Source of the DNA: Gammaproteobacteria bacterium | GTDB lineage: Bacteria; Pseudomonadota; Gammaproteobacteria; Steroidobacterales; PWYM01 | Reading direction: 5' to 3' | Length of the DNA stretch: 52,500 bases | Assembly (NCBI GenBank): GCA_007693855.1 | Contig: RECU01000096.1 | Coordinates: 1-52,500 of the forward strand | In this document: in pieces, positions 1 through 52,500 of the stretch | Position numbering within the stretch: the first letter of the stretch is position 1 | Layout: each line of letters begins with the position of its first letter | Position numbers and translations under genes: made by a program | Notes under the pieces: model-generated | Told to the model about the DNA's origin: nothing | Database searches by the model: none | The model's input: only the letters and a program-made list of their open reading frames with translations

Positions 1-2
1 CG

Positions 3-2208
<2,206 letters not shown>

Positions 2209-2216
<8 letters not shown>

Positions 2217-2688
2217 TGCTGCCCAGGACGAGTTGTACAGTCTGCTCGTGCCGCTGCATGACGCAAGATTGATCGTGCCTCGCGCCTGCGTGGCTGAGGT
2301 CGTGGGCTATACGCGCCCCGATCCGGTCGCAGAGGCACCGGACTGGTTCACCGGTATGCTCAGCTGGAACGGTCGGCAATTGCCGGTCATCTCCTTCGAG
2401 ATCGCAGCCGGACAGCCGCCACCCGAACGCAGTGGGCGCACCCGTGTGGTCGTGTTCCACGCCGCGGCCGGGCAGCTGCAGCCGCCGTTTTTCGGTGTGC
2501 TGACCCAGGGTTTTCCGCAGCTGGTGCGGGTCAATGCTGACGTGCTCTCCGCAGATCCGGAGCCTTTCCCGGAGGATGGCCCGGTGATCTGCCGTATCCG
2601 CATGTTGAACGAAGCGCCGCTGATTCCGGATCTCGAATGCCTGGAGCGCATGCTGCTGTCAGTGCTGTCGGCGAGCCGCGGGAACTAA
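2209..2688 (+). CDS. CheW-like chemotaxis coupling protein (ChpC-like)
   Basis: This 159-residue protein is essentially one CheW domain. It probably couples a receptor to the ChpA kinase in the cytoplasm. The start ATG at 2209 lies inside the chpA end (8-base overlap), with GTGAGG upstream as a possible ribosome site, which indicates translational coupling. In Pseudomonas aeruginosa a CheW homologue, chpC, follows chpA-chpB; here no methylesterase gene (chpB) intervenes. The name ChpC is inferred from position and fold. Its TAA stop overlaps the stop of the convergent rsmE in the tetranucleotide CTAA. Confidence 0.8.
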
Positions 2689-3437
2689 CCCCTGGCCGGC
2701 GAGAGATCCCCCCAGCGCGCCTGCAGCACCGCTGCCACTGCTGCTGCCGCCGTCTCCGTGCGCAGCACCCTCGGCCCGAGTGTGCGTACCTCGAACCCCG
2801 CAGTGGCCGTGACCCTGGCCTCTGAGTCGTCGAAGCCGCCTTCCGGGCCAATCAAGACGGTCACGATCGCGTCCGCGGCAGGCGCCGCGTCCTGCCCGAG
2901 CGCACGCTCGCCCGCTGGATCCAGCCGCCAACGCGGGCCGTCTGCAGGCAATCCAGCGAGGACCGACGCCAGCGCGGCGGGCTGCGCTATCGCGGGGATG
3001 TGGCAGCGGCCGCTCTGCTCGCAGGCGCTGATCGCCACCTCCTGCCAGTGCCGGCGCCGCTTTTCTGCCTGGGCACCCGCCAGTCTCACAACGCCGTAGC
3101 GGGTCAATACCGGGACGATGCTGTGAACACCCAGTTCGGTGGCCTTCTGCACGGCATAATCCATCCGCTCGCCCCGGGAGACACCCTGCAGCAGGCGCAG
3201 CGCCAGCGGACTCTCGCGATGCGGCCGGGTGGCTTCGCCGGTGATAAGCTCTACCCGATCCCGTCCCAGCCCCTCGATGACGGCCGGCCATTCCAGGCCG
3301 CTGCCATCGAACAGGACGAGTTCCGCACCGCGGGCCAGCCGCAGCACGCGGGTGAGATACCGTCCGCGATCGCCGCTGAGCGTGGTGCGCGCCTGGTCCC
3401 GAAGGGGCTTGCTGCTGAATACACGGTGACGACGCAT
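2685..3437 (-). CDS. rsmE: 16S rRNA (uracil(1498)-N(3))-methyltransferase RsmE
   Basis: At 250 residues this has the usual RsmE length. An N-terminal PUA-like part precedes a SPOUT (trefoil knot) methyltransferase domain. Family motifs visible are QSGR (141-144), IGPEGGF (196-202) and LGPRVLRTETA near the C-terminus, which forms the knotted AdoMet site. The enzyme methylates N3 of U1498 in helix 44 of 16S rRNA. The ATG at 3437 is preceded on the minus strand by CGGAGT. It is divergent from ampD (48 bases between starts) and convergent with the CheW-like gene, sharing CTAA at the stops. Confidence 0.95.
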   Translation of the reverse strand: MRRHRVFSSKPLRDQARTTLSGDRGRYLTRVLRLARGAELVLFDGSGLEWPAVIEGLGRDRVELITGEATRPHRESPLALRLLQGVSRGERMDYAVQKATELGVHSIVPVLTRYGVVRLAGAQAEKRRRHWQEVAISACEQSGRCHIPAIAQPAALASVLAGLPADGPRWRLDPAGERALGQDAAPAADAIVTVLIGPEGGFDDSEARVTATAGFEVRTLGPRVLRTETAAAAVAAVLQARWGDLSPARG

Positions 3438-3485
3438 GAAGACTCCGCTGCTGCCTGGGCCTGACCAGTCTCAAGAATACCCTGC

Positions 3486-4049
3486 ATGAACGCTGTGGTG
3501 CCCGGCCTGGAGATCGTCGATGGCGTGCTGCGACAGGCCCGCTGGCTGGCCTCACCGAATCACGATGAGCGACCCGCGGGCTGCCCACCGGAATTGATCG
3601 TGGTGCACGGGATCAGCCTGCCGCCTGGGGAATTTGGTGGGCCCTGGATCGATCGCCTGTTCACCAACACGCTGCCGGCCGAAGCGCATCCTGGGTTTCG
3701 CGAGATCGCGGCACTCAGGGTCTCCAGTCATGTCCTGATCCGGCGCGACGGGGAACTGGTGCAGTACGTCCCGTTTCATCTGCGCGCCTGGCATGCCGGG
3801 GTGTCCTGCTGGCAGGGCCGCAGCCGGTGCAATGACTTCTCCATCGGTATCGAACTCGAGGGCACCGACACGCAAGCCTACGAGCCCGTACAATATCGCC
3901 AGCTTGCCGCCGTGGTGATGGCCCTGCGCCGCGCCTACCCCGCGCTCGGCCGGAGCGCGCCCGTGGGCCATTCGGACATTGCTCCGGGGCGGAAAACCGA
4001 TCCAGGGCCCGCCTTCGACTGGCAGGCGCTGGCAGCACTGCTCGACTGA
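3486..4049 (+). CDS. ampD: 1,6-anhydro-N-acetylmuramyl-L-alanine amidase AmpD
   Basis: A 187-residue amidase_2 (N-acetylmuramoyl-L-alanine amidase) protein without signal peptide, as expected for cytoplasmic AmpD. Zinc ligands fit His41 in VVHGISLPPG, His162 in GHSDIAPGRKTDPG and Asp172; Glu124 in GIELEG matches the conserved active-site region. AmpD removes the peptide from 1,6-anhydro-MurNAc muropeptides during wall recycling, and in bacteria with AmpR its loss induces AmpC beta-lactamase. No ampC or ampR is visible here. It lies 26 bases before ampE, the classic ampDE arrangement. No strong ribosome site precedes the ATG. Confidence 0.95.
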   Translation: MNAVVPGLEIVDGVLRQARWLASPNHDERPAGCPPELIVVHGISLPPGEFGGPWIDRLFTNTLPAEAHPGFREIAALRVSSHVLIRRDGELVQYVPFHLRAWHAGVSCWQGRSRCNDFSIGIELEGTDTQAYEPVQYRQLAAVVMALRRAYPALGRSAPVGHSDIAPGRKTDPGPAFDWQALAALLD

Positions 4050-4075
4050 GCGCACGGACGCCTGCGGAGACACCC

Positions 4076-4969
4076 ATGAAACTTATCGCGCTGGTCGTCG
4101 CCCTGGTGCTCGAACGTTCCCTGACACGGCTGCTGCACCTCCGGGAACTGCGCTGGTTCGACCGCTACTTCGACTGGGCGCTGGCACGCCTGGGCACGCG
4201 TGGCGGCTGGCGCAGCGGGGTGCTCGCCGCCGCGCTCCTGCTCCTGCCGGTGCTGCCGGTCGCACTGGTGTCGATCGGGCTGCTCAAGGCCGACATCTTC
4301 TGGGATGTGCCCTATTTTCTCTTTGCCGTACTGGTGCTGCTGTTCAGTCTCGGGCCGCGGGATCTCGGCGCCGAGGTGCAGGATTATTGCGACCAGGTCG
4401 CCGCCGGTGACGAGGCGGAGGCCACACGGACCGCCAGGCAGTTGCTCGAGACCGAGGTGCCGCGCGACTACGGACGGCGTGACCTCGCGGTCGAGGAAGC
4501 GGTCCTGGTCCAGGCGAACAACCGGATTTTCGGGGTCCTGCTGTTCTTCATCGCGTTTGGTCCCATCGGCGCCTGGCTGTTCCGCGTCGGCGACCTGTTC
4601 CGCCGTCGTGCGGTCTTCGAAGCGGGTCGCAGGGAAGCTGCGGAAGGCGCGCCCCCCTACGCCCTGATCGAGCGACTCCACGGCGCGCTCGCCTGGGTGC
4701 CCGCGCGACTGACCTGCCTGGGGTATGCGCTGGCCGGCAGTTTCGAAGAAGCCATCGGTGCGTGGCGGGAATACCGGGAACAGCCTGCCCGGCGCTTCTA
4801 CGATGTCAACGACGAGCTGGTCGCCACGGTGGGTCGCGGCGCACTGGCCAGGTCGGCCACCGAGTCTCCGGTCCTGTGCGTCGGCGCGGCGCTGCGTCTG
4901 GTGCAGCGGACCGTGTTCGTCTGGGTGACCGCCATCGCGCTGATGACCCTGTTCGGCTGGGCGATCTAG
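4076..4969 (+). CDS. ampE: AmpE family inner-membrane protein
   Basis: A 297-residue protein second in the ampD operon, with GGAG seven bases before the ATG. Hydrophobic segments occur near residues 45-66, 77-95, 151-172 and at the very C-terminus (about 279-297), fitting the multi-spanning AmpE/CobD-like family (E. coli AmpE 284 residues). The stretch LRELRWFDRYFDW is typical of the family N-terminus. AmpE's biochemical role is not established; it is linked to beta-lactamase regulation through AmpD. The stop TAG overlaps that of the convergent adenosyltransferase gene in the palindrome CTAG. Confidence 0.9.
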   Translation: MKLIALVVALVLERSLTRLLHLRELRWFDRYFDWALARLGTRGGWRSGVLAAALLLLPVLPVALVSIGLLKADIFWDVPYFLFAVLVLLFSLGPRDLGAEVQDYCDQVAAGDEAEATRTARQLLETEVPRDYGRRDLAVEEAVLVQANNRIFGVLLFFIAFGPIGAWLFRVGDLFRRRAVFEAGRREAAEGAPPYALIERLHGALAWVPARLTCLGYALAGSFEEAIGAWREYREQPARRFYDVNDELVATVGRGALARSATESPVLCVGAALRLVQRTVFVWVTAIALMTLFGWAI

Positions 4970-5547
4970 CTTGGCTGCGTGTCCGTGGCCGGCCCACCCT
5001 GCTTGCCGCGCTTCCAGATCACCTCGCTCCCATGCTCGTGTCGCGCCAGCACGCGGGCAATCACGAACAACAGGTCAGAGAGCCGGTTGAGGTAGCGCAG
5101 GCCTTCGGGGTTGATCTCCTCCTGGTGGGCCAGCGACCAGACGCGCCGCTCGGCACGCCGGCACACGGTTCGGGCCAGGTGACAGGCCGCCGCGGCCGGT
5201 CCGCCGCCCGGCAGGATGAAGTCCTTGAGTGGCGGAAGCTCGGCGTTGAACGCGTCCAGCGTCTCCTCCAGGCGGGTGATGAACTCCGACCTGATCGCCA
5301 CATGGCCTGGAATACACAGCTCCCCGCCAAGGTCGAAGAGATCATGCTGGACTTCGGTCAGACACTCCCGGACTGCGTCGGGCACCCCCGGCACGGCCAG
5401 GATCATGCCGATGGCACTGTTGGCCTCGTCCACCGTGCCGTACGCCTCGACCCTGGGATGGTCCTTGGCGATCCGGTTGCCATCGCCCAGCCCGGTCGTG
5501 CCGTCATCGCCGGTTCGCGTGTAGATCTTTGTCAATCGATTGCCCAT
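4966..5547 (-). CDS. PduO-type cob(I)alamin adenosyltransferase
   Basis: This 193-residue protein has the PduO/MMAB signature: TRTGDDGTTG near the N-terminus, EAYGTVDEANSAIG, FILPGG and CRRAERRVW. Enzymes of this family transfer the 5'-deoxyadenosyl group of ATP to cob(I)alamin (or cobinamide), giving adenosylcobalamin. The start ATG at 5547 is preceded by GGAG at good spacing. No cobalamin biosynthesis genes are adjacent, so it may serve salvage or cofactor supply. A B12-binding protein encoded at 15536-16573 is a possible user of its product; that link is inference. Confidence 0.92.
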   Translation of the reverse strand: MGNRLTKIYTRTGDDGTTGLGDGNRIAKDHPRVEAYGTVDEANSAIGMILAVPGVPDAVRECLTEVQHDLFDLGGELCIPGHVAIRSEFITRLEETLDAFNAELPPLKDFILPGGGPAAAACHLARTVCRRAERRVWSLAHQEEINPEGLRYLNRLSDLLFVIARVLARHEHGSEVIWKRGKQGGPATDTQPS

Positions 5548-5669
5548 GAACGCTCCATGTCGAGGGGGTGGCGGCGGCGCGCTGGCATTCGTTGCCTGAT
5601 GCGCCGATCATTGCGCCCGGTCAGCCCAGAGGCTAGTGCCTGGGCGCGACGGGCACAAGGGGAGTGAGC

Positions 5670-6446
5670 ATGTCTGAACAACGATTCCTGGAAGTTGCGC
5701 AGGCCGCCGCCGCCGCCGCAGCGGACATTATCCGCTATTACTATCGCGCCGGCGTGGCCGTGCAGGAGAAAGCTGACGCGACACCGGTGACCCGCGCGGA
5801 TGTCGAGTCCGAGCAGGCGATCCGCGAGATCATCGAGGGGGCGTTTCCGGACCATGGGTTCTTTGGTGAGGAGACCGGTCAGGCGGCGCTCGATGCCGAG
5901 TATCTCTGGCTGGTCGACCCGATCGATGGCACCAAGGCGTTCGTCCGCGGTTATCCGATGTTCTCGACCCAGATCGCGCTCATGCACCGCGGTGAGCTGG
6001 TGCTGGGGGTGTCGAGTGCGCCGGAGTTCGGCGAGCTGCTCTGGGCCCAGCGCGGCGCAGGCGCCTGGGAGGGCGACCGTCGGCTGGGTGTCTCGGCGAT
6101 CGACCGGCTTGAGGACTGCGCGCTCTCGTCGGGCAATCTCAAGTCGCTCGCGGCCGGGCCGGCCTGGGGTGCCTACGGACGACTGGTGGCTCGCGTCAAC
6201 CGCATCCGTGGCTACGGCGATTTCCTGCACTACCACCTGCTGGCGCGCGGGGCGATCGATGCGGTCATCGAGTCGGACGTCAACATCCTGGATATCGCGG
6301 CACTGGCGGTGATCGTGACCGAGGCGGGGGGGCGGTTCACCGACCTGGAAGGCCAGCCCGTCGGTCTCGCGACCACCAGCGTGCTCGCGAGCACCCCCCG
6401 GCTGCATTCACCGCTGCAGGCGGCGTTGGCCGATCGCACCGACTGA
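5670..6446 (+). CDS. Inositol monophosphatase family phosphatase (histidinol-phosphatase/CysQ-like)
   Basis: A 258-residue member of the Mg-dependent FIG superfamily. Metal-binding signatures are GEETG (66-70) and VDPIDGTKAF (about 82-91), and a third Asp lies in SDVNILDIAAL, where the usual Trp-Asp is Leu-Asp. The pattern FVRGYPMFSTQIAL with GYGDFLHYHLLARG resembles HisN-type histidinol-phosphatases more than SuhB, but substrate cannot be fixed from sequence; CysQ-like 3'(2'),5'-bisphosphate nucleotidase is the alternative. I chose ATG 5670 because AAGGGGAG (5657-5664) sits five bases upstream; the in-frame GTG at 5664 overlaps that ribosome site. Confidence 0.85.
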   Translation: MSEQRFLEVAQAAAAAAADIIRYYYRAGVAVQEKADATPVTRADVESEQAIREIIEGAFPDHGFFGEETGQAALDAEYLWLVDPIDGTKAFVRGYPMFSTQIALMHRGELVLGVSSAPEFGELLWAQRGAGAWEGDRRLGVSAIDRLEDCALSSGNLKSLAAGPAWGAYGRLVARVNRIRGYGDFLHYHLLARGAIDAVIESDVNILDIAALAVIVTEAGGRFTDLEGQPVGLATTSVLASTPRLHSPLQAALADRTD

Positions 6447-6454
6447 GCGGGCGG

Positions 6455-9247
6455 CTACTCGGTGGGCGCGCCCCGGGGCGCCGCCAGCAGCACGTCGACC
6501 GGGAGAAACCGCCCGCCACTGACCACCGCCCGGATGCGTGACAGGGCGTCGGGGTTTTCCAGCGGATCTCCGTCCACCAGTACGAGGTCGGCGAGCTTGC
6601 CCTCGCTGACCGAGCCGAGATGGCCTGCAAGCCCCAGGGCCCAGGCGGCGTCCAGGGTTGCCGCGCGCAGTGCGCCGGCAGCGCCGAGCGGGCCTGCGGC
6701 GAGCCGGGCGATTTCCGTATGCAGGCCTTGCGGGTGTGCGCTGGCCGATGCGCCGCTGCCGGCACCGATCAGGCCGCCGCCGGCCGCGATACGGGCCAGG
6801 GCGGCTTCGCCGTCGGGCCGGTTCTTCCGCGCGAGCATCGGTGTCAGGGCCAGGTCGGCACGGGTGGCCAGCAGCGCGAGATCGCCGCCGCCCTGGAGGC
6901 GCGCCAGCGCGCCCCCCGGTGTCCTCAGCCCCTCGACCGCTGCGGCGCCGCTGAATGCGGCAGTGGTGATGTCCCCGGTGGCGATGGCGATGCCCAGGGG
7001 CGCGGCGAGTTCCACCAGCTGCCGGCGCATCAGACCTGACAGTCCGGGCCCGGTCAGGATCATGTGCTGGCCATACGCCTCGGCCTGTGCCAGCGCGGCC
7101 AGCAGCTGCGCCTCGGTGCGCAGCGACAGCGCCGCGATCTCAGTGGAGCTCAGCCCGTCGAGCATCGGACCGCCATACAACAGGCGCGGCCCCGGGCGCT
7201 GGCCACTGCCCCAGGCCTCGCTGCGCTCGCGCGCATCCGCGGGATCGCTCACCGGTTCACGCACCGTGGTGATGCCTGCGGCCAGCCAGCGCCGGCCGTC
7301 ATCGCCGTCGTCGGGCAGCAGGCTGCGCGCATGCAGGTCGATCAGCCCCGGGAGGACCGCCAGCGCGCCTGCGTCGACCACCCGCTCCGGCAGCGGCAGT
7401 GCCCCGCGGGGAACGACCTGATGAATACGCTGGCCGGTGATGTGGATGTCGATGTCCGCAAGGTAGCCACCCGCTGCCGGACTGAAAACGCGGCGCGCGC
7501 GCAGTACCCAGGGTGGATCACCGGAATATGCGCGCTGATCGAGGTCGACAGGCCAGACCTGAGACCGGCCATCCCGGGTGTCGATGCGGTGCAGGCTGTT
7601 CCCGGCCAGGTAGACCAGTTGGCGGTTGTCGCCGACCCAGGAGAGGCTTGCCGCGGGCCCGTCACTCAGTCGGCGGACCGTCTGCAGGCGTTCGCCAGCC
7701 GTGTCCAGCATCCCGAGCCACAGCGCGCCATCGCGAATAAAGGCAATGCTGCTGCCGTCCGGGCTGACGGCCGGTCCGTCGTGTCCGCCGGGGGCGAAAC
7801 CCTCGGTCGGCAGGCCGGGCAGCGTCGCGAGCTGCCCGTTGGCGAGGTCGATGGTGGTGACATCGCGGGCGTGTCCGCCGGGGCGTGGCCCATGCGCGAG
7901 CAGCAGGCGCTGACCATGGACCCATTCAGGTCGACTGGGGGCCACCAGGTCGCGCGCTACCACCTCGGGCTCGCCCCCGGCTACGGGGACGAGCAGCACG
8001 TCGGCGGCCTGCTCGCCCGGCTGGGCGGCGATGACGGCGATCCGCGTTGCCCCCGGGCCCCAGACGGGCAGCAGCAGACGTGCCGGATGGCGCAGGTGCT
8101 CGCGCAGGTCGTCGCCCTCGGGCGAGATACTCAACAGCCGGCTGCCGTGATCATCCCGGTCGACAAAGGCGATGCGACGGCCATCGGGTGACCATGCCGG
8201 ATCGAGCGGTCGTGTCCCACTGCCCATGATGAGCTGTGCCTCCCCGTCCTGGCCGAGGCGCCAGAGTCCGCCGAGGGCCGTGACGACCACCGTCGAGCCG
8301 TCGGGCGAGACCCGTGGCGCGCGCAGGCCATGCGCGGGTTTGCGGGTCTGGTCGTCCAGCGCGTGCGTCGCGCGTGCGCGTACGGTCTGCGGCACACTGG
8401 TCACCGCGAAGAATGGGATGACCTCGGCCCGTCGCGACCCCAGCGTGCGCTGCTTGATCAGGCCATCGGCGGAGTAGATGAAGCGGTTGCGGTCCGTCCA
8501 GCGGGCCGCCTCGGGGGCGACCGACTCGCCCCAGCTGGCAGGTCGGAGCAGAGGGTCATCCGGTCCGACCAGCACCAGGGTTTTCTCCGCGCGGCCGTCG
8601 CGCTCGCGCACCAGCATCAACAGCGAGCCGTCGGTCCGCCAGGAAGGCGCCGCGAGTGGCGCGGTGCTGCTCAGCAGCGTGCTCTGGGCGCCGGCAAAAC
8701 TGCGCAGACGCAGGTGATAGCCGGACGCGTCGTGCGAGATGTAGGCGATGCGCTGGCCATCCGGCGAGATCGCCGGCTGGGACTCGTCGCTGGCATGAAA
8801 GCTCAGCTGCTCGAGTCCGCCGTCGGCGAGTCGCAGCCGCCACAGGTCGTTGCTGCCACTGCGATCGGATACGAACACGACATGCTGGCCATCCGGATGC
8901 AGCGTGGGGTCGCGGTCGTGCCATGGGCCGTCGGTCAGCTGTCGGGGTGGGCCGCCGGCGCGGTCGACCTGCCACAGGTTCCAGGACGCCGGGTGCAGCG
9001 CGGTGAATACCAGGCGCTCGCCATCGCGGGTCCAGCGCGGCTGACGAGCCTGCCAGAGCGGGTCGGTGAGCGGGGTCGCCGCGCCGCCGCTGGCGGGCAG
9101 GGTCCAGACGATGCCCTGCAGATCCATGGTCAGGGTGCTGCCGTCCGGGGACACGTCGAGCGACAGGGCACTGCTCTCGCTGAATTCGACCAGCGTCGCG
9201 GCTGCGGCGACCTGGAAGGCCGCCAGCAGCCAGGGCAGCATGCTCAT
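6455..9247 (-). CDS. Secreted TolB-like beta-propeller/amidohydrolase-fold protein with degenerate metal site
   Basis: A 930-residue protein with a short signal-like N-terminus (LPWLLAAFQVAAAA). Residues about 25-590 are TolB/WD40-like PD40 propeller repeats, with SPDG-type turns throughout. A composite amidohydrolase domain follows (about 595-930) and ends in the family-typical GKLADLVLVDGDPLENP. The metal site looks lost: the usual HxH after GLIDxH is H639-A-R641, the later histidines are absent (ATGD and VEGL where SHE and VEH are expected, about 755-775), and the GTD motif is GAGSG. It starts inside the pdxH stop (ATGA overlap), so the two are translationally coupled. Role unknown; likely not an active hydrolase. 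Confidence 0.85.
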   Translation of the reverse strand: MSMLPWLLAAFQVAAAATLVEFSESSALSLDVSPDGSTLTMDLQGIVWTLPASGGAATPLTDPLWQARQPRWTRDGERLVFTALHPASWNLWQVDRAGGPPRQLTDGPWHDRDPTLHPDGQHVVFVSDRSGSNDLWRLRLADGGLEQLSFHASDESQPAISPDGQRIAYISHDASGYHLRLRSFAGAQSTLLSSTAPLAAPSWRTDGSLLMLVRERDGRAEKTLVLVGPDDPLLRPASWGESVAPEAARWTDRNRFIYSADGLIKQRTLGSRRAEVIPFFAVTSVPQTVRARATHALDDQTRKPAHGLRAPRVSPDGSTVVVTALGGLWRLGQDGEAQLIMGSGTRPLDPAWSPDGRRIAFVDRDDHGSRLLSISPEGDDLREHLRHPARLLLPVWGPGATRIAVIAAQPGEQAADVLLVPVAGGEPEVVARDLVAPSRPEWVHGQRLLLAHGPRPGGHARDVTTIDLANGQLATLPGLPTEGFAPGGHDGPAVSPDGSSIAFIRDGALWLGMLDTAGERLQTVRRLSDGPAASLSWVGDNRQLVYLAGNSLHRIDTRDGRSQVWPVDLDQRAYSGDPPWVLRARRVFSPAAGGYLADIDIHITGQRIHQVVPRGALPLPERVVDAGALAVLPGLIDLHARSLLPDDGDDGRRWLAAGITTVREPVSDPADARERSEAWGSGQRPGPRLLYGGPMLDGLSSTEIAALSLRTEAQLLAALAQAEAYGQHMILTGPGLSGLMRRQLVELAAPLGIAIATGDITTAAFSGAAAVEGLRTPGGALARLQGGGDLALLATRADLALTPMLARKNRPDGEAALARIAAGGGLIGAGSGASASAHPQGLHTEIARLAAGPLGAAGALRAATLDAAWALGLAGHLGSVSEGKLADLVLVDGDPLENPDALSRIRAVVSGGRFLPVDVLLAAPRGAPTE

Positions 9248-9924
9248 GGCTGGAGGCGCTGCGCCTGCCAGGCGCCGGGATGAGGCAGGCCGTCGTCCCC
9301 GGTGGTCAATGGTCGCTCCCAGCGCGCCCGGTCGTGAATTCTCGCGGCGCCGTCGACCCAGAGTTCGACTGCCCGCGCCCAGACCCGGTAGCCGCCCCAG
9401 TGCGGCGGCCGCGGCAGCGCGCCGCCTGGCGGCTTGACGTCGGCCAGCGTGGCGGTGTCGGGCAGTCCCAGCGCCCGCCCGCGTGCCAGCGTCTGCGCGA
9501 TCAGCGCCTCGCGGGAGGCCAGCGGCCGGCTCTGGTCGCTGCCCCAGGCGCCGAGCTGGCTTGCCGGATCGCGGGACGCGAAATAGGCGTCGCTCTCCTC
9601 GGCTGGCGAGCGCACGGCAATGCCCTCTACCCGCACCTGAAGACCGAGGGCATCCCAGTGCAGGCAGCAGGCGACCTGAGGGTTGCTGGCGATCGCCTGA
9701 CCCTTGCGGGACTGGTAGTTGCTGTAGAACACGAGGTAGCCCGGGTCCGTGACCAGCGCCTTGAGCAGGACCACCCGGATCGACGGGGTGCCATCGGCGT
9801 CCAGGGTCGCCACGGTCATCGCGTTCGGGTTGGGCTGGAGTGCCTGCAGGGTTGCATGGTCAAGCCAGGCGGCCAGCGTCTCCAGGGGGTTGTCGGGCAG
9901 GGGCGTCGGCAGCACGTCGATCAT
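9244..9924 (-). CDS. pdxH: Pyridoxamine/pyridoxine 5'-phosphate oxidase PdxH
   Basis: This 226-residue protein matches PdxH over its length: RVVLLK, FYSNYQSRKG, QVRVEGIA, YFASRDPASQLGAWGSDQS, RPPHWGGYRV and the C-terminal QRLQP. PdxH is an FMN enzyme that oxidises PNP or PMP to pyridoxal 5'-phosphate with oxygen, in the last step of de novo synthesis and in salvage. FMN contacts (RVVLLK, YSNYQSRKG) and the PLP-contacting WGGYR region are intact. It is co-transcribed with the downstream propeller/amidohydrolase gene through a 4-base overlap, and a small basic ORF lies 45 bases upstream. Confidence 0.96.
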   Translation of the reverse strand: MIDVLPTPLPDNPLETLAAWLDHATLQALQPNPNAMTVATLDADGTPSIRVVLLKALVTDPGYLVFYSNYQSRKGQAIASNPQVACCLHWDALGLQVRVEGIAVRSPAEESDAYFASRDPASQLGAWGSDQSRPLASREALIAQTLARGRALGLPDTATLADVKPPGGALPRPPHWGGYRVWARAVELWVDGAARIHDRARWERPLTTGDDGLPHPGAWQAQRLQP

Positions 9925-9969
9925 GGACAGGCCATCCGTCAGACAGTGAATATCAGCCGCCAGCGACTA

Positions 9970-10269
9970 TCAGCGGCGTTTGCGCCGGCCCCGCCGTCCG
10001 GACCCCGATGGGGCCGGTGGCGGACCGTCGCCGGTGTGCAACTCCTCCTCGAGCCCGCCCCAGCGGTCACGATGATGCTGCTCGGCATCATTGCGTACGC
10101 CGGCGTGGCGGGCGCTCAGCATCAGCTGCCCCGGCGGGCAGACGCGCGCACGAATCAGGCCGAGATCCTCCGCCGCGGCGAAAATACTCGGGTACCAGCT
10201 CCGCCACCCCGGCAGGCGCTGTTCGACCTGCTGACGCAGCGACAGTGTTTGGCGATCGCGCTCGTCCAC
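9970..10269 (-). CDS. Small basic hypothetical protein
   Basis: A 99-residue reading frame not recognised. The first half (RQQVEQRLPGWRSWYPSIFAAAEDLGLI) looks like a compact helical, Trp-rich region; the second half is polar and ends in a Gly/Arg/Lys tail (GRRGRRKRR), suggesting contact with nucleic acid or membrane. It sits 45 bases upstream of pdxH on the same strand and is divergent from the cyclase gene at 10370. It fills the only sizeable gap between these genes. It could be spurious, since long frames are common in this GC-rich sequence. Confidence 0.45.
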   Translation of the reverse strand: MDERDRQTLSLRQQVEQRLPGWRSWYPSIFAAAEDLGLIRARVCPPGQLMLSARHAGVRNDAEQHHRDRWGGLEEELHTGDGPPPAPSGSGRRGRRKRR

Positions 10270-10318
10270 CGGCGTAGCCTACCACCAGCGCCTGCGGCCA
10301 GGCAGGGTTCCACACGCT

Positions 10319-10338
10319 TCCGTGAGCTGCCTCACGGA
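10319..10338. promoter_or_regulatory. Perfect 8-bp inverted repeat upstream of the PAS-GGDEF gene
   Basis: TCCGTGAG (10319-10326), a CTGC spacer and CTCACGGA (10331-10338) form a perfect dyad 31 bases before the ATG at 10370, in the space between divergent genes. It could be an operator for a dimeric regulator or a short RNA hairpin in the leader. The regulator is not identifiable. Confidence 0.4.
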
Positions 10339-10369
10339 CAGATCCCGAGGCCACCTGCACAGTAACCAT

Positions 10370-11797
10370 ATGTTAAACGAGGCCGACATTGTGTGGGGGC
10401 TGTTGCTGCTCGCGGTCCTGCTGGGCGCAGGCGGCGCATGGCTGTGGCGCTCGCGTCGCCTGCTGGCGCGCATGCGCGACAGCGAGGCGCGCTATCGGGT
10501 GTTCTACGAACTCGCGCCCGTCGCGATCATTGTTCACGATCGCGCGCACCGGATCATCGACTGGAACCGGGCGGCAGAGCGGCTGTTCGGCTGGTCGAAA
10601 GCGCAGGCGCTCGGGCAGGACTTCTTCGCGCTGGTCGGGCCAGGCGGGAGCGTACCGGAGCTCAAGGACGCCGTGGACGAGACCCTGCGCACGACGGTGC
10701 GCAGCACCACCATGAACTGGAGCCTGCGCGCCGACGGCACCCGGCTGCTCTGCGACTGGAGCAACTCGGTGATCAAGGATGCCCACAGCGACGTGGCCGC
10801 CGTGGTGTCGATGGCCATCGACGTGACTACCGCGCGAGAGTTCGAACGGCGGCTCAGGGCCAGTGAGCGCCGATTCCGCTCCTTTGCGGAGAGCGCCTAT
10901 GACGGCATCTGGACCGCCGCGCTCGACGGTCGGATTACCTATGCCAGCCCGTCGCTCGAGAGACTGACCGGGTATTCGCCGGAGGAGCTGCTCGACCGGC
11001 GGATCCAGGACGCCCTGGAGCCGGCAGTCGCAAAGAACGTCAGTGCCGCGTTGGAAGCGCTGCGCACCGACGGCACCCCGCCGCAGCGCCACTGGCAGTT
11101 CCAGCAGCCGACCCGTGACGGTCGCCGCTTGTGGGTGCAGGTGACGGTGGATCTGCTGCGCGCCGAGAACGGGGCGCCACTGGAGATTCTCGGCATTTCC
11201 CGCGATATCAGCGACCACAAGGCAATGGAGTTGCGGCTGACCGAGCTGGCGCACACCGACTCTCTGACCGGTCTGCCGAACCGGCGGCTGTTCTTCGACC
11301 GGCTGGAAGAGCGGCTGCGCCTGGCGCGCCGGCAGGAGCGGCCGCTGGCGCTGCTGTTCCTCGACCTCGACGGCTTCAAGGTCATCAATGATTCACACGG
11401 TCATCTGGTGGGCGACGAGGTGCTGCGCGCGGTGGCCGATCGATTCGCCACGGTCGTGCGAGAGAGCGACAGCCTCGCAAGGGTGGCGGGCGATGAGTTT
11501 ACGGTGCTGCTCGGCCCCTCCCCGGAGCCGCTGGTGCCCGAGCAGTTGGCCGCCCGCCTGATCGAGAGCCTGGCCACGCCGATTGAAGTCCAGGGCGAGC
11601 GTTGCCAGATCGGGGTGAGCATCGGCATCGCGCTCTACCCCGACGATTCGGTGGAAGCGGATGCGCTGCTCCGGCGTGCCGACCAGGCCATGTACCTGGC
11701 CAAGCGTGGGGGGCGAAACCGTTACGTCACGCTCGCGGAGCCGAAAGCCCTGGCTGAGCCGAAAGTCCTGCCTGCCAGCGGCACCGACCCGCGCTAA
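10370..11797 (+). CDS. Membrane-anchored PAS-PAS-GGDEF diguanylate cyclase
   Basis: Translation from ATG 10370 gives 475 residues. One N-terminal membrane helix (about 7-27) is followed by a linker, two PAS domains (about 41-155 and 165-285) and a GGDEF domain (about 300-455). The active-site loop is A373-G-D-E-F rather than GGDEF, a variant found in active cyclases, and the inhibitory site R364-x-x-D367 is present at the right spacing. The protein should make cyclic di-GMP under control of a signal sensed by the PAS domains. An in-frame GTG at 10322 would add 16 residues but lies inside the inverted repeat. No EAL domain is fused. The C-terminus carries a short duplicated Leu-Ala-Glu-Pro-Lys stretch. 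Confidence 0.88.
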   Translation: MLNEADIVWGLLLLAVLLGAGGAWLWRSRRLLARMRDSEARYRVFYELAPVAIIVHDRAHRIIDWNRAAERLFGWSKAQALGQDFFALVGPGGSVPELKDAVDETLRTTVRSTTMNWSLRADGTRLLCDWSNSVIKDAHSDVAAVVSMAIDVTTAREFERRLRASERRFRSFAESAYDGIWTAALDGRITYASPSLERLTGYSPEELLDRRIQDALEPAVAKNVSAALEALRTDGTPPQRHWQFQQPTRDGRRLWVQVTVDLLRAENGAPLEILGISRDISDHKAMELRLTELAHTDSLTGLPNRRLFFDRLEERLRLARRQERPLALLFLDLDGFKVINDSHGHLVGDEVLRAVADRFATVVRESDSLARVAGDEFTVLLGPSPEPLVPEQLAARLIESLATPIEVQGERCQIGVSIGIALYPDDSVEADALLRRADQAMYLAKRGGRNRYVTLAEPKALAEPKVLPASGTDPR

Positions 11798-11799
11798 GC

Positions 11800-11825
11800 G
11801 GCCCCTGACACATGCGCCAGGGGCC
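11800..11825. terminator. Hairpin between convergent genes, probable bidirectional terminator
   Basis: GGCCCCTG (11800-11807) pairs perfectly with CAGGGGCC (11818-11825) across a 10-base loop. It lies exactly between the stop of the cyclase gene (11797) and the stop of the convergent secreted-protein gene (11834). The U-tract is weak on both strands, so Rho-independent function is only probable. Confidence 0.5.
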
Positions 11826-11833
11826 CACCTTGT

Positions 11834-12415
11834 TCAGCTGCGGCAGAACCCGTCGCTGCGCCCACCGCAGACCGACAGGGTGATTCTTGGCGAGGTCCGA
11901 TACCCGGTGCAACGCTGGGTATAGCGCGTCAGTTCCGGCATATGGCGGGCACTGAGCGCCTGGTAGGCGCGACTGCGTTCGTTGTAGGCCTCGATCCGCG
12001 TCGCAGAGGCGCCGTTGCCCGTGATGGCCGAGTACTCGCGCGTCAGCCAGTTGCGCTCATCCTCGAGGCGCTGGCGGATCGGCGCGAAGGTGGCGTGTTC
12101 GTCGCGGCACCACAGCAGTTCATCTTCATGACGCCAGCGCGGAATCGCGCCGTAGGGCGACTGCCGACGGCAGGCCGACCAGGCCTCGGCGGCCTCGACC
12201 GTGCCGTTTGCGCCCTGGTCACCGTTGGCGCCGTTGCGGCGGGTGTACTCGGTGACCAGGCCGCTGCAGATGGCGTCGCGCTCCTCGAACATCACCTGCT
12301 GCGCCGCCTGCAGCCGGCTGACCGTGTCGTCGGCTGCGGCCGAGGCGGTGACGAGCGTCAACACGCTCGCAAGACTCAGCGAGGCGAGAAGTGGAATCAG
12401 CGTGGCACGGGTCAT
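11834..12415 (-). CDS. Secreted six-cysteine hypothetical protein
   Basis: A 193-residue protein of no recognised family. From ATG 12415 (GGAG six bases upstream) it begins MTRATLIPLLASLSL and has a clear Sec signal peptide, likely cleaved after TASAAA. The mature part holds six cysteines (AICSG, SACRR, LWCRD, QRCTG, SVCGG, GFCRS), enough for three disulfides, as expected for a periplasmic or secreted protein. An upstream in-frame ATG at 12451 would add 12 residues before the signal peptide and is less likely. It is convergent with the cyclase gene and divergent from recQ. Confidence 0.7.
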   Translation of the reverse strand: MTRATLIPLLASLSLASVLTLVTASAAADDTVSRLQAAQQVMFEERDAICSGLVTEYTRRNGANGDQGANGTVEAAEAWSACRRQSPYGAIPRWRHEDELLWCRDEHATFAPIRQRLEDERNWLTREYSAITGNGASATRIEAYNERSRAYQALSARHMPELTRYTQRCTGYRTSPRITLSVCGGRSDGFCRS

Positions 12416-12591
12416 GACGATCTCCAGAAGGGGGTTGCCGATGGCATTCACGCTAGTCCTGGTCTCATTCTGCCACTGTGGGCTGGTTCACGAATTTTCA
12501 ACCGACTGATTTATTATGGAAAAAAGTTGAGCAACAGGCTCTGCCGGGCGCCGTCTGCGGTCAATGGTTCCGCTTCACGCTATTTCGTGGC

Positions 12592-12620
12592 CTGCCACCT
12601 CGGGCCGGGTGAAGCATAAT
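12592..12620 (+). promoter_or_regulatory. Candidate recQ promoter
   Basis: CTGCCA (12592-12597), a 17-base spacer and CATAAT (12615-12620) resemble a sigma-70 promoter (4/6 and 5/6 matches). The -10 ends eight bases before the recQ ATG and no ribosome site lies between, so transcription could begin at or next to the start codon. The rest of the gap (12416-12591) is AT-richer around 12490-12530 and probably holds the promoter of the divergent secreted-protein gene. Confidence 0.35.
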
Positions 12621-12628
12621 CGCGGGCC

Positions 12629-14497
12629 ATGACCCCGCGCCATGTTGCTTCTGCCGAGTCCGCTGCCGCGCCTGGAGACCCACCTCCCGGGCTGGCCATC
12701 CTGCGTGAGGTCTTCGGTTACGACCGCTTCCGCGCACCGCAGGCCGAGGTGATCGGGACACTGGTCGCCGGCGACGACGCGCTGGTGCTGATGCCCACCG
12801 GGGGCGGCAAGTCGCTGTGCTACCAGATCCCTGCGCTGCTGCGCCAGGGCACGGGGATCGTCGTCTCGCCGCTGATTTCGCTGATGCAGGACCAGGTCGC
12901 GGCACTCGTGCAGGCCGGCGTGAACGCCGCCTACCTGAACTCGACGCTGGCGCCGGCCGAGGCGCGTGAGGTATTGAACAGACTCCATGCCGGCGAACTG
13001 GACCTGCTCTACATGGCGCCGGAGCGACTGCTGCAGGAAGCGACCCTGGCCCGCCTGGACGCGCTGCCGCTGGCGTTGTTCGCCATCGATGAAGCCCACT
13101 GTGTGTCGCAGTGGGGGCATGACTTCAGGCCCGAATATCTGGCGCTGTCGGTCCTGTCGGAACGCTTCCCCGGGGTCCCGCGTATCGCCCTGACAGCGAC
13201 GGCGGATACCCGCACCCGGCGGGAGATTGTCGAGCGGCTGGCGCTTGGTGGTGCGCGCGCCTTCATCAGCAGTTTCGACCGGCCGAATATCCGTTATCTC
13301 ATCCATCAGGCCTCAGGCTCGCCGCGCAACGAGCTGCTCAGATTCATCCGTGAGCATCATCCAGGTGACGCGGGCATCGTCTATTGTCTGTCGCGTCGCC
13401 GCGTGGAGGAGACCGCGGCCTGGCTGTGCGCGCAGGGCCTGGAGGCGCTGCCCTACCATGCCGGCCTGGACGCGGCCGAGCGCGAGGCGAACCAGCGTCG
13501 CTTTCTCACCGAGGAGGGGCTGATCGTGGTCGCCACCATTGCCTTCGGCATGGGGATCGACAAGCCCAACGTGCGCTTCGTCGCGCACCTCAACCTGCCG
13601 AAGAGTGTCGAGGCGTATTACCAGGAGACCGGCCGGGCCGGCCGCGACGGGCTGCCGGCGAATGCCTGGATGAGTTACGGCCTCCAGGACGTCATCACGC
13701 TGCGCCAGATGATGGCCGGCTCCGAGGCCGATGAGACCCACAAGCGTGCCGAGCACGCACGCCTCGAGGCGATGCTGGGGCTCTGCGAGACCGTGCGCTG
13801 TCGGCGCCAGGCCCTGCTCGACTACTTCGACGAAACGCTTGCCGAGCCCTGTGGTAACTGCGACACCTGCCTCTGGCCGCCGGAGACCTGGGACGCCACG
13901 GAGGCGGCGCAGAAAGCCCTGTCCTGCATCCATCGTACCGGCCAGCGCTTCGGTGTGAATTACCTGGTCGATGTCCTGCTGGGGCGCGACGACGAGCGGA
14001 TTCGCCGGTTCGGCCATGAACGCATCAGCACCTTCGGGATCGGCCAGGCCCTGACTGCGGAGCAGTGGCGTACGCTTTTTCGCCAGCTGATCGCCGCCGG
14101 GCTGATCGGGGTGGACGTCGATGGTCACGGCGGGCTGCACCTCACGGAAGCCTGTCGGCCGGTGCTGCGCGGTGAGCGGACGCTGCAGCTGCGCCGCGCA
14201 GCACCGGCCCGCGCGCGCAGTGCGCGGCGCAGCCGGGCGGCGGTGCCGGTGGAAAAGTTCACCAACCCGGCAGACCACGCCCTGTGGGAGGCGTTGCGGG
14301 CGCTGCGCCTGGAGCTGGCGCGGGCACAGGAGGTACCGCCCTACGTGGTCTTTCACGATGCGAGCCTCGCGGCCATGGTGGCGCAGCGGCCGCGCACCCG
14401 CGAGGCGCTCGCGGAGATCCCCGGGATCGGGGCGGCGAAGCTTGCCGCCTATGGTGAGCCTCTGCTCAAGGTTATCGCCGCGGCGGATACTGCCTGA
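12629..14497 (+). CDS. recQ: ATP-dependent DNA helicase RecQ
   Basis: Full-length RecQ, 622 residues. Helicase motif I is MPTGGGKS (55-62), motif II is DEAH followed by the aromatic-rich [13 protein letters not shown], and motifs V-VI are [14 protein letters not shown] and [10 protein letters not shown]. The zinc-binding region (a Cys near CRRQ, then CGNCDTC), RQC winged helix and C-terminal HRDC domain (about 540-615) are all present. RecQ is a 3'-5' helicase in recombination repair and fork processing. A Ser/Ala/Pro-rich N-terminal extension of about 20 residues precedes the usual start. dusB follows after 42 bases. Confidence 0.97.
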
Positions 14498-14522
14498 GAC
14501 GCGGCGGTCTCGGCCGTGTCGC

Positions 14523-14539
14523 GCCGCTATACTAGCGGC
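14523..14539 (+). promoter_or_regulatory. Palindrome with -10-like TATACT abutting the dusB start
   Basis: GCCGCTA (14523-14529), TAC, and TAGCGGC (14533-14539) form a perfect 7-bp inverted repeat that ends on the base before the dusB ATG. Inside it is TATACT (14528-14533), a 5/6 match to the -10 consensus. A transcript initiated there would start at or next to the ATG (leaderless); a longer transcript would fold a hairpin directly against the start codon. No Shine-Dalgarno sequence is visible. Confidence 0.45.
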
Positions 14540-15520
14540 ATGCGTATCGGCCCTCACGCCATCGACCCGCCGGTGCTGCTCGCGCCGATGGCGGGTGTGA
14601 CCGACAAACCGTTCCGGGTGTTGTGCAAACGCCTGGGCGCAGGACTGTGCGCCTCCGAAATGACCACCGCCGATCCGCGCCTGCGCAGCACCCGCAAGAC
14701 GCGGCTTCGCCTGGATCATGACGGCGAGCCCGCGCCGATCGCGGTCCAGATCGCGGGGGCCGATCCGGCGATGCTGGCCGAGGCCGCGCGCCACGCCGTG
14801 GCCCACGGCGCGCAGATCATCGACATCAACATGGGCTGCCCGGCGAAGAAAGTCTGTCGCGCCTGGGCGGGCTCGGCGCTGCTGCGCGATGAGCCGTTGG
14901 TGGCGCGGATCCTCGAGTGCGTGGTCGCTGCGGTGGCGGTGCCCGTGACCCTCAAGATCCGCACCGGCTGGGACGCCGCGCACAACAACGCCGTGGCGGT
15001 GGCCCGCATCGCCGAGGCCGCCGGCATCGCCGCGATCGCCGTCCATGGCCGTACCCGTGAGCAGCGCTACCACGGCGCTGCGGAGTATCGGACCATTCGC
15101 CGCGTCAAGGCCGCGGTGAGCCTGCCGGTGATCGCCAATGGCGACATCGACTCGCCGGCCAAGGCCGCCGAGGTGCTGGCGCAGACCGGCGCCGATGCCG
15201 TGATGGTGGGGCGTGCCGCGCAGGGTCGGCCGTGGATTTTCCGCGAGATGGCCCATCATCTGGCGACCGGGTCGCTGCTGCCACCGCCCTCGCCGCTGGA
15301 GGTCGAGACGATCCTGCTGGAACACCTGGAGGCGCTGTACCTGTTTTACGGTGAGCAGCAGGGCGTGCGCATCGCGCGCAAGCATCTGGCCTGGTACTGC
15401 GCCGGTCATCCCGGCTCCGAGCACTTCCGCGCGCAGGTCAACCGCGCCGAGACCGCGGCATTGCAACAGGGTATGGTGCGCGAGCACTTCGCGATGCTGG
15501 CCGGGCGACACGCGGCCTGA
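14540..15520 (+). CDS. dusB: tRNA-dihydrouridine synthase DusB
   Basis: From ATG 14540 the 326-residue product begins MRIG, as in E. coli DusB, which decides the start over the in-frame GTG at 14516. It is an FMN-dependent TIM-barrel enzyme that reduces specific uridines in the tRNA D-loop. Key motifs are APMAGVTDKPFR, DINMGCPAKKV with catalytic Cys100, HGRTREQ, ANGDI and GRAAQGRPWIF. In many gammaproteobacteria dusB is followed by fis; here a B12-binding protein gene follows after 15 bases with its own strong ribosome site, so the fis linkage is absent. Confidence 0.95.
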   Translation: MRIGPHAIDPPVLLAPMAGVTDKPFRVLCKRLGAGLCASEMTTADPRLRSTRKTRLRLDHDGEPAPIAVQIAGADPAMLAEAARHAVAHGAQIIDINMGCPAKKVCRAWAGSALLRDEPLVARILECVVAAVAVPVTLKIRTGWDAAHNNAVAVARIAEAAGIAAIAVHGRTREQRYHGAAEYRTIRRVKAAVSLPVIANGDIDSPAKAAEVLAQTGADAVMVGRAAQGRPWIFREMAHHLATGSLLPPPSPLEVETILLEHLEALYLFYGEQQGVRIARKHLAWYCAGHPGSEHFRAQVNRAETAALQQGMVREHFAMLAGRHAA

Positions 15521-15535
15521 AGGAGGCAGGAGCGC

Positions 15536-16573
15536 ATGACTGAAGCGACGGAGTTTGCCGCCACCCTGCTCGAGCGCAGCGCGTCGGCCTATGCGGCGGA
15601 GGCCGCGACGACCCTGGCGGCTGATGCCGGCGAGGAGTTTGACGCCTGGCAGCAGCATCTGACCCAGAGACTCTTCGAGCTGGCGGCCGCGGTGGCCAAT
15701 GGCGAGCCTGAGTTGTTCGTGGCGCGAGTGCGCTGGAGCCACAAGGCATTCCAGGCGCGCGGTCGCGACACCGGGCGGCTGCTCGCCAGTCTCGAGGCGC
15801 TGCGCGACGTGCTGGATCGGCAACTGCCGCCCGCGGCCGGGCGGCTGCCTGGCGAGATCATCGCGGCAGCACTGACGGCGTTGCGGGCGCCTGCCCCCGA
15901 GGCCGAGCAGGACGGCCTCGATCCGGCGCGCGCCGAGGACCGGCTGGCGCTGAACTTTCTGACCCTGGTGCTTGAGGGCAACGTGGCCGATGCCCTGGCG
16001 CAGATCGCCCGGGCGGCAGAGACCTGGCCCGTGGAGAAGCTGTACCTCGAGGTGCTGATGCCCGCCCAGCGTGAGATCGGTACCCTGTGGCAGCTCGGCG
16101 ACCTCAGCATCCCCGAGGAACACCTGGTTACCACGACCACCGAGCGCGCCATGGCGATTCTGGCGCACGGAGCGGTGCGTGCGCCGGCGAATGGCCGCAC
16201 GGTCCTGATTGCCGGGGTCGCCGGCAATGTGCACCAGCTCGGGCTGCGGGTTGCGGCGGACCTGTTCGAGCTGGCGGGCTGGCGGGCACTGCTGCTGGGC
16301 GCGGATATACCGGCTGAGGAATTGCCGGTGGCCATCGGGTTTTTCGGCGCGGACCTGTTGATCCTCAGCGCGGTACTTGCCACCCAGCTGCGCCCGCTCG
16401 GTGACAGCATCGCGGCGGTGCGTCGCGAATGCGGTGACGAGGTTCGTATCCTCGTCGGGGGCAGCGCGTTCGATGACGGCCGTGAGGTGTGGCGCCGCCT
16501 GGGTGCCGACGGCTATGCGCCGACGCTTGGAGAGGCCACCCGACTTGGCGCGGAACTGGTCGGGCTGAATTAG
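15536..16573 (+). CDS. Cobalamin-binding protein with CarH-type Wx9EH sensor motif and novel N-terminal domain
   Basis: A 345-residue protein with AAGGAGG upstream of its ATG. Residues 1-130 are mostly helical and unrecognised. Residues about 135-210 resemble the four-helix cap of methionine synthase and CarH, and contain W185 followed by nine residues and E195-H196, the Wx9EH motif typical of adenosylcobalamin photosensors. Residues about 220-345 are a Rossmann-type B12-binding domain with N231-V-H233-Q-L-G236, where His233 would be the lower axial ligand and Asn replaces the usual Asp/Glu. There is no MerR DNA-binding domain, so it would act through a partner; AerR/PpaA-like antirepressors are a functional analogy only. 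A cobalamin adenosyltransferase is encoded at 4966-5547. Confidence 0.82.
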   Translation: MTEATEFAATLLERSASAYAAEAATTLAADAGEEFDAWQQHLTQRLFELAAAVANGEPELFVARVRWSHKAFQARGRDTGRLLASLEALRDVLDRQLPPAAGRLPGEIIAAALTALRAPAPEAEQDGLDPARAEDRLALNFLTLVLEGNVADALAQIARAAETWPVEKLYLEVLMPAQREIGTLWQLGDLSIPEEHLVTTTTERAMAILAHGAVRAPANGRTVLIAGVAGNVHQLGLRVAADLFELAGWRALLLGADIPAEELPVAIGFFGADLLILSAVLATQLRPLGDSIAAVRRECGDEVRILVGGSAFDDGREVWRRLGADGYAPTLGEATRLGAELVGLN

Positions 16574-16644
16574 CCGGCGCCGTTGTCGAACACGCAGCCC
16601 TCGGGTAGTCTCGGGCACCGTTTGCGCGCCACCCGGTGAGCCCC

Positions 16645-18084
16645 ATGTTCAGACTGTCCTGCCTGCTGTTATCCGGCGTCGTCCTCGCAGCCTGTGCCGC
16701 GCTCGAGGAGGCGCCACCGGCGCCCGTGCAGGCTGACGAGTCCGCGATCAATGCCCTGTATGAACTCATCGGCCTCAGTGTCGAGGCCTACGAGGATGGC
16801 CTGGCGGCCCTGCGCGCCGGCGAGGATGCGCTCGGTCGGGCTGAGATGGACCGCGCCGTGGCCACGCTGTCGGCGGCGGGAAATGCCTGCACCCTGCAGC
16901 CGGGCTGCGAGCCGCAGCGCTTCATGGCCGCCTATGGGAACCTGCTGACGCTGCGCAGCGACGTCCTCACCGGCGACGCCGAGGCGTTCGTCGAGCTGGA
17001 GGTGGCGCCTGAGGAGAGCTCCGCCGTGCTCGCCGACCTCCCGGCCGCCGCCCGCTCGGTCAATCTGCTGAACGGCCGTGCGCTCAGCGAGATGATCGAG
17101 CTCAACGGGCCGGTGAACGCCGCGCTGCACGACTGGCTGACCTGGATGCGGCCGCTGCTGATGGACGCCTGGGAGAACTATCAATACATGCGCCACCTGA
17201 TGTGGCCGGTATACGAGGAGGCCGGGCTGCCCGAGGCCTTGCTGTTCGGGATTCTCGCCAAGGAATCGGGGGGGCGGGTGCATGCCGTCTCGCGTGCCGG
17301 GGCGGCCGGACCGCTGCAGTTCATGCCGCATACCGGCCAGCGTTTCGGTCTGACCCGGGTCAACGGCTTCGATCAGCGCTTCGATCCCAAGCTCTCCACC
17401 CGCGCCAACGTGGCCTATCTCAACGAGCGCTTTGTCGAACTGAACAACGACCTGGAACTGGCGCTGGCCGCCTACAACGGCGGTGAGGGCAGGGTGCTGC
17501 GGCTGGTCCGGCAGTCCTCCGCACCCAGTTTCTGGAACCCGGAGATCCGTGCACAGCTGCCGCGGGAGACGCAGGACTATGTGCCTTATGTGCTGGCGGC
17601 GGCCTGGCTGTTTCTGCATCCGGAGCAGTACGGGGTCGAGTTTCCCGAGCTCGATGTCCTGCCCGCGGCCGTGGCGCTTGCCGCGCCCATGAGTCTGGGC
17701 GAGCTGTCGGTCTGCCTGGGCCAGGCCGGCACGCGCGCCGGCTGGTTCCGGACCCTGCGCAATCTCAATCCCAGCCTCGAGCCGTTTGACCGTCTGCCCG
17801 AGGGCACCGAGCTTGCGTTGCCTGCGGCGCTGGTGGAGCGCTACCGGGAGAACTGCGTCGACGGCGACAAGGCACAGCTGGCCGCGCGCCTGCACGAGTC
17901 ACGCGATCAGCGTCGTCCGCCGACGCGAATCTACACGGTCCAGCGCGGCGACACCCTGTCGACGATCGCGCGGCGCAACGGCTGTCCCAGCATGATGGCG
18001 ATTGCGCGTGACAACGATATCCGCGGCCCGCGCTACATGATCCGGCCCGGTCAGCGGCTCACGTTGACGGGCTGCAGTCGCTAG
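16645..18084 (+). CDS. MltD-like lytic transglycosylase lipoprotein with LysM
   Basis: From ATG 16645 the 479-residue product has a lipoprotein signal (VVLAAC, lipid Cys near residue 17). Residues about 60-180 are an uncharacterised helical region. An SLT domain follows (about 190-345) with catalytic Glu207 in ILAKESGG, GPLQFMPHTG and ALAAYNGGEG, and a LysM domain (about 427-475) with YTVQRGDTLSTIARRNG binds peptidoglycan. It should cleave the MurNAc-GlcNAc bond to give 1,6-anhydro-muropeptides from the periplasmic face. E. coli MltD has the same SLT+LysM plan. The 3' end overlaps the convergent aminotransferase gene by 26 bases. GTG 16636 is an alternative start. Confidence 0.88.
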   Translation: MFRLSCLLLSGVVLAACAALEEAPPAPVQADESAINALYELIGLSVEAYEDGLAALRAGEDALGRAEMDRAVATLSAAGNACTLQPGCEPQRFMAAYGNLLTLRSDVLTGDAEAFVELEVAPEESSAVLADLPAAARSVNLLNGRALSEMIELNGPVNAALHDWLTWMRPLLMDAWENYQYMRHLMWPVYEEAGLPEALLFGILAKESGGRVHAVSRAGAAGPLQFMPHTGQRFGLTRVNGFDQRFDPKLSTRANVAYLNERFVELNNDLELALAAYNGGEGRVLRLVRQSSAPSFWNPEIRAQLPRETQDYVPYVLAAAWLFLHPEQYGVEFPELDVLPAAVALAAPMSLGELSVCLGQAGTRAGWFRTLRNLNPSLEPFDRLPEGTELALPAALVERYRENCVDGDKAQLAARLHESRDQRRPPTRIYTVQRGDTLSTIARRNGCPSMMAIARDNDIRGPRYMIRPGQRLTLTGCSR

Positions 18085-18922
18085 CCTCTACCAGCGGTTC
18101 AAGGTGTGCCGCCAGCCAGGCGTCATAGGCTGCCATGATGCGGCGGGTGGCCAGGCCGGGCGGGCCCAGCAGATGATCGTCGATGCGCCTCACCGGCACC
18201 ACGCCGCGCGTGGCTGAGCTGATGAAGGCCTCGTCGTCCGGGCCGAGCTCAGTCAGTCGGGGTGGGGTGAGCTGGACAGGCATGAGCGGTCGGGCGACCG
18301 TCAGGACGATGCGCCTGGCGATCCCCGCCAGGACGCCCTGGCCCGCCGTCATCAGGGTGTCACCGACGACGGCGTAGAAATTTGCGGAACTGCCTTCCAG
18401 GATGCGCCCGATATCGTCGGTGAGCAGGTGCTCATACACCGGGTCGCCGCCATCGTCGCCGGTCTGGAGGCACTCGCGCGCGTGCAGCCAGGCGGTGGAT
18501 TTGACCTCCGGCCGGGCGCGCGCGCTGCGGTGTACCGTAAGGCAGCGCACACCGTTCTGAAGCAGCGCGTCAGGGACGGGGCGGGCCTCTTCGATCGACA
18601 CCCGCCACCAGATGGGCGTATCCAGGATGGCGGTGATGCGAAACCGGATGTCCAGCCAGCCGGACGCCCGTCGCTGGGCCTCGAGTTGCGCCCGCAGCTG
18701 CTGGCGCGGCACCTCGATATCGTGGCCGAGCCCTCGGGCCGAGCGCGTCAGCCGGTCGAAGTGGGCATCGAGTTCCAGCACCTTGCCACCCTGCCAGCTG
18801 CGTGCGACCAGGTAGACGCCGTTGGCCGGTTCGCTGGCCGCGAGGTCTGCCAGCGAGCCGGGATGTACGGTGGTTTCGCTGAAGCCTTCGCCACGCTCCA
18901 GTTCGCTGACATAGCTGGTCAT
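18059..18922 (-). CDS. Class IV PLP-dependent aminotransferase/lyase
   Basis: A 287-residue fold-type IV PLP protein. The Schiff-base lysine is K141 in PEVKSTAWLHAR, and E176 in RILEGSSANF is the conserved glutamate that contacts the pyridine nitrogen; SSANF follows as in branched-chain aminotransferases, D-amino-acid aminotransferases and 4-amino-4-deoxychorismate lyase (PabC). Low similarity to any one subgroup prevents a firm substrate call. Its gene starts four bases after yceH ends, so the two form an operon, and its last 26 bases overlap the convergent MltD-like gene. Confidence 0.82.
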   Translation of the reverse strand: MTSYVSELERGEGFSETTVHPGSLADLAASEPANGVYLVARSWQGGKVLELDAHFDRLTRSARGLGHDIEVPRQQLRAQLEAQRRASGWLDIRFRITAILDTPIWWRVSIEEARPVPDALLQNGVRCLTVHRSARARPEVKSTAWLHARECLQTGDDGGDPVYEHLLTDDIGRILEGSSANFYAVVGDTLMTAGQGVLAGIARRIVLTVARPLMPVQLTPPRLTELGPDDEAFISSATRGVVPVRRIDDHLLGPPGLATRRIMAAYDAWLAAHLEPLVEASDCSPST

Positions 18923-18926
18923 GGCG

Positions 18927-19625
18927 TCAGCGTAATCGCGCGCTCAGTGCCGCCACAGCCTCCTCGAGTTCAGCCACCCGCTGCTCGAGCTCGCCGAGCC
19001 TGTCGCTGTGGGCCGTGCCTGGTGACGCGGGCGGGGCAGGGGGCTCAGCCGGCATACCAGCCGCCGCGCGCGGGCCGGCTTCCGGGTCACTGTCAGCCTT
19101 CGCCACCGGTCCGCAGAACAGGTGCATCCACGTGGAATCCTGACGTCCCGGTGTCCGCGGCAGGCGCGCGACGAAGGGGCCGTCTTCGCGCTCACTGAGG
19201 GATTGCAACACCGCCCTGACCGCTTCGTTGTCAGCGAACTCATGCAGCCGGCCGCTGCGGGCGCGCAGCTCGCCAGGCGTCTGTGCGCCGCGCAGCAGCA
19301 GCAGACATAGAACTGCATACTCTGCCGCCGAGAACTGCAGCTGGCCGAAGGTGGTGTTGCACAGCGCCTGCTCGAATTTTTCGATGCCGCTGCGGAAGTT
19401 TTCATGGCGGGTGACGAGGTGGCGTTCGGCGAGCCGTCTCGCCGTGCGCTGGACCGTGCCAGGGTCGAGCGAGAGTACCGGGTCGCGGCTGGTCTTCTGG
19501 TTGCAGGCGTTGACCAGCGCGTTCAGCGTCAGGGGGTACTGGTCGGGCGTCAGCCGGGCTTTTTCCAGCAGACAGCCGAGCACCCGGGCTTCGATAGCGT
19601 CTAGTTCGATGTTCAAGTACTTCAC
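18927..19625 (-). CDS. yceH: YceH family protein (DUF480)
   Basis: A 232-residue protein opening MKYLNIELDAIEARVLGCLLEK, matching the YceH N-terminus; the start codon is GTG. YceH proteins have two winged-helix domains; LLLRGAQTPGELR and EFADNEAVRAVL are characteristic. The C-terminal 60 residues are a Pro/Ala linker and a short coiled coil (LGELEQRVAELEEAVAAL). The family's role is unknown. TATACT on the minus strand at 19653-19648 is a plausible -10. It is operonic with the class IV aminotransferase. Confidence 0.92.
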   Translation of the reverse strand: MKYLNIELDAIEARVLGCLLEKARLTPDQYPLTLNALVNACNQKTSRDPVLSLDPGTVQRTARRLAERHLVTRHENFRSGIEKFEQALCNTTFGQLQFSAAEYAVLCLLLLRGAQTPGELRARSGRLHEFADNEAVRAVLQSLSEREDGPFVARLPRTPGRQDSTWMHLFCGPVAKADSDPEAGPRAAAGMPAEPPAPPASPGTAHSDRLGELEQRVAELEEAVAALSARLR

Positions 19626-19756
19626 CGGTCAGCATTGGAGCTGCGTGAGTATAGGCCATGCCATACCCTGGCCGCGTGCGAAGACAGATCACTGTGCGGC
19701 TGGATACACACGGCGGTAGTATGTCGGATGGTCATCAGCAGCTGAGCATTTGCGCC

Positions 19757-20631
19757 ATGAGAGACATCGCAGGTCTGGCCATGCCCGGGACGCCGCACCC
19801 CCGTATCGACGAGCGGGTCGAACGGATCGGGATCGAAGACTATACCCAGCAGGGGAGCCCGGTGGTGTTCTGGGACCTCTGGGGCGAGTTGGGGCACCCC
19901 GTGCGCTGCTGAACCACGTCAACGACAACCGTGCGGAACTCAGTCAGCGTTACGGTCTGGTGAACCCGGCGAGTCTCGGGGCCATCCAGCGCGCCTTGCT
20001 GCGCCTGGAAGCCGACGGTGCCGAGCACTTCTTCGCCGAGCCTGCATTGCAGCTCGAGGACCTCATGCGCCAGGAGCTGTCCGGGCGCGGGATCATCAAC
20101 ATTCTGTCCGCGGAGCGCCTGATTCTGCAGCCTCGGCTGTACTCGAGCTTTCTGCTCTGGCTGCTCTCCGAGCTGTTCGAGCGTCTGCCAGAGGTCGGCG
20201 ACCCGGAACTGCCAAAGCTCGTGTTCTTCTTCGACGAGGCGCACCTGCTGTTCAATGACTGCCCGCCGGTCCTGCGCCAGCGGGTGGAGCAGGTGGTGCG
20301 CCTGATCCGCTCGAAAGGGGTCGGCGTGTATTTCTGTTCTCAGAGCCCTGACGACATTCTCAACGAGATGCTCAAGCAGCAGGCCGAGAGTGCCGCGCGC
20401 GCTGCCGAGGAACAGGCCCGGGCGGACGAGATCGCCACCGCCGCGGCGGCCGCCGCGAAGGCGCAGGAGAAGGCGCAGGAGAAGGCGAAGGCGCGCCCCG
20501 CGCGGCGTACCGCCAATCGCCAGGGCGTGGGCGAGGCCTTCGTCAAATCTGCCGTGCGTACGGTCGGCACCTCGATCGGCCGGGAGATCTCCCGCGGCCT
20601 GCTGGGCTCGCTGTTCGGCGGCAAGCGCTGA
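19757..20631 (+). pseudogene. Decayed HerA-like ATPase (DUF853/YjgR family) with several deletions
   Basis: Two frames together resemble segments of the about 500-residue DUF853 P-loop ATPase (E. coli YjgR). The N-terminal 60 or so residues with the Walker A GTGKT are absent. Segment one (19757-about 19910) reads MRDIAGLAMPG through PVVFWDLWGELGHPVR and then hits a stop at 19910. Segment two, in another frame (about 19903-20340), resumes at LLNHVNDNRAEL and continues through NPASLGAIQRALL to the Walker B LVFFFDEAHLLF and RLIRSKGVGVYFCSQSPDDI; about 50 residues are missing at the junction. After PDDI the frame jumps to LNEMLKQQAE, skipping about 100 or more residues, then ends with the normal GRGLLGSLFGG-type terminus. 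It should have no ATPase activity. Confidence 0.85.
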
Positions 20632-20638
20632 GGGCGAC

Positions 20639-21442
20639 TCAGCCCTTGGCCTTGGCTGCGGCCGCGGCAATGCTCTGGTTGATCTCCCATGGAAACGGAT
20701 TGCGCCGCAGCGTCAGTCCGCCATTGATCTGCAGGACCTGGCCGGTGACAAAGCTCTCGTCGGTGGCCAGCCAGAGGGCTGCGTTGGCGATATCCTCGGA
20801 GGTGCCGATACGGCCCAGCGGGTATTCCGGCAGAAACGCCTCTTCCAGCCCGGGCACGTTCATGGCCTCTGCAGTCATGGGCGTGGCGGTGAGTCCGGGG
20901 GCCAGCGAATTGACCTTCACCCCCTGCGCGCCGAACTCGTTGGCGAAGCAGCGCATCAGGGCATCTCCGCCGGCCTTGGTGCCGATGTAGGCGGCGTGGT
21001 TGAACAGCAGGCACTCCACCGACGCCGAGGTGGTGACGATCACCGAGCCGCCGCCGTGCTGGCCCATCAGCGGGCAGAAGGTCTGCAGGAAGAAATACGT
21101 CCCCTTGAACTGCAGGTCCATCAAACGGTCGATCTGCGCCTCGGTGGTATCGACCAGCTTTTCCATCAAGCCCCAGCCGGTGCAGTTCACCGCAACATCC
21201 ACCTTGCCCCAGGCGTCGATGGCCGCCTGGGCCAGCGCCTCCACCTCATCCTTGCGGGTGATGTCACAGGTGGCCCAGCGGCCGCCGAGTTCCTCGGCCA
21301 GCGCCCGCAGCGGCGCCTCGCTGCGCCCGGCCACCAGCACTTTCGCGCCTTCGGCGGCAAAGCGCCGGGCCATCACCTGACCCATGTTGTCCTTGCTCGC
21401 TGCGCCGAGAATGACTGCGACGCGATCCTGGAGTCTGCCCAT
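20639..21442 (-). CDS. Short-chain dehydrogenase/reductase (SDR)
   Basis: From ATG 21442, with a GGGGGG ribosome site, the product is 267 residues, the classical SDR length. The cofactor loop is LGAASKDNMGQ (12-22), a variant of TGxxxGIG. The catalytic Tyr152 and Lys156 lie in YIGTK with Ser at 139 or 141; the NNAG motif is VNCTG. The C-terminus (TGQVLQINGG) is typical of the family. Substrate unknown. Its stop lies eight bases from the end of the convergent pseudogene. Confidence 0.88.
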   Translation of the reverse strand: MGRLQDRVAVILGAASKDNMGQVMARRFAAEGAKVLVAGRSEAPLRALAEELGGRWATCDITRKDEVEALAQAAIDAWGKVDVAVNCTGWGLMEKLVDTTEAQIDRLMDLQFKGTYFFLQTFCPLMGQHGGGSVIVTTSASVECLLFNHAAYIGTKAGGDALMRCFANEFGAQGVKVNSLAPGLTATPMTAEAMNVPGLEEAFLPEYPLGRIGTSEDIANAALWLATDESFVTGQVLQINGGLTLRRNPFPWEINQSIAAAAAKAKG

Positions 21443-21496
21443 CGTTACCCCCCGTTGGATGACTGACGATCCATTGATGATGTGAGTTCGCCCCGT

Positions 21497-21523
21497 GTCG
21501 GCTGCGGGCCGACCCGATAGAAT
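21497..21523 (+). promoter_or_regulatory. Dyad followed by a -10-like element upstream of the DUF2868 gene
   Basis: GTCGGC (21497-21502) and GCCGAC (21508-21513) form an inverted repeat with a 5-base centre, followed by TAGAAT (21518-21523), a 5/6 -10 match. The pair lies in the 137-base gap between the divergent SDR and DUF2868 genes. A repressor-operator overlapping the promoter is possible; no regulator is identified. Confidence 0.3.
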
Positions 21524-21579
21524 CTGTAACACGTCCCGGCTTCCCATGCCGGCCCGAGCCACGACCCACGCGAGATGCC

Positions 21580-23091
21580 ATGCTATCACCGTCGGCCAAC
21601 ACGGCGTGTTCCGCCCCCGGCGCAGTCACGGGGCGGATCGTGGCCGAGGCCGTGCGCCGGCACGAAGAACGGGCAGGTGCGCCGATCGACGAAGCGCACG
21701 CCTGGCGTCAGGGTCATCAAGCTTCCGGCGGCCTCGGCCCGCGCATCGTGGCCCGTGCGGTCGCGACCCGCCTGGGTGCACAGGTCGCGCAGTCGCTGGA
21801 GCGGTTGCGGGGGCTTGCCGCTGGCGCCACGCTGGTCGCCGCGGTGCTGGCGCTGATCTCGGGGATGGTGGCGGCCGGCGTCGTCTTTGGGGCAGCGGCC
21901 ACCGAAGCCCGCGGGCAACTGAACATCTTCTGGGTGCTGAGCAGCCTGCTCGGACTGCAGACCCTGCTGCTGCTCGTCTGGGCGGTGTTCATGGGACTAC
22001 CGCGCTCGCGGGGTGGGGTGCTCGGGCAGGCGCTGATCGGCGCCACGGCGTCGCTGGCCCGCCGGGCGAACCGCGATGGGGTGCATGCGCTGACCGTGGT
22101 CGCGCTGCTGGGCTGGCTCGAGCGCACGGGCAGCGCGCGCTGGGCCGCCGGGATGCTCACCCACCTGTTGTGGGTGGCATTCGGTGTCGGCGCCCTGCTG
22201 ATGAGCGTCCTCGCGCTGACCTTCCGCCAGTACGATTTCGTCTGGGGCACGACACTGCTTGGCGAGGAGAGCTTCGTCGCGCTGGTCGCAGGCATGGGTG
22301 CACTGCCGTCAGCCATCGGGCTCGAAGTCCCGGATGCAGCGCTGGTGTCGGCCAGCCGGATCGGGATCGAGAGCATGCCGGCGGGGCGGCGCGCCTGGTC
22401 GACGTTGCTGCTGGCCTCGCTGCTGGTCTATGGCATCGTGCCCCGCCTGGGGCTTGCGCTGGTGTGCCGTTGGCGGCTGAGCCGAGGTCTGCGAACCACT
22501 GGCCTGGATCTGCAGGCACCAGGCTATCAGCGGCTGGCCCCCCGGCTCATGCCGGTCAGCGCGTCCCTCGGCGTGGTGGATCCGGCACCGGCTGGGGTGA
22601 AGGCCGTCGGGACCCGTGGCCGCCGCCCTGTGACCGGACAGGGGCCCGTGCTGTTGGTCTGGCTCGCGCTGGAGGACGATTGCCGGGAGCCACTGGAGGG
22701 ACTTGCCGATGCGCGGGTGCAGGTCTGGGGCAGCGTCGACGACCGCCGCGCCCAGGCCCGCCTGCTGACCGAGTTGCCGGCGTTGGCGCCGCCGCCCGCA
22801 GTGGTGGTGGTCGTCTCCTCGCTGCTGCGGACGCCGGATCGCCATGCCACCACCCTGCTGGCCCAGGTCCATTCCGCCACCCCTGCACCGGTATGGCTGG
22901 TGCTGACCGGCGCTGACCGCAGCGGCGGGCTCGGCATCGACCCGGCGGGTCGCGCAGCTGCCTGGGAGGCGGTGGCCGCGCGCGCGGGGATCGACGCGAT
23001 GGTGGTCGAGACGGCCGAGGCGGCGGCGCGAGGACGGTTGGAGACAGTGTTCGCCCGGCTGGCCGACGAGGAGTCTGCAGGTGGCGCCTGA
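21580..23091 (+). CDS. DUF2868 membrane protein
   Basis: A 503-residue protein matching the DUF2868 family in general plan. After a soluble N-terminus (about 1-70) there are about five hydrophobic segments: near 80-103, 113-135, 185-212 (with LTFRQYDFVWGTTLL just after), 225-245 and 282-300. A cytoplasmic C-terminal region (about 330-503) has alternating strands and helices. DUF2868 genes are commonly paired with a DUF3482 GTPase gene, as here, where the GTPase gene starts 11 bases before this stop. The pair's function is unknown. Confidence 0.82.
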   Translation: MLSPSANTACSAPGAVTGRIVAEAVRRHEERAGAPIDEAHAWRQGHQASGGLGPRIVARAVATRLGAQVAQSLERLRGLAAGATLVAAVLALISGMVAAGVVFGAAATEARGQLNIFWVLSSLLGLQTLLLLVWAVFMGLPRSRGGVLGQALIGATASLARRANRDGVHALTVVALLGWLERTGSARWAAGMLTHLLWVAFGVGALLMSVLALTFRQYDFVWGTTLLGEESFVALVAGMGALPSAIGLEVPDAALVSASRIGIESMPAGRRAWSTLLLASLLVYGIVPRLGLALVCRWRLSRGLRTTGLDLQAPGYQRLAPRLMPVSASLGVVDPAPAGVKAVGTRGRRPVTGQGPVLLVWLALEDDCREPLEGLADARVQVWGSVDDRRAQARLLTELPALAPPPAVVVVVSSLLRTPDRHATTLLAQVHSATPAPVWLVLTGADRSGGLGIDPAGRAAAWEAVAARAGIDAMVVETAEAAARGRLETVFARLADEESAGGA

Positions 23092-24493
23092 GGTGCTGCG
23101 GGTCGCGGTCGTCGGCCATACCAACACGGGCAAGACCTCGCTGTTGCGGACCCTGCTGCGCGACACGCACTTCGGCGAGGTGCGCGATGCGCCAGCGACC
23201 ACCCGTCACGTCGAAGGGGCGCAGCTGCTGGTGGACGGCCGTGCCCTGCTGGCCCTCTATGACACGCCCGGTCTCGAGGATGCCCCGGGGATTCTCGACT
23301 GGCTGGAGGCACATCCCGGGGATCGCCACGAGGGCGCCAGATCGCTGCAGCGCTTTCTCGACACCCCCGAGGCGGCCGGACGTTTCGAGCAGGAAGCCAA
23401 GGTGCTGCGCCAGCTCCAGGGCAGCGAGGTCGGTCTGTACGTGATCGACGCAAGGGAGCCCGTGCTGCCGAAATACCGTGACGAGCTGGCGGTGCTGGCC
23501 TTGTGCGCCCGGCCGTTGCTGCCGGTGCTGAACTTCATCGCCGGGCCTGGCACACGGGTTGCGGCCTGGCGCGAGGCGCTGGCCGAACTTGGCCTGCATA
23601 CCGTCATCGAGTTCGATTCCGTGGTGTTCGATGCGGTCGGCGAACGACGCCTGTTCGAGAAGCTCAGCAGCGTACTGGACCAGTGGCGGGGTCCGCTGGG
23701 CGAGCTGCGGGCCGCCCGCGAGCGCGACGCACGCTGGCGCCGCGAGGCGGCGACGCGCCTGGCGGCCGACCTGCTCCTCGACGTAGCAGCCGCGGTCGCG
23801 CTGGTCGATGCCGACGACGAGATTGCGCGCAGCCGTGACGAGGCCGCGCTGCGCGAGCAGGTACGCGAGCGCGAACGCCGCTGTACCGACCAGGTGATCG
23901 AGCTGTTCGCCTTCGGTGGCGTGGAGTACGCGGTCGACGCCCTGCCGCTGGAGGACGGACGCTGGCACACCGATCTGTTCACCCCGGAGGCGCTGGGGGA
24001 ATACGGCTTGAAGGCCGGGCGTGGTGCCGGTGTCGGGGCTGCGGCCGGGCTGGCCGTCGATGCCCTGAGTGCCGGGCTCACCCTCGGGGTAGGTACGCTG
24101 ACAGGCGCGATGCTGGGCGCGCTGTTCGGTGACCGACACGGGCTCGGCCGGCGGCTGTTCAACCGGGTACGCGGCTATCGTGAGCTGCGGGTCGATGACG
24201 CCACGCTGCGGCTGCTGGCGTTACGTCAGCGGCGGTTGCTCCGGGCCCTGGAGCGGCGGGGACACGGCGCAGTGGCACCGCTCGATACCACTGACGAGCT
24301 CGACGAGCGCTGGCGCAGCGCCAGTCTGCCCCGGGTCCTGCTGCGCGCCCGCGCGCGCCCGGAATGGTCAGCGCTCAACAGGCACCGGGCCGAGGCCTGG
24401 TCAGCGCCGGCAGCCGGTCGTGATGAGGCCTGCGTCGAGCTTGCCGCGCAGCTTGGCCAGGCGCTCGATCCCGCGGGCGCAGACGCGCGCTAA
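23081..24493 (+). CDS. DUF3482 GTPase
   Basis: A 470-residue P-loop GTPase of the TrmE-Era-EngA-like class with a C-terminal DUF3482 region. G1 is GHTNTGKTS (12-20), a Thr-Thr pair in DAPATTRHV fits G2, and DTPG is G3. The G4 NKxD motif is not evident (NFIAG at that position), so nucleotide specificity may be relaxed. A glycine zipper near 325-365 (GRGAGVGAAAGLAV through GAMLGALFG) suggests membrane association. The GTG start at 23081 has GAGGAG upstream and overlaps the DUF2868 gene by 11 bases, indicating coupling. The stop overlaps that of the convergent channel gene in CTAA. Confidence 0.85.
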   Translation: MAPEVLRVAVVGHTNTGKTSLLRTLLRDTHFGEVRDAPATTRHVEGAQLLVDGRALLALYDTPGLEDAPGILDWLEAHPGDRHEGARSLQRFLDTPEAAGRFEQEAKVLRQLQGSEVGLYVIDAREPVLPKYRDELAVLALCARPLLPVLNFIAGPGTRVAAWREALAELGLHTVIEFDSVVFDAVGERRLFEKLSSVLDQWRGPLGELRAARERDARWRREAATRLAADLLLDVAAAVALVDADDEIARSRDEAALREQVRERERRCTDQVIELFAFGGVEYAVDALPLEDGRWHTDLFTPEALGEYGLKAGRGAGVGAAAGLAVDALSAGLTLGVGTLTGAMLGALFGDRHGLGRRLFNRVRGYRELRVDDATLRLLALRQRRLLRALERRGHGAVAPLDTTDELDERWRSASLPRVLLRARARPEWSALNRHRAEAWSAPAAGRDEACVELAAQLGQALDPAGADAR

Positions 24494-25341
24494 TCCAGTC
24501 GGTCCCGCAGCGCCTGGATTTCGCGGCGCAGCGCCAGCAGATCCTCATGCAGTTGCCGGTTCTCGTCGCGCACCCGCAGGAGATCCTGGTGCAGCGCCGC
24601 GCCCTCCTCGTGGACGATGCCTTCGATCTGGCTCACCTCTGCGCGATGCTGGGCTTCGTGCAGCGTCTGCATGGTGTTCACGATCACCGCGATGAACAGG
24701 TTGAGCACGGTGAAGGTGGCGAGCAGGATGAACGGCACGAAAAACACCCAGGCGAAGGGGTGAAGTTCCATCACCGGTCGGGCGATGCCCATCGACCAGC
24801 TCTCCAGTGTCATCACCTGGAAGAGCGTGTACATCGAGGCCCCCAAGCTGCCGAACCAGTCGGGGAAGTCTGCAGCGAACAGGCCGGTGGCGATGACGGC
24901 GAACACATAGAACATCAGCAGCAGCAGGCCGAAGATCGAGACGATCCCCGGGACGGCTTTCAGCAGCGCCTCGACGATGAAACGCAGCTTCGGCACCATC
25001 GAGACCAGACGCAGCAGCCTGAGGATCCGCAGCACGGCAAGCGGGCCGGTGGTCGGAATCAACGCGATCCCGACGACGATGAAGTCGAATACGTTCCATG
25101 GGTTGCGGAAGAAGGCCAGCCGCTTCGCGAACAGCTTCAGGGCGATCTCGATGACGAAGACGCCCAGGATGACGCGGTCTGCGCCGACCAGCAGGCCGCC
25201 GGCCAGGGCCATCGCGGTCTGCGAGGTCTCGAGGCCGAGAATCACGCCGTTCAGCACGATCAGGACGATGATGGCGCGCTGTATCGGCGACGATTCGATC
25301 CAGTCGCCGACGCGCTGGCGCAGACCCCGGGGGTCGGACAT
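24490..25341 (-). CDS. Bacterial voltage-gated sodium channel (NaChBac/NavAb family)
   Basis: A 283-residue six-helix channel subunit. S1 is about 20-38, S2 54-72, S3 83-97 and S4 101-120, with gating arginines R105, R108 and R111. S5 is about 127-152 and S6 198-223. The selectivity filter TLESWS (178-183) is identical to that of NavAb-type sodium channels, so Na+ selectivity is expected in the homotetramer. A heptad-rich C-terminal tail (about 225-283) would form the four-stranded coiled coil. ATG 25341 is chosen because GAGGAA precedes it and the protein then begins just before S1; an in-frame extension to 25392 lacks support. Such channels support motility and pH responses in alkaliphiles and halophiles. 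Confidence 0.93.
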   Translation of the reverse strand: MSDPRGLRQRVGDWIESSPIQRAIIVLIVLNGVILGLETSQTAMALAGGLLVGADRVILGVFVIEIALKLFAKRLAFFRNPWNVFDFIVVGIALIPTTGPLAVLRILRLLRLVSMVPKLRFIVEALLKAVPGIVSIFGLLLLMFYVFAVIATGLFAADFPDWFGSLGASMYTLFQVMTLESWSMGIARPVMELHPFAWVFFVPFILLATFTVLNLFIAVIVNTMQTLHEAQHRAEVSQIEGIVHEEGAALHQDLLRVRDENRQLHEDLLALRREIQALRDRLD

Positions 25342-25430
25342 GATGCTGTTCCTCGCTGCGGGAGACGGCCGCGTATTGCGGCGGGGCGCCAAGCCTACTC
25401 AAGCGGCTGGGCCCTCGGCAACGGGAAGGG

Positions 25431-25958
25431 TCAGTCGACGGCCACCGGTGGGTCGAGATCGTCCAGGGCTGCCGCCGCGCTGGGCGGATGGCGCGTCAGC
25501 CACTCCTCGAGCAGACGCGCATGCTCGGCCTCTTCCTCGGCGAATTCGCCGGCGAGTTCACGGACCCGGGCATCGTGGCTGGTGTCGGCGACCTGCTGGT
25601 AGAACGCCTGGGCCTGGCGCTCGGCGGTGAGTGCCAGCGACAGAGCCTGGTGTGCATCCATCAGGTAGTGGGTGTCTGCCAGCGCGGCCGACTCCGGACT
25701 CTCCGGTGAGGGCCAGGCGAACTCCCACGGCCGCAGGGTCGGCAGCACGTCGCCCTCGGCCTGCGCGCGGCCCAGAGCCTCGTCGCGGTGCAGTCGCGAA
25801 TAGCCGGCCATGCGCCGGAACAGCGCCTCAACGTCGTTATGATGCACCGCCATGGTGTCCGCGAGTTCGTCGTAGCGTTCCGCAGCCTCCTCCTCGAGGG
25901 TCACCGCGTGGGCGAGGAATAGCGCCACGGAGGCGCCGGCATGGACCTCAGGACTCAT
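25431..25958 (-). CDS. Ferritin-like/rubrerythrin-type protein
   Basis: A 175-residue all-helical protein with two ferritin-like half repeats. The first has LEEEAAERYDEL and LFRRMAGYSRLH; the second has ERQAQAFY and EFAEEEAEHARLL. The second half retains the E...EExxH diiron pattern; in the first half the EExxH position reads GYSRLH, so one or two carboxylate ligands may be missing. No rubredoxin domain is fused. ATG 25958 lies 11 bases inside the end of the oxidoreductase beta gene, so it is third in that operon. An antioxidant or iron role protecting the oxygen-sensitive oxidoreductase is inferred from context. Confidence 0.75.
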   Translation of the reverse strand: MSPEVHAGASVALFLAHAVTLEEEAAERYDELADTMAVHHNDVEALFRRMAGYSRLHRDEALGRAQAEGDVLPTLRPWEFAWPSPESPESAALADTHYLMDAHQALSLALTAERQAQAFYQQVADTSHDARVRELAGEFAEEEAEHARLLEEWLTRHPPSAAAALDDLDPPVAVD

Positions 25959-26823
25959 GGTCGGCGGCCCCGCGCAGTCGCGCGGCAGTGAACTCGCCGG
26001 CAAGCTCGGCGAGGGTGGCGGTCTCGTCCGTCAGGTCGGCGGGCGCGGGGGCTGATCCGCCGGCAGACACCGGCGCGCGGTACAGCAGCCCGGTGGTGAA
26101 CCCGTCGTCTGTCAGCAGCCGGCGGAAGGCGGCGTTGCGGTCGGCCAGCGGCTCGAACCCGGCGGAGACCAGCGCCTTGTATTCCAGCTGTTCCGGTCGG
26201 TAGGTGATGCAGGGGCTCAGCACCTGCAGGAAGGCGAAGCCCGGGTACTCGATTGCCTCGGCCAGCAGCCGCGCCAGGCCATTGGGATCGCCGGAGAATC
26301 CGCGTGCGATGAAGCCCGCGCCGGCCGACAGGGCGATCTCCAGCGGGCGGAAGGGGGCAATCCCGGGGCCGTCCGGCGTGAGCTTGCTGCCGGCCCAGTC
26401 GGCCGCGCTGGTCGGCGAGGCCTGGCCCTTGGTCATGCCGTAGACCGCATTATCCATGACCAGGTAGGTCAGCCTGGCGTTGCGCCGGCAGGCGTGCAGG
26501 AAGTGGTTGCCGCCGATCGAGAAGCCATCGCCGTCGCCGCCGGTGGCGATCACCGTAAGATCGGGGCGCGCGACGGCAAGCCCCGTGGCCACCGGCAGGG
26601 CACGGCCATGCACCCCGTGGAACCCGTAGACACTGGTATAGGCCGGCAGCCTGGACGAGCAGCCGATGCCCGAGACCACGGCGACGCGCTCCGGCGCCAG
26701 CGCCAGCCCGGCCAGGGCCTTGGTCAGCGCGTTCAGGACACCAAAATCGCCACAGCCCGGGCACCAGACCGGCTTGGTCGCCGACTTGTAATCCTTCGGC
26801 CTGAGCACGACGGTCGCGTTCAC
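25948..26823 (-). CDS. 2-oxoacid:ferredoxin oxidoreductase, beta subunit (KorB-like)
   Basis: A 291-residue thiamine-diphosphate-binding subunit. WCPGCGDFGVL near the N-terminus supplies cluster and TPP-region residues, and GGDGDGFSIGGNHF is the TPP/Mg site. Length and pattern match the KorB class (2-oxoglutarate:ferredoxin oxidoreductase and relatives) that pairs with a gamma-alpha fusion. The complex converts a 2-oxoacid plus CoA to acyl-CoA, CO2 and reduced ferredoxin, reversibly. The start overlaps the alpha gene stop by four bases. Substrate (2-oxoglutarate, pyruvate or branched-chain) cannot be fixed from sequence. Confidence 0.9.
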   Translation of the reverse strand: MNATVVLRPKDYKSATKPVWCPGCGDFGVLNALTKALAGLALAPERVAVVSGIGCSSRLPAYTSVYGFHGVHGRALPVATGLAVARPDLTVIATGGDGDGFSIGGNHFLHACRRNARLTYLVMDNAVYGMTKGQASPTSAADWAGSKLTPDGPGIAPFRPLEIALSAGAGFIARGFSGDPNGLARLLAEAIEYPGFAFLQVLSPCITYRPEQLEYKALVSAGFEPLADRNAAFRRLLTDDGFTTGLLYRAPVSAGGSAPAPADLTDETATLAELAGEFTAARLRGAADHES

Positions 26824-28583
26824 GCCGCCACCTCCTGCTGAGCCTGCAGGTGGTGCAAGGCTTCGAGAATCTCCCCGGGCCGCAGCGGCAGCGGCCCGGG
26901 GCGATGCCAGGCCAGTGTCGGGCGCGGCAACTCGGCCCAGGCGCGCAGATGGCGGTAGAACTGACCGGTGTGGCTGTGTTCCACGATCATGCAGGCCCGG
27001 ACCCCGGCCAGCGCCGCCTCGAGTTGCGCGACCGGCAGGGGTGAGAGCAATCGCAGGGCGATGAGGCGCACTGAAAGGCCGTCGGCGGCCGCGCGGTCGC
27101 AGGCTTCACGTGCCGGGTGCGTGGCCGAGCCCCAGGTGATGATCGCCAGCGCGCCGTCACCGTGCACCTCGCCCCAGCGTGCGCCGTAGTCGTGGTGCTC
27201 GAGCTTGCGGCGACGCTTGTCCAGCTGGCCGACATGGTCCTCGGCGCGCGTTGAGGGGACGCCTGACGTCGTGTGGGTCAGCCCATCGGCAGTGTATTGC
27301 CCGCCGGGCATGCCGGGGCAGCTCATCGGTGACACACCGTCCGGGGTGTGCGCGTAGCGTCGATAGGCGGTGGGCGGATCGGTCGGCCCGGGCACAAAGG
27401 CTGTGCGCCGCGCCGCGGGTAACGCGGTAGCGGGCGGATCGGCGATGGTCCGCGTCTGGCCCAAGGCCTGGTCGGACAGGAGAATGACCGGGGTCTGCAG
27501 GGCCTCGGCCAGCGTCACCGCCCAGGCGGCGGTCGGTGCACAGTCGGCAATCCCGGTTGGCGCCACCACCACGTGCGGGGCCTCGCCGTGCAGACCGTAC
27601 ACCGCGATATTGAGATCGGTCTGTTCCGACTTGGTCGGGATGCCGGTGGACGGGCCGCCCCGCATCACGTTCGCGACCACCAGCGGAATCTCCGCGGCGA
27701 CCGCCAGGCCGAGGCTCTCGATCATCAGCGACAGCCCGGGCCCGGAGGTGGCCGTGAGCGCCGGAACCCCGCCATAAGCGGCGCCGATGCACATGTTGAT
27801 GGACGCCAGTTCGTCTTCCGCCTGGACGAGTCGGCCACCGACGCTTGGCAGACGGCCCGCCAGCCACTCGAGGATTTCCGTTGCCGGGGTGATCGGATAG
27901 GCCGCACAGAAGCGCACGCCGGCCGCGAGCGCGCCGAAGCCGGTGGCCTCGTTGCCGTTCAGAACCCAGCGATCCAGTGCTGTCGTCGGGTCCGCCGTGG
28001 ACTCGTCACCGGACACTGGCAGCCGGGCGCGGCGGTGAGCTGCGGCGGCCTGGCGGCCGGCGTCGAGGCAGGCGATTGCGGCGGTGACGCTGTCGGTGCC
28101 GTGGCGGGCCAGCGCGCGGCGGACCCGCGTCTCGACCGCAGCTGCCGGGAGGCCGGCCAGGCACGCGGTCAGGCCCAGGGCCACCATGTTGGGCCGTCCG
28201 CCGGGGATCTCGCGGGCCAGTGCCGTCAGTGGTACCTCGATGAGGCGTCCGGTCTGTGCGGCGATCACCGCGGGGACGGCCCCGTGCCCGGGATCCGCCA
28301 CGACCAGCGCATCGGCTGCCAGCGGCAGTTCGTCAGCGAACCGCTCGATATTGCCCCAGTCCAGGGCGACGAGCAGATCGTAGCGGTCATCAGGTGACTC
28401 CACCGGCCGATCGGCCAGGCGGAGCAGGGCGGCGGCTTCACCACCGCGGATCTGCGGGCCGAAGCTGCGTGCCATCAGGCCGTAGCGTCCGGCGAGTGCT
28501 GCGGCATCGAGCAGCAGCTGGCCGGCGGTCATTACGCCGGCGCCGCCGCTGCCGGTCACGGCAAGGGAGAAAGAGGGTGTCAT
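26820..28583 (-). CDS. 2-oxoacid:acceptor oxidoreductase, fused gamma-alpha subunit (KorA-like)
   Basis: A 587-residue fusion. Residues 1-185 are the gamma domain, beginning VTGSGGAGVMTAGQLL with SFGPQIRGGE. Residues about 205-587 are the alpha (pyrimidine-binding) domain with NGNEATGFGALAAG, YPITPATEI, ALTATSGPGLSLM and MRGGPSTGIPTKSEQ. It forms a catalytic heterodimer unit with the beta subunit encoded next. The operon order is alpha, beta, ferritin-like protein. A gap of 102 bases separates it from the ligase gene upstream, enough for its own promoter, though none is obvious. No ferredoxin gene lies nearby. Confidence 0.9.
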   Translation of the reverse strand: MTPSFSLAVTGSGGAGVMTAGQLLLDAAALAGRYGLMARSFGPQIRGGEAAALLRLADRPVESPDDRYDLLVALDWGNIERFADELPLAADALVVADPGHGAVPAVIAAQTGRLIEVPLTALAREIPGGRPNMVALGLTACLAGLPAAAVETRVRRALARHGTDSVTAAIACLDAGRQAAAAHRRARLPVSGDESTADPTTALDRWVLNGNEATGFGALAAGVRFCAAYPITPATEILEWLAGRLPSVGGRLVQAEDELASINMCIGAAYGGVPALTATSGPGLSLMIESLGLAVAAEIPLVVANVMRGGPSTGIPTKSEQTDLNIAVYGLHGEAPHVVVAPTGIADCAPTAAWAVTLAEALQTPVILLSDQALGQTRTIADPPATALPAARRTAFVPGPTDPPTAYRRYAHTPDGVSPMSCPGMPGGQYTADGLTHTTSGVPSTRAEDHVGQLDKRRRKLEHHDYGARWGEVHGDGALAIITWGSATHPAREACDRAAADGLSVRLIALRLLSPLPVAQLEAALAGVRACMIVEHSHTGQFYRHLRAWAELPRPTLAWHRPGPLPLRPGEILEALHHLQAQQEVAA

Positions 28584-28685
28584 GGTGCGCGCAAGCCTAG
28601 CAGTGCCCGCGCGCCAGCAGTGGCCCAGAAGATGCCTATCGCGACTGGTAGTTTCCGAAGTGGTCGTCGCCCGGCAGGGGTGTTC

Positions 28686-30236
28686 TCAGTCCGCGCTCGC
28701 GGCAGCCTGATCGATACCGACCTCGCGATCGAGGACCGCGACAGTCCGCCGATACAGCGTCTCGGCATGCGCGGGCGTATCGCTGATGCTCACCATGCCG
28801 AGCTTGCCGATCTCGCTGAGCGCGCCGATCAGGTTGAACACCACGCCTTGCTGTCGGGTCAGGTCGAAGTGCAGGCGATGCTCGACGATGAGGTCGACCA
28901 GATCCTCGGGCGTGAGCTGCCGGTAGGCGTCGCGCTGCAGGTTGTCGGTGGCGAAGTAGACGCGGCGCTGGCCGGTAGGCGTATGGAATTCACCGCGCTG
29001 GGTGTCGTAGCGGCCGTCGGTCAGGAACTGCAGCATCTGGAAAGGCAGGGTTGTGCCACCTTTGCGCAGATTGACCTCGATCGCGTAGTGCGCCCAGCCC
29101 TCGTCCTCACGCACCGTGACGAAGTCGACGCTGAAGCGCCCGAGCGCCCCATGACCGGCCAGCACTTCGCCGACCCGCTGGCCGGCGTGCTGCAGTGAAC
29201 AGCGGTAGCGTTCGTCCGCCGGAAAGGTGCTGCCGAGGAACACCTGGCCACTGTTGCCGCCAAGCAGCTGGTCATGCGTGGAGATCACCTCGAGCACGCC
29301 GGTGGGCGTGATGCGCATCTGTACCGAGGGCGAGCGCTTCTCACGGCCCTCGAGCCAGACCTCGACGATCCCGCCCATTTCGCCGAACTTGGCCAGGAAC
29401 CGCTCCGCACTCATGCCGTTGGCTTCCGGACGCAGCCGGCTCGCAAACGCACCGCGCACCCAGGCCGGTGTGACCCTGCCGCTGTCGATCTCACGGAAAT
29501 CGAACACTGCATTGCCCTCGCCGGAAAACCCCTCCTCGAGCTTGACCACCGCCCGGGAGAGCCCAGGCCGCCGGGCTTTCAGCGCCGCCAGCGCCTCGCT
29601 CAGCTCGTCTGCGCCGCGCAGTCCCTCGGCGCCATCCGGCAGGTCTACCGCGGCTTCCCGGAAAGCCTGGCGGCTGCCGCTCTTGGTGCCCAGCCAGGCC
29701 AGTGCCGGATCGCAGGCATACAGCGGGATACCGAGTTGTACCGCCAGGGTGACTTCCTCGGCGGTGGCGTTGAAACAGCTCAGGTGGGCGCTGTCGAGGT
29801 TGGGGATGGCCTCGCGGATCCGCTCCAATAAACGCGGGCGCGCCAGGATCTTGAAGCTCAGGGAGCGCGGTGTGGCGTCATAGGCCGACAGCAGCACGAG
29901 GCGGCGCCTGGCATGGCTGCTGGGCACGCCGGACAGCAGACTCAGGTAGTAGTCGATGATCGCCGGGTCGACCGGCGTACTGGTCACGAACACCAGGCGG
30001 GTGTGTGGCAGACGCAGCAGCATCAGCATGCTGAGCTGGCGCTCCTCGTAGTGCGCCGCGCCAGGAATATGGCCGAGGGTCTCCTGGTCGAGGCTCAGCC
30101 CGGGCACCACCACCACCGTGCGTTCCGCCAGTGGATTGGCGTAGGTGTCGCTGAACATCGGGGCGAGCTTCGCCTGCAGCGCCATGAAGCGCGCCCGCTC
30201 TTCCGCCGATCCTGGTGCCGGGCTGGCCTCGGTCAT
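28686..30236 (-). CDS. PGM1-related ATP-grasp peptide ligase
   Basis: A 516-residue protein with a C-terminal ATP-grasp fold. The Mg/ATP motif is IEVNLRKGGTTLPF, and an N-terminal domain contains VVVVPGLSLDQETLG and SFKILARPRLLERI. This is the pattern of proteins related to PGM1, the pheganomycin peptide ligase, which joins a peptide to a carboxylate using ATP. Substrates here are unknown. ATG 30236 is supported by AGGAGA seven bases upstream; frame openness to 30410 runs into the nitrilase-fold gene. It is 16 bases after that gene, so the two are one operon. No signal peptide. Confidence 0.83.
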   Translation of the reverse strand: MTEASPAPGSAEERARFMALQAKLAPMFSDTYANPLAERTVVVVPGLSLDQETLGHIPGAAHYEERQLSMLMLLRLPHTRLVFVTSTPVDPAIIDYYLSLLSGVPSSHARRRLVLLSAYDATPRSLSFKILARPRLLERIREAIPNLDSAHLSCFNATAEEVTLAVQLGIPLYACDPALAWLGTKSGSRQAFREAAVDLPDGAEGLRGADELSEALAALKARRPGLSRAVVKLEEGFSGEGNAVFDFREIDSGRVTPAWVRGAFASRLRPEANGMSAERFLAKFGEMGGIVEVWLEGREKRSPSVQMRITPTGVLEVISTHDQLLGGNSGQVFLGSTFPADERYRCSLQHAGQRVGEVLAGHGALGRFSVDFVTVREDEGWAHYAIEVNLRKGGTTLPFQMLQFLTDGRYDTQRGEFHTPTGQRRVYFATDNLQRDAYRQLTPEDLVDLIVEHRLHFDLTRQQGVVFNLIGALSEIGKLGMVSISDTPAHAETLYRRTVAVLDREVGIDQAAASAD

Positions 30237-30252
30237 GGCCTGTCTCCTGTGC

Positions 30253-31443
30253 TCAGCCCTCGGACATCCGCTCGCGCACCAGATCGGCCGCATCGCGATA
30301 GGTTTCCGGCAGGCGGTCCATGAACCCGTTGGGCTTGAAGGTCGGCTCGTACTGCTGGAGCACGGGCAGCAGGATCGCCGCCGGGATCTCCGGGAAGCGC
30401 CGGGTCGCACGGAAGTCCGCGATGGGGATCCGGGTGCTGGCGAAGTCCTCGTGGTGATTGGCGGTCTGTGCCAGGGTGCGGCCGGTGGGATCGACGATCA
30501 CCGAACCGTCGCCGCGTACACCGGTGGCCTCCGGGAACCCGATGTTGCCCTGGGTCACCGAATTACCCACCCCGACGGTGTAGATCCGGTTGGCACGGGC
30601 GGTGTCAATGGCCGATTGCGCGTTGGAGCCGCCGGTCACGGTCATCACCAGGAGCTCGGTGCCCTTCAGCGCCAGGCACTGGTAGAGCAGCGGTTCCAGG
30701 CCGACCGCGGTCAACGCGATGTTACCGATGTCGGTGCGGGCCACCGGCAGGACCTCGTCCCACCCGTACATCTCGACGAAGCGGTCGAGGACGTCGTAGA
30801 CCGTCGTGCCGATCAGGGCGAAGTTGCCGAACAGGCCCAGCGCGTTGCGGCCTTTCCACTGCCTGGCCACGATGCTGCCGTCGGGACCCGTGAGGATCGA
30901 CAGATTGAGGATATGCCCCGGCCAGTCGGGATCCCGGACATACGCTCCCCAGGAAATGTAGCAGTCATAGCGGCGGGCGCGCTCGCCGATGGCCTCCGAC
31001 TCCGGTCCTGGCAGTTCATAGGCCACGCGCTGGAGCTCGGTGCGGCCCCAGGGCTGCCAGCCCTGGATCGGGAACTCATGCAGGCACAGCAGATCCTGCT
31101 TGGCGCCCCACAGCCGTTCCCCGCCCCATTCCTCGGGCGTGCCCTGCGCCTGGTCGATCAGCTTGAGCACATGCTCGAGATTCTCGCGGTTGGTGCGGCG
31201 CAGGTTGTTCAGATCGACCGAGCGCACCCGCGACTGGATCGCCGTGACGTTGATCGCCTGCTGGCGCAGCTCGACGGTGTCATAGCGCCCGTTGCGGGCC
31301 ACCGAGATGCGCTCATGGGCCTCGTCGGCGCGCGCCTGACCGGTGGCCGCGGTGGCCCCCAGTACGCCAGCCATGCCGGCGGCGCCGGCGCCGGCGAGCA
31401 GGGCGCGGCGCGAGGTGTTGAGGGGGTCGTGGTCGTTGCTCAT
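30253..31443 (-). CDS. Tat-exported nitrilase-fold protein lacking the catalytic cysteine
   Basis: A 396-residue nitrilase/CN-hydrolase-fold protein with a twin-arginine signal (S11-R12-R13-ALLAGAGAAG, cleaved near ARADE). The catalytic Glu is kept (E123 in LHEFPIQGW) and a Lys lies at a suitable place (K197 in RQWKGRN). Where the nucleophilic Cys is expected, after the GxI strand, the sequence reads GNIALTAVGLEPLL, with Val247 in its place; the nearby C256 aligns with a non-catalytic position. Hydrolase activity is therefore doubtful and a binding role is possible. GGAGA precedes the ATG. It heads a two-gene operon with the ATP-grasp ligase. Confidence 0.85.
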   Translation of the reverse strand: MSNDHDPLNTSRRALLAGAGAAGMAGVLGATAATGQARADEAHERISVARNGRYDTVELRQQAINVTAIQSRVRSVDLNNLRRTNRENLEHVLKLIDQAQGTPEEWGGERLWGAKQDLLCLHEFPIQGWQPWGRTELQRVAYELPGPESEAIGERARRYDCYISWGAYVRDPDWPGHILNLSILTGPDGSIVARQWKGRNALGLFGNFALIGTTVYDVLDRFVEMYGWDEVLPVARTDIGNIALTAVGLEPLLYQCLALKGTELLVMTVTGGSNAQSAIDTARANRIYTVGVGNSVTQGNIGFPEATGVRGDGSVIVDPTGRTLAQTANHHEDFASTRIPIADFRATRRFPEIPAAILLPVLQQYEPTFKPNGFMDRLPETYRDAADLVRERMSEG

Positions 31444-31540
31444 GGTGTCGTCTCCACAGGGGCATGCATTGACCCGGAGTGCTCCGGGATATGAATCGGC
31501 GATCCCTGCCGCAGGGGTACCGCAAGCGCTGCGGTCATCC

Positions 31541-32140
31541 TCACTCCTCCGCTGTCGGCACGCCTGCCGGGGTGCCGAGAATCCTGTTCACCTCGATGAA
31601 GTAGCCGTCCGGGTCCCAGAAGGCGCTGAACAGCACCGGGATCACGCCGCCATCGGGCGCCGGATACTCGACCCGCGTCGGCGCTGTCGCCACCGTGACG
31701 CCCGGCGTGTCCGCGATGCGTTCGAAGCGCTCTTCGAGGTCCAGGGCATTGATCACCAGAATGACGTCGCCCGGCATGGCGCGGCGGTTCTCGGGCGGTG
31801 GCGGCGGTTCGATGTCGAGCCGCTGCATCAGCCCCAGTGCGCCGATGAACGTGTCGTTCGCGCGCAGCAGGACCAGGCGTGTCGTCGCCGGCTGCGGCTG
31901 GCCGTCGGCATCGGTCCCGCCGCCGAGGTATTCGTCGTAGATGACCGTCAGGCCCAGCGCATCGCGGTACACCGGCAGCGAGCGTTCAATGTCCCTGACC
32001 AGCAGGGTGGTGCGCCGGATGTCGATCGGGATGCGCTCGTCCTCCGGCACAGGGGCCGCACGGGCCACCTGTCCAGGGGTAAACGACGCGCCGAGCACCA
32101 GCGCTGCGATGAGCAGCAGGAACGCGAGGATTCGCAACAT
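31541..32140 (-). CDS. Secreted VOC (glyoxalase/bleomycin-resistance fold) protein
   Basis: A 199-residue protein with an N-terminal signal peptide (LRILAFLLLIAALVLGA) and one VOC module. RRTTLLVRDIERSLPVYRDALGL is the family start; the usual His of this strand appears to be Arg. The final metal-ligand Glu is kept in DPDGYFIEVNR, so metal binding may be altered. Export of a VOC protein is uncommon. GGGAGAG precedes the ATG. It lies between the alpha/beta-hydrolase gene (30 bases upstream) and the nitrilase-fold gene (97 bases downstream), and may share a transcript with the former. Confidence 0.8.
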   Translation of the reverse strand: MLRILAFLLLIAALVLGASFTPGQVARAAPVPEDERIPIDIRRTTLLVRDIERSLPVYRDALGLTVIYDEYLGGGTDADGQPQPATTRLVLLRANDTFIGALGLMQRLDIEPPPPPENRRAMPGDVILVINALDLEERFERIADTPGVTVATAPTRVEYPAPDGGVIPVLFSAFWDPDGYFIEVNRILGTPAGVPTAEE

Positions 32141-32170
32141 CGGACTCTCCCTTCCGGTAGCTACAGCTGT

Positions 32171-32995
32171 TCAGTCGGCGAATGCCTCGACGATCGCCTG
32201 GATGCGTGCAGTGGGTTCGGCTGCCGCCGTGCGCACGCGCACGCAGGCGGGCAGTCCGGCCTCGATCAGGGCCCGGGTATGCCGACGCATGATCGAGCCG
32301 GCCCAGTCGATCAGCACGGTGGGCACACTGAGCCCCTGGAAACTCTCGACCCGCTCGGCGCGGAACGCCAGGCGATAGGCACGGGCGTAGTCACTGCCGG
32401 CCAGCTGGTACTGCAGCGCCATCGACTGGACGAGCGCGGGCGCTGGCGGTGGCCGCTCGAGCTGGTGTTCGGGTGCGTCGGAAAACCAGGGGAAGGCCTG
32501 GCACTGCCGGCGCGCGATGTCCCAGATCTCAGCCAGGTGACTGCCGTCTTCCCGCGGCGAGAGATCGGGGAAGTACCGGAGCATCCAGGCATCGACCTCG
32601 GCGTCGTCGAAGTGGCCGCAATTGTCCAGCACCAGGCGGGTCACCCGCTCGGGGGCCTGTCTGGCAATCACCAGTGCAATCTGTGCGCCGGTGGCGCTGC
32701 CGCACAGGGCGAAGCGCTCGATTCCGAGATTGTCGAGGGCCGCCAGCAGGACCTGGGCATACGGGTCCAGCGACTCGGCCGGTGCCGGCAGCGGGTCGGA
32801 CTGGCCATAGCCCGGCGTGTCCAGCGCCAGGGTGCGCCAGCGCGCCGCCAGGGCCTCCTGCTGGGGCGCCATGAATGCCGAGGACAGCGGGCTGGGGTGC
32901 AGCAGCACCAGCGGCGCGCCGTGGCCGAGCAGGCGGCCGTGGACCTGGCCTGCGGCGGTGTTGGCGTAGAGTCTTCTGGCCGGACCGCGGCTCAC
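32171..32995 (-). CDS. Alpha/beta-hydrolase-fold protein with substituted nucleophile
   Basis: A 274-residue alpha/beta-hydrolase fold with LLHPSPLSS (oxyanion region) and DTPGYGQSD. The nucleophile elbow reads C-G99-S100-A101-T102-G103, so the position of the catalytic Ser in GxSxG is Ala101. The C-terminal region also lacks a clear GH motif for the catalytic His. The fold is kept but standard serine-hydrolase chemistry is unlikely. It starts within the MltB-like gene stop (4-base overlap), placing it in an operon with MltB and the aldo/keto reductase. Confidence 0.8.
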   Translation of the reverse strand: MSRGPARRLYANTAAGQVHGRLLGHGAPLVLLHPSPLSSAFMAPQQEALAARWRTLALDTPGYGQSDPLPAPAESLDPYAQVLLAALDNLGIERFALCGSATGAQIALVIARQAPERVTRLVLDNCGHFDDAEVDAWMLRYFPDLSPREDGSHLAEIWDIARRQCQAFPWFSDAPEHQLERPPPAPALVQSMALQYQLAGSDYARAYRLAFRAERVESFQGLSVPTVLIDWAGSIMRRHTRALIEAGLPACVRVRTAAAEPTARIQAIVEAFAD

Positions 32996-34212
32996 GGAGA
33001 CGCCTCGACGCCCAGCGCCTCCAGCACGGCGGCATCCGGAAAGCCATCGGCGATCTGTCCTCGGGCATGCTGAAACTCGCGGATTGCGCCCCGGGTGGCC
33101 GGACCCATGATGCCGTCGGGGCTGCCGGCATCGAAGCCGGCGTCATTGAGCGCCTGCTGCATGGCCGTTACCTGCACGCGGCTCAGGCGCAGGGCGTCGG
33201 CCGGCGGCGCCGTCACCAGGGGCGGTGCCCCGGCGATGCGGTCGGCGAGAATCCCGACGGTGAGTGCGAAGAACTCGGAGCGGTTCCAGCGCATCAGGAC
33301 GTGGAAGTTGTCATAGACGAGGAAGGCCGGACCCTGGTGGCCGGAGGGCACGAGCAGACTGGCCGTGGTGTCGGCGACCGGCAAGGGTCCGCCGGCGGCG
33401 TTGCGGATGCCGAACCGCTGCCACTCGGCGAGCGGCCGACGCTGCCCGCGGCCGGCGAGGGTGTAGTCGAAATCCGCCGGCAGCCGGACCTCGCGGCCCC
33501 AGCGCCAGCCGGGTCGCCAGCCCAGTGCCGCGAGGAAATTCGCCGCCGAGGTCAGCGCATCGGGGACACTGTTCCACAGGTCGGCACGCCCGTCGCCGTC
33601 GCCGTCGACCGCGTGGCGCAGGTACACCGAGGGCATGAACTGCACGTGTCCCATGGCGCCGGCCCACGAGCCGAGCATGTCTTCCGGGGCCACGTGGCCG
33701 CGTTCGACGAGTTGCAGCGCGGCCATCAGTTCGCCGGCAAAAAATGTCGAGCGTCGCCGGTCGCAGGCCAGGGTGGCCAGGGCGTCGAAGGTCGGGATGT
33801 CACCGAAGAACCGCCCGAAACTGGTCTCGACCGCCCAGAGCGCCAGCAGGATCTCCGCCGGCACGCCGTGCTCACGGCTGACCCGTGCCAACAGCGGCCC
33901 GTGGGTCTCGGCCAGCGCACGGCCGCGCTCGACCTGGGTGTCGGTGATCCGCAGCCCCAGATAGCGGGCGAAGCTGTCGGTGAACTCGGGTTGGCGGCGG
34001 TCGGCATCGATGATGCGCTGACGGTATTGCGCGGTCGCCAGGGTCGCGGCCAGCGTCCGTTCGGAGATGCCCTCGTTGCGGGCGCGGTCGCTCAGTCCGG
34101 CGATACAGCTGGCAAAGGCCTGCGGCTCATCGTCGGCTGCCAGCGCGCTGCCGGCCAGCCAGGGGCTGGCGAGAGACAGCAGGATCGGTGCGGCGGATGA
34201 CCATAAACGCAT
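32992..34212 (-). CDS. MltB-family lytic murein transglycosylase with C-terminal peptidoglycan-binding domain
   Basis: A 406-residue exported protein; the signal peptide ends near GSALA. The transglycosylase domain (about 30-325) has catalytic Glu129 in LWAVETSFGRFFGD and the family motif GAMGHVQFMPSVY. The C-terminus (about 345-400) is a PG_binding_1 domain with GSPDGIMGPATRGAIREFQ. It cleaves peptidoglycan glycan strands to 1,6-anhydro ends in the periplasm. No lipobox is present, unlike MltB proper, so a soluble form is expected. It is translationally coupled to the alpha/beta-hydrolase gene and begins three bases after the aldo/keto reductase stop. Confidence 0.93.
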   Translation of the reverse strand: MRLWSSAAPILLSLASPWLAGSALAADDEPQAFASCIAGLSDRARNEGISERTLAATLATAQYRQRIIDADRRQPEFTDSFARYLGLRITDTQVERGRALAETHGPLLARVSREHGVPAEILLALWAVETSFGRFFGDIPTFDALATLACDRRRSTFFAGELMAALQLVERGHVAPEDMLGSWAGAMGHVQFMPSVYLRHAVDGDGDGRADLWNSVPDALTSAANFLAALGWRPGWRWGREVRLPADFDYTLAGRGQRRPLAEWQRFGIRNAAGGPLPVADTTASLLVPSGHQGPAFLVYDNFHVLMRWNRSEFFALTVGILADRIAGAPPLVTAPPADALRLSRVQVTAMQQALNDAGFDAGSPDGIMGPATRGAIREFQHARGQIADGFPDAAVLEALGVEASP

Positions 34213-34215
34213 GAC

Positions 34216-35364
34216 TCATTCTCCGGCAGGACGGCGGGGAGCCGCCTGGGCGGCAATGAAGGGCAGCGCGAGATGCTCGCCGCGCTCGACGCGTGGCGAC
34301 GCGTCATGCCCTGACGGGCGGCGGCTCACGGTGGTGTTGCCGGTAAGCAGGCGTTGCATCGGATCGCTGAACAGGGTCTGGGGGAACTCGGACGCCGGCC
34401 GGCTCGCCGCCTCGAGCCGCGCTGTCAGCCCCTCCGGGAGCGTGAATCCCAGGCAGGCGAGGTTGGCCTCGAGCTGTTCCGGGCGGGTCGCGCCGACGAT
34501 CACGGAGGTGACCCCGGGCCGGTTCGCCAGCCAGTTCAGCGCCACCTGCGCCATCGGTCGGTCGAGCGCCTCGGCGACCTCGCCGAGGGCGACGAGCAGA
34601 TCGTGGTGTCGTGCCGAGAGCGCCGCGGTCGCGTCGAGGCCGCCTGCCGTGAGTCGGCCGCTGACCGCGCCCCCCGCGGCCCGGTACTTGCCCGAGAGGA
34701 GCCCCGAGGCCAGCGGGCTCCAGGCCATCACGCCCATCCCCAACGCCTGCGCGGCGGGCAGGTGCTCACGTTCGATGCTGCGCTGGGCGAGCGAATACTC
34801 GAGCTGCAGCGCCGCCACTGGCTCCAGCCCTCGGGCCTCCGCGAGCGTCTGCATGCGGGTGGCATACCAGGCCGGGACATCGGAGAGGGCGTAGTGGCGG
34901 ATGCGCCCCGCGCGGATGAGGTCGTCGAGCGTCCTCAGCACCTCTTCCGGCGGGGTGAGACGGTCCCACACATGCAGGATGTAGAGGTCGATGTAGTCGG
35001 TATCCAGCCGCTGCAGCGAGCCCTCCAGCGCCCGGAGAATATTCTTGCGCTGGTTGCCGCCGGCGTTCGGGTTGCCCAGTTCGGCCGTGAAGCCGAACTT
35101 GGTGGCCAGCACGATCCGGTCGCGGCAGGCGCGCTCACGGATGAACTGGCCGAGCCAGCGCTCGCTGGTGCCTGCGGTGTAGACGTCCGCGGTGTCGATG
35201 AAGTTGCCTCCCGCCGCCAGGTAGGTGTCGAACAGCCGCTGCGCCGTCGCCTGGTCGCAGCCGAAGCCCCACTCGGTGCCGAAGGTCATGGCGCCCAGGG
35301 CGAGCCGGCTGACCCGCAGTCCGGTCCGTCCGAGCAGCACGTACTCGTCGAGGGCTGGGCTCAT
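34216..35364 (-). CDS. Aldo/keto reductase
   Basis: A 382-residue NADPH-dependent reductase of the AKR superfamily. The catalytic tetrad is intact: D57 and Y62 in FIDTADVY, K89 in LATKFGF, H131 in YILHVWD. The start LGRTGLRVSRLALGAMTFG is typical. The domain ends near residue 330; about 50 further residues (GNTTVSRRPSGHD onward) form an unusual polar C-terminal tail that may be disordered. Substrate unknown. It overlaps the lipoprotein gene upstream by four bases and precedes the MltB-like gene by three. Confidence 0.92.
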   Translation of the reverse strand: MSPALDEYVLLGRTGLRVSRLALGAMTFGTEWGFGCDQATAQRLFDTYLAAGGNFIDTADVYTAGTSERWLGQFIRERACRDRIVLATKFGFTAELGNPNAGGNQRKNILRALEGSLQRLDTDYIDLYILHVWDRLTPPEEVLRTLDDLIRAGRIRHYALSDVPAWYATRMQTLAEARGLEPVAALQLEYSLAQRSIEREHLPAAQALGMGVMAWSPLASGLLSGKYRAAGGAVSGRLTAGGLDATAALSARHHDLLVALGEVAEALDRPMAQVALNWLANRPGVTSVIVGATRPEQLEANLACLGFTLPEGLTARLEAASRPASEFPQTLFSDPMQRLLTGNTTVSRRPSGHDASPRVERGEHLALPFIAAQAAPRRPAGE

Positions 35365-36065
35365 TCCGGGCGGTCGCCGGCGTAACGCTCGATCTCGGCG
35401 CCACTGACCTCACCGACCGTCGCGGAGTCGTGCACGAACAGCCGTGCCGGGCTGTCGATGCGGATCGGTCCCTCGATGATGCTGTCCGCGCCGATGATGA
35501 CCCGCAGTTCGCCCGTGCGCTCGCTGGCCTCGCGCGGGCGCAGGTGCAGCCCCCCGACCACGCGGCTGGCCTCGAGGATCTGGAGGTTGCCATTGGTGGT
35601 GGCCACCGTGCCTTCCACGGTGGTGCCGTAGAGGCGCACGGTGCCGTTGGTCGTGGCCACGTCACCGCTGACCCGACAGCCCGGCTGGCTGGTGATGCGC
35701 CCGTTGATGGTGGCCAGGTCGCCGTCGGCGATCGCGTTGTCGCCGAGTTCGATCGCACCATTGACCGTGGCGCCACCGCCGAACCGGGCGCCGGCGCTGA
35801 CCCGGATACTGCCGTTGACCGTTTCGGCGCGCCCGGCACGGGCCTGCTCGCCAAGCCGGATGCCGCCGTTGACCGTGCGTACACTGCCGGTGACTTCGGC
35901 GCCTTCACCGAGTTCGACACTGCCGTTCACTGTCGCAAGTGCACCTTCATGGCGTTCGCCGTCGGCGAGGGTGATGCTGTCGTTCACCGTTCCCGAGCAC
36001 GCGGTCAGCAGCACGGCCAGGCAGGTCGCCACAAATGGTTTGCCGAGAATGTTGCGTGTAAGCAT
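35361..36065 (-). CDS. Repeat lipoprotein with bactofilin-like beta-helix (TVNG repeats)
   Basis: From ATG 36065 (GGGGGAG nine bases upstream) the 234-residue product has a lipoprotein signal (VLLTAC, lipid Cys23). The body consists of about seven tandem repeats of 18-20 residues centred on T-V/T/I-N-G, for example ALATVNGSVELGEGAEVTG, followed by a less regular end. This periodicity predicts a right-handed beta-helix like bactofilins, with an Asn-Gly ladder along one face. Function unknown; an outer-membrane-anchored scaffold or polymer is an inference. It is first in a coupled run with the aldo/keto reductase, MltB and alpha/beta-hydrolase genes. Confidence 0.78.
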   Translation of the reverse strand: MLTRNILGKPFVATCLAVLLTACSGTVNDSITLADGERHEGALATVNGSVELGEGAEVTGSVRTVNGGIRLGEQARAGRAETVNGSIRVSAGARFGGGATVNGAIELGDNAIADGDLATINGRITSQPGCRVSGDVATTNGTVRLYGTTVEGTVATTNGNLQILEASRVVGGLHLRPREASERTGELRVIIGADSIIEGPIRIDSPARLFVHDSATVGEVSGAEIERYAGDRPE

Positions 36066-36142
36066 GTTGCTGATCTCCCCCGAGTCGCCAGCGTCCAGTC
36101 TAGCCCGAGACATCGGATCTGTCTGTCCGGTGCATGGCCCGT

Positions 36143-37672
36143 CTATCCGTGGGAAGTGACCCGTGTCCCGCCGGCCCGTCTGGGGTCCGCTGCCGCCACC
36201 AGAGCGCCCTCGGCGTCGCGCAGGGTGGCCCCCACGCCGCCGAAGAACATCGACAGGGCATCGAACGCCCGGACCGGCAGGTCCAGCCTGCGGGTATCGA
36301 GTCCGGGTTCGACCGCCGCCTGCCAGCGATCGTCGCGGTATTCCAGGTGCAGTCTCGGCGCGGCAATGGCGGCGGCCAGCGGCAGCTGTCCGCCCAGGAA
36401 CCGGAGCAGCACCTGGAACAGGGCGGTGGTGATGCGGTCGGCGCCGGGCGAGCCGATGGCCAGGGCCGCGCCATCGCCGGCATGCCGCGCACAGGTCGGG
36501 GCCATATTGGACGGTACGGGGGTGCCGGGCGGGCCGAAGACCAGGCCTCGGGAGTTGAGCTCGAGTTCGCCGAGGCAGTTGTTGAGCCAGAGGCCCGTGC
36601 CCGGGGGAATCAGTCCCGAGCCATAGCCGGCCGAGAGTGTCACGGCGCAGCACAGGCCCGCGCGGTCGGTGGCCGAGACATGGATGGTGGAGGGCGAGGC
36701 GAGCGCGGCTTTGCCATGCGCCTGCACGCCAGCCAGCAGCTCGGTGAGGGCCGGGCCGGTGTCCTGCGCGCCGTGGAGACGGGTCCGCCGGAAGTCCAGG
36801 GCCCAGTGCTGAATCGCGGCCAGGCGGGCGGTGACCCCGGCATCGGCGCCGGCGGGCAGAGGCCAGCCGGCGGCCAGCAGCATGGCCGCCAGCATCACGC
36901 CGCCGACCGCCGGCGGGGGATTGGTGGCGATCTGCCAGTCGCCGACGCGCAGCGTCAGCGCGGGGCGGACGATGGCCTGGCAGTTGGCGAGATCATCGTG
37001 GGTGAGCATGCCGCCGCGGGCCTGCACATGCGCGACCATGGCCTCGGCCAGGGGCCCGCGGTAGAACGCCTCGGCGCCCTCCTCGCCGATCAGCGCAAGA
37101 CTGTCGGCCAGGCCAGGCACGACGACCGGGCTGCCCGGTGGCAGCAGTTGTCCGCTATCGTCGTGCAGGGCGGCATGGCCCTCGGGGCTGCGCGAGAACA
37201 CGGGGTGGGCCGAGTAGCCCAGGTAGTGGTGACAGGCTACCGGCAGCGGAAAGCCACGTTGCGTGACGTGGGTCACCGGCTCGAACAGCTGGCGCCAGGC
37301 GATCCGACCGTGGCGCCGCCAGGCGGTCTCGAGTGCCGCCAGTGCGCCAGGCACGCCTACGCTGCCCGCATCCACCAGGGTCGTGACGCCACCGCCATAG
37401 GCCATGTCGACGGCAACAGCCCCCCCGCCCAGGCGTTCCGGCGCAAGCCCTGCCCCCGGCATGCGGACCTGTCCATCAAGCGTCTCGGGCGGCCGGTCCG
37501 GGGGCCAGATGGTGACGTAGCCGCCGCCGGCCAGCGCGCAGACGCCGGGTTCGGTGTTGGCGGAGACCAGGGCTGCGGCGATCGCCGCGTCGACCGCGTT
37601 ACCGCCGGCCTCGGCCACCGCGGCCCCGGCGTCGGCTGCCAGCTGCGAGCTGGCCGCGATGGCGACGTTCAT
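36143..37672 (-). CDS. Gamma-glutamyltransferase family protein without signal peptide
   Basis: A 509-residue Ntn-hydrolase of the GGT family. The N-terminal AADAGAAVAEAGGNAVDAAIAAAL is typical. The autocatalytic nucleophile is probably T329 in PSTIHVSATD, equivalent to the Thr of TTHxS. GYGSGL and SNMAPT (for SSMTP) follow. The protein starts directly at the catalytic fold with no signal peptide, unlike periplasmic GGT, so it should act in the cytoplasm. Substrate could be glutathione or another gamma-glutamyl compound. It overlaps the S-formylglutathione hydrolase gene by four bases, which suggests a role in glutathione metabolism. Confidence 0.85.
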   Translation of the reverse strand: MNVAIAASSQLAADAGAAVAEAGGNAVDAAIAAALVSANTEPGVCALAGGGYVTIWPPDRPPETLDGQVRMPGAGLAPERLGGGAVAVDMAYGGGVTTLVDAGSVGVPGALAALETAWRRHGRIAWRQLFEPVTHVTQRGFPLPVACHHYLGYSAHPVFSRSPEGHAALHDDSGQLLPPGSPVVVPGLADSLALIGEEGAEAFYRGPLAEAMVAHVQARGGMLTHDDLANCQAIVRPALTLRVGDWQIATNPPPAVGGVMLAAMLLAAGWPLPAGADAGVTARLAAIQHWALDFRRTRLHGAQDTGPALTELLAGVQAHGKAALASPSTIHVSATDRAGLCCAVTLSAGYGSGLIPPGTGLWLNNCLGELELNSRGLVFGPPGTPVPSNMAPTCARHAGDGAALAIGSPGADRITTALFQVLLRFLGGQLPLAAAIAAPRLHLEYRDDRWQAAVEPGLDTRRLDLPVRAFDALSMFFGGVGATLRDAEGALVAAADPRRAGGTRVTSHG

Positions 37673-38520
37673 TCCTCGCTCAGCGCCGCCTGATGGAATC
37701 GCAGATGTTCACCGATGAAGCTTGCGACGAAGAAATACCCGTGCTCGTAGTCGAGCTGTCGGCGCAGTTCAAGCGGCTGGCCGGAGGCCGCACAGGCGCG
37801 CTCAAGTTCCTCCGGCAGCAGCTGCTCGGCCAGCCACGGGTCGGCCGTCCCCTGGTCGACGAGCAGCGTGTGGCCACACGGCCGGTGCTCGGCCAGCCAG
37901 CTGGCGTCGTATTCGCGCCAGCGGGCGTGGTCCTCGCCGAGATAGCGACTGAACGCCTTGCGGCCCCAGGCGCAGCGCATCGGCGCGCAGATCGGTGCGA
38001 ATGCCGAGATCGAGCGGTACCGCTCCGGGTGTTTCAGTCCGATGGTGAGCGCGCCGTGCCCGCCCATCGAATGACCGCTGATCGAGCGCACGCCGGGCAG
38101 CAGTGGCAGGGTGGCTTCGACGAGGGCCGGCAGCTCCTCGGCCACGTAGCCGTACATGTCGTAGTGACCGGCCCAGGGCGCTTCGGTGGCGGTCAGGTAG
38201 AACCCCGCACCGCTGCCGAAATCCCAGTCGTCGTCTTCACCCGCCAACCCCAGGCCCCGGGGTGAGGTGTCCGGGATCACCAGGGCGATGCCGAGCTCCG
38301 CGGCGTAGCGCTGGGCGCCGGCCTTGACGCTGAAATTCTCTTCCGTGCAGGTCAGCCCCGACAGCCAGTAAAGCGCCGGCACCCGCGCCTGGTCGGCCGC
38401 GGGCGGCAGGTAGACGGCGAACTGCATGGTGCTGTTGCAGCGCGTGGAGGCGTGACGATAGGTCCGCTGCCAGCCGCCGAAGCAGCGTGCCTCGTTGATC
38501 AGTTCCGGTGCCTGTGACAT
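37669..38520 (-). CDS. fghA: S-formylglutathione hydrolase
   Basis: A 283-residue esterase-D family enzyme. The triad is Ser151 in [10 protein letters not shown], Asp227 in DQGTADPWL and His260 in YEHGYFF. The family motif [10 protein letters not shown] is present. It hydrolyses S-formylglutathione to formate and glutathione, the last step of glutathione-dependent formaldehyde detoxification. AAGGAG lies six bases before ATG 38520. The usual partner, glutathione-dependent formaldehyde dehydrogenase, is not in the window; the gene instead leads an operon with the GGT homologue. It is divergent from tyrA. Confidence 0.95.
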
Positions 38521-38630
38521 GGCCGCTCCTTGCTTGCCGACGATGAGGTTCCAGCGCTCCAGCATGTTACCAGTGCCCCGGGGAACGGCCGAGCCCGCGC
38601 CCTGGTGTCCGCGCACCTGCCGGATACGGC

Positions 38631-38671
38631 TACAATTGCGGCAAAGCGCGGGAATCGCCGCGAACAAGGGA
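38631..38671 (+). promoter_or_regulatory. Candidate tyrA -10 element and ribosome binding site
   Basis: TACAAT (38631-38636) is a 5/6 -10 match. AAGGGAG (38665-38671) lies eight bases before an in-frame TTG at 38680, which is the best start for tyrA. No good -35 is seen 16-18 bases upstream of the -10. Confidence 0.45.
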
Positions 38672-38679
38672 GATCTCCA

Positions 38680-39768
38680 TTGAGCCTGGAAGAGTTGCGC
38701 AGCCGTCTCACGGCGGTGGACAGGCGGATCATCGAGATGATCGCCGAGCGCCAGTCGATCGTCGACGAGATAGGCCGCAACAAGCTCACCACTGGCCGCG
38801 CCACCCGCGATTTCCAGCGTGAAAAACAGGTGCTGGATGACGCCCGCGCGACGGCCGAGGCCAGTGGGCTGGCCCCCGACCTTGCAGAGGACATCCTGCG
38901 GTTACTGATCCGTTCCTCGCTTACCCACCAGGAGCGTGCCCGCGTGGCCGCGGCAGGACGCGGTGGTGGCCAGCGCGCGCTGGTCATCGGCGGTGCCGGC
39001 AAGATGGGGCGCTGGTTCGCGGACTTCCTGGATTCGCAGGGCTATGGCGTAGACATCGCCGACCCGGCGGGTCCGGTCGAGGGCTTCGGCTTTGTCCCCG
39101 ACTGGCGGGATCCCGTGCCGGAGCACGACCTGATCGTGGTGGCTGCCCCCCTGGGGATCAGCGCCACAGTACTGGAGGGGCTGGCGGATCTGCGCCCTGG
39201 CGGGGTGGTGTTCGACATCGGCTCCCTGAAATCGCCCCTGCGTGAGGGTCTTCACAAGCTGGCCGCGGCCGGCTGCGCGGTCACCTCGCTGCATCCCATG
39301 TTCGGCCCTGACACCCGGCTGCTCTCCGGACGACACGTCATCTTCATGGATGTCGGCATGCCCGCGGCCACCGCCCGGGTGCGTGAGCTGTTCGCCTCGA
39401 CGATGGCTGAGCAGATCGACATGGACCTCGAAGATCACGACCGGCTGGTCGCCTACGTCCTGGGCTTGTCGCATGCGTTGAACATTGCCTTTTTCACGGC
39501 GCTGGCCGGCAGCGGCGAGGCGGCGCCGCGACTGGCGAAGCTCTCCAGTACCACGTTCGACGCCCAGCTCGCCGTCGCCTCGCGCGTGGCCGCCGAGAAC
39601 CCGCGCCTGTACTTTGAAATCCAGGCGCTGAATGATTACAACGACGAGGCCCTGACCGCGCTCTCCGCGGCCGTCGACCGCGTGGTCGGCCTGGTCCGCG
39701 GGGGCGATGAGGAAGGCTTCGTCGAACTGATGCAATCGGGTAGTGGTTATCTGGCGAGCAGGGGGTGA
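38680..39768 (+). CDS. tyrA: Bifunctional chorismate mutase/prephenate dehydrogenase (T-protein)
   Basis: A 362-residue fusion. Residues 1-85 are an AroQ chorismate mutase ([20 protein letters not shown]), and residues about 100-362 are a prephenate dehydrogenase with NAD site [12 protein letters not shown] and the motif LHPMFGPD. It converts chorismate to prephenate and then to 4-hydroxyphenylpyruvate for tyrosine. The gammaproteobacterial T-protein has the same order. The start is TTG 38680, supported by its ribosome site and by the domain boundary; upstream in-frame ATG 38530 would add 50 residues of unlikely composition. A diguanylate cyclase gene follows after two bases. Confidence 0.92.
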
Positions 39769-39770
39769 GG

Positions 39771-40868
39771 ATGGCGGGTGATGACGTGGTCGATACGGCC
39801 TCGGAGCTCCAGCAACTGAGGACTCAGCTGGCAGCGGTCACGCACGAGGCGGAACTCCGCAACATCGCGCTGCAGCGTTCCAGAACCCGCGAGCTTGCGC
39901 TGCTGCAGGCCGAACACCTGCCAGCGCTGCTCGATCACCTCAGCCACTATCTCTGCGAGAGCTACCAGCTCAAGCGCGTAACGGTGCTGCTGCACGACCC
40001 ACAGCACGAGATCCGGCACCTGTTGCTGGATGCAGGCCGTACCCCCGAAGACCATCCGGACGCGTTGTTCGTGGACGGCCTGGTCGGCCTGGCACCGCAG
40101 TTCAATTCCCTGCGCTCGCCGTGGCTCGGGGCATTTCGGGCCGCCGATCACGCGCTGCTGTTCCCGTATGCCGCGGATCTCGCGAGCATTGCGATTCTGC
40201 CGCTGCTGCGTCAGCAGCGGCTGATTGGCAGCCTGAATTTCGGCAGCGCCGACCTCGAGCATTTCACCCGCCGAGAGGATGGCGAGTTTCTGGCCCATCT
40301 TGCGGTCATCGCCTCCTACTGCCTGGAGAACACCATCAACCGCGCGCGGCTGCTGCGCAGCGGGCTGACCGACGTGCTGACCGGCTGGCACAACCGTCGG
40401 TATCTGCAGACCCGCATGCGCGAGGAGCTCTCGCGCGCCCGCCGTGATGGCACAGTGCTGACCTGTCTGATGCTGGACATCGACCACTTCAAGCGCATCA
40501 ACGACACCTACGGCCATCTGGCCGGCGACCAGGTGCTCCGCGAGATTGCCCAGCGGATCGAGGGCGAGGTGCGTGGCAGTGACGTGACCGCCCGCTACGG
40601 CGGCGAGGAATTCGCCATCCTGCTGCCGCAGACACAGGCGTCCGACGGGCGGATCCTGGCCGAGCGCATACGCGCCTCCGTGGCTGACGAGCCTTTCGGC
40701 ATTGCCGGGCAGCCCTGTGCGATCACCCTGTCAATCGGGGTCGCGGAGTTGCGGCCAGCCGAACAGTCGGGTGATTTCAAGGCCCTGGGCGAGGCCCTGA
40801 TTGCGCGGGCCGATGCGGCGCTGTATGAGGCCAAGGCGGCTGGGCGCAACCGCGTCATTGGCGCCTGA
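39771..40868 (+). CDS. Diguanylate cyclase with N-terminal DUF484/GAF-like domain
   Basis: A 365-residue soluble protein. An N-terminal coiled coil (about 10-50) leads into a DUF484/GAF-like sensor domain (about 50-190), then a GGDEF domain with G277-G-E-E-F281 and the inhibitory site R268-x-x-D271. Cyclic di-GMP synthesis and product inhibition are both expected. The ATG at 39771 is two bases past the tyrA stop, with GGGGG within the tyrA end as ribosome site; a GTG at 39765 overlaps the tyrA stop and is less likely. Co-transcription with tyrA is likely but has no obvious functional logic. Confidence 0.88.
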   Translation: MAGDDVVDTASELQQLRTQLAAVTHEAELRNIALQRSRTRELALLQAEHLPALLDHLSHYLCESYQLKRVTVLLHDPQHEIRHLLLDAGRTPEDHPDALFVDGLVGLAPQFNSLRSPWLGAFRAADHALLFPYAADLASIAILPLLRQQRLIGSLNFGSADLEHFTRREDGEFLAHLAVIASYCLENTINRARLLRSGLTDVLTGWHNRRYLQTRMREELSRARRDGTVLTCLMLDIDHFKRINDTYGHLAGDQVLREIAQRIEGEVRGSDVTARYGGEEFAILLPQTQASDGRILAERIRASVADEPFGIAGQPCAITLSIGVAELRPAEQSGDFKALGEALIARADAALYEAKAAGRNRVIGA

Positions 40869-40954
40869 TCGCAGCGTAGTCGCCCGGCTGCGGTTCGCCA
40901 TCGGGGTCGGGCTATGGAATACTGGTCGCCAGGTAAAAAGGCATCGAAGGCGCT

Positions 40955-41536
40955 ATGACGGATTTCATCGATGCCGAGGGCTTTCGTGCCAATGTCGGCA
41001 TCATTCTGAGCAACGAGGACGGTCGTGTGCTGCTCGCCGGCCGGACAGGTCGGCGTGGCTGGCAGTTTCCCCAGGGGGGCGTCAATCCGGAGGAGACGCC
41101 GCAAGACGCGATGTTCCGGGAGCTCTATGAAGAGGTCGGCCTGCAGCCCCAGGACGTCGAGCTGATCAAGCAGACCGGGGACTGGCTGCGTTACCGTCTG
41201 CCGCCGCGGTTCATTCGGCGCAACAGCACGCCGCGGTGTATCGGCCAGAAACAGATCTGGTTCCTGCTCAGGCTGCTGGCCGATGAGCAGGCCGTGCGCC
41301 TCGACGTCTCCTCCCGGCCGGAGTTCGACCGCTGGCGCTGGGTCGATTACTGGCGCCCGGTGAAGGAGGTCATCTACTTCAAGCGCACGGTCTATGTGCG
41401 TGCGCTGCAGGAACTCGCGCCCGCGCTGTTTCCCGAGGGCGCGCCACCCCCGCCCGGGTGGTGGCCGAAACACTGGCGCAGCCCGCCGGAACGCGTGCCC
41501 CTGCGCCCCGGGGAGGGTGCGCTGGCAGAATGCTGA
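40955..41536 (+). CDS. rppH: RNA pyrophosphohydrolase RppH
   Basis: A 193-residue Nudix hydrolase. The full Nudix box runs from G41 through E47 to R55-E56-L-Y-E59-E60-V-G62. The opening [12 protein letters not shown] and [12 protein letters not shown] match RppH, which removes pyrophosphate from the 5' end of mRNA and so starts RNase E dependent decay. About 35 extra residues at the C-terminus are rich in Pro and Trp ([15 protein letters not shown]) and would be an extended tail relative to E. coli RppH (176 residues). GAAGGCG precedes the ATG. Confidence 0.93.
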
Positions 41537-41541
41537 GCCGG

Positions 41542-41958
41542 TCAGAACGGCCGCAGCACCGCCAGCAGGACGATACCGACCAGCGCGATCGTCGGGGCCT
41601 CGTTGAAGACCCGGAACCAGCCCGCGCTGCGCTGGCTGGTGCCTTCGGCGAGCGCCCGGTGGAGGCGCCAGCACCAGGCGTGATAGCCGATCAGCAGCGC
41701 GACGAGCAGCAGCTTGGCGTGCATCCAGCCCTGCCGCAGCAGTCCCGGCTCGGCGACGATCAGCCAGACCCCGAACAGGGTCGTGACCAGGCCGCCGAGG
41801 GTCATCAGAATGAACAGCCTTTTTTCCATCAGGCTGAAGCGGGCCAGCGAGATGGCATCCGTGCTCGCTGCGTGATACACGAACAATCTCGGCAGGTAGA
41901 ACAGGCCTGCGAACCAGGTGACCATGAAGATGATGTGCAGGGCCTTGATCAGCAGCAT
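41542..41958 (-). CDS. hemJ: HemJ family protoporphyrinogen oxidase
   Basis: A 138-residue integral membrane protein with four predicted helices. It has the HemJ/CopD-like pattern: His8 in IKALHIIFMVTWFAGLFYLP, RLFVYH, a conserved Lys in GWMHAKLLLV, GYH, and the C-terminal RVFNEAPT with VLRPF. HemJ oxidises protoporphyrinogen IX to protoporphyrin IX. ATG 41958 is chosen over ATG 41991 because GGAG lies seven bases upstream and the family begins at the first helix. It is convergent with rppH (five bases between stops) and divergent from the DUF6776 gene. Confidence 0.92.
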   Translation of the reverse strand: MLLIKALHIIFMVTWFAGLFYLPRLFVYHAASTDAISLARFSLMEKRLFILMTLGGLVTTLFGVWLIVAEPGLLRQGWMHAKLLLVALLIGYHAWCWRLHRALAEGTSQRSAGWFRVFNEAPTIALVGIVLLAVLRPF

Positions 41959-42015
41959 TGCGCTCTCCGTGGGTGCGCGCGGGCGGCGCAAGCTTAGCAG
42001 ACGGCACCGGCGGCG

Positions 42016-42744
42016 GTGAGCGGCGCCCTGGAGATCCGGCCGCGGCCCTCAGGTCGCCGGCAATGGGTGCTGGCCGTCGTGGCCGCGGCCGTGCTGGTCG
42101 GTGGGGGGATTGGCGCTTATGAACTCGGTGCGCGCCACGCCGGCCATGAGCGGGCCCAGGTGCAGCAGGAGCGCCGGGCCTGGCAGCGGGAGCGCAGCGA
42201 GCTCGAGCGGACCAACCGCGCCCTGCGCGAGCGCATTACGCTGCTCGAGACGTCGCGGGAGATCGATCGCGGTGCCTACCGTGAAGTCGAAGACTCGCTG
42301 GCGGAGCTCGAGAATGCCCTGCAGGTGCAGGCCGAGGAGCTGCAGTTCTATCGAGGGATCGTGTCGCCCGAGGATCGGGTGGCAGGTCTGCGCCTCGAGC
42401 GCGCGGAGATCCGCCCGGATGCAGGGCGCGGGCGTTTCCTGCTGCGCCTGGTCGTGGTCCAGGCGCTGCGTCAGGTGGAGCGGCAGGAGGGTGAGATCCG
42501 CCTCATCCTGTACGGCTCCGATGCCGATGGCGAGCGCAGTATCGATCTTGCCGAATGGCCAGCCGATGAGACGCATTCGGTCGATCTGGGCTTCTCTTTC
42601 CGTTATTTTCAGCAATTGGAATGGGAATTCCGCCTGCCCGAGAGTTTCGTGCCTTCACGGTTGCGGGTGGAGCTCCGGCCGGGCGGGCGCGATGCGGTCC
42701 CGCTGGACCATGACATGGACTGGCCCGAGGAGGGTGCGAGCTGA
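42016..42744 (+). CDS. DUF6776-like membrane-anchored coiled-coil protein
   Basis: A 242-residue protein starting with GTG. One membrane helix (about 17-37) is followed by a coiled coil (about 42-115, rich in Arg/Glu/Gln) and a C-terminal beta-rich domain (about 120-230), so most of the protein is probably periplasmic. The plan fits DUF6776-type proteins. The stop TGA overlaps the ATG of the bactofilin gene (TGATG), a tight coupling. Inference: it may anchor or position bactofilin polymers at the membrane. Confidence 0.7.
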   Translation: MSGALEIRPRPSGRRQWVLAVVAAAVLVGGGIGAYELGARHAGHERAQVQQERRAWQRERSELERTNRALRERITLLETSREIDRGAYREVEDSLAELENALQVQAEELQFYRGIVSPEDRVAGLRLERAEIRPDAGRGRFLLRLVVVQALRQVERQEGEIRLILYGSDADGERSIDLAEWPADETHSVDLGFSFRYFQQLEWEFRLPESFVPSRLRVELRPGGRDAVPLDHDMDWPEEGAS

Positions 42745-43190
42745 TGTTCGGCAGTGACAGAAAACGGCGAGATGCGGTCAACATCCAGACCCTGATCGGC
42801 GCAGGTACGCGGGTCCGGGGCGATATCGACTTCGCCGGGGGCTGCCACGTCGATGGTGAGGTGGTCGGTCACCTGCGCGCGGCGGATGGCGACGTCTCGA
42901 CCCTGTGCATCAGTGAGGGCGGCCGCGTGGAGGGCAGCGTCAGTGCCGCGCGCGTGGTGCTCAACGGAATGGTCCAGGGTGATGTCCACGCGGCGGAGCG
43001 GGTGGAGTTGGGGGCGACCGCGCGGGTGGTGGGTAATGTCCATTATCGACTGATCGAGATGGCGATCGGCGCCGAGGTCAACGGCAAGCTCGTTCATCAG
43101 ATCGAACAGCAGGCGCTGCTGCAGCAGCCGGACACGCGCGAGGCCTTGCCTGCCGGCGCCGGCACACCGGGTATCGGCCGTGCTGACTGA
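42744..43190 (+). CDS. Bactofilin (polymer-forming cytoskeletal protein)
   Basis: A 148-residue bactofilin. The central right-handed beta-helix (about 15-115) has repeats such as IGAGTRVRGDIDFAGGCHVDGEVVGHL and GRVEGSVSAARVVLNGMVQGDV. Short, less ordered ends flank it; the C-terminus is Gln/Pro-rich. Bactofilins form nucleotide-free filaments that scaffold envelope enzymes or shape. It is coupled to the DUF6776 gene. erpA follows after 65 bases with its own promoter-like element. Confidence 0.92.
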   Translation: MFGSDRKRRDAVNIQTLIGAGTRVRGDIDFAGGCHVDGEVVGHLRAADGDVSTLCISEGGRVEGSVSAARVVLNGMVQGDVHAAERVELGATARVVGNVHYRLIEMAIGAEVNGKLVHQIEQQALLQQPDTREALPAGAGTPGIGRAD

Positions 43191-43207
43191 AGCCTTGACG
43201 CTTGCGG

Positions 43208-43213
43208 TATACT
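43208..43213 (+). promoter_or_regulatory. -10-like element upstream of erpA
   Basis: TATACT (43208-43213) is a 5/6 match, 42 bases before the erpA ATG. TTGACG (43195-43200) is too close (7 bases) to serve as its -35. The gap probably holds the erpA promoter. Confidence 0.35.
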
Positions 43214-43255
43214 GGCCAACTGGTTTCTAGATTCCCACGGGACGGGAGTGCAGTC

Positions 43256-43618
43256 ATGAGCGTACAGACCTACAACCCCGACGAACTGCCGCCGGCACTG
43301 GTCTTCACCGACTCGGCCGCACGCAAGGTCGGTCAACTGATCCAGGAAGAAGCGAACCCGTCACTCAAATTGCGGGTGTTCGTCTCCGGTGGCGGCTGCT
43401 CCGGGTTTCAGTACGGTTTCACCTTCGACGAAGAGCTGCAGGATGGCGACACCGCCATCGAAAACGAGGGCGTCACCCTGCTGGTCGACCCGATGAGTGT
43501 CCAGTACCTGATGGGTGCGGAGATCGACTACAAGGAAGATCTCGAGGGCGCGCAATTCGTGATCCGGAATCCCAACGCCTCCACCACCTGCGGTTGCGGA
43601 TCGTCCTTTTCGGTCTGA
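43256..43618 (+). CDS. erpA: Iron-sulfur cluster insertion protein ErpA
   Basis: A 120-residue A-type Fe-S carrier. The three cluster cysteines are in place: C48 in [11 protein letters not shown] and C112 and C114 in [10 protein letters not shown]. ErpA delivers clusters to targets such as the isoprenoid enzymes IspG and IspH. GGGAGTG precedes ATG 43256. ppx follows after 13 bases. Confidence 0.96.
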
Positions 43619-43631
43619 GCTGTCGCGGACG

Positions 43632-45239
43632 GTGGCTCTGGAGCCGGACAACGCAGACCAGCGACAAGCCCCGGAGGACGCGGCCACGTTGCCGGTGGTC
43701 GCCGATCCTCGCCACGATGATGTGCTGGCGGCCGTCGATCTCGGATCCAACAGCTTCCATATGCTGTTGGCCCGACTGCATCATGGCCAGCTGATCGTCA
43801 TCGACCGGCTGCGCGAGATGGTGCGACTCGCGGCCGGGCTCGATGAGCGCAGTCGGCTGGACCCCGCCAGTCGCGACGCCGCACTGGCCTGTCTGGGGCG
43901 CTTCGGTCAGCGGTTGCGGGAGGTCAGGGCCGATCGCGTGCGCGTCGTCGGGACCAACACGCTGCGCAAGGCCCGAAAGTCACGCAGCTTCATTGCCGAC
44001 TGCGAGCAGGCGCTTGGCCACCCGGTGGAAATCATCCCGGGTCGCGAGGAAGCGCGGCTGGTCTATCTCGGGGTCGCTCATACCATGCCGGCGGAACCGG
44101 GCACCCGCCTGGTGGTGGACATCGGCGGCGGCAGCACCGAGCTCATCCTCGGCACAGGGCTCACACCCTTGAAGCTCGAGAGCCTGTTCATGGGCTGCGT
44201 GGGCATGACCCAGGCACATTTTGCCGATGGCAAACTGACCCGCAAACGTTTCGAGCGCGCCCGGACCGCCGCCCAGCTGGAGTTGCGCCCGGTACGCGCG
44301 TTCTTCACCGAGCGCGGCTGGGATCGTGCCGTCGGCTCCTCCGGGACCATCCGCGCGGCCGCGAACATCGCCCGGCTGCTGGGCCTGTCGGAGTCCGGGA
44401 TCACCCCGGAAGCCGCCGAGGCGATCATCGAGCGCATGCTCACCGCGGGGCGTGTCTCGCGCCTCGATCTGCCGGGGCTGTCCGCCGAGCGGGCACCGGT
44501 GTTTGCCGGTGGCATGAGCGTGCTGGTCGAAGTGCTGTCGATGCTGGGCGTCGAACACATGGAGGCCTCGGATGGCGCGCTGCGCGAAGGCCTGCTCTAT
44601 GACATGCTCGGACGGCTGCAGCACGAGGATGCCCGTGAGCTCAGCGTCCGTGCCATGGCTGCGCGCTACCATGTCGATCCGCTGCAGGCCAGCCGGGTTG
44701 CGGAGACCGCCGATCATCTCTACTGCCAGGTGCGCGAGACGCTGGCCCTGGATGACACGCGCGATCGCAAGCTGCTGGGCTGGGCGGCGCGGCTGCACGA
44801 GGTCGGTCTCGACATCTCCCATACCAAGTATCACCGTCATGGGGCCTACCTGCTGGAGCACGCCGACATGCCCGGTTTCCCGCGCAACGAGCAACGACTG
44901 CTCGCCGCGCTGGTCGGCAATCATCGTCGCAAGCTCGACCCGGAGGCCACGGAGCGGCTGCCCTTGAGCTGGCGACGCATCGCCAGGCGTCTGATCGTGC
45001 TGCTGCGTCTCGGGGTGCTGCTGCACCGCAGCCGGGCGCAGGAGCCCTTGCCTGAGATCGCGCTGGCAGTGAGCGATGGCGTGCTGGTGATACGGGTGCC
45101 GGAGGACTGGCTTGCCGCCAACCCGCTGACGCTGGCGGACCTGCGCCTGGAGGTGGACTACCTTGCCGAGGCGGGTATCTCGCTCAGCATCCAGCCAGGG
45201 GGCGAATCGCTGCAGGCCTTGAGGCCTGGCACCGCTTAG
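43632..45239 (+). CDS. ppx: Exopolyphosphatase Ppx
   Basis: A 535-residue Ppx/GppA protein. The ASKHA phosphatase domain (about 30-330) has AVDLGSNSFHMLLA, REEARLVYLG and VVDIGGGSTEL. An HD-like C-terminal domain (about 335-530) includes GWAARLHEVGLDISHTKYHRHGAYLL. Length favours Ppx over the shorter GppA. It releases phosphate from polyphosphate chains. The start is GTG 43632; N-terminal residues 1-28 are non-conserved. ppk is convergent and the stops overlap in TTAG, so degradation and synthesis genes share a border. Confidence 0.94.
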   Translation: MALEPDNADQRQAPEDAATLPVVADPRHDDVLAAVDLGSNSFHMLLARLHHGQLIVIDRLREMVRLAAGLDERSRLDPASRDAALACLGRFGQRLREVRADRVRVVGTNTLRKARKSRSFIADCEQALGHPVEIIPGREEARLVYLGVAHTMPAEPGTRLVVDIGGGSTELILGTGLTPLKLESLFMGCVGMTQAHFADGKLTRKRFERARTAAQLELRPVRAFFTERGWDRAVGSSGTIRAAANIARLLGLSESGITPEAAEAIIERMLTAGRVSRLDLPGLSAERAPVFAGGMSVLVEVLSMLGVEHMEASDGALREGLLYDMLGRLQHEDARELSVRAMAARYHVDPLQASRVAETADHLYCQVRETLALDDTRDRKLLGWAARLHEVGLDISHTKYHRHGAYLLEHADMPGFPRNEQRLLAALVGNHRRKLDPEATERLPLSWRRIARRLIVLLRLGVLLHRSRAQEPLPEIALAVSDGVLVIRVPEDWLAANPLTLADLRLEVDYLAEAGISLSIQPGGESLQALRPGTA

Positions 45240-47353
45240 GCGCTCTCCGCCCAGCGGCTCAGCATCTCCAGCTGCGCGCAGCGCTGCGGTTCGTCGGCGG
45301 GCGGCACGATGCGCTGGTAGCCGCCCTCCGCGGCCAGGGACCATGCCTGCTGGTTGTCGCTCAGGTAGACGTCGAGATCGGCGATCACCCGGTCGCGGAT
45401 CGCCGTGTCGTTGAGCGGGAACATCAACTCCACGCGGCGGAACAGGTTGCGGTCCATCCAGTCCGCGCTCGAGCACCAGACTTCCTGCGCCCCGCCATTA
45501 TGAAAATAGTAGGCGCGGGTGTGCTCCAGGAAGCGCCCGATGATCGAGTGCACCCGGATATTGTCCGAGACCCCGGGGATGCCTGGGCGCAGGCAGCAGA
45601 TCCCGCGGATGATGAGATCGACATGGACACCGGCGCTGGAGGCGCGATAGAGGGCGCGGATGATTTCAGGTTCCACCAGGGCGTTGACCTTGACCACGAT
45701 ATGCCCGGTGCCTCCCGCCGTGACCTGCGCAATCTCCCGCTCGACCAGTTCATGGAGACGGTCGGAGAGTGTGAAGGGCGAGTGACACACCTGCTTCAGC
45801 CGCGGCATTTTCATCAGGCTGGTCAGCTGCAGGAACAGCTCGTGGACGTCTTCACCGATCTCCTCGTCGGCACTCAGCAGCCCGTAGTCGGTGTAGGCCC
45901 GCGTGGTCTTGGGGTGGTAGTTGCCTGTGCCAAGATGCACGTAGCGGCGTAGCCGACCACTTTCGCGTCGGACCACCAGCGCCATCTTGGCGTGTGTCTT
46001 GTAGCCCACCACGCCGTAGACCACATGTGCGCCGGCCTCCTGCAGGGCGTTGGCGAGCTGGATGTTCGCGGCCTCGTCGAACCGCGCCCGCAATTCGATG
46101 ACCACGGTCACTTCCTTGCCGGCACGTGCCGCCTGCACCAGGCTCTCTACAATCGGCGAATCGGGCCCGGTACGGTAGAGCGTCTGCTTGATGGCCAGCA
46201 CCGCCGGATCGCTTGCTGCGCGGTTGATGAACTCCATCACCGGTGCAAAGGATTCGAACGGGTGATGCAGCAGGATGTCCTGGCGACGGATGGCCTCGAA
46301 GATGTCGTCTGCCCCACGGATCGCTGCCGGTACCCCGGGCGTGAACGGTGGATACTTGAGATCCGGTCGATCGACGAGATCGTAGACGGCGGCAAGACGA
46401 TTGAGGTTGACCGGTCCGTCGACGCGGTAGAGGTCCTGTGACTCCAGGTGGAAGTGCCGCAGCAGGTAGTCGGCGAGCTCCGGCGCGCAGCTCTCGGCAA
46501 TCTCCAGGCGCACGGCAGCCCCGTAGCGCGAGGCGGTCAGCTCGCCCTCGAGTGCACGCATCAGGTCGTCGACTTCCTCGTCATCGACGTAGAGGTCCGA
46601 GTTGCGCGTGACCCGGAACTGGTAGCAGCCTTCGATCTCCATCCCGGTGAACAGCTCGTGGACGAAGGCGTGGATGACCGAGGAGAGAAACACGTAGTCG
46701 CTGGTGCCCGTGTCGGGCAATTCGCTGGGCAGCTGGATGAGCCGCGGCAACGACCTCGGGGCCTGCACCAGGGCGCGCTGGACGGGCCGCCCGAAGGCGT
46801 CATTGCCATGCAGTTTGAGGATGAAGTTCAGACTCTTGTTGAGAATCTTCGGTACCGGGCGCATGGGGTCGAGTGCGATCGGTGACAGCACCGGGACGAT
46901 TTCCCGCCGGAAGAAATCGCACAGCCATTCCCGCTGGGGCTCGGTCCAGTCGCTGCGGCGGATGAACCGGATACCCTCGCGATCAAGCGCCGGGATCATC
47001 TCTTCGTTGAGCACCCGATACTGCTCGCCGACCAGCCGGGTGGCCGTCTCGGCAATCGCGCTCAGCAGATCGCCGGGCTTGATCGCATCGGGCCCGGGCG
47101 CCGCCGAGCCGATCTCCACCCGCTGCTTGAGTCCGGCCACCCGGATCTCGAAGAACTCGTCGAGATTGGTACAGGAGATACAGAGGAACCGCAGCCGTTC
47201 CAGCAACGGCGTCTCGGGGTTCTTCGCCTGTTCCAGTACGCGGCGATTGAATTCCAGCAGCGAGAGTTCCCGGTTGATGTAGTACTCGGGCGCTGTCAGA
47301 TCGACCGACGGCGGCTCCGCCTGTTGCGAAAGGGTTACGGTTTCCTGATTCAT
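45236..47353 (-). CDS. ppk1: Polyphosphate kinase Ppk1
   Basis: A 705-residue Ppk1 with all four domains. Visible landmarks are YINRELSLLEFNRRVL at the start, HHPFESFAPV, IKQTLYRTGPDSPIV, VVIELRARFDEAANI, KTHAKMALVVR with the autophosphorylated His, and HLGTGNYHPKTTRAYTDYG. It polymerises the ATP gamma-phosphate into polyphosphate. ATG 47353 lies one base after the anmK stop, so the two are coupled; a GTG at 47371 would begin inside anmK. It is third in the likely operon after the M23 peptidase and anmK. Confidence 0.95.
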   Translation of the reverse strand: MNQETVTLSQQAEPPSVDLTAPEYYINRELSLLEFNRRVLEQAKNPETPLLERLRFLCISCTNLDEFFEIRVAGLKQRVEIGSAAPGPDAIKPGDLLSAIAETATRLVGEQYRVLNEEMIPALDREGIRFIRRSDWTEPQREWLCDFFRREIVPVLSPIALDPMRPVPKILNKSLNFILKLHGNDAFGRPVQRALVQAPRSLPRLIQLPSELPDTGTSDYVFLSSVIHAFVHELFTGMEIEGCYQFRVTRNSDLYVDDEEVDDLMRALEGELTASRYGAAVRLEIAESCAPELADYLLRHFHLESQDLYRVDGPVNLNRLAAVYDLVDRPDLKYPPFTPGVPAAIRGADDIFEAIRRQDILLHHPFESFAPVMEFINRAASDPAVLAIKQTLYRTGPDSPIVESLVQAARAGKEVTVVIELRARFDEAANIQLANALQEAGAHVVYGVVGYKTHAKMALVVRRESGRLRRYVHLGTGNYHPKTTRAYTDYGLLSADEEIGEDVHELFLQLTSLMKMPRLKQVCHSPFTLSDRLHELVEREIAQVTAGGTGHIVVKVNALVEPEIIRALYRASSAGVHVDLIIRGICCLRPGIPGVSDNIRVHSIIGRFLEHTRAYYFHNGGAQEVWCSSADWMDRNLFRRVELMFPLNDTAIRDRVIADLDVYLSDNQQAWSLAAEGGYQRIVPPADEPQRCAQLEMLSRWAESA

Positions 47354-47354
47354 A

Positions 47355-48467
47355 TCAGCAGTATACGCCACCGAGCAGGACCTCGTGCCGGGCGCCGGTC
47401 ACCACCGGGGCGTTGCCCGGCAGTCCCGCCAGGCGGCGTTCGGCCAGCCAGGCGAATGCCGCGGCTTCCACCCAGTCGGGTGCCAGGCCGAGCGGTTCGG
47501 TGGTCTCCCAGCCGAGTGCCGGACGTAACCCGGTCAGGCGGCGCACCAGGTCGCGATTGCGCGCGCCGCCCCCGCACAGCCACACCCGCACGCAGCCCGG
47601 GAACCAGCGTTCCAGTGCGGTCACGACGCTGTGGGCGGTGAACTCGGCGAGTGTGCTCATGACATCGGCCGGCGGTACTGTCGCCATGCGCTCGAGCATG
47701 GCATCCAACCAGGCCAGGTTGAACAGTTCCAGGCCGGTGCTCTTCGGCGGTGGCAGCGCCAGATAGGGCTCCTCGAGCAGGCGGGCCAGCAGTTCGGGCA
47801 CCACCCGCCCCTCGCCTGCCCAGGTGCCGTCATGATCACAGGCGCGGGCGAGATGGCGTCGTGCCCAGGCGTCGAGCAGGGTACAGGCCGGGCCGGTATC
47901 GAAGCCACCACGGAGGATGCCGTTCTCGACCAGGCTCAGGTTGGCGATACCGCCGAGGTTGAGCACCGCGTGGCGACCGGCGTGATCGGCCAGCAGCCAG
48001 GCGTGGAAAGGGGGTACCAGCGGGGCACCCTGGCCCCCTGCAGCCATATCGCCTCGCCTGAAGTCCGCCACCGTGGTGATGCCGGTGATCTCCGCGATGG
48101 TGGCGGGATCGCCGATCTGCAGCGTGAACGGCCATGGACCGCCAGGCCGGTGGCGGACTGTCTGGCCATGGCTGCCGATGGCCCGGATGTCCCCGGGCGC
48201 GACGCCGGCCTGGGCCAGTACTGCCAGCGCCGCCTCGGCGAAGCAGCGGGCGACCTGCTGGTCGAGGCTGCCGAGCGTATCCAGATCGGTGGCCTCACCC
48301 AAGGCGAGTTCCCGCAGTGCCGTGCGCAGCTCGGCGGGTAGCGGTGCCGCATGGGTGGCGTGCAGGCTGGGCCGGCGCCCTTCAAACCCCAGCAGTGCGG
48401 CGTCTACAGCATCCATGCTGGTGCCGGACAGGAGTCCGACATACAGCGCCGGACGGTCAGCGACCAC
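47355..48467 (-). CDS. anmK: Anhydro-N-acetylmuramic acid kinase AnmK
   Basis: A 370-residue sugar kinase beginning YVGLLSGTSMDAVDAALL. GSHGQTVRHRPGG, LNLGGIANLSL and DTGPACTLLDAW match AnmK. It opens and phosphorylates 1,6-anhydro-MurNAc to MurNAc-6-phosphate in wall recycling, downstream of AmpD. It starts with GTG at 48467, 11 bases before the M23 peptidase stop, and is followed by ppk after one base. MurQ is not in the window. Confidence 0.95.
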   Translation of the reverse strand: MVADRPALYVGLLSGTSMDAVDAALLGFEGRRPSLHATHAAPLPAELRTALRELALGEATDLDTLGSLDQQVARCFAEAALAVLAQAGVAPGDIRAIGSHGQTVRHRPGGPWPFTLQIGDPATIAEITGITTVADFRRGDMAAGGQGAPLVPPFHAWLLADHAGRHAVLNLGGIANLSLVENGILRGGFDTGPACTLLDAWARRHLARACDHDGTWAGEGRVVPELLARLLEEPYLALPPPKSTGLELFNLAWLDAMLERMATVPPADVMSTLAEFTAHSVVTALERWFPGCVRVWLCGGGARNRDLVRRLTGLRPALGWETTEPLGLAPDWVEAAAFAWLAERRLAGLPGNAPVVTGARHEVLLGGVYC

Positions 48468-50121
48468 TCATCGCCAGCTGCGCGTCGCCGGCGTCCTGGG
48501 CCCTGTCGAGGAAGGCCAGCAGCGGCGCCGTCTCTCGGGCGAAGCGCTCGCGGTAGGCCGCAGGCACCGGTTCCGCCGGGGGCAGCTCGACCGTGAGCGG
48601 ATCACGGTGAACCCCGTTGACCCGGTATTCGTAGTGCAGATGCGGCCCGGTGGCCAGTCCCGTCATGCCCACGTAGCCGATCACCTGTCCCTGGCGGACG
48701 CGGTTGCCGTGGCGCACTTCGGGATGGAAGCGCGACATATGCGCGTACAGCGTGGTGATGTTGCCACCGTGCTGCAGAATGAGGGTGTTGCCGTAGCCCC
48801 CCTGGACCCCGCGGAAGATCACGCGGCCATCACCGGCGGCCTTGATGGGCGTGCCGGTCGGTGCGGCGTAGTCCACCCCGCGGTGGGCGCGGATGGTGTG
48901 CAGCACCGGATGGCGCCGGTTGAGGTTGAAGCGGGAGCTGATGCGCGTGAAATCGACCGGGGCGCGGATGAAGGCGCGGCGGATGCTGCGTCCTTCCGGT
49001 GTGAAATAATCCGCGCGATCGCCCATATCGAAGCGCACGGCCCGATAGGTGCGTCCCCGGTTCACGAACTCGGCGGCGAGGATGTTGCCGGTGCGCAGCC
49101 GCTGGCCATCCCGCCAGAGTTCCTGGTAGACCACCGAGAACTGGTCGCCCTGGCGGATGTCCAGGGCAAAATCGACATCCCACTGGAACAGGCCGGCCAC
49201 GTTCATGGTGACGCTGTCCGGCACGCCCGCGGCACGCCCGGCGTTGAACAGCGAGCTCTGGATCACGGCCTGGGCGGTGACCACCCGGGTCTCCACGGCG
49301 CGCTCGGCAATGGCCGAGTGGTACCCGTCCTCCGTCCGGACCACCTCGAGCGCCCGGATCTCGTCGAGTTCGCGGCTGACCGCCATGACCCGGCCCTGCT
49401 CGTGGGTGACGGTGATGATGTCGCCCGGGCGCAGGATGGAGAGATGACGGCGCGCCTGGTCGTCACGCAGCAGGGTGAACATGTCGGACAGGCTGAGCTC
49501 GTGCCGTCGGAACATCCGCTCCAGGGTGTCGCCGCGCGCCACGCGCAGTTCAAGCAGGTTTGCGTCGCGCTGGTCGCCGCGGTCCGCACCGTCGCCGGCT
49601 GCCGGCGCGGCCTCACGGTTCATGGCCGCCTGCACCGCGTCCTCGTCGGGGGGAGGTGCGAGCACCAGCGGGTTGGGGGCCGCCCGCAAGGCCATCCGGA
49701 TTGGCGCGGCTGCCGTGGCCGTGGCTTCGCTCGGGCGATCATCGCTCTGCGTCTCAGCCTGAAGGTCGAGCTGAGCGTCGGCGAGCTCGGCGACGGGGGT
49801 GTCGTCATCGACGCCGGTGCCTGGCGCCGCGTCCAGCGGCGCACTCTCGGCTTCCTGCGCTGGGGTGGGGAGCACCCTGCGTGTTGGCAGCGCCGGCGTT
49901 TCCGCGGCCACGGCCATGACGATCACGGGGTCTTCACTCGCCTGGAGTGCGGCCTCTGCCGGGCTGGCAGCGTCCGGACGCCCACTGATGGCCAGTACGC
50001 CGACCACCGGCAGCAGCAGGCCCGCGGCGAACCATGGCCAGCGGTAGCCGCTGCCAGTGCGCGCAGACTCTGCGTAGACGCGTTTGTAATCGTGGCCGAT
50101 GCCGCCAGACTGCTGCGCCAT
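48457..50121 (-). CDS. M23 family peptidoglycan endopeptidase with LysM/OapA-like domain (MepM-like)
   Basis: A 554-residue protein with one N-terminal membrane helix (about 32-48, WPWFAAGLLLPVVGVLAI) and a long Pro/Ala-rich linker. A LysM/OapA-like domain (about 190-245, ELRVARGDTLERMFRRH) and a C-terminal M23 domain (about 405-520) follow. Zinc ligands are in HRGVDYAAPTG (HxxxD) and HLHYEY. It should cut peptide cross-links in the periplasm, like E. coli MepM. ATG 50121 has GGGGAGG close upstream. Its leader carries the hairpins at 50140-50175. It leads an operon with anmK and ppk. Confidence 0.92.
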   Translation of the reverse strand: MAQQSGGIGHDYKRVYAESARTGSGYRWPWFAAGLLLPVVGVLAISGRPDAASPAEAALQASEDPVIVMAVAAETPALPTRRVLPTPAQEAESAPLDAAPGTGVDDDTPVAELADAQLDLQAETQSDDRPSEATATAAAPIRMALRAAPNPLVLAPPPDEDAVQAAMNREAAPAAGDGADRGDQRDANLLELRVARGDTLERMFRRHELSLSDMFTLLRDDQARRHLSILRPGDIITVTHEQGRVMAVSRELDEIRALEVVRTEDGYHSAIAERAVETRVVTAQAVIQSSLFNAGRAAGVPDSVTMNVAGLFQWDVDFALDIRQGDQFSVVYQELWRDGQRLRTGNILAAEFVNRGRTYRAVRFDMGDRADYFTPEGRSIRRAFIRAPVDFTRISSRFNLNRRHPVLHTIRAHRGVDYAAPTGTPIKAAGDGRVIFRGVQGGYGNTLILQHGGNITTLYAHMSRFHPEVRHGNRVRQGQVIGYVGMTGLATGPHLHYEYRVNGVHRDPLTVELPPAEPVPAAYRERFARETAPLLAFLDRAQDAGDAQLAMSGR

Positions 50122-50139
50122 GATCCTCCCCACGTCGCT

Positions 50140-50175
50140 GCTACCCACCGCCGGGTAGCCTAGCGGCTACCCGGC
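50140..50175 (-). promoter_or_regulatory. Mutually exclusive hairpins in the leader of the M23 peptidase gene
   Basis: An 11-bp perfect stem (50150-50160 with 50165-50175) closes on a 4-base loop. The half-site GGGTAGC (50153-50159) can instead pair with GCTACCC at 50140-50146 across a 6-base loop. In minus-strand RNA the two folds exclude each other and lie 19-54 bases before the M23 ATG. The site is also downstream of the molybdopterin-subunit gene (stop 50248), so the stronger hairpin could act as its terminator, though no U-tract follows on the minus strand. Confidence 0.55.
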
Positions 50176-50247
50176 AGGCCGTCCAGTTTTCTTTGTAATC
50201 CAGTGACGTAGCATGCGTTTTTGCAGCGTCTCCGTGGCGCGCGGTGC

Positions 50248-52434
50248 TCAGGCCAGGCCCACGGCACTGAACGGCAGTCGGCGCACCCGTCGGCCGCTCG
50301 CGGCGTAGAGCGCGTTGGCGACGGCTGGCGCCACCGGTGGCGTCGGGGGTTCGCCAACCCCGCCGGGGGGTTCGCGGCTGGTCAGCAGGTGCACATGGAT
50401 TTCCGGTGACTCGGCCAGCCCCAACAGCGGGTAGCCATCGAAATTGGCTTGCACCACGGCGCCGTCGCGCAGGGTGATTTCCTCCCGCAGCGCGGCCGAG
50501 AGGCCGAACAGGATGCCGCCCTCGACCTGGGCGCGGACCGTGTCGGGGTTGACCATCTGGCCGCAGTCCAGGGCGCAGTCGATCCGGTGCACGCGCAACC
50601 GGCCCTCCGGGCCGATGCTGACTTCGGCCACCTGCGCGATGTAGCTGCCGAAACAGGCGCTGATCGCCACGCCCCTGCCATGCCCTGACGGCAGACTGCC
50701 GCCCCAGTTGCTGGCTTCGGCCACCCGCTCGAGCACGCCCTGCAGCCGCGAGTCCGCCGGCAGCAATGCCCGTCTCAGTGCCACCGGGTCCTGGCCGCCG
50801 AGCGCGGCGAGTTCGTCGATCATCGATTCCGTGAAAAACGCGTGCTGGGAATGGTCGACGCTGCGCCACCAGCCCCAAGGCAGGGCATCGTCAACCCTGA
50901 CCCGTTGTGCCAGTGCATTCGGCACGGCGTAAGGCATCAGGTCCACCGACTGGTTGTCGGCGTTGAAGACCTGGGTCCAGGCCACCGGCATGCCCCGTTC
51001 ATCCACGCCGCCCTGCATGCGACAGATCACCAGCGGCCGGTAGAAGCCGCGTTGCAGATCCTGCTCCCGGTCCCACAACAGTTGTACCGGGTAGGGGACC
51101 TCGCGCGCGATGGCGACCGCCTGGCTGACCACGTCGATTTCGGCGCGTCGGCCGAAACCGCCACCCAGCAGGGTGGTGTGCACTGCCACGTCGCGGGCCC
51201 GCACCCCGGAGACCCGCGCCGCCTCGCTGCGGGCGCGCATCGGCGCCTGGGTCGGGATCCACAGCTCGCAGCGCCCGTCATGCACCCAGGCCGTGGCGTT
51301 CATCGGCTCCATGCAGGCATGTGCGAGGTGCGGCACGATGTACTCCGCCTCCAGGCGTCGCGCGGCGTCGGCGAGCGCGGCCTTGGGGTCGCCACGGCGC
51401 AGGCGCCGCGAGCGCCGACCGCTGTCCAGCGCATCGCGAATCCGCTGCTCGGCCGCCGCGGTATCGGCGACCGCTCCGTCGGCTGCGCGGAAGCGGACTG
51501 TGAGGGCCTGCGCGGCCCGCCGGGCTTCCCACCAGCTGTCCGCGACCACCGCGACCGCGTCCTCGAGCGGGATGACCGCATGCACGCCTGGCATCTCCCG
51601 GGTCGTCTGCGCATCGAAGTCGACCAGCCGGGCATCCGGATAGGCTGCCGTGGCCAGCGCCGCATGCTTGAGGCCGGGCGGGCGCACATCCCCGCCGAAT
51701 TCCGCTCGCCCGGCGGTCTTGTCGGGGATGTCCAGGCGCGGCAGGCTGCGGCCGATCAATCTGAACTCGGCGGGGTCACGCAGTACCGGTCTCGCCGGTG
51801 CCCGCCGCGCGGCCGCGCCATCGACCAGTTCGCCGAAGCGCAGGCTGCGCTCGCTCGCCGCATGCCAGATGCGCCCGTCGCGGCTGTCACATTCCTCTTC
51901 CGGCACCTGCCAGCGTGCTGCGGCCTCGGCGATCAGCAGGGTTCGGGCAGCCGCGCCGGCTTCCCGGAAGGTCACCCAGCCGTTGCGTACCGTCGTACTG
52001 GCTCCGGTGAACATGACGTCGAACAGTCGGGACGCCCGGCGACTGACCGCGCGCAGCGGCCGCCTCGTCAGGTTTCCCGGGGTGTATCCACTGCCCTGTT
52101 CGAGGAAGGTCAGCAGTACCTGGCCGGAGACGAACTCGGGGGCTGCGGGTGCATGCATCACCGAGACCCGGGAGAAATCGGCGCCGAGTTCTTCCGCCGC
52201 CAGCATCGGCAGGGCGGTGAACACACCCTGGCCCATCTCGCAGTAAGGCACGACGACCATGACGCTGTCGTCATGGCCAATGCGCAGCCAGGTCGTGAGC
52301 ATCCGCGCATCCTCGCGTCCGAGGCGTGCCTCGGCGCGCGGGACGTCCTGGCTCGGGCGCAGCGCGGCCGCGACTACGAGCCCACCGCCCACGGCCAGCC
52401 CGCTCAGCAGCACCTTGCGTCGGGTCACGGGCAT
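50248..52434 (-). CDS. Molybdopterin-binding subunit of xanthine dehydrogenase family (isoquinoline 1-oxidoreductase beta-like)
   Basis: A 728-residue IorB-type subunit with a Tat signal (TRRKVLLSGLAVGGG). Molybdenum-cofactor motifs are spread through the chain: MGQGVFTALP, GGGFGRRAEIDV, GWWRSVDHSQHAFF and DCALDCGQMVNPDTV; the catalytic Glu fits VGEPPTPPVAPA near the C-terminus. These periplasmic or membrane-facing enzymes hydroxylate N-heterocycles or oxidise aldehydes with a separate [2Fe-2S] subunit (IorA). That partner is not downstream; the 66 bases upstream of the ATG do not resemble the end of an iorA gene. GGAGAA precedes the ATG. Confidence 0.9.
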   Translation of the reverse strand: MPVTRRKVLLSGLAVGGGLVVAAALRPSQDVPRAEARLGREDARMLTTWLRIGHDDSVMVVVPYCEMGQGVFTALPMLAAEELGADFSRVSVMHAPAAPEFVSGQVLLTFLEQGSGYTPGNLTRRPLRAVSRRASRLFDVMFTGASTTVRNGWVTFREAGAAARTLLIAEAAARWQVPEEECDSRDGRIWHAASERSLRFGELVDGAAARRAPARPVLRDPAEFRLIGRSLPRLDIPDKTAGRAEFGGDVRPPGLKHAALATAAYPDARLVDFDAQTTREMPGVHAVIPLEDAVAVVADSWWEARRAAQALTVRFRAADGAVADTAAAEQRIRDALDSGRRSRRLRRGDPKAALADAARRLEAEYIVPHLAHACMEPMNATAWVHDGRCELWIPTQAPMRARSEAARVSGVRARDVAVHTTLLGGGFGRRAEIDVVSQAVAIAREVPYPVQLLWDREQDLQRGFYRPLVICRMQGGVDERGMPVAWTQVFNADNQSVDLMPYAVPNALAQRVRVDDALPWGWWRSVDHSQHAFFTESMIDELAALGGQDPVALRRALLPADSRLQGVLERVAEASNWGGSLPSGHGRGVAISACFGSYIAQVAEVSIGPEGRLRVHRIDCALDCGQMVNPDTVRAQVEGGILFGLSAALREEITLRDGAVVQANFDGYPLLGLAESPEIHVHLLTSREPPGGVGEPPTPPVAPAVANALYAASGRRVRRLPFSAVGLA

Positions 52435-52500
52435 TCAAGTTCTCCTGGTGAGGCGGACTGGCGGGCATGGTAGCGTCGTGACAAGCATTCGTCGCGTCCA

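Follow-up and report, generated by a model that had tools for sequence, protein, structure and literature searches.

Two genes lying head to tail in a 52,500-nucleotide stretch of gammaproteobacterial DNA (the window) encode a nitrilase-fold protein and an ATP-grasp ligase, and the locus raises the question of whether their products act together. It had originally been predicted that a small amide or peptide synthesised by the ligase is bound outside the cytoplasm by the nitrilase-fold protein, itself regarded as probably inactive. Our comparisons suggest instead that the two proteins are best considered separately, and that the nitrilase-fold protein is the one that deserves testing.

The locus and its genomic setting

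The source genome is an assembly of 3.28 Mb in 114 contigs, and among named organisms its closest relatives are uncultured Gammaproteobacteria represented by metagenome assemblies only. Both genes belong to a directional run on the minus strand which begins with an aldo/keto reductase, a lytic transglycosylase, an alpha/beta hydrolase and a glyoxalase-like protein, continues with the nitrilase-fold protein (gene 1) and the ATP-grasp ligase (gene 2), and is followed by two 2-oxoacid:ferredoxin oxidoreductase subunits, a ferritin-like protein and an ion channel. The two open reading frames and the short gap between them were confirmed as predicted (Table 1). Alternative in-frame starts of the ligase reach upstream to 30410, overlapping gene 1, but there is no need to invoke them, as the ATG at 30236 has an AGGAG-type site upstream of it. 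Scans for promoters and terminators found no site. The dN/dS values, 0.045-0.066 for gene 1 and 0.07-0.16 for gene 2, indicate strong purifying selection on both, and for this reason neither gene is a chance reading frame or in decay.

Table 1. Positions within the window of the two genes and of the sites discussed in the text
Feature	Position	Strand	Remarks
Gene 1, nitrilase-fold (CN_hydrolase) protein with putative Tat signal, without catalytic Cys	30253..31443	-	396 aa, ATG start
Gene 1, putative twin-arginine signal region, approximately residues 11-41 (SRRALLAGAGAAGMAGVLG...)	31321..31413	-	boundary approximate
Gene 1, Glu123 codon, general base position	31075..31077	-	invariant, 53/53
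Gene 1, Lys197 codon	30853..30855	-	invariant, 53/53
Gene 1, Glu224 codon, putative second catalytic Glu	30772..30774	-	Glu in 50/53
Gene 1, Thr245-Ala246-Val247 codons	30703..30711	-	two candidate sites of the lost Cys
Intergenic gap, including the AGGAG-type ribosome site of gene 2	30237..30252	-	16 bases
Gene 2, PGM1/BesA-type ATP-grasp ligase	28686..30236	-	516 aa, ATG start

The nitrilase-fold protein and its missing cysteine

The nitrilase fold proposed for gene 1 was borne out. The protein scores 42.5 bits for the Pfam family CN_hydrolase (PF00795), above the cut-off of 23.2, and an AlphaFold (AF2) model built from 20 homologues (mean pLDDT 73, pTM 0.79) finds its best fold match in the aliphatic amidase 2uxy (Z 27.7, rmsd 3.2, 269 residues). 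The N-terminus reads ...TSRRALLAGAGAAGMAGVLG. As to the predicted export signal, the NCBIfam Tat model TIGR01409 gives the single sequence of gene 1 a score of 12.1, below its cut-off of 16.7, but a twin Arg stands ahead of a hydrophobic stretch in all 21 aligned close orthologues (two of them read by eye). Export of the protein via Tat is probable.

The defining feature of nitrilase-fold hydrolases is a Glu-Lys-Cys triad. We aligned 53 homologues belonging to the branch of gene 1 and 26 canonical Cys enzymes from its relatives. Glu123, Lys197, Trp196, Tyr226, Gly227 and Asn241 are each present in every branch member, and the nucleophile site of gene 1 lacks a Cys, in agreement with the prediction that the Cys had been lost while Glu123 and a Lys were kept. 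Judged from these alignments, the loss is genuine and old in the branch. Glu224, which is Glu in 50 of the 53, aligns with a conserved Glu of the canonical relatives (posterior 0.85-0.95) and we regard it as the second catalytic Glu of the superfamily, a role described for Glu132 of a plant N-carbamoylputrescine amidohydrolase (PMC4812014).

The position that the Cys once occupied can be read in two ways. In all 26 canonical sequences the Cys lies ten residues past a strand Thr/Val and six ahead of a helix Pro; the same strand-to-helix stretch is two residues shorter in gene 1, where counting from the strand leads to V247 and counting from the helix to T245. The site is ambiguous because the two-residue deletion can be placed either way. 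The original choice of Val247 is favoured, weakly, by the hhalign profile-profile alignment, which sets this residue in the Cys column with a posterior of 0.54-0.59, whereas HMMER alignment to NIT4 sets T245 opposite the Cys. In the AF2 model the strand ends at 244 and a six-residue loop precedes the helix; in a model of residues 46-247 alone the last strand is unformed and pLDDT there falls below 50. The V247 column holds V in 40 homologues, T in 10, and C, S and M once each, while position 245 is Ser or Thr in 51 of the 53. The single Cys in the V247 column belongs to L087.

Two other cysteines were considered as the nucleophile and rejected. C256, named in the original prediction as a possible conserved active-site Cys, is Cys in only 21 of the 53 homologues and 11 of the 21 close orthologues. 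C161 is more widespread (48/53), but as a relocated nucleophile it would be misplaced, for in the model it precedes strand 162-170 and catalytic residues follow their strands.

It is plausible, at somewhat short of an even chance, that gene 1 encodes a true pseudoenzyme which acts in the periplasm as a sensor or ligand-binding protein and makes use of the former amidase pocket. A nucleophile site with no conserved Cys and a variable V247 column would fit such a role, as would the two-residue deletion, which adjoins the elbow, a contributor to the oxyanion hole in a canonical nitrilase-superfamily member (PMC4812014). The strong purifying selection implies that the protein is still functional. 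Nevertheless, it is not obvious why a protein that only binds should require the Glu-Lys pair retained throughout the branch, or the almost equally constant second Glu.

Alternatively, the product of gene 1 may still be an enzyme, with Thr/Ser245 or an activated water as the nucleophile, served by Glu123, Lys197 and Glu224, in periplasmic acyl hydrolysis or transfer. We hold this to be a possibility of a little over one third in weight. The prevalence of Ser/Thr at 245 argues for it, and so do the spacing of T245 from the helix Pro, which matches that of the canonical Cys, the HMMER alignment to NIT4 and the strand end and loop of the AF2 model. Three paralogues that have lost Glu123 and Lys197 also have His at 245 while V247 is retained, although they represent one lineage. 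On the other hand, the profile-profile alignment prefers V247 at the Cys column, and Cys is in general a better nucleophile than Ser/Thr.

Binding alone and Cys-free catalysis are weighted about equally here, with the remainder left to something else. The earlier description of the protein as probably inactive is not established, because Ser/Thr245 is retained together with Glu123 and Lys197; of the candidate nucleophiles at this site, T245 is the best conserved. The branch retains the Glu-Lys-Glu charge cluster and pocket residues alongside its shortened nucleophile elbow. The protein is envisaged as a Tat-exported one with an amidase-like sandwich fold and an acidic/basic pocket in which an amide-like or carboxylate ligand could still be accommodated, and most likely it would recognise a small metabolite of this kind outside the cytoplasm, either binding it or acting on it by non-Cys chemistry.

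The Cys-less branch is largely lineage-restricted. Matches to the gene 1 protein at E 1e-3, a threshold at which remote nitrilase relatives are counted too, occur in 113 of 246 genomes of the order, many of which carry several paralogues, and in a phylum-wide sample 2 of 299 genomes, including the window's own, reach E 1e-40 with the family profile. A plasmid search for the gene 1 nitrilase at E 1e-20 returned none, and a search of the literature available to us on Cys-less or Tat-exported nitrilases gave nothing on point. The signals of the branch vary, being twin-arginine, lipoprotein-like (by eye) or none. A survey of the neighbours around close gene 1 orthologues revealed no recurring partner. 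Near the Cys-less paralogues (L104-L123, L084-L089) are found TonB receptors (7/88) and DUF1838 (5/88), together with solute-binding proteins, oligopeptide transporter parts and oxidoreductases; as no more than a lead, this would suggest that external compounds are taken up and degraded. It could be proposed that the branch consists of lineage-expanded nitrilase-fold enzymes without Cys, which use the conserved Ser/Thr (T245) by the shortened elbow and are partly exported (by Tat or as lipoproteins), but we regard this as rather doubtful.

Two variants were observed among the paralogues and their relatives. L008 (in the window's own genome), L040 and L041 have twin-Arg-like starts and have lost all of Glu, Lys and Cys, which are replaced by Ala, Gln and Val; these are the sequences with His at the T245 position. 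In a neighbouring nitrilase branch (L006, L032, L043, L044 and L118), the residue aligned precisely with the Cys is Ser (ASEEILYPE), and the Lys is replaced by Arg.

The ligase and its association with gene 1

The PGM1-related identity predicted for the ligase was upheld, with PF24923 (ATP-grasp_IQCH; 85.7 bits, cut-off 27) and PF18105 (PGM1_C; 38.4 bits, cut-off 22.5) both above threshold; the PreAtp-grasp score of 22.6 is below its cut-off of 27.5. Residues 47-502 are homologous to BesA (PDB 8yi6) at E 6.7e-41. The ligase is probably catalytically active because its ATP-grasp residues K232, E292, D371, E387 and N389, which in this fold are taken to bind ATP and Mg, are invariant in 17 aligned homologues and common to BesA. 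The relatives PGM1 and BesA join an amino acid to a second amine via an acyl phosphate. In the cytoplasm, the product of gene 2 would similarly form an acyl phosphate at the expense of ATP and then an amide bond between an amino acid and a second amine. A gamma-glutamyltranspeptidase is encoded on the same strand at 36143-37672 of the window, about 6 kb upstream of this BesA-like ligase. As the compound formed by BesA is a gamma-glutamyl one, a link between the two genes is conceivable.

In another family of the order, relatives of the ligase adjoin genes for starch/glycogen synthase, a GlgB-like protein, a nucleotidyl transferase, a phosphorylase and an esterase, as well as further ATP-grasp genes. 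This glycogen-synthase/multi-ATP-grasp cluster is conserved and holds most of the ligase homologues (L091-L101, L058); a literature search found no description of it. Two markers of the cluster are not well matched by any sequence of the window's genome, and the ligase here therefore stands outside that context.

The association of the two genes was surveyed in 246 genomes of the order, a sample in which several genomes are incomplete, with an identity of at least 60% defining a close nitrilase orthologue. Such orthologues are present in 17 of the genomes and the ligase in 16, and both occur together only in G000, G001, G003 and G004, all of one genus. The genes are adjacent in the first three of these, where the order of both is kept as part of a more extended stretch of conserved genes, but G004 carries them on separate contigs among unrelated neighbours. 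Two of the three adjacent cases have the 16-base gap with its ribosome site and look operon-like, whereas in G003 the gap is 106 bases long (L009:4600-4705) and contains a 19-bp hairpin, the whole folding at -66 kcal/mol (z -5.4). The ligase was found near none of the 13 other close nitrilase orthologues, whose neighbour families are scattered, nor was the nitrilase found near any of the 12 other ligase homologues of the order. Most of these 12 are accompanied by genes for starch/glycogen synthase, GlgB and esterases and by further ATP-grasp genes. A class-wide search added two further ligase-bearing genomes, both of one genus, and the one readable neighbourhood, judged from protein starts only, contained no obvious nitrilase. 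A scan of ten neighbouring genes revealed no dedicated exporter, the ion channel not being an obvious one, and a search of the literature available to us on nitrilase and ATP-grasp clusters gave nothing on point.

With co-occurrence confined to one genus and adjacency to three genomes of the 246, homologues of both genes normally occur apart, the very pattern that the original prediction had named as speaking against a two-gene system. We consider it likely that two functionally independent genes, a Cys-less exported member of the nitrilase branch and a probably active ligase, lie beside each other in one genus, and that the pair is not a dedicated two-part system. The products of the two genes are joined by no step, the comparative evidence offers no grounds for expecting one, and we infer that they share no pathway. 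The operonic look and the gene order conserved in three species may reflect a recent genus-level link. The system first envisaged, in which the nitrilase-fold protein binds the exported product of the ligase, could draw on that order and on the 16-base gap in two species, but is very improbable given the restriction to one genus, the separation of the genes in its fourth species, the hairpin between them in one of three adjacent cases, the ties of the ligase elsewhere mostly to another gene cluster and the ten neighbouring genes, among which no dedicated exporter appears.

Significance and relation to known enzymes

The Cys-less nitrilase family is the part of this locus worth testing and merits a modest experimental look; the gene pairing is ordinary and adds little. 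A branch with Glu and Lys retained, a shortened elbow and several copies per genome would represent either a sizeable pseudoenzyme family or a new catalytic variant, and automatic annotation would probably label its members amidases.

Among known enzymes gene 1 is most readily compared with aliphatic amidase, formamidase and N-carbamoylputrescine amidohydrolase (PF00795), with which it has in common the fold across the whole domain, two of the triad residues (Glu and Lys) and a further Glu. It differs from them in the absence of the Cys nucleophile, in an elbow stretch two residues shorter and in its putative twin-arginine signal, and identity to them is only about 14-21%. Gene 2 is set apart from BesA, an L-propargylglycine--L-glutamate ligase, by a score far below that required of a BesA equivalog (NCBIfam NF042917, E 7.6e-48, 163 bits against a cut-off of 750) and by a setting in which none of the ten neighbouring genes scanned resembles the bes pathway. 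It nevertheless has the same K, E, D and E-x-N residues and the PGM1_C domain in common with BesA and the PGM1-type peptide ligases.
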